In this document: piece after piece, positions 1-39,077 of the stretch
How positions within the stretch are numbered: the stretch's first letter is position 1
Layout: each line of letters begins with the position of its first letter
The notes under the pieces: model-generated
Databases searched by the model: none
What the model saw: the letters and a program-made list of their open reading frames with translations, nothing else
What the model was told of the DNA's origin: nothing
DNA from: Asaia bogorensis
GTDB taxonomy: Bacteria; Pseudomonadota; Alphaproteobacteria; Acetobacterales; Acetobacteraceae
Assembly (NCBI GenBank): GCA_945873195.1
Contig: CAMCDA010000017.1
Span: 1 to 39,077 of the forward strand
Reading direction: 5' to 3'
Length of the DNA: 39,077 nt
Made by a program: the position numbers and the translations under genes

Positions 1-127
1 TGAAGGTGGGTCTGGCGGCCGGCGGCGTCAATGGATTTCGCAAAACATTATGGCACTACAAATGAATTCCCGGAGTCAAATGGCGGATTTCCACCATTTT
101 CGGGCTGTTCGTTACGGTAAGTGGTCA
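1..127. mobile_element. Possible insertion-sequence end (IS21-like by appearance only)
   Basis: This stretch is clearly less GC-rich than its surroundings. It holds an imperfect hairpin (positions 78-99, arms AAATGGcGGA and TCCaCCATTT) and ends in GTAAGTGGTCA at about 127, just before the 3' end of a shortened gene. A short open frame from the window edge (3-65, plus strand) ends in residues like ...GFRKTLWHYK and could be the tail of a gene lying outside the window. The layout (gene tail, repeats, a terminal CA, a shortened neighbour) suggests the right end of an insertion sequence. The IS21 suggestion rests only on general resemblance, and no transposase is visible here. Confidence 0.3.
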
Positions 128-135
128 AAAAGGCG

Positions 136-426
136 TTAAAGATGGGCTAGGCTGAGCCGCAACAGGCGGATGGCGGCGATGGCGAGAATGAGGCCGGTGG
201 CGGCCTCGGTGGCGATGATCAGCCAATAGCCCGCGGTCCAGGCCCAGGGCGCGGTGACGGCGCGTCCCATCAAGGCATTGCCCGGGAAGGTGGTGTCCAT
301 TGACAGGGTGTGGCGGACGAACTGGTAGTTCGTGTTGTAGTCGACCAGGTTGCCATAGGCGACCAACAGCGCGAACAGCGCGCAGGACGCGACCATGGCG
401 ATCTTGATCAGGCGGACGGCAAACAT
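136..426 (-). pseudogene. DUF2165 family membrane protein, C-terminally shortened
   Basis: The 96-residue product matches the N-terminal part of DUF2165 proteins: an N-terminal membrane helix (about residues 5-27), the conserved stretch around NxxDYxTNxxFVxHxLSMDTTFP (about 26-49), then a second helix (about 64-89). From memory, family members are about 160 residues with four helices, so the last two helices and the conserved Gly/Trp-rich loop are absent. Resemblance stops at ...LLRLSLAHL, a few codons before the atypical sequence at the window edge. This fits loss of the 3' end by insertion or deletion. The ATG at 426 lies 37 nt after the stop of the glutaredoxin-DinB gene, so it would be the last gene of that operon. 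Function of the family is unknown. Confidence 0.7.
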
Positions 427-463
427 GGGCGCTCCTCCGGTGACCGGCGGCGCGCCCTGTCTA

Positions 464-1228
464 CTAACCGTCCCAGACGCTGCTTGGCATGGGCAGGTTG
501 GCAAAATCCGAATCGGACAACGGGCCATCCGGGACGATTCCGGCCATCCCCAGCAGCATGTGCCATTGCCGGACGTGCTGGCCAGAGTGCCAGGTTGCCC
601 GCTCCAGGATCTCATGCTGGGTCTGTTCGCCGTAGTAGGTCTGGACCTTCTGGGTGCCGGACCGGTCGGCCTGCGCCGCCCACCATCCGACCAGGTCCTG
701 GCGCACGGTTTCACCGTAGGCGGCGATCGAGGCGAAGCTGTCCATGTCGTCGGTGGGGCCGACGGCGAGGGCCTCGTACGTCAGTTCGCCACCGCGGGCG
801 ACCGAGAGGAACACCTCCGCGATGCGGAATATGTGGTGGGACAGGATGCGGTAGCTGCGCGGCCGGTTCGGGACCTCGGTCGCCAGTTCGCTGTCCGGCA
901 TCTGCGGAACGATCCGCGCCGCCGTGGCCAGGAACAGGTCCAGGCGCCGGACAAGCTGGTCCGGGGACAGGACGGGGCCTGTTGCTTCGTTCAGTCCGAG
1001 GAACGTGACGACCGATGAAATGTTCTGCGCGAACACCCATTCGTCGCCGCGTGACAGGACGGGGATCGAACGCGCGCCGAGGCGTCGCAGTTCGGCCAAT
1101 CCATTGGCGGCCTCGAGAACGTTGACCGACTCAAACCCGATCGCACGGACCGAGAGAAACTCCTTGAGTTTCAGGCAACTCGTTCATCCAGGCTGCCAGA
1201 ACACCTTGAGCGGTTCGACCGCGTCCAT
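464..1228 (-). CDS. Glutaredoxin-DinB fusion, candidate UxxC selenoprotein (in-frame TGA at codon 15)
   Basis: Reading from the ATG at 1228, which has a GGAG ribosome site about 7 nt upstream, the frame is MDAVEPLKVFWQPG, then TGA (1184-1186), then TSCLKLKEFL, and stays open to a TAG, 254 codons in all. Residues 6-75 form a glutaredoxin/NrdH-like fold with [TGA15]-T-S-C18 exactly where related proteins carry CxxC, and cis-Pro56 in SIPV. Residues about 88-235 are a DinB-like four-helix domain with possible metal ligands H131/H132, H214 and H218. The TGA replaces the attacking cysteine of the redox site. Two readings are possible: selenocysteine, supported by the hairpin 11 nt downstream, or a nonsense mutation. 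A restart at the TTG at 1099 would give 211 residues without the redox motif. The gene lies 52 nt after the extradiol dioxygenase gene in the same operon. Confidence that this is a real gene is high; that TGA is read as Sec is moderate. Confidence 0.7.
1156..1186 (-). promoter_or_regulatory. Candidate bacterial SECIS element with its UGA codon
   Basis: On the minus strand the TGA (1184-1186) is followed by 11 nt and then a perfect hairpin GAAACTC-AAG-GAGTTTC (1172 down to 1156), 7 bp with a 3-nt loop, 17 nt in all. The well-studied E. coli fdhF element also has a 17-nt upper stem-loop 11 nt after its UGA. Just outside, CGAG and CTCG can form a short lower stem. A weak point is the loop: known elements usually carry a G among the first loop bases that SelB contacts, and here the G is third. 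A competing hairpin, GAGTT with AACTC, is also possible. No selA, selB, selD or tRNA-Sec gene is in the window. Confidence 0.5.
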
Positions 1229-1280
1229 GGTAGTCTCCGACATTCTTCGATTGAATCAGTAGGCCGGTGGGCCGTCCGGG

Positions 1281-2288
1281 TCAATCGGCGTTTCCAGACT
1301 TGACGTTGTCCCACCAGGGGCAGGTGCCGGTCAGGGTTTCGAAATTGCCGGGCATGACCTGCACCGGCATGCGTTCGCCGTTCTGGGCGGCCTTCAGACG
1401 CAGGTCGCGGGCCTGGGCGCGTTGCTCCTCGGACATCCAGACGCGGTCGTGGCCCCAGAGGCTGGGACCGACGGTGCATTCCGTGGCGTTCCAGGTGCCG
1501 GGGGTCACTTCCTTGCCGCCCCAGCCGTATTCCATCAGGAAGCCGGAGGGTGTTTTCAGGTAGTACGACAACACCGCGTCGTTCGGGTGGCGGCCCAACG
1601 TGGTGGCGATGCGATCGGGATCGCCGAGGGCGATGTCGTAGCCCTGGCCGACATCGTCCATTGAATACAGTTCCACCATCAGATGATGCAGGTCCTGACG
1701 GCCGGTCTCGATCAGCGCCAGGCTGTGGTGGCGCGAGTTCGCGTGCATGAAAAACGCACGGAACGGGGTGGTGATGTAGTCACTGACGCCGAAGCCCAGC
1801 GTGTCTCGATAGAAGCTCAGCAGGTCGTCGATGTTCTTCACGTGGAACACCGCGTGCCCCATGCCGAGCGGACCGGTGCGAAAGCCGGAGATCGTGCGGC
1901 CGGGCTTGAAGGCGGCGTCGGCCAGCATCGGACCGTGGAAGGCCTCCAGCCTGTTGCCGGCGGGATCGGCGAAGCTGATCAGGCCGGTGACGAAGCGCTG
2001 TGCGGCGAGCGCCGCGGGCTCCGCCCGGACCTTGACTCCGGCGGTTTCCAGCGTCGCGGCGAGGGTTTGCAGGGCGGCGGCGTCCGCGACCTCCCACCCG
2101 AAGAAGCGTTCACCGTCGGCCAGGGAATGGTCGATCACCAGCCGTTGCTTGCGGTCATCCATGCGGAAGGCGCGCTGGGCGTTGCCATGGTCGACGGGCT
2201 GCATGCCCAGCCAATTTGTGGCGAAGTCGGACCATTCTTCGAGGTTGGATGCGCCGATCCCGACATAGCCCAATGATTGCACCAGCAT
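1281..2288 (-). CDS. Type I extradiol ring-cleavage dioxygenase (BphC-like, VOC fold)
   Basis: The 335-residue protein has two vicinal-oxygen-chelate modules, about 5-120 and 140-275, like 2,3-dihydroxybiphenyl 1,2-dioxygenase, an Fe(II) enzyme that opens catechols next to the diol. By comparison with BphC the metal ligands are H145 (GMGHAVF), H202 (DLHHLMVE) and E253 (FLMEYGWGG), and H188 (SRHHSLAL) is the active-site acid/base. The LSYYLKTPSGF run before E253 is the family signature. The ATG at 2288 is preceded by GGAGG about 8 nt upstream; longer forms lack the fold. The true substrate is unknown, since no other gene of an aromatic meta-cleavage pathway is adjacent. It sits between the pyruvyl transferase fusion (58 nt upstream) and the glutaredoxin-DinB gene (52 nt downstream). 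Confidence 0.9.
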   Translation of the reverse strand: MLVQSLGYVGIGASNLEEWSDFATNWLGMQPVDHGNAQRAFRMDDRKQRLVIDHSLADGERFFGWEVADAAALQTLAATLETAGVKVRAEPAALAAQRFVTGLISFADPAGNRLEAFHGPMLADAAFKPGRTISGFRTGPLGMGHAVFHVKNIDDLLSFYRDTLGFGVSDYITTPFRAFFMHANSRHHSLALIETGRQDLHHLMVELYSMDDVGQGYDIALGDPDRIATTLGRHPNDAVLSYYLKTPSGFLMEYGWGGKEVTPGTWNATECTVGPSLWGHDRVWMSEEQRAQARDLRLKAAQNGERMPVQVMPGNFETLTGTCPWWDNVKSGNAD

Positions 2289-2346
2289 GCGTGCTTCCTC
2301 CGACCCAGGGGCGCGCAGCGTAGCATGGCGCCCGATTGGCGGACAT

Positions 2347-5136
2347 CTACCCCTGTTCCGGCACCTCGGGCAGCGCGTAGACGGCGGGCAGCACGCCCAG
2401 GACTTCCACGCGCGCCGGCCCCGCGCGGTCGATCGGCAATGTTCCCGCCCCATTCGTCCAGCGCCATGTTCGGCTCTCCCGCCGCTCGACCGGCCACCAG
2501 CCCTGGCGCAGCCTGGGGTCGTCAGCGGTGATCGTCGTGATTCCGGCATCGGTGGTGACCGTCAGCCGCTCCACCCGCACGCCGATTTCCCGCCGGTCGA
2601 TACCGGCCAGGCCGAGCGGCTGTGTCTGCCGGTCCTCGGGGCGGGAGCAGCGGGAGAGGAGACTGACCGGCCCATCGATCGCTGGGAGGTCGAAGACGTA
2701 GCGCCCGTTCTCCGCCGAGACCGGGAGGAATTCCCGCTCTCCCACGCGCAGGCGCAGGTCGGGTTCGCTGGTGGTCGGCAGCGTCGCCGGACGCAGCCGC
2801 ACCGACTGCAGGGAGATGCCCAACCGCCGGCCGTCCGCGCCGCGCTCCAGGCTCGCCGGGCTGACCGCCGTGGGGATATGGAACCGCAGCCGCACCCGGG
2901 AATCGAGCACCGTGAGGTCCCGCAACGGAATACGCAGCACCATCGGCTTGGGGTCGGCGAAGGTGTAGGTCCCGACCTCCTTCATGTCGTCCGAGACGGT
3001 CACGTGCTGCGACCGATCGCCGGGGACATAGGCCGCCAGGAAGATTTCCAGCACCGAACCCTCGTCGTCCGGCGTACCGACGAACAGTTCAAGTTCCGCC
3101 AATTCTCCGACGCTCCAGATCCCATGCCGTTCCGCCGCCGACCAGCCGCTCAGCAGGCGGACGCTGACGGGCAGCGCCACGTTGAAATGCACGATCCTGG
3201 CCGAGGACAACGGAACGGGGCGGACGATGAGGCCCAGCGCGTCCAGGTCCTCGAACGGGGGGAAGGTGGCCAGCATGGCCGCGGGATCGAAGGTCGGCAC
3301 CGGCATCGGGGATACCCGCAGCGCCTGGCGCAGATCGTCGGTGCGGACGACATTGTAGCGGTCAGTTCCCAGGTAGTAGTCGTAGAATTTCAGTTCGTTC
3401 TCCCCCATCAGGGGGCGATGCCAGACCGCCGGGATGCCCAGCGTTTCCGCCACGATCAGCCCGTGCAGAGAGCTTGAGACGACCAGTTCGCTTTGCATGA
3501 TCCGGCGGACCATTTCCAGGAACGGCGTATCGACCGAAACGATCTGCTCCTCGTACTGCGGATAGAGTTTCCGCATCACGGCGTCGTCGCGGAAATGCGG
3601 GATCAGGATGAAGTCCCTGGGCGGATTTCCGATATGGCGCCGCATCGCCTCGATCTCATCCGCGAACAGGTGGACCAGCAAGTTGGCGGGATCGAACAGA
3701 AGGTCCACCCGGCTGACATCGTAGCCGCGCCGGCGCAGGAACTCCCGCGAGATCGGCCCGCGGGTCGCATAGACATGCAGTTGCCTGGGAGAGTGGTACA
3801 TCTCGGCCTTGCCGCCGTTCAACCCCGTGCCCCAGATCACATCGCCTTCGTGCGCGGTCTGGATCAATGAACCAAGGGACAGCAGCCTCGGGCCTTCCAG
3901 GCGATTATCCAGCTTCATCCCGGTCAGGCGGCGCATCAGATGCGGCACCATCAGGTCGCCGAAATTCCCATGCACGAACTGGCTGCGGCTCATATTCGTG
4001 AAACGCTGGTCGGATCGCGGGCTGGAGGAACCGGGACGCCACCAGTAGATCCGCAGGGACGCGTCAGCCGGCGGGGCATCCCATCCAGTCGACGGCGTGT
4101 CCGGCCGCACCGAGGACCGCAGGGTCGCCCGCTCGGGCCGGAACGGCACCACGGGGATCAGCATGGCATGCAGATCATCCCAGGCGATCTTGCGCAGCGC
4201 GGCATAGCGTTCGTTGACACCGTAGGAGACCGTGATGCCCTCGGCATCCCCGACCGCGCCATCCGGATAGGCGGCTTCCTGGCAGCGGCCATCCAGCCGG
4301 GGCTGATGCGGGCGCGCGTGCTCGGTTGGCAGCAGTTCCACGACCGGGCGCGGGGAAAACAGGACCGGCGCAAAGGGCGGTTGGTCCTCCAGCGCGACGA
4401 CGGCGCCGACATAGCACAGGGCCTCGAAGGACGGGCGGGCCGGGTCGGGCTCACCGTGCAGCAGCGAATGGGTGACGAAATAGAGTCGCCCGTCATGCCG
4501 GACCGGCGTCGCCCCGCCACGCAGCTCTCCGTATGCCTCCTCATAGGACCAGGAATCCCATTCATGGGTATAGGCGTCCGTGCAGACCACCTGGTCGGGG
4601 CCGGACAGTTCCACCCGCAGGATGACCAGCGGGGAGAACTGGTAGACCGCGAAGACCTCATCCTCGTGCTCGAACAGCATCCAGTTCTTTTCGACCAGTT
4701 GCCGCGGCCCGGGGCGCGTCACCTCCCGCGCTTGCCCGATCGGCAGCAGGGTGGCGGCGTCGAGTTCCACCAGATAGATGCGGTTAGGCCTGGGGCGCGA
4801 GCCGCTGTTGAAATGCATGTAAAGCCGCCCGCGAATCGTCAGCAGCCGGGGGTCGGCGGGATGGGCATGCACGGCGGGATCGACGCTGCCGACATCGGCA
4901 TAGGACAGATGGTCCGAGACCGGGACGACGCTGCCCGGGATCGCCGACCAGTCATCTCGTAGGCGGCACATCGCGATATGGCGTGATTCGTCGGGCAGAA
5001 CGACGCGGTAGGCCATCACCAGCCCGTCCGGCCCCCGCAGGATCGCCGGATTGAACACATGGACCGTGCCGCCGCCGGCACGGTCCAGCCATGGCACCGG
5101 CGTCAGTTCAGCTTCGGTGAAATGCTTGACCCGCAT
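2347..5136 (-). CDS. Fusion of glycosidase-like beta-propeller and polysaccharide pyruvyl transferase
   Basis: This 929-residue protein combines three parts. Residues about 25-330 look like a five-bladed propeller of the GH130/GH43-like type (ADPRLLTIRGRLYMHF near 94-109, VEKNWMLFE near 148, GITVSYG near 300). Residues about 385-610 are a polysaccharide pyruvyl transferase domain (GNFGDLMVPHL, WGTGLNGG, VYATRGP, and SSSLHGLIVAETLG near 554-567), the GumL/ExoV family that adds ketal pyruvate to sugars. Residues about 640-929 are a beta-rich region I do not recognise. The ATG at 5136 has GGGAGG about 6 nt upstream. No other exopolysaccharide gene is nearby, so the acceptor glycan is unknown. 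No signal peptide or membrane segment is seen, which suggests a cytoplasmic enzyme. It is the first gene of the operon ending at about 136. Confidence 0.85.
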   Translation of the reverse strand: MRVKHFTEAELTPVPWLDRAGGGTVHVFNPAILRGPDGLVMAYRVVLPDESRHIAMCRLRDDWSAIPGSVVPVSDHLSYADVGSVDPAVHAHPADPRLLTIRGRLYMHFNSGSRPRPNRIYLVELDAATLLPIGQAREVTRPGPRQLVEKNWMLFEHEDEVFAVYQFSPLVILRVELSGPDQVVCTDAYTHEWDSWSYEEAYGELRGGATPVRHDGRLYFVTHSLLHGEPDPARPSFEALCYVGAVVALEDQPPFAPVLFSPRPVVELLPTEHARPHQPRLDGRCQEAAYPDGAVGDAEGITVSYGVNERYAALRKIAWDDLHAMLIPVVPFRPERATLRSSVRPDTPSTGWDAPPADASLRIYWWRPGSSSPRSDQRFTNMSRSQFVHGNFGDLMVPHLMRRLTGMKLDNRLEGPRLLSLGSLIQTAHEGDVIWGTGLNGGKAEMYHSPRQLHVYATRGPISREFLRRRGYDVSRVDLLFDPANLLVHLFADEIEAMRRHIGNPPRDFILIPHFRDDAVMRKLYPQYEEQIVSVDTPFLEMVRRIMQSELVVSSSLHGLIVAETLGIPAVWHRPLMGENELKFYDYYLGTDRYNVVRTDDLRQALRVSPMPVPTFDPAAMLATFPPFEDLDALGLIVRPVPLSSARIVHFNVALPVSVRLLSGWSAAERHGIWSVGELAELELFVGTPDDEGSVLEIFLAAYVPGDRSQHVTVSDDMKEVGTYTFADPKPMVLRIPLRDLTVLDSRVRLRFHIPTAVSPASLERGADGRRLGISLQSVRLRPATLPTTSEPDLRLRVGEREFLPVSAENGRYVFDLPAIDGPVSLLSRCSRPEDRQTQPLGLAGIDRREIGVRVERLTVTTDAGITTITADDPRLRQGWWPVERRESRTWRWTNGAGTLPIDRAGPARVEVLGVLPAVYALPEVPEQG

Positions 5137-5213
5137 TTGCGGCCTCCCACGATGAACTGGCAATTGCGCCGCGCGGGGTCGTATACCCGACGCCGCCCCT
5201 CGAAAGTCGATTA

Positions 5214-5942
5214 ATGGCCGATCTGATCGCCCTGCTCCAGGAACCGCATGCCTGGGCGTCCTTGCTTACCCTGACCACGATGGAAATCGTCCTCGGTGTC
5301 GACAACCTGGTCTTCATTGCCATCCTGACCGGCCGCCTTCCCCCCGAACAGCAATCCATCGCCCGCCGGATCGGCCTCGGCCTCGCGCTGATCATGCGGC
5401 TGGGCCTCCTGTCGGTGATCAGTTGGATCATGCATCTGACCGAGCCGGTGTTCTCCGCGTTCGGGCAGGAGTTCTCCTGGCGCGACCTGATCCTGATCCT
5501 GGGCGGCCTGTTTCTCGTCTACAAAGGCACCATGGAAATCCATCACCGCATGGAGGACGATGAGCAGGCGCCGGGCACCGAGGCGAAAAAGGCGGGCTTC
5601 GCCTCCACCATCGCGCAGATCGTGGTCATCGATATCGTGTTCTCGCTCGACAGCGTCATCACCGCGGTGGGCATGGCGAATGAGCTTTCGATCATGGTGA
5701 TCGCGGTGATCGCCGCCGTCGTCGTGATGATGATCGCGGCCAATCCGCTGTCGGCGTTCATCTCCCGCCATCCCACGGTAAAGATGCTGGCGCTGAGCTT
5801 CCTGCTGCTGATCGGCATGACGCTGATGGCCGAGGGTTTCGACGTGCATCTGCCCAAGGGCTATATCTACGCGGCGATGGCTTTCTCGGCCGTGGTGGAG
5901 AGCCTGAACCTCATGGCCTCGAAGCGACGCGCGAAGGGTTGA
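5214..5942 (+). CDS. TerC-family integral membrane protein
   Basis: The 242-residue polytopic protein carries the two TerC signatures: MEIVLGVDNLVFI (about residues 23-35) and DIVFSLDSVITAVG (about 139-152), each placing acidic residues inside a membrane helix. Around seven hydrophobic segments can be drawn, with a charged cytoplasmic loop (about 108-128, rich in E, D and K). TerC proteins are linked to tellurite resistance and more recently to metal (manganese) export during protein secretion; the role here is inferred from family only. No strong ribosome site precedes the ATG. It is divergent from the pyruvyl transferase fusion, and its TGA stop overlaps the FNR box of the next gene. Confidence 0.9.
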   Translation: MADLIALLQEPHAWASLLTLTTMEIVLGVDNLVFIAILTGRLPPEQQSIARRIGLGLALIMRLGLLSVISWIMHLTEPVFSAFGQEFSWRDLILILGGLFLVYKGTMEIHHRMEDDEQAPGTEAKKAGFASTIAQIVVIDIVFSLDSVITAVGMANELSIMVIAVIAAVVVMMIAANPLSAFISRHPTVKMLALSFLLLIGMTLMAEGFDVHLPKGYIYAAMAFSAVVESLNLMASKRRAKG

Positions 5943-5952
5943 TCCAGATCAA
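5939..5952. promoter_or_regulatory. FNR/FixK box upstream of hemN
   Basis: TTGATCCAGATCAA is a perfect match to the FNR/FixK consensus TTGAT-N4-ATCAA. Its centre lies 42-43 bp before the A of the hemN ATG, and it overlaps the stop codon of the preceding gene. A possible -10 hexamer TCTTAT lies at 5976-5981. A class II FNR promoter (site centred near -41.5) would then start at about 5987-5988, on or next to the start codon. Control of oxygen-independent hemN by FNR/FixK proteins is well known in alphaproteobacteria. Confidence 0.75.
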
Positions 5953-5987
5953 GGCGGCGGCGCGGATCCAGGCGGTCTTATGCCGCC

Positions 5988-7340
5988 ATGGATACCGCCG
6001 CCCTGATCGCGAAATACGATCGCCCCGTACCCCGCTACACGAGCTACCCGACCGCGCCCCATTTCTCGGCCGAGGTGACTCCGGCGGTCTACGCTGGCTG
6101 GCTCCGTGCCCTGCCGGATGACGCGGCGCTTTCGCTGTATCTGCACGTCCCGTTCTGCGCGTCCCTTTGCCTGTTCTGCGCCTGCCATACGACCGTGGCG
6201 CGCCAGGAAGGACCGTTGCTCGCCTATGCCGATGGGCTGCTGGCCGAGATCGACCTGATCGCCGGCCTGATCGGGCGGCAACAGCCGGTCGCGCATGTGC
6301 ATTGGGGCGGCGGCACCCCCACCGCCCTGCCCGCCCGCGCCATGCGCTCCATCATGCAACGCCTGCGGGACCGTTTCGCCCTGAACGCGACGGCGGAAGT
6401 GGCGGTGGAGATTGATCCCCGCACCCTGACCGCCGAACACGTGGACGCGCTGGCCGCCATGGGCACCAACCGCGTCAGCCTGGGCGTGCAGGACTTCAAC
6501 CCGATCGTGCAGAAGGCGATCGGGCGCATGCAATCGTTCGAGCAGACCGCGCGTTGCGTCGCGCAACTCCGCGCGGTTGGCATCGACGCCATCAACCTCG
6601 ATCTGATCTACGGCCTGCCGCATCAAACCGCGGACGGCGTCGCCCATACGGTCTCCCAGGCCATGAGCCTGGACCCCGCCCGCGCGGCGGTGTTCGGCTA
6701 TGCCCACGTGCCATGGATGAAGAAGCACCAATCCCTTCTGCCAGAGGACGCTTTGCCCGGCCCCGCCGAACGCTTCGCGCAACGCGACGCGGTGCAGGAG
6801 ACGATCCTGGCGCATGGCTACGTCGCCGCCGGCCTGGATCACTTCGCCCGCCCCGGAGACTCCATGGCGGTTGCCGCCTCGGACCAGCGGTTGAAGCGCA
6901 ATTTCCAGGGCTATACGACCGATAGCGCGCCGGTCCTGATCGGGTTGGGCGCGTCCTCCATCGGCTCGCTGCCGGATGGCTATGTGCAGAATCATCCCGG
7001 TGTGCCGGCTTGGCGCGACGCAATCCGCGCCGGCACCCCCGCCACCGCGCGCGGCATCGCGCTGAGCGATGACGACCGGCTGCGGCGCGCGGTGATCGAG
7101 GAGATCATGTGCCACGGCGCGATCGACCTGCGCGACATCGCCGCCCGGTTCCATGCCTGCCCGGGCGCGCTGATGACCGCCGGCCCCGCCCTGCAAGGCC
7201 TTGCCAAGGACGGTCTGATCAACTGGTCCGGCTATCAGCTATCCGTCACCGAGCGCGGGCGGCCCTTCCTGCGCAACGTCGCCGCTGCTTTCGACACGCG
7301 GCTGCATGGGGGACCCGGCCGGCACTCGGCCGCCGTATGA
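5988..7340 (+). CDS. hemN: Oxygen-independent coproporphyrinogen III dehydrogenase
   Basis: The 450-residue product is a radical SAM enzyme that decarboxylates two propionate chains of coproporphyrinogen III to give protoporphyrinogen IX without O2, in the cytoplasm. The HemN cluster motif CxxxCxxCxC is present as C57, C61, C64 and C66, preceded by YLHVPF; RYTSYPTAPHF at 17-27 and VHWGGGTPTAL just after 100 are further family marks. The C-terminal HemN domain (DDRLRRAVIEEIMCHG, about 364-379) separates it from the shorter HemW relatives. No ribosome site is seen before the ATG, which fits the leaderless start suggested by the FNR box position. Two oxygenase genes follow within 7 and 13 nt and are probably cotranscribed. 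Confidence 0.93.
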   Translation: MDTAALIAKYDRPVPRYTSYPTAPHFSAEVTPAVYAGWLRALPDDAALSLYLHVPFCASLCLFCACHTTVARQEGPLLAYADGLLAEIDLIAGLIGRQQPVAHVHWGGGTPTALPARAMRSIMQRLRDRFALNATAEVAVEIDPRTLTAEHVDALAAMGTNRVSLGVQDFNPIVQKAIGRMQSFEQTARCVAQLRAVGIDAINLDLIYGLPHQTADGVAHTVSQAMSLDPARAAVFGYAHVPWMKKHQSLLPEDALPGPAERFAQRDAVQETILAHGYVAAGLDHFARPGDSMAVAASDQRLKRNFQGYTTDSAPVLIGLGASSIGSLPDGYVQNHPGVPAWRDAIRAGTPATARGIALSDDDRLRRAVIEEIMCHGAIDLRDIAARFHACPGALMTAGPALQGLAKDGLINWSGYQLSVTERGRPFLRNVAAAFDTRLHGGPGRHSAAV

Positions 7341-7347
7341 GGCTGTC

Positions 7348-7989
7348 ATGACCGAAACCCTGGTGAACGACCTGATCGACCTGGAACGGTTCCGGGCAAC
7401 CCCCTTGGTGCGTGAGCCATTCAATCACCTGGTGGTTCCAGGATTCCTGTCGGCGGACGCCGTCCACGATGTCGTGGAGTCCTTCCCCGGCCCCGACCTA
7501 CCCGGCGTGCTGCCTGCCCCCACCGCCAGGCTGCGCGGCGCCTTCGGGCGGTTGATGGAGCGGCTGCGCTCCCCCGAACTCACCGCGGCCTTCAGCGACA
7601 AGTTCGACGTCCGGCTGGACCCGGCCACCCTGATGGTGACGCTGCGGGCGCGCACCCGGTCGGTCGATGGGCAGATCCACACCGACAGCGAGACCAAGAT
7701 CGTCACCGCGCTGATCTACCTGAATGAGGATTGGTCAAACGCGGGCGGTCGGCTGCGCCTGCTGCGCGGGCCGGACGATATCGAGGACATGATCGCCGAG
7801 GTGCCCCCCGACGCGGGCACGCTGCTCGCGTTCCGGCGCACCGACAATTCCTGGCACGGGCACAAGCCCTTCGACGGCGTTCGGCGGTCGATCATGCTGA
7901 ACTGGATGGTGGACGCGGCGACGATGCGGCGGGAACTGCGGCGCCACGCGCTGTCGGCCGGCGTGAAATCCCTGTTCAACCTCCGCTGA
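7348..7989 (+). CDS. 2OG-Fe(II) dioxygenase, first of a tandem pair
   Basis: The 213-residue protein shows the double-stranded beta-helix signature of 2-oxoglutarate/Fe(II) oxygenases: H111-x-D113 (QIHTDSETK), H170 (SWHGHKPF) as third iron ligand and R179/R180 (GVRRSIM) for the 2-oxoglutarate carboxylate. The start is the ATG 7 nt after the hemN stop; an upstream extension would run back into hemN. The substrate is unknown; relatives are annotated as proline-hydroxylase-like or sugar-cluster oxygenases. It is followed 13 nt later by a second, diverged copy of the same family. Confidence 0.85.
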   Translation: MTETLVNDLIDLERFRATPLVREPFNHLVVPGFLSADAVHDVVESFPGPDLPGVLPAPTARLRGAFGRLMERLRSPELTAAFSDKFDVRLDPATLMVTLRARTRSVDGQIHTDSETKIVTALIYLNEDWSNAGGRLRLLRGPDDIEDMIAEVPPDAGTLLAFRRTDNSWHGHKPFDGVRRSIMLNWMVDAATMRRELRRHALSAGVKSLFNLR

Positions 7990-8002
7990 GGAGCCGACGC
8001 GC

Positions 8003-8686
8003 ATGGACACCATTCTGATGGATGTCGCCGCCCTGTCCTGCGCCGGCGGCCGAATCCGCAAGGCCATCCGTCTGGCCGAACGTCACGACACGCCATTCCG
8101 CCACTGGCTGCCGAACGCGGTGCTGCCGGACGCGATGGCCCGCGCCTTGGCGCGCCTACCGCTCACCCCGCCGGCGATCGACGACACAAGCGGCAAGCGG
8201 GAAACCCACAACGCCAGCCGCCTGTTCGTGAACGAGGCGTCGCGGCGGGAATACCCGGTTTGTGCCACCCTGGCCGAGGCGTTCCAGGATGAAGCCACGA
8301 TCGGGCTGCTGAACGACATGACCGGGCTGGACCTGACCGGCAGCTTCCTGCGGATCGAGTATTGCCTCGACACGGATGGGTTCTGGCTGGAGCCGCACAC
8401 CGATATCGGCGCCAAGCTGCTGACGTTCCTGGTCTATCTGTCCGACAGCCCAGACGCCGATGACTGGGGCACCGATCTGATGACTCCCCAGGGCGAGGTC
8501 ATCGGTTCAGCCCCCGGCGGGTTCGGCAAGGGCCTCCTGTTCGTGCCCGGTCCCGATACCTGGCACGGCTTCGCTCGCCGGCCGATCAACGGGGTGCGGC
8601 GGTCGCTGATCGTGAATTACGTCAAGCCAGAATGGCGTTCCCGGCACGAACTCGCCTTCTCGGACCAGCCCGTCCGCTCGGCCTGA
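8003..8686 (+). CDS. 2OG-Fe(II) dioxygenase, second of a tandem pair
   Basis: The 227-residue protein has the same catalytic set: H132-x-D134 (LEPHTDIGAK), H188 (DTWHGFARR) and R199/R200 (GVRRSLIVNY). It resembles the upstream neighbour in its C-terminal core but has a different N-terminal half, so this is an old duplication or two recruited members of one family. GAGGAG lies about 8 nt before the ATG. Its position third after the FNR-boxed hemN suggests a shared transcript. The substrate cannot be read from the sequence. It converges on mscL with 42 nt between the stops, and no clear terminator hairpin is visible there. Confidence 0.85.
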   Translation: MDTILMDVAALSCAGGRIRKAIRLAERHDTPFRHWLPNAVLPDAMARALARLPLTPPAIDDTSGKRETHNASRLFVNEASRREYPVCATLAEAFQDEATIGLLNDMTGLDLTGSFLRIEYCLDTDGFWLEPHTDIGAKLLTFLVYLSDSPDADDWGTDLMTPQGEVIGSAPGGFGKGLLFVPGPDTWHGFARRPINGVRRSLIVNYVKPEWRSRHELAFSDQPVRSA

Positions 8687-8728
8687 CGGGGGCCGCTGAG
8701 CCTCCCCGCCAGCCCATGGCCTGTTCCG

Positions 8729-9169
8729 TCAGGACTTCGACTTCAGCAAGTCCCTGATCTCGGTCAGCAACACCTCCGACTTCGGCGGAGCGGGCGGGGC
8801 CGCCGCCTTTTCTTCCTTCGCCTTCAGCCGGGTCAGCAGCTTCACCACCCAGAACACCGCGAAGCTGACGATCACGAACTGGATGATCGCGTTCAGGAAC
8901 AATCCGACATTCACCGTCGGCGCGCCGGCCTTCCTGGCATCGTCGAGCGTGGCATAGCTCTGGCTGTTCAACGCGACGAACACGTTCGAGAAATCGATGC
9001 CGCCGGTCAGAACACCGATGAACGGATTGAACACATCCTTCACCAGACTGCCGACGACGCCCGTAAAGGCGGCGCCAATGATGATGCCGACAGCCAGATC
9101 GACCACGTTGCCGCGCATGATGAAGGTGCGGAACTCTGATATCCACGAAGGCGTGGCCGGGAGTGCCAT
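8729..9169 (-). CDS. mscL: Large-conductance mechanosensitive channel
   Basis: The 146-residue protein matches MscL throughout. It has the N-terminal amphipathic helix and FRTFIMRGNVVDLAVGIIIGAAF (residues 13-35, the start of TM1 with the pore glycines and alanines), a periplasmic loop (about 50-90), TM2 (about 93-111) and a charged cytoplasmic C-terminal helix with an Ala/Pro linker (about 115-146). It forms a homopentameric inner-membrane pore that opens under high membrane tension on osmotic down-shock. The ATG at 9169 follows AGGAGA about 6 nt upstream; longer forms add unrelated residues. The GST gene ends 107 nt upstream, so mscL may have its own promoter. Confidence 0.95.
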   Translation of the reverse strand: MALPATPSWISEFRTFIMRGNVVDLAVGIIIGAAFTGVVGSLVKDVFNPFIGVLTGGIDFSNVFVALNSQSYATLDDARKAGAPTVNVGLFLNAIIQFVIVSFAVFWVVKLLTRLKAKEEKAAAPPAPPKSEVLLTEIRDLLKSKS

Positions 9170-9276
9170 GACGTGTCTCCTATCGATGATTGTTTCAGGC
9201 AGGCCGCGTACCCGGAACAACCACGGCACGCAACGCCGGAGGTATGTTTCCCGGCGTGACGCCTCCGCCCGCCGTC

Positions 9277-9963
9277 CTACGCGGTTCGAGCGTTCCGCCC
9301 CAGGCCGCCGTACAGGTCGAGCAACCGCTCCATCCACGCCGCCACCGGATCATCGGTGGCCAGCAGGGCGAACCGACTGACGCAGCGCGGCCACATCAGG
9401 GTCCCGCCCAGAATGAAATCGGCATAACTCGGCGCCACCCCGCCCAGCCATTGCTGCCGCCGCAAGGTAAGGCGTACCGGGGTCAAAACCTCCCGGAACG
9501 CGGGCAATCGCGCCTCCCGCCCTTCCTGGACGTCCTCCAGGGTACGGCGAAACCGAGCCTCCCGGCTCTCACGGAAATAGGCGCGGTCCTTCTCGGCAAT
9601 CACATCAAACAGGTCGCGGATGATGAAGGGCGCGATCGCCCCCAGCAGCACTGAATCCGCCCAGGCATTGATGAACCGCGCATGCGCCCGCCCCCCCGTG
9701 CCACCAAACAGGCTGGGCATTGGGCACTGCTCTTCCAGATATTCCGCGATGGCCCAACTGTCGGAGACGACGCGGTCATCGTCCTTGATGACCGGCACAC
9801 GATCCTGGCCGGAGAACGCGATCTCGGGCTTGTCAGTGAACCGCCACGGGATGGTTTCGACCGGCATGCCCTTGTGGGCCAGGGCAAAGCGGGTGCGCCA
9901 GCAATAGGGGCTGAACCGGAGTTCCGGGTCAGCCCCCGCCAGATCATGCATGATGATGCTCAT
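9277..9963 (-). CDS. Glutathione S-transferase family protein
   Basis: The 228-residue protein has an N-terminal thioredoxin-like domain (residues about 3-82) with the active-site region ELRFSPYCWRTRFAL (S18, C21), the cis-Pro motif RVPVIKDDD and SDSWAIAEYLE. An all-helical C-terminal domain follows (about 92-220). This is the cytosolic GST layout; the SPYCWR site suggests a Ser/Cys-type bacterial enzyme. The substrate is unknown, though detoxification or aromatic catabolism would fit the neighbourhood. The ATG at 9963 is chosen because upstream residues are low-complexity Arg/Gly sequence unlike any GST. Confidence 0.85.
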   Translation of the reverse strand: MSIIMHDLAGADPELRFSPYCWRTRFALAHKGMPVETIPWRFTDKPEIAFSGQDRVPVIKDDDRVVSDSWAIAEYLEEQCPMPSLFGGTGGRAHARFINAWADSVLLGAIAPFIIRDLFDVIAEKDRAYFRESREARFRRTLEDVQEGREARLPAFREVLTPVRLTLRRQQWLGGVAPSYADFILGGTLMWPRCVSRFALLATDDPVAAWMERLLDLYGGLGRNARTA

Positions 9964-10047
9964 GCCCAGCAGTCTGGACGGTCGGCCAAGCCTACGTCCA
10001 GACCCCATGGCAGACCCCAGGGTAATGGCACTTGGCCGCTACCCGTC

Positions 10048-10070
10048 ATGGGCGGGCCTGACCCGCCCAT
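10048..10070. repeat. Intergenic palindrome (REP-like)
   Basis: ATGGGCGGG-CCTGA-CCCGCCCAT is a perfect 9-bp hairpin in the 285-bp gap between the GST and LLM genes, preceded by CCCGTC. Hairpins of this kind (CGTCATGGGCGGGCCTGACCC style) are common extragenic repeats in alphaproteobacteria. Confidence 0.6.
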
Positions 10071-10129
10071 CGCCAAGCACGCAGGCGTTTGAAATCATAC
10101 GCAAACACTATCAGCGGGGTCCCTGGCGA

Positions 10130-10150
10130 TGGCCGGGTCAAGCCCGGCCA
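10130..10150. repeat. Intergenic palindrome, related to the preceding one
   Basis: TGGCCGGG-TCAAG-CCCGGCCA is a perfect 8-bp hairpin 60 bp from the previous one, with CGACGGG just after it, so the two form a REP-like pair in opposite orientation. The rest of this 285-bp gap shows no gene. Confidence 0.6.
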
Positions 10151-10248
10151 CGACGGGGAGGCGCCGTCCCCGAGTCAAGAACGGTTGCCCTGGGCAAATC
10201 CCTTGGCGCGCCCAATGGTAGCCCCCCGGGGGCAGCCCCCAACCTCGA

Positions 10249-11391
10249 TCACGCCGGCGCGAAGACGTTCTCCTCTTGCAGGTTCTGCGCCGGGCGAAGG
10301 ATCGCCGGCGGCTTCGCGAACCGGGCATCATGCTGCAGCACCGGCATCACCGTGTCGGCGAACATCCGCATGTTCGTTTCGGATTCATGATGCGGCATCC
10401 CACCGAAGGAAAACTCGGTGATCAGGTGATCGAGACCCGTCAAGGCCTGCAACTCCTCCAGCTTCTGAATGCAGTCATCCGGCGTGCCGACCAACTGGAT
10501 GCTGACATAGAAATCGGTGGCCTTCGCGCGTCGCACCGGGTCCTTCATCTTGGCATAGGTCACGCCGACCTTGTCGTAGGCCTCATAGCCCTTCACGTTG
10601 TTCAGGTGCCCATCCGAGAAATGGTAGTGGTTATCAATCGAATCCCACTTCCGCCCCAGATACTCGATCGCCCTGTCCTCCGCCTCGGCCCTGCTCTCAG
10701 CCACCGAAACATTCGTCAGCACCATGGGCGGGCGCGGCGTGAAGCCCTCGGCCGCCGCCACCGCGTTGAAGCGATGCACATCCGCCGCCGCCTTCGGCCA
10801 TTCGTTCTGCATGATCACCAGCATCGAGAACCCAAGACGCGCCATCACGTCCACCGATTCCGGACTGACCGCTGTGCCGTAGAAACGGCGCTCCGGGTGC
10901 GAAATCGGGCGCGGGCGGATCGAGGTGCGGGGGATCTGGAAATGCTCGCCCTTGAACTCGAAGCTTTCCTGCGACAGCGCCATCTTGATGATCTGAGCGG
11001 ACTCGATGAAGCGTGGGCGGGCCTCGCCCTGGTCGATGCGGAAACCTTCGTATTCGACGGTGGCGGCACCGCGGCCGAAGCCGAACACGCAGCGCCCGCC
11101 GCACATGATGTCGAGCAGCGCGATCTCCTCGGCCACCCGGATCGGATCATGCCAGGGCAGCACGATCACCGCCGTGCCCAGCGTGATGCGGCTGGTGCGG
11201 CCGGCGTAATACGCCAGCAACTGGGTCGGCGACGGCGACATCGCGTAGCCGGTGAAGTGATGCTCCAGCGCGAACAGCGAGTCGAAGCCCAGCGGTTCGG
11301 CCAGGTCACCCAGGGCCATGTGCTCCGACACAACCGCGACATCCGGGCGGCCTGCCTGGGACAACATATTGAGCGCGACGCCGACTTTCAT
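10249..11391 (-). CDS. LLM-class flavin-dependent oxidoreductase (luciferase-like)
   Basis: The 380-residue protein is a luciferase-like monooxygenase TIM barrel. Evidence: the N-terminal strand MKVGVALNM, LGFDSLFALEHHF (about 34-46), TSRITLGTAVIVLPWHDPIRVAEEIALLD (about 66-95), GGRCVFGFGRGA and SPESVDVMARLGF. Family members use reduced FMN or F420; FMN is likelier in this phylum. The ATG at 11391 follows AAGGAAA about 8 nt upstream. The substrate is unknown. A near-consensus FNR/FixK box lies 155 bp upstream, and the Bug-type receptor gene ends 203 bp upstream on the same strand. Confidence 0.88.
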   Translation of the reverse strand: MKVGVALNMLSQAGRPDVAVVSEHMALGDLAEPLGFDSLFALEHHFTGYAMSPSPTQLLAYYAGRTSRITLGTAVIVLPWHDPIRVAEEIALLDIMCGGRCVFGFGRGAATVEYEGFRIDQGEARPRFIESAQIIKMALSQESFEFKGEHFQIPRTSIRPRPISHPERRFYGTAVSPESVDVMARLGFSMLVIMQNEWPKAAADVHRFNAVAAAEGFTPRPPMVLTNVSVAESRAEAEDRAIEYLGRKWDSIDNHYHFSDGHLNNVKGYEAYDKVGVTYAKMKDPVRRAKATDFYVSIQLVGTPDDCIQKLEELQALTGLDHLITEFSFGGMPHHESETNMRMFADTVMPVLQHDARFAKPPAILRPAQNLQEENVFAPA

Positions 11392-11545
11392 GGATTCGTT
11401 TCCTTTGGTGCTGCTGGGGGACGTGTTCGGCCCCCCGCCTCTCAAACGGAGAAGCGGTCAAAGGCAACCGGATCGCGATGGGTGTTCTGTGTTCCGCGAC
11501 GGCGCCCATGGGAAGCAGGCTATGGGCGGAAACGAAAACCGCGCG

Positions 11546-11559
11546 TTGACCTGGATCAA
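11546..11559. promoter_or_regulatory. Probable FNR/FixK-type box
   Basis: TTGACCTGGATCAA differs from TTGAT-N4-ATCAA at one base and shares the CTGG core with the reverse complement of the hemN box. It lies in the 203-bp gap between the Bug-type gene and the LLM gene, both on the minus strand, so the LLM gene is the likely target. Its distance from that start (about 155 bp) would need a long leader. Confidence 0.4.
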
Positions 11560-11594
11560 ATGACGGCGATCCAGGTCCCCACGCGGGTATTTTT

Positions 11595-12569
11595 TCAGTC
11601 GAGTTGCGCGCCGGATGCCTTCACGAGCGGCAGCCACTTGTCGTGTTCGGCCTTCACATAGGCGGCGAAACTGTCGGGGGTCGTATGCGGCAGCATCTCG
11701 ACGCTCATGCTCTTGAGCCGGGACGCGATCGTGGCATCGGCCAGCGCGGCGTTGAGCGACGCATTGAGCTTCTGCACGATCGCCGGCGGCGTCTTGGCCG
11801 GAGCGAACACGCCGAACCAGACATAGCAGTCGAAGCCCTTCAGCCCCTGCTCCTCCAGGGTCGGCGAGTCGGGCAGCGCCGGTGCGCGGGTCTTGGAACC
11901 GTTGCCAATCAGCTTGATCGCGCCGGCCTGGATCTGCGGGATGGAAGTCGGGACGGCGTCCAGCGCCATTGTGATCTGGCCGGCCGCCAAATCGATCATC
12001 ATCGGGCCGGCGCCGCGATAGGGCACGTGGACGATATCGACGCCGGTCATGGTCTTGAACTGCTCGGTGCAGATATGCGGCACCGCGCCGATGCCGGGCG
12101 TGCCGTAGGTGTGCTTGCCCGGTTCGGCCTTCAGCAGGGCAACCAGGCTTTTCAGATCGGTCGCCGGCACGGACTTGTTCACCACGAAGGCATAGCCGGT
12201 GACGCCTGCCTGCCCGATCGGGGCGAAATCCTTGATCGGATCGAAGGGCATCTTCTTATAAAGGCCCGGATTGAACGCGAAGGCGGAGCCGGACCCCAGC
12301 AGGATCGTGTAGCCATCGGGCGGCGCCTTCGCGACCAGGTCGGTGCCCAGATTGCCACCAGCGCCCGGCCGGTTGTCGACAATAACCTGCTGGCCCAGCG
12401 TTTCCGTCATCTTCACGGACAGCAGGCGGGCGATGATGTCGGTGGAGCCTCCGACGGCAAAGGCGATGACCATGCGGACCGGCTTGGTCGGAAAAGCATC
12501 CTGCGCGAAAGCCGGGGTTGTCAGAAGCGAGCAGGCGACAAGGCCCGCCGCGAGAACGCGTTTCAGCAT
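11595..12569 (-). CDS. Bug/TctC-type tripartite tricarboxylate transporter substrate-binding protein
   Basis: The 324-residue protein begins with a signal peptide (MLKRVLAAGLVACSLLTTPAFAQ, cleavage likely after AFA) and then the Bug-family pattern: PTKPVRMVIAFAVGGSTDIIARLL, VDNRPGAGGNLGTDLVAKAPPDGYTILLG, HVPYRGAGPMMIDLAAGQI and FDCYVWFGVFAPAKTPPAIV. Such receptors bind small carboxylates in the periplasm. No TctA/TctB membrane genes are nearby, which is usual for the many orphan Bug proteins. GGAGG lies about 9 nt before the ATG at 12569. It is divergent from the fumarylacetoacetase-fold hydrolase (142-bp shared promoter region), so both may serve uptake and breakdown of one organic acid. Confidence 0.92.
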   Translation of the reverse strand: MLKRVLAAGLVACSLLTTPAFAQDAFPTKPVRMVIAFAVGGSTDIIARLLSVKMTETLGQQVIVDNRPGAGGNLGTDLVAKAPPDGYTILLGSGSAFAFNPGLYKKMPFDPIKDFAPIGQAGVTGYAFVVNKSVPATDLKSLVALLKAEPGKHTYGTPGIGAVPHICTEQFKTMTGVDIVHVPYRGAGPMMIDLAAGQITMALDAVPTSIPQIQAGAIKLIGNGSKTRAPALPDSPTLEEQGLKGFDCYVWFGVFAPAKTPPAIVQKLNASLNAALADATIASRLKSMSVEMLPHTTPDSFAAYVKAEHDKWLPLVKASGAQLD

Positions 12570-12711
12570 TTTGGAAGTCCTCCCATCTTCGGCGAAGGGT
12601 AGCCGAGTTGGGCGCGGTGGTCCAACCGGCGACACCGGTGTAAGGTCGGCCGACCCCAATCGTCGGCATTCGATCCGGCGGAAACCGAGGAAACGGAAGG
12701 ACTGACCGACC

Positions 12712-13497
12712 ATGCGCTGGGCACGCTTCGATCGCAACGGAACCCCGACCTATGGCGTCGTGGAAGGCGACACGATCATCCCCGTCCGCGGCTCTCCGTT
12801 CGAGGCGTGGGAACGCACCTCCGACCGGCTGAAACTGGCGGATGTGACGCTGCTGGTGCCGGTGGTGCCGCCGACCTTCTATGCCGCCGGCCTGAACTAT
12901 GCCGAACACGTCAAGGAAGCGGCCGAGAAGCTGGGCCTGCCGGTGAACCTGCCGACGCAGGCCGATATCGGCTACCGCGCCAACAACGCCCTGGTCGCGC
13001 ATGGGGAGAAGATCGTGATCCCGGCCGATGCCGGCGAGAAGATCCAGTACGAGGGCGAGCTGGTCGTGGTGATCGGCCAGAAATGCAAGAACCTGACGCG
13101 GGAGAACGCTCTGGACGCGGTCCTGGGCTACACGATCGGCAACGACGTGAGCGAGCGGGACTGGCAGAAGATCGACCGCACCCTGTGGCGCGCGAAGAAC
13201 ACCGACACGTTCAAGCCGATGGGTCCGTGGATCGAGACGGATATCAAGCTGGACGACCTGGTCACCAAGATCAGGCTGAATGGCAAGGAGCTGATCCAGT
13301 TCCCGACCAACCACATGGTGTTCGGTGTGGTGGACTATCTGGTCGCCATGACGTCGTGCCTGACGCTGTATCCCGGCGACATGGTGTGGATGGGGACCGA
13401 GGGCGCGACCCTGAACATGAAGCACGGCGATACGATCGAGGTGGAGATCACCGGGATTGGGACGCTGAGCAATCCAGTGGTCCGGGAAGGAATGTAG
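12712..13497 (+). CDS. Fumarylacetoacetate hydrolase (FAH) family protein
   Basis: The 261-residue protein has the FAH fold with metal ligands E114 and E116 (YEGELVVVIG) and D145 (IGNDVSERDWQ). FYAAGLNYAEHV (57-68) and KPMGPWIETD (168-177) are further family marks, with the MVWMGTEGAT loop near the C-terminus. Members cleave or decarboxylate beta-diketo acids such as fumarylpyruvate or 2-oxohepta-3-ene-dioate in aromatic degradation, and some act on other oxo-acids. GGAAGGA lies about 10 nt before the ATG. The exact substrate is unknown; the divergent Bug receptor suggests an organic-acid route. Confidence 0.9.
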   Translation: MRWARFDRNGTPTYGVVEGDTIIPVRGSPFEAWERTSDRLKLADVTLLVPVVPPTFYAAGLNYAEHVKEAAEKLGLPVNLPTQADIGYRANNALVAHGEKIVIPADAGEKIQYEGELVVVIGQKCKNLTRENALDAVLGYTIGNDVSERDWQKIDRTLWRAKNTDTFKPMGPWIETDIKLDDLVTKIRLNGKELIQFPTNHMVFGVVDYLVAMTSCLTLYPGDMVWMGTEGATLNMKHGDTIEVEITGIGTLSNPVVREGM

Positions 13498-13563
13498 GAG
13501 GCGGCCCAGGTCGTTCTCGTCCTGGGCGGGCCTCAATTTTCCGTGGTGGATGGGCATGCCTAT

Positions 13564-13598
13564 CCCGTCATCCCCGCGCTTGTCGCGGGGATGACGGG
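13564..13598. repeat. Perfect 15-bp palindrome after the FAH-family gene
   Basis: CCCGTCATCCCCGCG, a 5-nt loop, then CGCGGGGATGACGGG: a perfect 15-bp hairpin in the 238-bp gap before rpmE. There is no T-run after it, so it looks like a REP-type extragenic palindrome rather than an intrinsic terminator. Confidence 0.7.
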
Positions 13599-13735
13599 CT
13601 TGCTGACCGCACCGGCCGTAACCATCCACCCCCACCCAATCAAGGTTTACCCTTGCGCCCGTGCCCCCCAGAGGCTATGGCCCGCCCCTTGTGCCGCCGG
13701 TCGGGATCGGGGGCGCCAGCCAGGGAAATACAGCC

Positions 13736-13966
13736 ATGAAGCCGGGCATCCACCCCGAATACCACAACATCACGATCATCATGACGGACGGGTCGCAGTT
13801 CCAGACACGCTCCTGCATGGGCAAGGAAGGCGACACGCTTCGCCTCGACATCGACCCGAAGTCGCATCCCGCCTGGACCGGCGTGCAGCGCATGATGGAC
13901 ACCGGCGGCCAGGTCGCCAAGTTCAACAGGAAGTTCGGCGGCCTCGGGATCAAAAGCGCGAGTTGA
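13736..13966 (+). CDS. rpmE: 50S ribosomal protein L31, zinc-free form
   Basis: The 76-residue protein matches alphaproteobacterial L31 ([42 protein letters not shown], and [15 protein letters not shown]). It binds the 50S central protuberance and bridges to the 30S head. Only one cysteine (C28) is present, so the zinc-binding CxxC pair of the C-plus form is missing; this is usual in this class. The ATG at 13736 gives the family length; upstream in-frame codons are unrelated. Confidence 0.95.
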
Positions 13967-13984
13967 TCCAACGCCGCTGCCCAG

Positions 13985-14009
13985 CCGTCGCTCGACGGAT
14001 CGAATTTTT
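13985..14009 (+). terminator. Possible intrinsic terminator after rpmE
   Basis: CCGTC-GCTC-GACGG is a 5-bp hairpin followed by ATCGAA and a TTTTT run. It sits 18 nt after the rpmE stop and before the heat-shock promoter. The stem is short and the T-run is slightly displaced, so this is a modest call. Confidence 0.4.
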
Positions 14010-14029
14010 GGGCAACGGTTAGCAGACGT

Positions 14030-14056
14030 CTTGAACCGGCGGGGCGTTTCCCCCAT
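14030..14056 (+). promoter_or_regulatory. Sigma-32 (RpoH) heat-shock promoter
   Basis: CTTGAA (14030-14035), a 15-nt spacer, then CCCCAT (14051-14056) matches the sigma-32 consensus CTTGAA-N13-17-CCCCATnT at every core base. A start site at about 14063 gives a leader of about 97 nt to the hsp20 ATG, which is the ROSE leader described next. Confidence 0.85.
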
Positions 14057-14062
14057 CTCGGT

Positions 14063-14162
14063 GGTGTTCGGAGTGCCCGTCTGGGGCTCCGGAGACCGAC
14101 ACGAGGCCGGCCCATCCGGGCGGCCCCCACCGATACCTTGCTGGTTCAGGAGGTTTACTATG
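14063..14162 (+). promoter_or_regulatory. ROSE-type RNA thermometer in the hsp20 leader
   Basis: Just before the start codon lies CCTTGCT (14136-14142), then 5 nt, then the ribosome site AGGAGG (14148-14153). This is the hallmark of the last ROSE hairpin, in which U(U/C)GCU pairs imperfectly with the Shine-Dalgarno sequence and melts on warming. Upstream the leader can fold further: GGAG with CTCC around GCCCGTCTGGGG, and CCGG(C) with GCGG/CCGG around 14107-14124. The leader is about 100 nt, as in rhizobial ROSE elements. It would block translation at low temperature while sigma-32 controls transcription. Confidence 0.8.
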
Positions 14163-14621
14163 AACACCCACGACTTCGCGCCCTTGTTCCGTACCGCCAT
14201 CGGTTTTGACCGCATGGCTCGGCTTATCGACAGCGCCGCTGCGGCGCCCGAAGCATCAAGCTATCCCCCCTACAATATCGAGCGCACCGGAGACGACTCC
14301 TATCGCCTTACCATGGCGGTGGCTGGCTTCCGCCCCGAAGACCTCGACATCGTCGTCAAAGACAACACGCTGCTGATCACCGGCCGCGTGGCCAGCGACG
14401 CGCAAAAGGGCGAGGTCCTGTATCGCGGGATCGCCGGGAGAGCGTTTGAGCGCCGGTTTGTTCTGGCGGATCATATGGTTGTGGAGGGTGCCGACCTTCG
14501 CGACGGCCTGCTGCATGTCGGCCTGAAGCGCGTGGTGCCCGAGGCGCTGAAGCCGCGTCGCATCATGATCGGCGGCACGACGCCCACGGTCATCACGAAC
14601 GAGACCGCCCAGGCGGCGTGA
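14160..14621 (+). CDS. Small heat-shock protein, Hsp20/IbpA type
   Basis: The 153-residue protein has the IbpA-like opening GFDRMARLIDSA (15-26) and YPPYNIE (35-41), an alpha-crystallin domain (about 36-130) with YRLTMAVAGFRPEDLDIVV, and the C-terminal I-x-I-like anchor RIMIGG (134-139). Such class A small Hsps hold unfolding proteins in the cytoplasm as large oligomers for DnaK/ClpB. AGGAGG lies 6 nt before the ATG and is part of the thermometer. Regulation appears double: sigma-32 transcription and ROSE translation control. It converges with thrC, and a terminator lies between them. Confidence 0.94.
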   Translation: MNTHDFAPLFRTAIGFDRMARLIDSAAAAPEASSYPPYNIERTGDDSYRLTMAVAGFRPEDLDIVVKDNTLLITGRVASDAQKGEVLYRGIAGRAFERRFVLADHMVVEGADLRDGLLHVGLKRVVPEALKPRRIMIGGTTPTVITNETAQAA

Positions 14622-14640
14622 TCGCCAGGACGTGACAAGG

Positions 14641-14671
14641 ACGGGGCGGTTGATCCGCCCCGTTTCTTTGA
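14641..14671. terminator. Intrinsic terminator between hsp20 and thrC
   Basis: ACGGGGCGG-TTGAT-CCGCCCCGT is a perfect 9-bp stem followed by TTCTTTG on the plus strand, 19 nt after the hsp20 stop. It also lies just past the thrC stop, so it may serve both convergent genes, though only the plus-strand side has the T-rich tail. Confidence 0.8.
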
Positions 14672-14678
14672 CCGGAAC

Positions 14679-16082
14679 CTACCCCCGGTTCCGCCCCACC
14701 AGCGCCCGCACATTCGCCTGCACGCCGGCGATGTCGTTGGGCAGGATCGTGAACCGTTCTTCCCGATCAAACAGGTCCGCCATGCGAGCCGGCAGCGCGG
14801 GGCGGATGCCGGTCGCGGCTTCCATCGCATCGGGGAACTTCGCCGGATGCGCGGTGGCCATGGCAACCACGGGCACGGCCGGATGCGGCGCAAGGGTCAT
14901 GGCCGCGGCAATGCCGATGATCGTGTGCGGATCGGCGAGGTAGCCGGTCCTCTCATGCAGGCGCCGGATTTCGGCCTTCGTCCCCTCATCATCCAGGCGG
15001 AATGCGTGGAACAACTGCCGTGCGCGCCGCCACGCGGGTTCCGGCACGGGCATGCGGCCTGATTCGCGAAACTGCCGCATGGCCCCGGCCGTAGCGACCG
15101 GGTCGCGGTCCAACATCTCGAACAACAGACGCTCGAAGTTGGAGCTGACCTGGATGTCCATGCTGGGGGACAGGGATGGCTCGACCGTCGTGATCGACAT
15201 GTCGTTGGCGCTGAAGAACCGGGCCAGGATGTCGTTGCGGTTCGATCCCACGATCAGGCGCGCGATCGGCAGGCCCATGCGGCGGGCGGACCAGGCGGCC
15301 AGGACATTGCCGAAATTGCCGGTGGGGACACTGAACGCGACTTCCCGGTCCGGCGCGCCCAGGTCCAGCGCGGCGGCGACGTAGTAGGGGATCTGGGCCG
15401 CGATCCGGGCCCAGTTGATCGAGTTCACCGCGGACAGATGCATCTCCGAACGGAACCCCGTGTCGGCGAACATCGCCTTCACCATGTCCTGGCAGTCGTC
15501 GAACGTGCCCATCACCGCGACATTGCCGACATTCGCGGCATGGACGGTGGTCATCTGCCGGCGCTGGACCAGGCTTGTCCGTTCATGCGGGTGCAGGATG
15601 ACGATATCGACGCGTTCGCGGCCGGCGCAGGCCTCGATCGCGGCGGATCCGGTGTCACCAGACGTGGCGCCGACGATGGTGACGCGAGCATCACGCTTGG
15701 TCAGGACATAGTCGAACAGCCGGCCCAGGACCTGCATCGCCATATCCTTGAAGGCGAGCGTCGGGCCGTGGAAAAGCTCCTGCACGAACAGGCTGTTGCC
15801 GAGTTGGACCAGCGGCACGACGGCCGGATGGCCGAAATCGGCATAGGCCTCGTGGCAGATGCGCGAGAGGACCTGGAATGGGATCGAGGTTCCGACGAAG
15901 GGCTGCATGACCCGCGCGGCGAGACCCGGGTAGGACAGACCCCGCATCGCCCGCCAGTCGCCGGGCGAAAAGTTCGGCCAGGACTCGGGGACGAACAGGC
16001 CTCCGTCCTCGGCCAGGCCGGCCAGCAGGACATCGGAGAAGTCGCGGGGGGCGGCATGGCCGCGGGTGGAGATATAGCGCAT
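14679..16082 (-). CDS. thrC: Threonine synthase
   Basis: The 467-residue PLP enzyme turns O-phospho-L-homoserine into L-threonine and phosphate. It has the N-terminal MRYISTRG, GLAEDGGLFVPE (22-33), the PLP lysine K112 in HGPTLAFKDMAMQ, GATSGDTGSAA and SVPTGNFGNVLAAW for cofactor phosphate binding, all typical of the long proteobacterial (E. coli-like) form. The length is normal. It follows trmB by 31 nt on the same strand and probably shares the metK-trmB transcript. Confidence 0.95.
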   Translation of the reverse strand: MRYISTRGHAAPRDFSDVLLAGLAEDGGLFVPESWPNFSPGDWRAMRGLSYPGLAARVMQPFVGTSIPFQVLSRICHEAYADFGHPAVVPLVQLGNSLFVQELFHGPTLAFKDMAMQVLGRLFDYVLTKRDARVTIVGATSGDTGSAAIEACAGRERVDIVILHPHERTSLVQRRQMTTVHAANVGNVAVMGTFDDCQDMVKAMFADTGFRSEMHLSAVNSINWARIAAQIPYYVAAALDLGAPDREVAFSVPTGNFGNVLAAWSARRMGLPIARLIVGSNRNDILARFFSANDMSITTVEPSLSPSMDIQVSSNFERLLFEMLDRDPVATAGAMRQFRESGRMPVPEPAWRRARQLFHAFRLDDEGTKAEIRRLHERTGYLADPHTIIGIAAAMTLAPHPAVPVVAMATAHPAKFPDAMEAATGIRPALPARMADLFDREERFTILPNDIAGVQANVRALVGRNRG

Positions 16083-16113
16083 GGGCGGAAACTACCGGTG
16101 GGCTTGGGCCGAC

Positions 16114-16953
16114 TCAACGGCGGATGAAAGTCCAGTATCGCGGTGACCGGCCCTCGCGCAGGGCCTTCGCCTCATAGCGGGTCGGCGGCCAGTCATCGGG
16201 GCGCGTGGTGGCCGGCGGTGGCGCGTCGAACAGGGTCTGGGCGGCCATGACCTCGGTCACCCAGGCCTGGTAGGTGGGGTCGTCGGAGGCAACGCGCCAG
16301 ATCGCCCCAGGCTTGAGCACGCGGGCGATCAGCGGCAGTTGCGCGGGGTGGATGAAGCGGCGCTTGGCGTGGCGCAGCTTGGGCCAGGGGTCGGGGAACA
16401 TCAGGAACAGCCGGTCGAGGCTGGCATCCGGCAGCCCCCGCAGCAGCACCCGCGCGTCGTCAGGCCAGAGCCGCAGGTTGGGGGGGAGGGGGCCGGTTGC
16501 TTCCTCTCCGTCGGGGACGAGGCGGGACAGGAGGGAGCAGATGCCGTTCTCGAACACCTCGCAGGCGATCAGGCCGGCTTCCGGATGAGACGCGATCTGG
16601 GCGAGGGCGTGTTCCCCACCGCCGAAGCCGACTTCGATCCAGAGTTGGGTGATGGTGGGGGGGAAGAGCCGCGTTAACTCCCCCTCCCCTTGAGGGAGGG
16701 GGCGGGGGGGAGGGGTATCGCCCCCCAGACCCGTGCCGCTAGCCCCCCCACCCCAGCCCTCCCCCTCAAGGGGGGAGGGGGTTAAACGGAAAGACCCCAC
16801 CGCGAGGCGCGGCAGGGTCACATCCAGCAGAAGCTGCTGACGCGGGCGAAGCTTGTGGCCCCGCGCGCGTCCATACAGCCGGTCGGGCGGTGGCTTCAGG
16901 CTCAGCGGTTGAACGCGGACTTCAGCGCCGGCACGAGGTCGGCCTTTTCCCAC
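16114..16953 (-). CDS. trmB: tRNA (guanine-N7)-methyltransferase carrying a palindromic-repeat insert
   Basis: The core is clearly TrmB, which makes m7G46 in tRNA from [14 protein letters not shown] is the SAM-binding motif, [19 protein letters not shown] the family signature, and the tail is [10 protein letters not shown]. The N-terminal [19 protein letters not shown] is also typical. Between LPRLAV and ITQLWIEVG the protein has about 50 residues where relatives have roughly 20. The excess (about residues 56-94, rich in Pro, Gly and Glu, with SPLEGEG and PLPQGEGE) is encoded by a G/C-run palindromic repeat, still in frame. No ATG precedes the conserved start; GTG at 16953 (overlapping metK by 52 nt) or a CTG near 16905 are the candidates, so the exact N-terminus is uncertain. 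Confidence 0.85.
16673..16787. repeat. Palindromic repeat element inserted in frame in trmB
   Basis: The arms start GTTAACTCCCCCTCCCC and end (reverse complement) GTTTAACCCCCTCCCC, with CTTGAGGG next on both sides: an imperfect inverted repeat of about 30 bp per arm around a 50-60-bp centre. The segment CTTGAGGG...GGGGAGGGGTA...CGCCCC..AG.CCC recurs in the element at 22851-23031, so the two belong to one family. It is translated as part of TrmB without a stop or frameshift. Confidence 0.75.
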
Positions 16954-18089
16954 GTGAAGTTGTCCTTCGCCGCATCCGGCTCCCGCCCGAAATGGCCATA
17001 GGCCGAGGTCGGGACGTAGATCGGACGGTTCAGGCGCAGATGCTCCCGGATACCACGGGGACGCAGGTCCACGAGGTCGCGCAGCACCTTCTCCAGCTTG
17101 GTCTCGTCGATGTCGGCGCCGGTGGCATGCAGGTCGACATACAGCGACAGCGGGTGCGACACGCCGATGGCGTAGCTGAGCTGCAACGTGCACTTGTCGG
17201 CCAGGCCAGCCGCCACGACGTTCTTCGCGAGGTAGCGGCAGACATAGGCGGCGGACCGGTCAACCTTGGTCGGGTCCTTGCCGCTGAACGCGCCGCCGCC
17301 ATGCGGGGCCGCGCCGCCGTAGGTGTCGACAATGATCTTGCGCCCGGTCAGCCCGCAGTCGCCATCGGGGCCGCCGATCACGAAGTTGCCGGTCGGGTTG
17401 ACGTAGATCTCGTTCTCCGCTGGCATCCAGCCCGTCGGCAGCACGCCCTCGATCAGCGGCATCAGCATGCGCTTGATCGCGCGCTGGTCCATCCCCTCGA
17501 CATGCTGAGTGGACACGACGACGGACGTGGCACCCACCGGCTTGCCATCGACATAGCGCAGCGTAACCTGGCTTTTCGCGTCCGGCAGCAGGCCCGACAC
17601 GGAATGGTCGCCGGCATGACGGCGGTCACGCATGGCGCGCAGGATTTCGTGCGAATAATACAGCGGCGCCGGCATCAGCGTCTCGGTTTCCCGGCACGCA
17701 TAGCCGAACATGATGCCCTGGTCGCCCGCGCCTTCGTCCTTGTTGCCGGCGCTGTCCACGCCCTGCGCAATGTCCGAGGACTGCGAGTGCAAATGAACGG
17801 CGATGTCGCACGTCTTCCAGTGGAAGCCTTCCTGCTCATACCCGATGTCGCGGATCGCCATGCGGGCGAGATGCGCCAGGTATTCGTGGCTGACGGAGTC
17901 GGGGCCGCGGGTTTCACCGGCCAGCACGACGCGCTGGGTTGTCACCAGCGTTTCACACGCGACGCGGGAATAGGGGTCGGCGGCCAGATAGGCATCGAGG
18001 ACGGTATCGCTGAGGCGATCAGCGACCTTATCCGGATGTCCTTCGGACACGGATTCGGAAGTGAACAGGTATTCGCCCGTGTCGCGCAT
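16902..18089 (-). CDS. metK: S-adenosylmethionine synthase
   Basis: The 395-residue protein makes S-adenosylmethionine from ATP and methionine in the cytoplasm. Signatures in order: [20 protein letters not shown] (ATP and Mg site), [35 protein letters not shown], and [20 protein letters not shown] for the phosphate loop. The length is normal. The ATG at 18089 is chosen because the conserved part begins at [14 protein letters not shown] see no SAM riboswitch I can name in the 178-bp region shared with the divergent ligase gene. It overlaps or abuts trmB, a common pairing in this order. Confidence 0.96.
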
Positions 18090-18267
18090 GGTTGCTCTCT
18101 CGCATCGCGGTTGATGGAAGCCGAGGACCACCCTAGGGCAGCCGGCAGTCAGGGTCGGCGGTGTGTGACGGAAAGGGGCTTGGGAATCAAGTACAAGCTT
18201 GATGTCCGTCGGCTACCGATGCGCCCGGGGTCTGGCTTCCTGCCCCGGAATGGCCGACGATGCCCCC

Positions 18268-19842
18268 ATGCTGGCCTTCGCCACCCTGCTGGAGCGTCTG
18301 GTCTTCACCCCGGGCCGCAACGACAAGATCGCGTTGTTGCGACATTATTTCGCGAGCCAACCGGATCCGGACCGAGGCATCGGCCTCGCCGCGATCACCG
18401 GCGACCTGACCTTCACCGCCGCCAAGCCTGGCCTGATCCGCGCCCTCGCGGCGCAGCGGTTGGATCCTGTCCTGTTCGGCTGGTCCTACGATTTCGTCGG
18501 CGATCTGGCGGAAACCGTCGCGCTGATGTGGCCGAGTCGGTCTGATGATACCCCTCCGCCGCGCCTTGCCGATGTGGTCCAAACGCTGGAGGCCGCGCCC
18601 AAGGCGGCCCTCCCCGGCATAGTGGCGGGGTGGCTGGACGTCTGCGACGCCTCCACCCGGCTCGCGCTGTTGAAGTTGATAACCGGCGGGTTGCGGGTCG
18701 GCGCCTCGGCCCGCATCGCCCGCATCGCGCTCGCGGCCTTTGGACAGGTCTCCCCGGACGCGGTCGAGGAAATCTGGCACGGCATCGGCCCGCCCTACCT
18801 TCCGCTGTTCGCCTGGCTGGAAGGGCGCGCGCCCCGCCCCGATCCGGCGGGCGCGCCGGTGTTCCGTCCGCCGATGCTCGCCCATCCGTTGGAGGACGAC
18901 GACCACGCGACACTCGATCCAAAGGACTGGCGGGCGGAGTGGAAATGGGACGGCATCCGCGTCCAACTTGTCGCCGCGCCCGGCGGCACGCGCCTGTTTT
19001 CCCGCGGGGCGGAGGACATCTCTCCAGCGTTTCCCGACATCCTGAGCGGGCTCGACTTCAAGGCCGTGCTGGATGGAGAGCTTCTGGTCGTGCGCGACGG
19101 CCAGGTCGCCCCCTTCGCCGACCTGCAACAGCGGCTGAACCGCAAATCCGTCACCGCCGCGATGATGAAGCGCCTGCCCGTGCTGGTCCGCGCCTATGAC
19201 CTGCTGTTCGACGGGAACGAAGACCTCCGCCCCTTGCCCTTCGATGAACGCCGCAGGCGCCTGGAGGCCTGGATGGACCGGGTCCGGCCGCCGAATGTCG
19301 ATCTGTCCCCCTTGGTCCCGTTCGGCTCGATGGCCGACCTTTCCGCCTTGCGCGACGGCGCCCGCGCCGCGTCGATCGAGGGGCTGATGCTGAAACGCGC
19401 CGACAGCGCCTATGTCGCCGGGCGGGTGAAAGGCCTGTGGTGGAAATGGAAGCGCGGGCCGCTGACGATCGATACCGTGCTGATGTATGCCCAGCGCGGG
19501 CACGGCAAGCGCGGCTCCTTCTACTCCGACTACACGTTCGGGGTCTGGCGCGACGCCGAACTGGTGCCGGTCGGCAAGGCCTATTTCGGCTTCACGGACC
19601 AGGAATTGGTCTTCCTCGACCGCTGGGTGCGGACCCATACGACCAACCGCTTCGGGCCGGTGCGGGAGGTCAAGAAGGCCCTGGTCCTGGAAGTCGCCTT
19701 CGACGCGGCGCAATTGTCGAACCGGCACAAATCCGGCGTGGCGCTGCGCTTTCCCCGCATCGCCCGCATCCGCTCCGACAAACCGGCCGCGGAAGCCGAC
19801 CGCCTCGAAAGCTTGATGGCCCTGGTTGAAAACCCTGTTTGA
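18268..19842 (+). CDS. ATP-dependent DNA ligase (PP_1105/TIGR04120-like)
   Basis: The 524-residue protein has an N-terminal alpha-helical DNA-binding domain (about 1-195), the nucleotidyltransferase domain with motif I E-W-K226-W-D-G-I-R (K226 is the adenylated lysine), further ligase motifs (LDGELLVVRDG, EGLMLKRADS, WWKWKRGPL) and a C-terminal OB fold (about 415-515). The N-terminal pattern FATLLERLVFTPGRNDK fits the bacterial ligase usually found with an Lhr-like helicase, an exonuclease and a phosphoesterase; none of these is adjacent here. The start at 18268 matches the family; ATGs at 18250 and 18202 are also possible. It is divergent from metK. Confidence 0.9.
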   Translation: MLAFATLLERLVFTPGRNDKIALLRHYFASQPDPDRGIGLAAITGDLTFTAAKPGLIRALAAQRLDPVLFGWSYDFVGDLAETVALMWPSRSDDTPPPRLADVVQTLEAAPKAALPGIVAGWLDVCDASTRLALLKLITGGLRVGASARIARIALAAFGQVSPDAVEEIWHGIGPPYLPLFAWLEGRAPRPDPAGAPVFRPPMLAHPLEDDDHATLDPKDWRAEWKWDGIRVQLVAAPGGTRLFSRGAEDISPAFPDILSGLDFKAVLDGELLVVRDGQVAPFADLQQRLNRKSVTAAMMKRLPVLVRAYDLLFDGNEDLRPLPFDERRRRLEAWMDRVRPPNVDLSPLVPFGSMADLSALRDGARAASIEGLMLKRADSAYVAGRVKGLWWKWKRGPLTIDTVLMYAQRGHGKRGSFYSDYTFGVWRDAELVPVGKAYFGFTDQELVFLDRWVRTHTTNRFGPVREVKKALVLEVAFDAAQLSNRHKSGVALRFPRIARIRSDKPAAEADRLESLMALVENPV

Positions 19843-19893
19843 TCCGGACGCCGGCCGGCCCATATTGACGATCACAAATGTAGGGAGAACGTC

Positions 19894-20736
19894 ATGCCAT
19901 TGGTCACCAACACCACCAAGCACCGCCTGCTGGACGGCCAGATGGCGCTGGGATTCGGCGTGCATCACCTTCGCACCAGCGCCACCCCACTGGTCGCGGC
20001 CGCCACCGGCCATGACTGGATGTTCATCGACGCCGAACACGGCGCGTTCTCCATCCAGGAGATCACCCAGCTCTGCATCGCCGCCCTGCCGACGGGCGTG
20101 ACGCCCATCGTGCGCGTCTGCTCCGGCGCGATCGACGAGGCCACCCGCGCGCTGGACAACGGCGCCCTGGGCATCGTGATGCCGCATGTCGACACCGCCA
20201 AGCAGGCACGCAGGATCGCCGACGCCTTCCGCTATCCCCCCGCGGGTTCGCGCAGCTGGGGCGGCCCGCCGGCCGTCTACGGCTATCGCCCCCCCGCCAC
20301 CGAGGAAGCGCAGAAGGCCATCAACGCCGAAATCCTGACGATCGTCATGCTGGAAAGCCCGGAAGCGATCGAGAACGCCGCCGATATCGCCGAGGTCGAT
20401 GGCATCGACGTGCTGTTCATCGGAACTTCGGACCTGACGGCCTCCATGGGCATCTCCGGCCAGATGGGACACCAGAAGGTGATCGACGCCTACCAGAGCG
20501 TGGGCGACGCCTGCCGCAAGCACGGCAAGATCCTGGGCATGGGTGGGGTTTATGACACCGAAAACGCCTCCCGCTATGTCGGCATGGGCGCGACCTTCAT
20601 CCTGACCGGCTCCGACCATTCCTACATGGTCGCCGGCGCCGACCAGCGCGTGAGCTTCTTCAAGGGACTGACGACGGCGCCCTCGGCCCCCGTCGCCAAG
20701 GCGTCCGAGGGCAAGAAGCGCAAAAAGGAAAAGTAG
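19894..20736 (+). CDS. HpcH/HpaI family aldolase
   Basis: The 280-residue protein is a class II, divalent-metal aldolase of the HpcH/HpaI type. Catalytic features: H49 (IDAEHG), R74 (PIVRV), metal ligands E154 (MLESPEA) and D180 (GTSDLTASMG). Members reversibly join pyruvate or oxaloacetate to aldehydes, for example 4-hydroxy-2-oxo-acids from aromatic meta-cleavage. An unusual tail of about 20 residues, ending KKRKKEK, extends past the fold. AGGGAGA lies about 6 nt before the ATG. It follows the ligase by 51 nt and precedes the alpha-galactosidase by 16 nt, so these may be cotranscribed, although no functional link is obvious. Confidence 0.9.
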   Translation: MPLVTNTTKHRLLDGQMALGFGVHHLRTSATPLVAAATGHDWMFIDAEHGAFSIQEITQLCIAALPTGVTPIVRVCSGAIDEATRALDNGALGIVMPHVDTAKQARRIADAFRYPPAGSRSWGGPPAVYGYRPPATEEAQKAINAEILTIVMLESPEAIENAADIAEVDGIDVLFIGTSDLTASMGISGQMGHQKVIDAYQSVGDACRKHGKILGMGGVYDTENASRYVGMGATFILTGSDHSYMVAGADQRVSFFKGLTTAPSAPVAKASEGKKRKKEK

Positions 20737-20752
20737 ACCCTACGCCGCCGCC

Positions 20753-22816
20753 GTGGATCCGAACCCGACCGGCCCGACCGTCCTGGGTCGGCTTCGGTCC
20801 TCGTTTGCGACGTATGAAATCGTGCTCGCCGGCCCGGTGCTGATGTGCCGGTGCTTGGCGCCTGATACCGCACCGGGCCCGATCCCGGCGCGGATGCTGG
20901 TGGATGACCTGGCGATCGCCCGCGCCGGCACGGACGACCGCGCGGTACCATGGGATGTGGATGGCGTTACCTGGACGAGCGCCCACATCATGCGGATTGC
21001 CCTGCGGGCCGCGATCGTTCCCCTCGCAGCGGAGGTGACCTTCACGCTCGACCCGGCAAGCGACATCCTGTGCCAGGACACCACCCTGCGGCACACCGGC
21101 GATGGCCCGCCCATCCCGATCGGCACCACCCTGGGCTGCTGCTTCAGCATCGAGGAACGGGTCCACGCCATCATCCACCTCTCGGGCGCCTGGACGCAGG
21201 AAACCCAGATCCGCGGGCTGCGGATGTCGAACGCTCCGATCACCATGGAGAGCCGCACCGGCAAGACCGGCTTCGGCTACCAGCCCTATGTCGCCCTGCG
21301 CGCGCCACGGACGACCTGGCTGTGCCAACTGCACTGGCCCGGCAATTGGCGCTTGGAAGTCGAGCCCCTGGACAAAGGCGCGCTGATCGAGGGCGGGATC
21401 AACGCCTGGCGCTTCCGCCACCGGCTGCGCCCCGGCAAGACCCTGTCCCTGCCCCGTGCCCTGTTCGCGCGGATCGATGGCCGCATGAATGCCTCCACCC
21501 AACGGCTGCATGATTGGCGCAACAGCCACCGCCCCGATCCGGACCGGCCCATCCCGGTGCAGTTCAACAGCTGGTACCACTATTTCGGCGAACCCAGCGC
21601 CTCCACCATCACCCCCCTCATCCCCCTCGCCGCCCGGCTTGGCTGCGAGGCCTTCGTGCTGGATGCCGGATGGTACCGGCCCGACGACGATGACTCCACC
21701 GCCGAATGGTTCCATCGCACCGGCGACTGGCGGATCAGCCAGACCCGGTTCCCCGATGGCCTGCGCCCGATCGCCGCCTTCTGCCGCGACCATGGGCTGA
21801 TGTTTGGTCTGTGGTTTGAACCGGAGGTGATCGGCACATTGTCCTCGATCCGCCGCCAGCACCCGGAATGGCTGCACCATCTGGACGACAAGCCCCCGGC
21901 GCCCGGGGAGCGCGCGGTGCTGCATCTGGGCGTGCCGGATGCCTGGCAGCACGCCTTCGACCGCATGAGCGAGATCATCCGCTCCGCCGATGTCGGTTGG
22001 GTCAAATGGGACTTCAATGCCGACCTTTTCGCGGGGGGATGGGCGCCTGGGCTGCCCGAGGACCTGACCGACGAGGACCCCCTGGTCGCCCATTACCGTG
22101 GCGTGCATCGTTTGCAGGATGCGATCCTGGCGGCGTTTCCGGAGTTGATCCTGGAAATGTGCGCAAGTGGCGGAGGGCGGATGGACGGCGCCCTGCTGTC
22201 GCGTGCCCATGTGAATTGGATCAGCGACCAACCCGGTTCGCTGCGGAAGCTGGCGATCCATTTCGGTAGCCAGTTGGCCCATCCGGCAGTGACCTGCAAC
22301 GATTGGCTGGTGGAATGGCCGCCCGGCAACATTCCGGGATACGACGACGCCGACGACGAGTTGCGGCATCTGGGCGACCTGCCATTCCGCCTGCGCGTCG
22401 CGATGCTGGGCAGCTTTGGCCTGAGCGCGCGGGTGGACCAGTGGGCGGAAGCGGACCTCGCCGTCGCCGCCGAACACATCGCGTTCTACCGGCGGCATTT
22501 GCGCCCGGTAATTCAGCACGGGCGCCAGTATTTGCTGACGATGCCGCCGGCACCGGATGGGACGGGGGATTGGGCGGCGATCTGGTACACGCGGCGGGAC
22601 CGGCTGGGCGGTGTGCTGCTGGCGTTCCGCCTCTCAGGGACGGATGAGACCCGGACCTTCCGCCTGCCCGGCCTTGATCGCTCCCGCCGGTACCGCGTCC
22701 GCCGGTTCGACGATGATGATTGGACGGATTTGGATGACCCGCTGGACCAGGGCCTGTCGATCCATTTGCCCCGGACGTTCAGTTCCGCGCTGGTCCGGGT
22801 GGAGGTGCGGGACTGA
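20753..22816 (+). CDS. GH36 alpha-galactosidase (melibiase-like)
   Basis: The 687-residue protein has the GH36 layout: an N-terminal beta-sandwich (about 1-260), a TIM barrel (about 265-620) and a C-terminal beta domain. The barrel carries NSWYHYFGEP (the NxW motif), VLDAGWY, FGLWFEPE, the nucleophile D420 in WVKWDFN, CASGGGR and the acid/base D492 in WISDQPGS. It should release terminal alpha-galactose from oligosaccharides. No signal peptide is seen, so a cytoplasmic place is likely. The start is GTG at 20753; no ATG precedes the conserved part, and no good ribosome site is visible. No sugar transporter lies next to it. The usual SDNTD around the acid/base is SDQPG here, a mild departure. 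Confidence 0.88.
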   Translation: MDPNPTGPTVLGRLRSSFATYEIVLAGPVLMCRCLAPDTAPGPIPARMLVDDLAIARAGTDDRAVPWDVDGVTWTSAHIMRIALRAAIVPLAAEVTFTLDPASDILCQDTTLRHTGDGPPIPIGTTLGCCFSIEERVHAIIHLSGAWTQETQIRGLRMSNAPITMESRTGKTGFGYQPYVALRAPRTTWLCQLHWPGNWRLEVEPLDKGALIEGGINAWRFRHRLRPGKTLSLPRALFARIDGRMNASTQRLHDWRNSHRPDPDRPIPVQFNSWYHYFGEPSASTITPLIPLAARLGCEAFVLDAGWYRPDDDDSTAEWFHRTGDWRISQTRFPDGLRPIAAFCRDHGLMFGLWFEPEVIGTLSSIRRQHPEWLHHLDDKPPAPGERAVLHLGVPDAWQHAFDRMSEIIRSADVGWVKWDFNADLFAGGWAPGLPEDLTDEDPLVAHYRGVHRLQDAILAAFPELILEMCASGGGRMDGALLSRAHVNWISDQPGSLRKLAIHFGSQLAHPAVTCNDWLVEWPPGNIPGYDDADDELRHLGDLPFRLRVAMLGSFGLSARVDQWAEADLAVAAEHIAFYRRHLRPVIQHGRQYLLTMPPAPDGTGDWAAIWYTRRDRLGGVLLAFRLSGTDETRTFRLPGLDRSRRYRVRRFDDDDWTDLDDPLDQGLSIHLPRTFSSALVRVEVRD

Positions 22817-22850
22817 TTGGAACAGGGAGGACTGCCCCCGCCACCACGCC

Positions 22851-23031
22851 CCCCTCCCCTTGAGGGCTTGGGCCGCGAAGCGGACCGAGGTTGGGGGAGG
22901 GGTAGTAGCGCCCCAGTCCCCTGCGCGATCACCGTTCCATAGCCAGTCGGGTTGACCCCCCGGTCCGTGCGGCTGCTCACCCCTCCCCCGGCCTCGGTCC
23001 GCTTCGCGGCCCAAGCCCTCAAGGGGAGGGG
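22851..23031. repeat. Long inverted repeat (53-bp arms) between convergent genes
   Basis: Left arm 22851-22903 and right arm 22979-23031 are reverse complements with only two mismatches, around a 75-bp centre. Each arm contains CCCCTCCCCTTGAGGG at its outer end and an internal mini-palindrome CCGCGAAGCGG. The element fills the 241-bp gap between the alpha-galactosidase and the acyl-CoA synthetase stops. It shares its outer sequence and the GGGGAGGGGTA..CGCCCC centre with the element inside trmB. It resembles a MITE or large REP-type palindrome and could act as a two-way terminator. Confidence 0.8.
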
Positions 23032-23057
23032 AGAGTCGTTCGACCAACCACTGCCCC

Positions 23058-24944
23058 CTATCGCCGAAGCACCTTCCCGATCTCCTCCAACGCCGCGGGG
23101 TCCTCGATCGTCGGGGGAACCGCCACCGTCTCCCCATCCGCGATCTTCCGGATCGTCGCCCGCAAAATCTTCCCCGACCGGGTCTTCGGCAGCCGCGTCA
23201 CCACCCGCGCGTCCTTGAACGACGCCACCGGCCCGATCCGGTCCCGCACCAGGGACACCAGTTCCCGAGCGATCTCCGGCTCCGGCCGGTTCACGCCCGC
23301 CTTCAGCACCACCAGCCCGATCGGCGCCTGGCCCTTCAGTTCATCCTTCACACCCACGACCGCGCATTCCGCGACGTCTCGGTGCGATGCGAGCACCTCC
23401 TCCATCGACCCCGTCGATAGCCTGTGCCCGGCCACGTTGATGATGTCGTCCGTGCGCCCCATCACCCAGACATCGCCGTTCTCATCAACAACGCCCGCGT
23501 CCCCGGTGCGATACCAACCAGGGAAATCGGCCAGATAGGACGTGTGGTAGCCGTCGGTATTCTCCCACAAGGTCGGCCCGCAGCCCGGCGGCAGAGGCAG
23601 CCGGACCGACAAGTTCCCGTTCGTCCCCGGCGGCAGCAAATGCCCCTCATCATCCAGAGCATGCAGATCATACCCGGGGCTCGGCCGCCCCCCCGATCCC
23701 GGCTTGAAGGGAAACAGCCCGAACTCGCGGAAGCCCGAGGTAATCGCCCAGCCCGTTTCAGTCTGCCACCAATGGTCGACGACCGGCTTGGCCAACATCT
23801 CCGCCGCCCACATCGCGGTCGGCGGATCGCACCGCTCCCCAGCCAGATACAAGGCTTCCATCCCGGACAGATCATAGGTCTGGGCCAGCTTCCCGTCCGG
23901 GTCCTGCTGCTTGATCGCCCGCATCGCGGTCGGCGCCGTGAACAGCACCTTTACCTTATGCTGCGCCGCCACCCGCCACAGGGCGCCGGCGTCGGGGGTG
24001 CCGACCGGCTTGCCCTCATACATGATCGACGTGCAGCCCCGCAGCAGCGGCGCGTAGACGATATAGCTGTGCCCCACGACCCAGCCGACATCGGACGCGG
24101 CCCAATAGACCTCTCCGGTATCGACGCCGTAGAGCATCTTCATCGAGTTCCACAGCGCCACCGCGTGCCCGCCATTGTCGCGCACCACGCCCTTGGGCCG
24201 CCCGGTCGTGCCCGATGTGTAAAGGATATACAGCGGATCAGTCGCCTTCACCGGCACGCAGTCATGCGGCGCGGCAGCGGCCTCGGCTTCCAGCAGGTCA
24301 TGGTCCCGGCCGGAGGTCAGGTCACAGGTCGCCTGCTCCCGTTGCAGGATCAGGCAGGCGTCCGGCTTGTGCGGCGACAGGTCGATCGCGGCGTCCAGCA
24401 GCGGCTTGTAGTGAACGATCCGCCCCGGCTCCAACCCGCACGACGCGGAGATGATGACCTTGGGCTTGGCGTCCTCGATCCGCGTCGCGAGTTCCGCCGC
24501 CGCGAAGCCGCCGAACACCACGGAATGGATCGCGCCCAGGCGCGCGCAGGCGAGCATCGCGATCGCCGCTTCCGGCACCATCGGCATGTAGATGATCACA
24601 CGGTCGCCGCGCCCGACGCCAAGCGCGGCCAGCGCCCCGGCCATCTTCGCGGTGCGGGTCTGCATGTCGCGATAGGTGTGGGTGACGATCTTCCCCGTCA
24701 TCGCGCTGTCCCAGATCAGCGCGGGCTGGTCGCCGCGTCCGGCCTCGACATGGCGATCAACGGCGTTGAAGCAGGTGTTCAGTTCCCCGCCGGCGAACCA
24801 TTGGCCATAGGCGCCCAGGCTGGGGTCGAACACCTTGTCCCACTTGCGGGACCAGGTGATGCCCTCGGCCGCCGCGGCCCACCAGGCTTCGGGGTCGTTC
24901 CGCCAGGCACCATAGGCGGCGTCATAGGATGATGCGGTGGTCAT
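23058..24944 (-). CDS. Acyl-CoA synthetase, propionyl-CoA synthetase-like (PrpE/ACSS3 type)
   Basis: The 628-residue AMP-forming enzyme links a short fatty acid to CoA using ATP. The adenylate motif YTSGTTGRPKG (242-252) is followed by VVRDNGGHAVAL, which is characteristic of PrpE rather than AcsA; SDVGWVVGHSYIVY and WWQTETGWAI complete the core. The catalytic lysine is K592 in PKTRSGKILR, the site that Pat/Sir2-type enzymes acetylate and deacetylate in relatives. The length and start (ATG at 24944) are normal. No prpBCD genes are nearby, so the physiological acid is propionate by family inference only. Confidence 0.9.
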   Translation of the reverse strand: MTTASSYDAAYGAWRNDPEAWWAAAAEGITWSRKWDKVFDPSLGAYGQWFAGGELNTCFNAVDRHVEAGRGDQPALIWDSAMTGKIVTHTYRDMQTRTAKMAGALAALGVGRGDRVIIYMPMVPEAAIAMLACARLGAIHSVVFGGFAAAELATRIEDAKPKVIISASCGLEPGRIVHYKPLLDAAIDLSPHKPDACLILQREQATCDLTSGRDHDLLEAEAAAAPHDCVPVKATDPLYILYTSGTTGRPKGVVRDNGGHAVALWNSMKMLYGVDTGEVYWAASDVGWVVGHSYIVYAPLLRGCTSIMYEGKPVGTPDAGALWRVAAQHKVKVLFTAPTAMRAIKQQDPDGKLAQTYDLSGMEALYLAGERCDPPTAMWAAEMLAKPVVDHWWQTETGWAITSGFREFGLFPFKPGSGGRPSPGYDLHALDDEGHLLPPGTNGNLSVRLPLPPGCGPTLWENTDGYHTSYLADFPGWYRTGDAGVVDENGDVWVMGRTDDIINVAGHRLSTGSMEEVLASHRDVAECAVVGVKDELKGQAPIGLVVLKAGVNRPEPEIARELVSLVRDRIGPVASFKDARVVTRLPKTRSGKILRATIRKIADGETVAVPPTIEDPAALEEIGKVLRR

Positions 24945-25098
24945 GGCCGTTTCTCCGCTTGGACGGTTCGTCGGGTTGTTGTCATGCGGGGTCCGGCCGG
25001 GGTCAAGCTTCGGCGTTCAGGCGTCGGTGGGCGCGCTTTCCACCACCGGCGTTCGGCCTCTACCATTCCCGCCCCCAACCCATGTCAGGAACCAACCC

Positions 25099-26163
25099 AT
25101 GCAATTCGGCTTCTGCGTCATGGCCAACATCGATGAGATCGGCTTCTTCAGCCACGCGGAGACGCTCGGCTACGACTCGGTCTGGGTTGCCGACAGCCAG
25201 CACCTGTTCTCCGACGTCTATGCCGTGCTGGCGCTGGCGGCGAAACAAACCAGCCGCATCCGCCTGGGGCCAGGGACCGCGATCTGCGGCACCCGCATCC
25301 CCGCGGTGCAGGTGGCGGCGATGGCCACCCTGAACCGGCTGGCGCCTGGGCGGGTGTTCCTGGGCATCGGAACCGGCAACACGGCAATGCGCACGATGGG
25401 CCAGAAACCCATGACGATGCGGGCGTTCGGCGAATACCTGCGCGTCCTGTCGGCCCTGCTGCGTGGCGAGATCGTTGACTATACCTTCAACGGCGTCACT
25501 AAGCCGATCAAGATGCTGATGCACGAGTTCAAATACATGAATCTCGAACCGCGCATCCCGCTGTATGTCTCGGGCTTCGGACCACGCGCCATGGGGCTGG
25601 CGGGGGAGCATGGGGACGGGCTGGTCTTCGCCATTCCTCCGCGCGGCATCCCGGTCGCCGAGGCGATGGCGAATGTCCGCCAGGGCGCCGCACGTGTCGG
25701 CCGCGACATGGCCGGCTATCGCAACGCCGCGCTGGTGAACGTCGTCCTGCTGGAGCCTGGCGAACGCGCGGACTCCGACCGTGTGAAGGCAATGATCGGG
25801 CCGAACATCATGGCCAGCATCTACTATTTCTACGACACGGTACACGAACGCGGCAGCGAGCCACCGCCCTTCCTGGCACGCATCTGGAAGCCCTATTGCG
25901 CCCTGGTGGAACAGACCCCGGCCGAGCACCGCCACTTCCGGACGCATGAATATCACTACACCCGGATGCATCCTGGGGAGGCGGAACTGCTCGACGAACA
26001 ACTGATCCGCGACACCTGCCTGGTTGGGACGGCCGAGGAACTGGTCGAACAGATTCGTCAGCTTGAAGCGGACGGCTTGCAGGAACTGATCATGGCGAGC
26101 GGCAACGACGCCAAATGGCGCCTCGCATCCGATTTCGCCCGCGAGGTCATCGCGAAATTGTAG
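25099..26163 (+). CDS. LLM-class flavin-dependent oxidoreductase, second copy
   Basis: The 354-residue luciferase-like protein opens MQFGFCVMANIDEIGFF and carries LGYDSVWVADSQHLFSDVY, TSRIRLGPGTAICGTRIP, APGRVFLGIGTGN and the phosphate-loop-like YVSGFGPRAMGLAGEHGDG. It is closer to the F420/methylene-tetrahydromethanopterin-reductase-like LLM branch than the protein encoded near 11 kb, and the two are not recent duplicates. The start at 25099 is set by the conserved N-terminal strand, with AGGA upstream. The substrate is unknown. It is divergent from the acyl-CoA synthetase gene (154 bp) and converges on the exported-protein gene with only 4 nt between stops. Confidence 0.87.
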   Translation: MQFGFCVMANIDEIGFFSHAETLGYDSVWVADSQHLFSDVYAVLALAAKQTSRIRLGPGTAICGTRIPAVQVAAMATLNRLAPGRVFLGIGTGNTAMRTMGQKPMTMRAFGEYLRVLSALLRGEIVDYTFNGVTKPIKMLMHEFKYMNLEPRIPLYVSGFGPRAMGLAGEHGDGLVFAIPPRGIPVAEAMANVRQGAARVGRDMAGYRNAALVNVVLLEPGERADSDRVKAMIGPNIMASIYYFYDTVHERGSEPPPFLARIWKPYCALVEQTPAEHRHFRTHEYHYTRMHPGEAELLDEQLIRDTCLVGTAEELVEQIRQLEADGLQELIMASGNDAKWRLASDFAREVIAKL

Positions 26164-26167
26164 CGGA

Positions 26168-26749
26168 TTACGGCACCAGAACGGGCGCCGAACCGATGAT
26201 CGCGCAGGATTGCTGGTGCTTTTCCTCGCATCGCGCGCGGGCCTGGGTCCTGGCGTCCGCCTCGGTCTGGCCGCAGGCGACTCCGCAGACATCCAAGCCG
26301 TCGGCCTTCCAGCAGGCCAGGGCGATGAAGTCGGACTGATCCGAGCGGCAGCGTGATCCGTTGGACGCGGTGTTGCGTTGCACCGGATCGCGATCGAACC
26401 CGCGTGCCATATCCGTATAGACGCAGTTGTTCGGGTCCTCGGTGCGGACCGTGCAGACATCCAGCGCGCGCACCGCCATACGTGGCGGAATGGCGGTCGG
26501 GCAGGGCAACCGATTCCGCGTGGGTCGGGCTTCCTCGGTCGGCGCGATTCGCATGCGCATCAGGAAGGTATCGTTGGTGCTGATGTCGGTGACCAGGAAC
26601 GCCACGGTGCATTGTACCGGGGCGCCGGAATCCTCGATAATTGGCGGGATGTTCAAGTCACGATCGAAGGGCAGCGGCGCGGTCTGGCCAGAGGTGACCG
26701 GCAGCAGGGCATACAGCAGAAACATCAGAACGGCGCGGAAACGGGTCAT
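26168..26749 (-). CDS. Small exported cysteine-rich protein of unknown function
   Basis: The 193-residue protein starts with a signal peptide (MTRFRAVLMFLLYALLPVTSGQTAP, cleavage likely near SGQ-TA). The mature part has ten cysteines, spread as VQC, LPC, DVC, NNC, SRC, LAC, DVC, VAC, ARC and QSC, enough for five disulfides in the periplasm. The C-terminal stretch with alanines and cysteines (CGQTEADARTQARARCEEK) faintly resembles DUF4189-type tails, but I would not assign it. The ATG lies 1 nt after the stop of the preceding exported-protein gene (TGAGATG), so the two are translationally coupled and probably work together. Confidence 0.65.
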   Translation of the reverse strand: MTRFRAVLMFLLYALLPVTSGQTAPLPFDRDLNIPPIIEDSGAPVQCTVAFLVTDISTNDTFLMRMRIAPTEEARPTRNRLPCPTAIPPRMAVRALDVCTVRTEDPNNCVYTDMARGFDRDPVQRNTASNGSRCRSDQSDFIALACWKADGLDVCGVACGQTEADARTQARARCEEKHQQSCAIIGSAPVLVP

Positions 26750-26750
26750 C

Positions 26751-27362
26751 TCATCGCCTCCGTTGCTGCCAGCGGATCGTGCGCAGATGGCCTGATCCGG
26801 GATCGACGATATCGACGACCTGGGCATTGCCGTTGCGGTAATGCATCGCCAGCGCCAGGGTTGGGTCGATCGTCGTGAAATGCGCCATCACCGCCGTGGC
26901 CGCGTCGGCGACCGATGGGCAGGCGCGATCCGGGATCAGCCGGTAGGAAATTCGAAACAAGCCCCGGCTGCGGAACAGGAACACGAGGTAGCTGGTCTCG
27001 CCGACGCAACTGTTGATACCGGCATTCAGTGCGCCGTTCTTGCCTATCTTGTGCCAGAAAAACCGCACATCCTCGGGGAATTCGGGGGCAAGCGGCAAAG
27101 AGTTCCAATCCAGGCGCGGCTGCGGTTCGGCCAGCAGGACATTCACCTCGGGCGGCTTCAGCCCAAAGACGATGCCGCCGGTGAGGTTCGCGAAATCGCT
27201 CGCGGTCTGGCGGAACGCCGGCCGGAAGGACGCCACGCCGCTGTCCCATTGCAGCGGCGGGACGATCAGGATGCGCTTGGTGGTTTCCTCCGACTGGGCC
27301 ATGACCCGTGGCGCGAGCAGCGCCAGCAGACCCAGACCCAGCAGGAAACGCCCGATCCGCAT
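26751..27362 (-). CDS. Small exported protein of unknown function
   Basis: The 203-residue protein has a clear signal peptide (MRIGRFLLGLGLLALLAPRVMAQ, cleavage after VMA). The mature part contains two cysteines (NSCVGET, RACPSVA), a likely disulfide, and a beta-rich pattern; no domain is recognised. It begins 3 nt after the stop of the enolase-superfamily gene and is followed 1 nt later by the cysteine-rich exported protein. The three form a tight operon. The two exported proteins may be a pair in the periplasm, but what they bind cannot be told. Confidence 0.65.
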   Translation of the reverse strand: MRIGRFLLGLGLLALLAPRVMAQSEETTKRILIVPPLQWDSGVASFRPAFRQTASDFANLTGGIVFGLKPPEVNVLLAEPQPRLDWNSLPLAPEFPEDVRFFWHKIGKNGALNAGINSCVGETSYLVFLFRSRGLFRISYRLIPDRACPSVADAATAVMAHFTTIDPTLALAMHYRNGNAQVVDIVDPGSGHLRTIRWQQRRR

Positions 27363-27365
27363 GCG

Positions 27366-28568
27366 CTACCGTTCCCACTTCCGCACGCGCAAGGGCGGGT
27401 GCGCGCGGATCACTTCCTCATTCACCTCGGCGCCCCAGCCTGGGCCGGTGGGCAGGATCAGGTGACCGTCCTTGATCACCGGCACGGGTGTCACGAGGTC
27501 GTCCTTCCAGGGCACGTCCTCGATATCGATTTCCATGACGCGGAAATTCGGCAAGGCGGCGCAGAGATGCGCGCTGATCAATGATCCGATATGGCCGTTG
27601 AAGTTGTGCGGGGCGACGTTCACCTCATACGCGTCCGCCATGGCGGCGATCTTGAAGGACTCCAGGATGCCGTTCCAGGCGACATCGATGATGGCGACGT
27701 CGAAGGACTGGTGTTCGAAGAACGGCTTGAACTGCCGGCGGCCGTAGAGCGATTCGCCCGATCCGATGCGGGTGCGGGATGAACGGCGGATGGTGGCCAG
27801 GGCGGCGGGATCGTAGCTGTCGATTTCAAGCCAGGTCAGGTCGAACTGCTCGAGCGCCTGGGCCATGCGGATATAGCCCTCGGTCTTGAAGTTGAAGTTC
27901 AGATCAAGGTGCATCCCCATGTCCGGCCCCGCGCCACGGCGGAACGCGCCCATCTGGGCGACCAGGGCTTCCTGGATCTTGTGGTCGAAATTCAGCTCCG
28001 GCCAGCCGGGGCCGTTGAAGCCAGGCATGTGGATGTAGGGCTTCTCCGCGTCGAACATCATGATGTTCGTTTTCAGGCCCTTGAACCCGCGTTCGCGCAC
28101 ATCAGCACCGGCCTTTTCGACATCGGCCAGTGTGCGGATCGGGTCGAAACCGGTCCATTCCTTGATCGTATCGGCGAAGGACACGCGCCAGGTGCCGCAA
28201 TGTGACCAATAGAGCCGCAGCTTGTCGCGGATCGGGCCACCCAGAAGCTCATAGACCGGGATGCCCAGCGCCTTGGCCTTGATATCGACCAACGCGTTTT
28301 CGATGGCGGCGATGGCCTGCTGGTTCATGCCACCCGGGGCTTGCCGCGTCACGCCGTGCATATACGCGGTGACCTTCTCGATCGCGCGCGGGTCCATGCC
28401 CATGATCCGGTCGCCCAGGCGGCGGATGACGGTGGACAGGCCCTCCGATCCGAAATTCTCCATGAACTCGGACCAGCCGACGATGCCGGTGTCGGTGGTG
28501 ATCTTCAGGAAGGAAAAATCCCGCCAGCCGGCGTTGCAGTGCAGATCCTCGATCTTGGTGATGCGCAT
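27366..28568 (-). CDS. Enolase-superfamily enzyme (mandelate racemase/muconate lactonizing type)
   Basis: The 400-residue protein has an N-terminal capping domain (about 1-120) and a barrel with metal ligands D222 (HLDLNFN), E248 (LEIDSYDP) and E272 (GSGESLYGR). K166 (GLKTNIM) and H321 (APHNFNGHIG) are the likely acid/base pair, placing it with the mandelate racemase subgroup, which includes many sugar-acid dehydratases. Which acid sugar it uses cannot be told. AGGAGG precedes the ATG at 28568 by about 8 nt. It is the second gene of a four-gene minus-strand operon, 31 nt after the flavoprotein gene. Confidence 0.9.
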   Translation of the reverse strand: MRITKIEDLHCNAGWRDFSFLKITTDTGIVGWSEFMENFGSEGLSTVIRRLGDRIMGMDPRAIEKVTAYMHGVTRQAPGGMNQQAIAAIENALVDIKAKALGIPVYELLGGPIRDKLRLYWSHCGTWRVSFADTIKEWTGFDPIRTLADVEKAGADVRERGFKGLKTNIMMFDAEKPYIHMPGFNGPGWPELNFDHKIQEALVAQMGAFRRGAGPDMGMHLDLNFNFKTEGYIRMAQALEQFDLTWLEIDSYDPAALATIRRSSRTRIGSGESLYGRRQFKPFFEHQSFDVAIIDVAWNGILESFKIAAMADAYEVNVAPHNFNGHIGSLISAHLCAALPNFRVMEIDIEDVPWKDDLVTPVPVIKDGHLILPTGPGWGAEVNEEVIRAHPPLRVRKWER

Positions 28569-28599
28569 GGCGTTTTTCCTCCTGGTGGCCGGTACGATG

Positions 28600-29811
28600 C
28601 TACGAGGCGGGGCGGTCGCGCAACCATTCCAGGGCACCGCGGGCGGCGGCGGCCCCGGTCGCGAGGCAGGCCTGCAGCAGGTAGCCGCCGGTGGGCGCTT
28701 CCCAGTCCAGCATCTCCCCCGCCGCGAAGACGCCCGGGTGGTCGCGCAGCATAAAGCCGGCATCCAGGGCCTCACGGCGCAGGCCGCCGGCGGTGGAGAT
28801 CGCGCGCTCGATCGGCCGCGGCGAAGTCAGACGCAGGGGCAGCGCCTTCACCAGATCGGCCAGCTCGCCGCCCGCGCCGTGCAGCGCTTCCTGGATCAAC
28901 GCGATCGCCTCGGGCGACAGGCCAAGTTGCTTGCGGAGGTAGCTGGACAGGGACTGGCCCTTGCGCGGGACGGCGAGGCGCGCGCGCACCGTCGCGGCAT
29001 CCAGATCGGGCCGCAGGTCGAGATACAGCGTGGCCTCTCCGTTGGCGGCGATCGCGTCGCGGAGTTCGGCTGACAGGGCGTAGATCACGCCCCCCTCGAT
29101 GCCGTGCTCGGTGATCACGGCCTCTCCCGGTACCGCGCGGTCGCCGAACCGGGCGACCAGGCGCTTCAGCGGATGGCCGGCCATGCGCTGGCGCAGCTGG
29201 TCGGACCAGGCGATCGTGAAACCGCCATTGGCCGGTTGGAACGGCGCCGTCCCCGCCAGCACGCTTGCCCAGGCCCCATCGGACCCAAGCCGCGGCCAGG
29301 AGGCACCGCCCATCGCGAGGACCACGGCATCGGCCTGGATCAACGCCGAACCATCCGGCGTTTCAAACCGGAGCGCGCCGGACTCGTCCCATCCCGCCCA
29401 GCGCCAGCGGGTCCGGAACGTCACGCCCAGATCGTTCAGCCGGCCAAGCCAGGCGCGCAGCAAGGGGGAGGCTTTCATCGCGCGTGGGAACACGCGGCCG
29501 CTGCTGCCGGTGAACAGGGTCTGCCCCAGCCCCTCGGCCCAGGCCATCACGGCGGCGGGCGGCAAGGCCTCGATGGCTGGTTCGAGCCAGGGTTCGGCGT
29601 CGCGATAGCGGCCGAGAAACGCCGGTAGCGGTTCGGCGTGGGTCAGGTTCAGGCCGCCACGCCCCGCCATCAGGAACTTCCGTCCGATGCTGGGCATGCG
29701 ATCATACACGGTGACGCGCAGGCCGGCGGTGGCGAGGGTCTCGGCCGCCATGAGGCCAGCGGGACCGCCGCCGATCACCGCGGTATTCTGGAACTGGATA
29801 TTATTGGGCAC
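28600..29811 (-). CDS. TIGR03862-type flavoprotein (HI0933/BaiN-like)
   Basis: The 403-residue protein binds FAD through an N-terminal Rossmann motif (VIGGGPAGLMAAE) and has the family run GRKFLMAGRGGLNLTHAEP, then LAMGGASWPRLGSDG, and the C-terminal FAD site AAGEMLDWEAPTGGYLLQAC. Relatives are NAD(P)/FAD-dependent oxidoreductases of unclear substrate. No ATG is available at the 5' end; GTG at 29811 or TTG at 29817 must serve, and no clear ribosome site is seen. It would be the first gene of the operon with the enolase-superfamily enzyme and the two exported proteins. Confidence 0.87.
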   Translation of the reverse strand: MPNNIQFQNTAVIGGGPAGLMAAETLATAGLRVTVYDRMPSIGRKFLMAGRGGLNLTHAEPLPAFLGRYRDAEPWLEPAIEALPPAAVMAWAEGLGQTLFTGSSGRVFPRAMKASPLLRAWLGRLNDLGVTFRTRWRWAGWDESGALRFETPDGSALIQADAVVLAMGGASWPRLGSDGAWASVLAGTAPFQPANGGFTIAWSDQLRQRMAGHPLKRLVARFGDRAVPGEAVITEHGIEGGVIYALSAELRDAIAANGEATLYLDLRPDLDAATVRARLAVPRKGQSLSSYLRKQLGLSPEAIALIQEALHGAGGELADLVKALPLRLTSPRPIERAISTAGGLRREALDAGFMLRDHPGVFAAGEMLDWEAPTGGYLLQACLATGAAAARGALEWLRDRPAS

Positions 29812-29935
29812 GCGCAAGGCGTTACCACGTCTCGGTTGCCCGGGTCGAGCCAGCGCGCGCGGATGGCGTGGTGTCGCCAGATTGGCAAATGCCTCTTGCG
29901 TTGCCGGTTCAGCCGGCTATGACATCGCGCCATCC

Positions 29936-30010
29936 GGGCGGTTAGCTCAGCGGTAGAGCGTCTCGTTTACACCGAGAGGGTCGGCGGTTCGAAACCGTCA
30001 CCGCCCACCA
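29936..30010 (+). tRNA. tRNA-Val (anticodon TAC)
   Basis: A full cloverleaf is visible: acceptor GGGCGGT paired with ACCGCCC, D arm GCTC..GAGC with loop AGCGGTA, anticodon stem TCTCG/CGAGA with loop TTTACAC (anticodon TAC at 29968-29970), a short variable loop, T arm GGCGG-TTCGAAA-CCGTC, discriminator A and an encoded CCA. It reads GUA and, with modification, other Val codons. Confidence 0.97.
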
Positions 30011-30261
30011 TCCCCTTGTATTCCCCGGTTTGACCTTCCCGCCTTGATCCAGGCGGCCACACCAAATCGCGAATTTGTCCAGGCGCGTCCATACCATGGG
30101 AGGCACCGCTACATCATATTTCAAAATTTACTATTTGGCCTGAAATGGTTTCACGCCGAATTCACGCATATTCCAACTGTATCCAACAGAAAGCACGGTA
30201 AGCATAATCACGCTCATGACATCTATTCACACAACACGGCGCACGAGCCACCGGTGACGCG

Positions 30262-32658
30262 ATGCTTGGCCTTCCGATCAATCCTTTTGGGCTGAGCCAC
30301 ACCGAACACGGCGTCCGGCGATCGACACGGTTGCGCCCCGAGACATTGTCTCAATTCATCCTGGCACTGGTCGCTGCCCTGCTGCTGCTGGTCACGGTCT
30401 ACGGTTCATATGTTCTGGTCCGGCATGTGCACGTGGCCGATCACGCGCGGCTCGTCACTACCGCCCTGCTTCTGAACGAAACCGTAGGCGAACTTGACCG
30501 CCTGCGCGCAACCGCCGATCGCGTCGGCGGCGCCCGCCAACCCGTCCCTCAGGATGAATTCCGCCGCCGTATGCGCGATGCCGCCGTTCGGCTCGACACA
30601 ATTTCGGATGTCACGGCAAGCCGCACGGATCTGCCCGAGACGACGTTGCGCCGGCTGCGCGAGGATTTGCGGCAGGCGATCGAGGGGACAGCCACCCCGC
30701 AGGCGGGCGCGGACGCCACGCGGGCGCTGGTGGAAACGCTGAACCAGGCGGTGCCCGAGCTGAACCGGGTGATCACCCGGCTGCACACCGATGCGCAAAC
30801 ATCGAACATGGACCATCTGCGGACGCTCCGGCGTGACCACTGGATGCTGGTGGCGCTTCTCGGGTCCCTGGCCGGATGCGGGATCGTGCTGATCCTGATG
30901 GCGATCCGCCACGGCCGGCTTCTGTCCTCCGCACATACCGAGGTCGAAGCGCTGGTGGACCACCTGCGGGAAACCGGCGCGGAACTGCGGACACAGAACG
31001 CCCGGTTCGAGGCGGCCCTGACCAACATGTCCCAGGCCCTCTGCGTGGCCGACTCCGACCAGCGCATCGTTGTATGCAACTCCCGCTTCAACACCCTGCT
31101 CGGCCTTACCGACATCCAGACCCGCCCCGGCACGCCGGTGGCCGATCTGTTTGAGGCCGCCGCCGAGAATGGCCAGTTGGACCGCGCGACCGTCGCTGGC
31201 ATCCTGACCCAGCACCGGCAATTGATCGCGGCTGAACGGCCGGGCGGCTTCACGCAGGAAACCGAGGACGGCCGAGCGGTGGCGGTCTCGCATCAGGCGA
31301 TGCCGGGCGGGGGGTGGGTGGCCACGTATGAGGATGTCACGGACCGGCGGCAGGCCGAGGCGCGCATCCGCTTCATGGGGCGGCATGATTGCCTGACCCG
31401 GCTACCGAACCGGGCGGCCCTGATCGAACGCCTGGCGAGCCTGCCGAACGATCCTCGGCTCGACGGCGAGCAGCTCGCGGTGATGACCATCAACCTGGAT
31501 CACTTCCGGTCGTTCAACGACTCGATGGGCCATGATGCCGGCGACCTGCTGCTGAAGGCCGCCGCCGACCGGCTGCGCGGCACAATCCGGGACAGCGACT
31601 TCGTGGCGCGCATCGGCAGCGATGAGTTCGTGGTCCTGCGCCTGTCAAACCAGCATCCGGCCGACGCTGAACGGCTGGCGCGCCAGATTCTGGCGGTGAT
31701 GGCCACCCCGTATGAGATCGACCGGCAGTTTATGTCCGTCACCGCCAGCATGGGCATCGCGATCTCGGCCGAACGGCAGACCGACCCCAACCTGCTGCTG
31801 ACCCACGCCGATACCTCCTTGGAGCGAGCTAAGGCCGAGGGGCGTGGCACCTATCGGTTCTTCGACCCCGAAATGGACGCCCGCGTGCAGATGCGCCGAG
31901 CGATGGAGCACGACCTGCGGGAAGCGCTGATCCATGGTGACTTCCGGCTCGCGTATCAGCCGATCTGGGACCTGGCGGGAGACCGGGTGTCGGGATTTGA
32001 GGCGCTGCTCCGCTGGGTTCACCCCGCGCGCGGGGTGGTGTCCCCTGGCGAATTCATCCCCCTGGCCGAGGAACTGGGACTGATCGGACCCATCGGCGCC
32101 TGGGCGATCCAGCAGGCGTGCCGGGACGCGGCGCAATGGCCAGCCGGCATCGCGGTGTCGGTGAACCTCTCGGCCGTCCAGTTCCAGGATGACCGGCTGG
32201 GCGCCGTCATCGAACAGGCCCTGGCCGATGCCCGCCTGCCACCGAACCGGTTGATCCTGGAGATCACGGAAACCGTTTTGCTGGCTGACGGCGCCCGGAC
32301 AGTCGCCACCCTGCACGAACTGCGGCGACGTGGGATCAGGATCGCGCTGGATGATTTCGGGACGGGATACTCGTCGCTGCGCTACCTGGTCAGCTTCCCG
32401 TTCGACAAGCTCAAGATCGACCAGTCCTTTGTGCGCGACATGACGACCCGCGCTGATTGCTGGACGATCGTCAGCTCGATCGTGTCGCTGGCCAAGCAGT
32501 TGGGGATCGCGACAACGGCCGAGGGGGTCGAGACCGCGGAACAGCTCGACCTGATCCGATCCATCGGCTGCACGGAAGCGCAGGGCTTCCACTTCAGCCA
32601 GCCGGAGTCGGCGCAGGCGATCCGCCGCTGGTTCGAGCCGGCGGTGCTCGACTCCTGA
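30262..32658 (+). CDS. Membrane PAS-GGDEF-EAL protein (cyclic di-GMP signalling)
   Basis: The 798-residue protein has two membrane helices (about 31-53 and 194-214) enclosing a periplasmic sensor of about 140 residues, a short coiled coil (about 222-248), a PAS domain (about 247-360), a GGDEF domain (about 365-535) and an EAL domain (about 545-790). The GGDEF signature is altered to GSDEF (452-456), while the product-binding I-site RDSD (443-446) with the usual five-residue gap remains. The EAL domain keeps its catalytic set: FEALLRW (E580), LEITET, DDFGTGYSS, KLKIDQSF and TTAEGVE. It probably degrades c-di-GMP, with the GGDEF part regulatory or weakly active. The 251-bp leader between the tRNA and this gene is AT-richer and shows no gene. 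Confidence 0.92.
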   Translation: MLGLPINPFGLSHTEHGVRRSTRLRPETLSQFILALVAALLLLVTVYGSYVLVRHVHVADHARLVTTALLLNETVGELDRLRATADRVGGARQPVPQDEFRRRMRDAAVRLDTISDVTASRTDLPETTLRRLREDLRQAIEGTATPQAGADATRALVETLNQAVPELNRVITRLHTDAQTSNMDHLRTLRRDHWMLVALLGSLAGCGIVLILMAIRHGRLLSSAHTEVEALVDHLRETGAELRTQNARFEAALTNMSQALCVADSDQRIVVCNSRFNTLLGLTDIQTRPGTPVADLFEAAAENGQLDRATVAGILTQHRQLIAAERPGGFTQETEDGRAVAVSHQAMPGGGWVATYEDVTDRRQAEARIRFMGRHDCLTRLPNRAALIERLASLPNDPRLDGEQLAVMTINLDHFRSFNDSMGHDAGDLLLKAAADRLRGTIRDSDFVARIGSDEFVVLRLSNQHPADAERLARQILAVMATPYEIDRQFMSVTASMGIAISAERQTDPNLLLTHADTSLERAKAEGRGTYRFFDPEMDARVQMRRAMEHDLREALIHGDFRLAYQPIWDLAGDRVSGFEALLRWVHPARGVVSPGEFIPLAEELGLIGPIGAWAIQQACRDAAQWPAGIAVSVNLSAVQFQDDRLGAVIEQALADARLPPNRLILEITETVLLADGARTVATLHELRRRGIRIALDDFGTGYSSLRYLVSFPFDKLKIDQSFVRDMTTRADCWTIVSSIVSLAKQLGIATTAEGVETAEQLDLIRSIGCTEAQGFHFSQPESAQAIRRWFEPAVLDS

Positions 32659-32674
32659 CGGCGGGCCGCTCGTC

Positions 32675-33274
32675 CTATGCCTTCGTCTGGCGCTCGGCCG
32701 GCGCGCGGAACGAAGGATGGTATTCCTTGTTCGGCATCATGTCGGTGGCCGAGGCCATCCGGTTGGACAGGTTGAAGAACGCCACCGTCTCCGACAGGTC
32801 GAAGATATCCTCGGTCGACAGGCCGACCGCCCTCAGTTCGTCGCGGTCGGCGTCGCCGATCAGATAGGGGGTCGTGGTCATCTTCCAGGTGTAGTCCAGC
32901 ATGGCGCGCTGGCGGGCATCGAGCTTCGCCACGCGGTAGTTCAGCACCATCATCTCCCCGAGTTCCGGGTCACCCGACAACTGCCGCACCGCCGCGCCGT
33001 GCGCGACCAGGCAGTAATAGCAACGGTTGGCCGAGGAGACGACGACGGCCACCATTTCCCGCTCCAGCTTCGACAGGCCGGACGGGGCGAGCATGATGTC
33101 GTTGTACATCGCCATGAAGTTCCGCAGCCGCCGCGGCTTCAGGCTGTAGGTGCTGAAGACGTTGGGCACGAAGCCCAGCTTCTCCACGCATTTGTCCCAG
33201 ATGACCTTCAGGTCGTCGTCCAGGGTTGCTGGATAGGGCACGCCCAGGGCGGAGATATGGTCAGGCTGCGGCAT
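32675..33274 (-). CDS. AhpD-like/peroxidase-related protein (carboxymuconolactone decarboxylase fold)
   Basis: The 199-residue protein has the AhpD core: KLEREMVAVVVSSANRC85YYC88LVAH92G, with the redox pair C85/C88, H92 and glutamates E71/E73 of the proton relay. The C-terminal half (DARQRAMLDYTWKMT, LSTEDIFDLSETVAFFNLSNRMA) is that of uncharacterised peroxidase-related enzymes, longer than plain AhpD. Both cysteines are encoded normally, with no in-frame TGA. It lies 58 nt after the D-2-hydroxyacid dehydrogenase, with a hairpin between them, and converges with the GGDEF-EAL gene (16 nt between stops). Confidence 0.88.
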   Translation of the reverse strand: MPQPDHISALGVPYPATLDDDLKVIWDKCVEKLGFVPNVFSTYSLKPRRLRNFMAMYNDIMLAPSGLSKLEREMVAVVVSSANRCYYCLVAHGAAVRQLSGDPELGEMMVLNYRVAKLDARQRAMLDYTWKMTTTPYLIGDADRDELRAVGLSTEDIFDLSETVAFFNLSNRMASATDMMPNKEYHPSFRAPAERQTKA

Positions 33275-33300
33275 CGTCGGAGTCTCCGTCCTGGGGGAAG

Positions 33301-33322
33301 CCCCCTCCCACGCGGGAGGGGG
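33301..33322. repeat. Hairpin between the dehydrogenase and AhpD-like genes
   Basis: CCCCCTCCC-ACGC-GGGAGGGGG is a perfect 9-bp stem in the 58-nt gap. The start of the AhpD-like gene lies just downstream on the minus strand. It could weaken read-through, stabilise a processed 3' end, or be a small member of the G/C-run repeats seen elsewhere in the window. Confidence 0.5.
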
Positions 33323-33332
33323 CGGTGTCTTG

Positions 33333-34313
33333 TCAGCCGAACACTTCGGGGTTCACGGCGTTGCCCTTGTTGGGCTTGCCGTCGAGCACGCTCAGGATGT
33401 TCTGCGCGGTCACGAGACCCATGGCATCCATCGCCTCCACCGTCACGCCCGCCATGTGGGGGGAGGAGATCACGTTCGGCAGCGTCAGCAGCGGGTGGGA
33501 CGGCGGCGCCGGCTCCACGTCGAACACATCGAGGCCGGCGCCGGCGATGTGGCCGGACGTCAGCGCGTCATAGAGGGCCGGTTCGTTGATGATGCCGCCG
33601 CGGGCGGTGTTCACCACGAAGGCGCCCTTCTTGAGCGCGTTCAGGCGCTGCGCCCCGAACAGGTCGATGGTCTGCGGGTTCTTTGGGCAGTGGATGCAGA
33701 GGAAATCCACCCCGCCCAGGACCGCGTCGACATCTGCGACCGCCGTAAACCCGGCGGCCTTGATCGCGGCGGCGTCGACGAAGGGGTCATAGACCAGGAC
33801 GTTCATCTCGAACGCCGCGCAACGCTTGGCGGTGCGGGTGCCGATCCGGCCGAAGCCGACGATCAGGACGGTCTTGCCGGCGAGCTCCATCGGCGGGGCC
33901 TGGTGCCGGTCGTTCCACTTCCCGTCGCGGACCAGCGCGTCCATGTGCCGGTTCAGCTTGGCCAGCGCGATGATCAAATGGAACGCCTGTTCGGCGACGG
34001 ACGTGGAGTTCGCCGTGCCCGCCGTCATCAGCGGCACGCCGCGCGCGGTCAGGGCCGGAACCTCCACCGCGTCATAGCCGACGCCAATGCGCGCCACGAC
34101 CTGCATGGCGGGGGAGGCATCCATCTCGGTCTTCTTATACGGAGTCCCGGACAGCGCGATGCCGGCGCAATCCTTCAACTGCGGTAGCAGGTCGGCCTGC
34201 GGGATGCCCGCCGGATAGATCACCATCTCGATATCATCACGGCTGCGGATCAGGTCGAGGCCGGATTTCGACATCGTGTGGGGCAGCATCACCTTGGGCT
34301 TGTTGGTGGCCAT
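33333..34313 (-). CDS. D-isomer-specific 2-hydroxyacid dehydrogenase
   Basis: The 326-residue NAD-linked enzyme has the family set: substrate-domain VVARIGVGYDAVEV, the nucleotide motif VGFGRIG, catalytic Arg in NTARGGIINE, Glu in LDVFDVEPAPP and His in SPHMAGVTVEAMDA. It oxidises a D-2-hydroxyacid, or reduces the 2-oxoacid, in the cytoplasm; it resembles the phosphoglycerate/glyoxylate-reductase branch, without the regulatory ACT domain. It starts 15 nt after the SDR gene, which suggests one transcript and perhaps one sugar-acid or hydroxyacid pathway. Confidence 0.92.
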   Translation of the reverse strand: MATNKPKVMLPHTMSKSGLDLIRSRDDIEMVIYPAGIPQADLLPQLKDCAGIALSGTPYKKTEMDASPAMQVVARIGVGYDAVEVPALTARGVPLMTAGTANSTSVAEQAFHLIIALAKLNRHMDALVRDGKWNDRHQAPPMELAGKTVLIVGFGRIGTRTAKRCAAFEMNVLVYDPFVDAAAIKAAGFTAVADVDAVLGGVDFLCIHCPKNPQTIDLFGAQRLNALKKGAFVVNTARGGIINEPALYDALTSGHIAGAGLDVFDVEPAPPSHPLLTLPNVISSPHMAGVTVEAMDAMGLVTAQNILSVLDGKPNKGNAVNPEVFG

Positions 34314-34328
34314 GACGGGCGTTCCCTC

Positions 34329-35090
34329 TCAGAGCTTGCGTTCAAGGTTGGCGACGTAGCCGCGATTCCAGGTCGGCGCCAGATGCACCTCGTTCATCGT
34401 CACATGCGGCGGCAGGCAGGCGATGTAGCGGATAAGATCCCCGCAGTCCGCCGGCTGCACCATGCGTGCCCGCACCTCTGGCCCGACCGGGTTGGGGCGC
34501 TGGTCCAGGATCGGGGTCGCGACCTCGCCCGGCAGGAAGACGGTGGAGCGGATGCCGTTCACGCATTCCTGCATGTTCAGCCCATGGCTCATGGCGACGA
34601 TGCCATGCTTGGCGGAGACATAGATCGGCCCGCTGACACCCCCGATGAAGCGCCCGGCCATGGATGCGGTGTGGATCAGTACCCCATCCTTCTGCGCCCG
34701 CATGAACGGCAGGGCGACGGTGACGCAGTACATCGGGGCGATCAGGTTGCCGCTGACCATGTAGTGGATGCTCTCGGGCGTCAGCTTGTCCCAGTTGCGG
34801 TCGACGATGTTCACGCCGGCATTGTTCACCAGGATGTCCAGCCGGCCGATCTCGGTACGGATGAAGTCACCGACGCGGCGCACCTGGTCGGCATCGGTCA
34901 GGTCCGCAGGCTGCACATGCGCCGTTCCGGTCTGCCGGATGCGGGCGGCCACACTCTCCAGCGGCGCCGGGCGGCGGCCGGTCAGGATGATGGTCGCGCC
35001 TTCCTCGGCCAGCGCCAGCGCGGCGGCTTCACCGATGCCTGATCCCGCGCCCGTGACCCAGGCGATTTTTCCTGTCAGCTTCCCCACCAC
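34329..35090 (-). CDS. Short-chain dehydrogenase/reductase (SDR)
   Basis: The 253-residue classical SDR has the NAD(P) motif TGAGSGIG, NNAG, and the catalytic Ser-Tyr-Lys set in TASMAG.....SGPIYVSAKHG. The start is GTG at 35090 with AGGAG about 5-6 nt upstream; a longer frame back to 35159 lacks a ribosome site and adds unrelated residues, and an ATG two bases upstream of the GTG is out of frame. The substrate is unknown. It is the first gene of a group with the hydroxyacid dehydrogenase and AhpD-like protein. A probable FNR/FixK box lies about 93 bp upstream. Confidence 0.88.
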   Translation of the reverse strand: MVGKLTGKIAWVTGAGSGIGEAAALALAEEGATIILTGRRPAPLESVAARIRQTGTAHVQPADLTDADQVRRVGDFIRTEIGRLDILVNNAGVNIVDRNWDKLTPESIHYMVSGNLIAPMYCVTVALPFMRAQKDGVLIHTASMAGRFIGGVSGPIYVSAKHGIVAMSHGLNMQECVNGIRSTVFLPGEVATPILDQRPNPVGPEVRARMVQPADCGDLIRYIACLPPHVTMNEVHLAPTWNRGYVANLERKL

Positions 35091-35182
35091 ATTTGCTCCT
35101 GTCCCGAGAGGGGGCGCATCAAAAGCGCTTGCCCGCCGGGAGACAAGTCCCATTGGCAAGCCCCAACGGAAACCGGCGCGCT

Positions 35183-35196
35183 TTGATCTGGATCAT
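35183..35196. promoter_or_regulatory. Probable FNR/FixK-type box in a divergent region
   Basis: TTGATCTGGATCAT matches TTGAT-N4-ATCAA at nine of ten bases and shares the CTGG centre with the boxes at 5939 (reverse complement) and 11546. It lies between the SDR gene (start 35090, minus) and the ferritin-like gene (start 35386, plus). Placement suits the SDR group better: a site at -41.5 would leave a leader of about 58 nt. Confidence 0.45.
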
Positions 35197-35216
35197 TGCC
35201 GGGGTCATGCCACATA

Positions 35217-35246
35217 TTACCAGTCGCCCCTACCAGCGGCTGGTAA
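35217..35246. promoter_or_regulatory. Operator-like repeats in the SDR/ferritin-like divergent region
   Basis: TTACCAG occurs at 35217-35223, and TACCAG-CGG-CTGGTA, a perfect palindrome, at 35231-35245 (CTGGTAA at 35240-35246). Three copies of the same half-site within 30 bp of a divergent promoter region suggest binding of a dimeric repressor or activator. No regulator gene is adjacent, so its identity is open. Confidence 0.35.
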
Positions 35247-35286
35247 GTGCGCAGGGTTGGTGTGGCGGCTGCGCACGAAGCAAGGT

Positions 35287-35345
35287 GTGATACCAAGCGC
35301 CCGGCAACCTATCGACCAGTCTAAGGCTCGGGCGCTTGGTATCAC
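35287..35345. repeat. Perfect 17-bp inverted repeat in the leader of the ferritin-like gene
   Basis: GTGATACCAAGCGCCCG (35287-35303) and its exact reverse complement (35329-35345) enclose 25 nt and end 40 nt before the ATG of the next gene. It would form a strong RNA hairpin in the leader. It may be a dispersed repeat or a regulatory structure; sequence alone does not tell. Confidence 0.6.
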
Positions 35346-35385
35346 GCGCTTGGTCACCCGACCGCGACACGCAGGAAGACAGCAC

Positions 35386-36294
35386 ATGGACGCCGCCACG
35401 ATCGAGGCCGCCGACCGCGCCGCCCGCCACTGGACCTGGGACGAGCCAGGCCCCCTGCCCGTGGGATCGGAGGCGCACAAGAATGCCGTGTGCAGCATGT
35501 TCCGGGAGACGTTCAACCCGTACAAGCCGTCCGTCATCGAATGGCCGAAACTGACGCCCGAGGCGCTGGAACGCCTGATCACTCTTCCCATCTGGGACAT
35601 CGCCGTCCGCACCGAGGGCAAGGCGATGAAGCGCATGCAGGCGTATGCCGACGCGCTGCGCGACCCCGCCTGGCACGACGCGATCGGCCTCAACGGCTGG
35701 GAGGAAGGCCGCCACAAGGAAGTGCTGGCCAACCTGGTCCAGTCCTACGGCATCCCGCTGGAGCCCGAGCCGGCCTACCTGATGCCCTCCGACACAGAAT
35801 GGGCCTATCTGGTCACCGGGTTCAGTGAGTGCATCGACAGCTTCTTCGCCTTCGGGCTGTTCGACCTCGCCCGCACATCCGGCTTCTTCCCGCCAGAACT
35901 GGTCGATACGTTCGAGCCGGTGATGCAGGAGGAATGCCGCCACATCCTGCTGTTCGCCAACTGGCTGGCCTGGCACCGCCGGACGATGCCCTGGTGGCGC
36001 CGGCCGTACTTCGAGGCGCGGGTGGCCGCGGTGTGGGTGTTCCTGGCCTGGGAACGAATCGGCATCGCCCGCGGCATGGATGACGACAAAGGCAAGCCCG
36101 AGGACAACAACTTCACCATGACCGGCAGCAAGGCCGTCAGCGCGGTGGACGTCAGCGTGCGCGAACTGATGGAAATCTGCCTGCGGGAGAACGATCGTCG
36201 GTTCTCGGGCTACGACGAACGCCTGCGCCGGCCGACGACCACGCCCAGCCTGGTACGGTTCGCGATCCGGTTCATGCCCAAGGGGAAGCGGTAA
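35386..36294 (+). CDS. Ferritin-like di-iron protein of unknown function
   Basis: The 302-residue helical protein carries what looks like a full di-iron ligand set: E77 (RTEGKAMKR), E107-G-R-H110, E148 (FSECID) and E183-C-R-H186, two ExxH motifs and two further glutamates in four helices. This is the ferritin-like/di-iron carboxylate oxygenase superfamily (relatives include AurF-like N-oxygenases and MiaE-like hydroxylases). I cannot name its reaction. There is no signal peptide. The start at 35386 follows AGGAAGA; longer frames run through the inverted repeat and SDR promoter region. It stands alone, flanked by repeats on both sides. Confidence 0.8.
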   Translation: MDAATIEAADRAARHWTWDEPGPLPVGSEAHKNAVCSMFRETFNPYKPSVIEWPKLTPEALERLITLPIWDIAVRTEGKAMKRMQAYADALRDPAWHDAIGLNGWEEGRHKEVLANLVQSYGIPLEPEPAYLMPSDTEWAYLVTGFSECIDSFFAFGLFDLARTSGFFPPELVDTFEPVMQEECRHILLFANWLAWHRRTMPWWRRPYFEARVAAVWVFLAWERIGIARGMDDDKGKPEDNNFTMTGSKAVSAVDVSVRELMEICLRENDRRFSGYDERLRRPTTTPSLVRFAIRFMPKGKR

Positions 36295-36322
36295 AAGGAT
36301 CGAGGCTCCGCCCCGGGCCCCG

Positions 36323-36534
36323 CAAAGGGGCTCTGCCCCTTTGATCCCCGCCAAAGGCCTCAGGCCTTTGGAAACCGTTGGTTGGGGGGATTCCGGCAGA
36401 GGCTGAGGCTGTAGTTTAGACATCACCTCAGCCCCTCCCGGAATCCCCCCAAGTACTGGTTCCAAGGGCTCGGCCCTTGGCAGGAGGTCCAGGAGGGCAG
36501 CGCCCTCCTGGTGGGGCGTGGGGCAAAGCCCCAC
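36323..36534. repeat. Cluster of six hairpins filling the gap before the molybdopterin-subunit gene
   Basis: The 324-bp gap without a gene holds an ordered set of palindromes: CAAAGGGG..CCCCTTTG (36323-36343), CCAAAGGCC-TCA-GGCCTTTGG (36351-36371), a long inverted repeat 36384-36450 (arms GGGGGGATTCCGG and GGCTGAGG with their complements), CCAAGGGC-TCG-GCCCTTGG (36462-36480), CAGGAGGGC-AGC-GCCCTCCTG (36490-36510) and GTGGGGC-AAA-GCCCCAC (36518-36534). The long repeat sits in the middle with short hairpins on each side. It looks like a composite extragenic repeat; some hairpins may also terminate the ferritin-like transcript. No promoter stands out. Confidence 0.75.
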
Positions 36535-36618
36535 CCTTCACCACCCCCCTTGGCGATGCCGGCCGCGACCGTACATGTTGTCCGTGACCGACCTTCCACG
36601 CGCGCGGAGTGATAGACC

Positions 36619-38931
36619 ATGACCACCCAATTCGGCCTTGCCCAGCCTGTTCGCCGCGTGGAGGATCCTCGTCTGCTCAAGGGCGCCGGGCTTTACACCG
36701 ACGACATTGCCTTGCCTGGCTCGCTGCCGGGGATCGTGCTTCGTAGCCCGCACGCGGCCGCGACCATCAAGTCGATCGACATCGCGGCGGCGCGGGCCTT
36801 GCCGGGGGTGCGGGCGATCTATACGGCCGCCGACCTCAAGGCCGATGGGATCGGGACGCTGCCCTGTGCCGCGCCGGTGCAGAACCGGGACGGGACGCCG
36901 ATGGTCGCCCCGCCGCATCCGGTGCTGGCCGACGGCGTGGTGCGTCATGTCGGTGACCCGGTGGCCTTCATCGTCGCCGACACCATCGCCCAGGCGCGCG
37001 ACGCAGCCGACCTGATCGCGGTGGACTACGACATCCACCCCTCCGCCACCGACCTGGCCACCACGACCGACGCCGGCCAGCCGCTCGTGTGGCCCGAGGC
37101 GCTGAACAACATCGCGTTCGACTGGGAGATCGGGGACAAGGCCGCCACCGACGCCGCTTTCGCCCGCGCCGCCCATGTCACCAGCCTGACCGTGGTGAAC
37201 AACCGCATCATCGTGTCGTCGATGGAAGCCCGCGCGGCGGTCGGAGAGTATGACGCCGCCACCGGCCGCTGGACGCTGCATGCCAACACACAAGGCGGTT
37301 GGCTGGTGAAGAACCTGATCGGTCCCGTCTTCGGGGTGAAGCCCGACCAGTTCCGCGTCATCACCCCCGATGTCGGCGGCGGCTTCGGGATGAAGCTGTT
37401 CCTGTACGCCGAACACGTCCTGGTCTGCTACGCCGCCCGCAAGCTGGGCCACCCGGTGAAATGGGCCTCTGACCGCGGGGAGGCGTTCCTGTGCGACACC
37501 CAGGGCCGCGACAACATAACGCTGGGCGAAATCGCGACCGACGCCAACGGCATCTTTCTGGCCCTGCGGACCCGCAACGTGTCGAACATGGGCGCCTATC
37601 TGTCGACCTTCGCACCCTATATCCCGACCTATGCAGGCACGGGCGTGCTCTCCAGCATCTATAACTTCAAGGCGATCCACGCGAACGTCATCGGCGTCTT
37701 CACCAACACGGTTCCCGTCGACGCCTATCGCGGCGCCGGCCGGCCGGAAGCGAACTACCTGGTGGAGCGTCTGGTGGACGCCGTGGCGCGCGAACGTGGG
37801 ATCGACCGGGTGGAACTGCGGCGGCGGAACATGGTGCCGCCCTCCGCGATGCCGCATTCGACGCCCGTCGGGAAGACCTATGACAGCGGCGACTTCCGCA
37901 TCGTGCTGGATGCCGCGCTGAACCGCATCGACTATGCTGGGGCCGGCGCCCGCAAGGCGCAATCCGCCGCCATGGGCAAAAGGCGCGGCATCGGCCTCGC
38001 CTACTACCTGGAAGCCACTGGCGGCGACCCGACCGAGCGGGCGGAAATCCGCTTTGCCGAGGACGGGTTCGTCGACGTCTTCGTCGGCACACAATCCACC
38101 GGCCAGGGGCACGAGACCGCCTATGTCCAGTTGACCGCCACGCAACTGGGGATCGACGGCAACAAGATCCGCATCCGCCAGGGCGACACCGACACCATCC
38201 CCGTGGGCGGCGGCACCGGCGGGGCGCGCAGCCTGTATTCCGAGGGCCAGGCGATCCTGCTGACCGCCAACACCGTCATCAACAAGGGCAAGGACGCCGC
38301 GGCCGAGGAGATGGAAGCCGCCGTCGCCGACATCACGTTCTCGGACGGCCGCTTCACGATCGTCGGGACGGATAGAAGTATCGACATCATGGACCTCGCC
38401 GCGGCCCGCCGGAAAAAGGGCGCCGCTGGCCTCGACGCAGCCGAGATCGCGCCGATCGACAATCATACCTTCCCCAATGGCTGCCACATGGCGGAGGTCG
38501 AGGTGGACCCGGAGACAGGCATGGTCCGAATCGTCCGCTATGTCGTCGCCGACGACTTCGGCAAGACGGTGAACCCGCTGATCGTACGCGGCCAGGTCGC
38601 CGGCGGCGTGGCGCAGGGCTACGGCCAGGCGGTGCTGGAGAACACGGTGTTCGATCCGGAGTCCGGCCAGCTTCTGTCCGGCAGCTTCATGGACTACGCA
38701 CTGCCGCGCGCCGACGACCTGCCGGACATCGAGATCGACCTGCTGGAAATCCCCTGCGCGTCCAACCCGCTGGGCGTGAAGGGCGCGGGCGAGGCCGGGG
38801 CCGTGGGCAGCCCGCCCGCGATCATCAACGCAATCATCGATGCCCTGAGCGGCGACGGCGTGACCCATGTGGACATGCCGGCGACCCCCGAGAAAGTCTG
38901 GCGCGCGATCGCCGCCGCGCGCGCGGCCTAG
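36619..38931 (+). CDS. Xanthine dehydrogenase family molybdopterin-binding subunit (CoxL-like)
   Basis: The 770-residue protein matches the large molybdenum subunit of the xanthine dehydrogenase/CO dehydrogenase family: an N-terminal a/b-hammerhead domain (about 18-140) with VRRVEDPRLLKGAGLYTDD, then molybdopterin-binding domains with PDVGGGFGMK, VDAYRGAGRPEANYLVER, STGQGHETAYVQ and the catalytic glutamate E725 in GVKGAGEAGAVGSPP. The active-site loop is AYRGAGR, not the AYRCSFR of true CO dehydrogenase, so an aldehyde, purine or other N-heterocycle substrate is likelier. Such enzymes need a 2Fe-2S subunit and usually an FAD subunit; neither is next to it. Upstream is a repeat cluster and 2 nt downstream of its stop a transposase tail begins on the other strand. 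Confidence 0.92.
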   Translation: MTTQFGLAQPVRRVEDPRLLKGAGLYTDDIALPGSLPGIVLRSPHAAATIKSIDIAAARALPGVRAIYTAADLKADGIGTLPCAAPVQNRDGTPMVAPPHPVLADGVVRHVGDPVAFIVADTIAQARDAADLIAVDYDIHPSATDLATTTDAGQPLVWPEALNNIAFDWEIGDKAATDAAFARAAHVTSLTVVNNRIIVSSMEARAAVGEYDAATGRWTLHANTQGGWLVKNLIGPVFGVKPDQFRVITPDVGGGFGMKLFLYAEHVLVCYAARKLGHPVKWASDRGEAFLCDTQGRDNITLGEIATDANGIFLALRTRNVSNMGAYLSTFAPYIPTYAGTGVLSSIYNFKAIHANVIGVFTNTVPVDAYRGAGRPEANYLVERLVDAVARERGIDRVELRRRNMVPPSAMPHSTPVGKTYDSGDFRIVLDAALNRIDYAGAGARKAQSAAMGKRRGIGLAYYLEATGGDPTERAEIRFAEDGFVDVFVGTQSTGQGHETAYVQLTATQLGIDGNKIRIRQGDTDTIPVGGGTGGARSLYSEGQAILLTANTVINKGKDAAAEEMEAAVADITFSDGRFTIVGTDRSIDIMDLAAARRKKGAAGLDAAEIAPIDNHTFPNGCHMAEVEVDPETGMVRIVRYVVADDFGKTVNPLIVRGQVAGGVAQGYGQAVLENTVFDPESGQLLSGSFMDYALPRADDLPDIEIDLLEIPCASNPLGVKGAGEAGAVGSPPAIINAIIDALSGDGVTHVDMPATPEKVWRAIAAARAA

Positions 38932-38933
38932 CA

Positions 38934-39077
38934 CTACAGTTGCAGTTTTTGTTTGAGATGCGCCTTTCTCGCCGCCGCTTGGTGGGCCCGTCGCCAGCAC
39001 GACCAAGCGATAACGAAAGCCGGCGCGATACGCTGCTGCGCCAGACGCTGCGTGATGCGGCGGATTTCCTGAACCGA
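38934..39077 (-). mobile_element. Transposase C-terminus (IS701/DDE-type), cut by the window edge
   Basis: Reading from the window edge on the minus strand, 47 codons end in TAG at 38934-38936. The residues SVQEIRRITQRLAQQ and FVIAWSCWRRAHQAAARKAH are the recognisable tail of DDE transposases with the (S)VxEIRRLLxRL...AWSxWRRxHQAxAR pattern, as in IS701-type elements. The body of the element lies beyond the window. Its stop falls 2 nt from the stop of the molybdopterin-subunit gene, so the element end must lie within or against that gene's 3' border. Confidence 0.6.

Follow-up and report, generated by a model that had tools for sequence, protein, structure and literature searches.

The glutaredoxin–DinB fusion gene in the window, the 39,077-nucleotide stretch of Asaia bogorensis DNA analysed here, is very probably a genuine selenoprotein gene, in which the UGA at codon 15 is decoded by means of an in-frame RNA element to give a product that combines a glutaredoxin with a DinB domain. 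Decoding of codon 15 as selenocysteine (Sec) is almost certain on the comparative evidence, and we infer that selenium is inserted at this position. The gene lies on the minus strand and has 254 codons, with 14 codons that begin with an ATG, the TGA at codon 15, 239 further codons and a TAG stop, and its translated frame reads MDAVEPLKVFWQPG-TGA-TSCLKLKEFL...VWDG-stop (Table 1). The initial annotation had placed a frame at positions 464 to 1,228 without stating its strand. The frame exists there and is on the minus strand; the plus-strand reading of 464–1228 gives no sensible product and was rejected. Homologues have Cys at the position of the TGA in the alignment, in agreement with the earlier placement of the TGA on the first Cys of a CxxC motif. 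The upstream ATG and GGAG and the 239 open and conserved codons after the TGA were likewise described correctly, and GGA precedes ATG in six of six aligned sequences. The genome contains one copy of the gene. The proposal of the initial annotation that this gene is a candidate new selenoprotein is supported by the Sec machinery of the genome, the TGA shared with relatives, the hairpins following the TGA, conservation at synonymous positions and the co-occurrence of the TGA with SelA.

Table 1. Features of the glutaredoxin–DinB gene and its surroundings, in window coordinates
Feature	Position	Strand	Remark
GGAG ribosome-binding site	1235..1238	-	6 nt before ATG
Predicted selenoprotein gene, glutaredoxin–DinB fusion	464..1228	-	254 residues, predicted Sec at 15, stop TAG 464–466
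In-frame TGA, predicted Sec codon, first position of UxxC	1184..1186	-	Same TGA in relatives
Resolving Cys codon (Cys18) of UxxC	1175..1177	-	Cys in 40/40 Sec and 38/38 Cys forms
Hairpin 1 of proposed SECIS, GAAACUC-AAG-GAGUUUC	1156..1172	-	From folding; fixed register weak
Hairpin 2 of proposed SECIS	1136..1154	-	7 bp, apical loop CGUGC 1143–1147, 36 nt after UGA
Glutaredoxin domain, residues 8–62	1043..1207	-	Pfam match; thioredoxin-type strand/helix order in model
DinB / S-transferase-like domain, residues 105–221	566..916	-	DinB_2 match; invariant His132, His214, His218
Extradiol-dioxygenase-like (BphC/VOC) upstream neighbour	1281..2288	-	52 nt away; context, outside the recoding

The TGA at codon 15 is common to the relatives that hold the gene. 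A first search of 59 genomes including that of A. bogorensis found the gene in 26, namely the own genome, 24 of the 32 same-genus relatives searched and a member of another family, G045, which also carries a glutaredoxin–DinB gene with TGA. All of the 24 same-genus relatives with the gene have the TGA (25 loci, one genome having the gene on two fragments), and so the outcome that the initial annotation had regarded as damaging, close relatives that all carry Cys, is not what the genus presents. A class-wide search of 385 members including the own genome, drawn evenly from a larger group, found the gene in 32. Among the 31 others, 18 have TGA, G045 being one of them, and 13 have no stop at this site; 11 of these 13 have TGC or TGT, and for two (G115 and G401) only the absence of a stop is established. 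The TGA is therefore present in 18 genomes of other families and, together with the same-genus relatives, in 42 other assemblies. G340 is counted as a TGA genome despite a second copy; its TGA copy (L115) is on contig C24 and the copy without an inner stop is on contig C25.

A homologue search of named genomes with the TGA aligned to Cys, the check that the initial annotation had proposed, returned 31 loci, of which 27 are Cys forms, mostly from Burkholderiales by record title, and four are TGA forms. These four (L003–L006) are probably the same as G014, G022, G032 and G004 and were not counted as further genomes. L005 is recorded as Nitrosovibrio sp., yet its TGA gene is of the same-genus type; the record is probably a misnamed MAG. 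The stretches gathered for comparison comprise 44 TGA and 38 Cys forms. Thirteen plasmid records from Rhizobium, Caballeronia, Variovorax and Roseomonas encode homologues with less than 60% identity, and at the plasmid loci L147, L148 and L149 a single annotated frame covers the full match; these are probably Cys forms.

The genome of A. bogorensis, whose assembly is 97.8% complete in 400 contigs, encodes all of the Sec machinery named in the initial annotation: selA (E 8e-153), selB (390 bits against a cut-off of 242), selD (290 bits against 125) and a tRNA-Sec with anticodon tca. By its gene content, the organism is able to make selenocysteine. The tRNA-Sec gene is found at 2660–2755 of L001 on contig C131, some 20 nt beyond the end of the selA frame at 2640, and a tRNA-Sec was located in 23 of the 28 other selA loci scanned. 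Since selB is on a different contig from selA and tRNA-Sec, the tRNA gene is not nested in selB, an arrangement reported for other Alphaproteobacteria (PMC8124441). The frames adjoining selA, selB and selD were listed and provided no lead. A search with RF00031 found no match in the own genome, a result that is uninformative because none of 14 control genomes matched either. Five matches to TIGR01553, the formate dehydrogenase (FDH) alpha model, were found in the own genome, none of them over the cut-off and none with an inner stop.

Across the class, the TGA form is associated with SelA, which is present in 17 of the 18 TGA genomes but in only three of the 13 without the stop (31 class genomes; Fisher p = 6e-5, relatedness uncorrected). 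The association is weak inside the genus: of the 25 genomes with the gene, own included, 22 have SelA, versus five of the eight without it (p = 0.14), and 24 have SelA or SelB, versus five of eight (p = 0.036); in these counts the weak partial SelA matches of G024 are scored as absent, and SelB was searched in the own and 14 chosen genomes. Five same-genus genomes have SelA, and the glutaredoxin–DinB gene was not found in them, and neither SelA nor SelB was found in G006, G008 and G025, which are without the gene. G004 and G027 have the TGA and no SelA match, with two SelB matches each; G024, which is 68% complete, has two weak partial SelA matches and no SelB match; and no SelA or SelB was found in the 77% complete G045, which has the TGA.

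The sequence following the UGA resembles a bacterial SECIS element placed within the coding frame. A gapless alignment of the 52 nt starting at the UGA was made from 38 Cys forms and 30 distinct Sec forms, the latter obtained from the 44 stretches by leaving out identical 52-mers and L058, which is too short; related rows among the aligned forms are not independent. RNAalifold folds the Sec set into one hairpin at columns 33–51 (hairpin 2) and finds no hairpin in the 38 Cys forms. The five core pairs of hairpin 2 are formed in 150 of 150 cells in the 30 Sec forms, compared with 49.5% of 190 cells in the 38 Cys forms. Three of these five pairs vary (G-C/G-U, G-U/A-U and U-A to C-G), and only one of them, U-A to C-G, changes on both sides, in one sequence. 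Two outer pairs change on both sides in three and one sequences, respectively, and are broken in five and two. The loop is C-G-U-G-N among the Sec forms. The bSECIS model calls for a loop of 3–9 nt with G in the first two positions, an upper stem of 4–16 bp, a distance of 16–37 nt from the UGA and an MFE of -7.5 kcal/mol or below (PMC13188914). Hairpin 2 of the window agrees with the model in its loop of 5 nt, its stem of 7 bp, its G at loop position 2 and its spacing of 36 nt. With regard to the energy rule it is borderline: the MFE is -14.1 for the 52 nt of the window and averages -7.75 for hairpin 2 alone, with a range from -10.1 to -3.7 over the 30 sequences.

Hairpin 1, which lies between the UGA and hairpin 2, is less uniform. 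It has 7 bp within the genus and differs in sequence and register elsewhere, so that a fixed register pairs 80.7% of 150 cells across the 30 Sec forms; the TGA form of G045 (L056) has a different hairpin 1 sequence. Nucleotides 13–33 fold at -4 kcal/mol or better in 24 of 30 Sec forms versus none of 38 Cys forms, and over the wider segment of nucleotides 4–34 there is little difference between the sets (27 of 30 versus 27 of 38). Hairpin 1 was also considered as the SelB site and set aside, as its AAR loop is without the G of the model and its register shifts between lineages.

Among 29 Sec genes, hairpin 2 is more stable than 95% of synonymous recodings in 19, versus two of 38 Cys genes, and both hairpins together in 21, versus one of 38 (one of the 30 Sec forms being too short for this test). 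Codon identity at unchanged residues over the first 16 codons after the UGA is 0.70 in Sec forms and 0.49 in Cys forms, and in later bins it is 0.45–0.55 and 0.46–0.51, respectively (40 full-length Sec and 38 Cys forms). The 52 nt of the window taken alone fold no better than shuffled sequences (z -0.32), and a search of window positions 1100–1260 against Rfam found no match. A pattern describing the sequence from the UGA to the loop has 336 matches in the own genome with at most one mismatch, compared with 218 for a reversed control. Ten matches are exact, one of which is the glutaredoxin–DinB gene, and three others resemble, by eye, an SNF2-helicase motif read in another frame.

Beyond the active site, the protein itself appears to have been altered by the RNA element. 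The 40 Sec forms have Leu21 in 31, Ser26 in 39, Val27 in 31 and Arg28 in 40, and the 38 Cys forms have Thr21 in 28, Thr26 in 23, Lys27 in 15 and Gln28 in 21. Arg28 occurs in one of the 38 Cys forms, encoded by CGC. In the Sec forms its codon is CGT in 40 of 40, compared with 91 of 623 Arg codons downstream. Such residue shifts and a fixed CGT at Arg28 are predicted by a SECIS embedded in the codons and are hard to explain otherwise. On a tree built from 78 full-length proteins, a minimum of three changes accounts for the distribution of the Sec/Cys label, and the starred branches force at least two. This tree is rooted at the midpoint, so that the direction of change is not settled, and some joins involve long branches; since the RNA-shaped residues were kept, it favours grouping of the Sec forms.

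The full-length protein is predicted to consist of two domains. The Pfam glutaredoxin model PF00462 matches residues 8–62 (E 2.1e-6; 28.2 bits against a gathering threshold of 22.9) and is matched at E 0.01 or better by all 20 aligned members, own included. The DinB_2 model PF12867 matches residues 105–221 of the own protein with 20.3 bits, which is under the cut-off of 24.8, and 17 of the 20 aligned members, own included, match it at E 0.01 or better, the best at 1.4e-9. An AlphaFold2 model built from the 20-row alignment (mean pLDDT 93.1, pTM 0.89) has a thioredoxin-type order of strands and helices followed by long helices. A profile search of the PDB gives a glutaredoxin at E 5.8e-11 over positions 3–80, with no better than E 0.027 for a DinB-like protein. 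Cys18 of the UxxC motif is invariant throughout the Sec and Cys forms, and all 78 proteins, Cys forms included, have His132, His214 and His218. The metal site of BstA is likewise described with three histidines (PMC5815605), and the invariance of those found here suggests a metal-dependent catalytic site.

Since Cys18 and the three histidines are invariant, we infer that the protein may act as a thiol transferase or isomerase that depends on a metal and carries a Sec redox centre of its own. The thiol-transferase role is held tentatively, at somewhat short of an even chance. A doubtful but serious alternative accepts the Sec and denies that the partner domain is an S-transferase, making the protein a plain redox relay or a selenium- or metal-binding sensor. 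The DinB/STL group takes in very diverse members on the basis of their fold (PMC5815605), and the own DinB_2 score below the cut-off also speaks for this alternative, as do neighbouring genes such as those for MsrA, gamma-glutamyltranspeptidase and glutathione S-transferase, each found beside the gene in one genome (G087, G239 and G129, respectively), and hydantoinase/oxoprolinase (G009 and G026). The invariance of the histidines even in the Cys forms argues against it, in favour of a catalytic metal site.

These neighbours all lie beside TGA forms, together with a chromate transporter, an FMN oxidoreductase and others, and the neighbours of Cys forms include TauD dioxygenases, a TctC receptor and an EthD domain, among others. 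The neighbours provide a hint of thiol and catabolic chemistry. The scan covered 20 frames of 63 located, four of the 20 matching nothing. Among the close same-strand neighbours listed, the BphC/VOC gene of the window is found again only beside L003, a 97%-identical relative. No conserved operon was found with a crude longest-frame gene caller, which may miss small or overlapped genes: neighbour clusters reach at most three of 31 regions, and the neighbourhood therefore constrains the function only weakly. At L150 (G087), the TGA gene is about 30 nt after a same-strand frame, 8832–10493, with a peptide methionine sulfoxide reductase domain (PF01625). The reduction of a Sec MsrA by a Sec glutaredoxin is the subject of a paper cited in PMC13188914.

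Other readings of codon 15 itself fare much worse than selenocysteine. It is very improbable that an altered genetic code or near-cognate readthrough places Trp or Cys at the UGA without selenium. The existence of Cys forms implies that Cys would be functional at this site, and it is generally known that Cys can be inserted at Sec codons when selenium is low. Three observations speak against this reading. TGA ends 30 of the 48 open frames of at least 250 codons in the window (a six-frame count, spurious frames included), so that it seems to serve this organism as a normal stop codon; the TGA form is associated with SelA; and a recoding element is conserved downstream. It is even less probable that the TGA is a true stop, leaving a 14-residue leader and a DinB-only protein restarted downstream, for example at an internal TTG at 1099 that would give 211 residues. 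Standard annotation would stop at the TGA, which counts in favour of this alternative. A true stop would, however, cut through a glutaredoxin motif in 42 other genomes, the FWQP before the TGA and the S-C-L after it are invariant in both Sec and Cys forms of the 20-row alignment, and the hairpins after the site are kept in the Sec and not in the Cys forms. A sequencing error, for which the initial annotation had expected reads with TGC or TGT, or a decaying pseudogene in a single assembly might be suspected from the fragmented source, and is refuted by the same TGA in all 24 same-genus and 18 other-family genomes and by the open and conserved remainder of the frame, leaving it a negligible probability.

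The initial annotation knew of no glutaredoxin–DinB selenoprotein, and none was found in the literature searched, which mostly excludes subscription journals; nor did the literature searched contain a selenoprotein of the DinB / S-transferase-like superfamily. The papers naming selenoprotein and DinB together deal, by title, with mirror-image PCR and with E. coli under mercury. Sec glutaredoxins themselves are listed in reviews (PMC13188914, PMC9312934) and were reported from marine metagenomes (PMC2398784, PMC1088965), where the GOS class 'Grx-like' has 42 sequences and could contain relatives of the glutaredoxin–DinB family. The listed Sec glutaredoxin (Grx, PF00462) likewise has Sec first in the UxxC of a glutaredoxin domain; it is listed by its Grx domain alone, whereas here a DinB domain is fused to it and the hosts are Alphaproteobacteria. 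The word DinB is absent from the main text of PMC13188914, and PMC9312934 is not among the papers naming selenoprotein and DinB together. The accessible part of the deep-Sep report (PMC12013277) contains no glutaredoxin or DinB.

Three further groups of proteins share one part of the arrangement each. The Uxx-star families (NF041212, NF041211, NF047338) and the HUGP/GUXX-star fusion (NF045501) also have a small glutaredoxin-like domain, some with Sec and one as a fusion, but their models score far under the NCBIfam cut-offs here (e.g., 22.6 versus 66 bits and 13.2 versus 325), and no NCBIfam model exceeds its cut-off for the glutaredoxin–DinB protein. The bacillithiol, mycothiol and glutathione transferases of the DinB / S-transferase-like superfamily have the DinB_2 match and three invariant histidines in common with it; unlike in the fusion found here, glutaredoxin is a word absent from PMC5815605. 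FDH is described as the primary role of Sec in Alphaproteobacteria (PMC8124441), and FDH-O as the sole selenoprotein reported for those that decode Sec (PMC1794560). FDH-O uses the same UGA recoding in an unrelated protein, which has no TIGR01553 match over the cut-off in the present genome.

These observations lead to a probable mechanism for a selenoprotein made from this gene. SelB carrying Sec-tRNA-Sec would decode the UGA at codon 15, directed by the in-frame RNA element within the 48 nt after the UGA, with its hairpins at nucleotides 15–31 and 33–51 counted from the U of the UGA. The GU-containing loop of hairpin 2 is the likely SelB site, and hairpin 1 may, as a further guess, shorten the effective distance from the UGA to this loop from 36 to about 19 nt. 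The resulting 254-residue product would have a glutaredoxin-fold Sec-x-x-Cys centre followed by a DinB helical domain with an intact His3 site. The DinB domain may catalyse metal-dependent transfer or isomerisation of a thiol, probably glutathione, and the Sec centre may activate the thiol or reduce the mixed disulfide that results.

Taken jointly, these elements would describe a widespread alphaproteobacterial family whose members unite a Sec glutaredoxin and a metal-dependent thiol transferase in one working enzyme, made by means of a two-hairpin SECIS; all of this holding together is unlikely, if still worth stating. Within such a joint reading, the Sec would regenerate or activate the thiol for the metal site, and the first hairpin of the SECIS would shorten the gap between the UGA and the SelB-binding loop. 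The gene would also be a main reason why the genome of A. bogorensis keeps its Sec machinery, because no match to TIGR01553 exceeds the cut-off there.

Annotation that ends a frame at the UGA easily overlooks selenoproteins. The glutaredoxin–DinB proteins appear to be a redox-metal family that exists in two modes, Sec and Cys, so that the Cys versions may serve as natural controls. In this gene an RNA element also appears to have rewritten an enzyme, and thiol-transfer chemistry would gain a new arrangement with a DinB enzyme that carries a Sec redox centre of its own.
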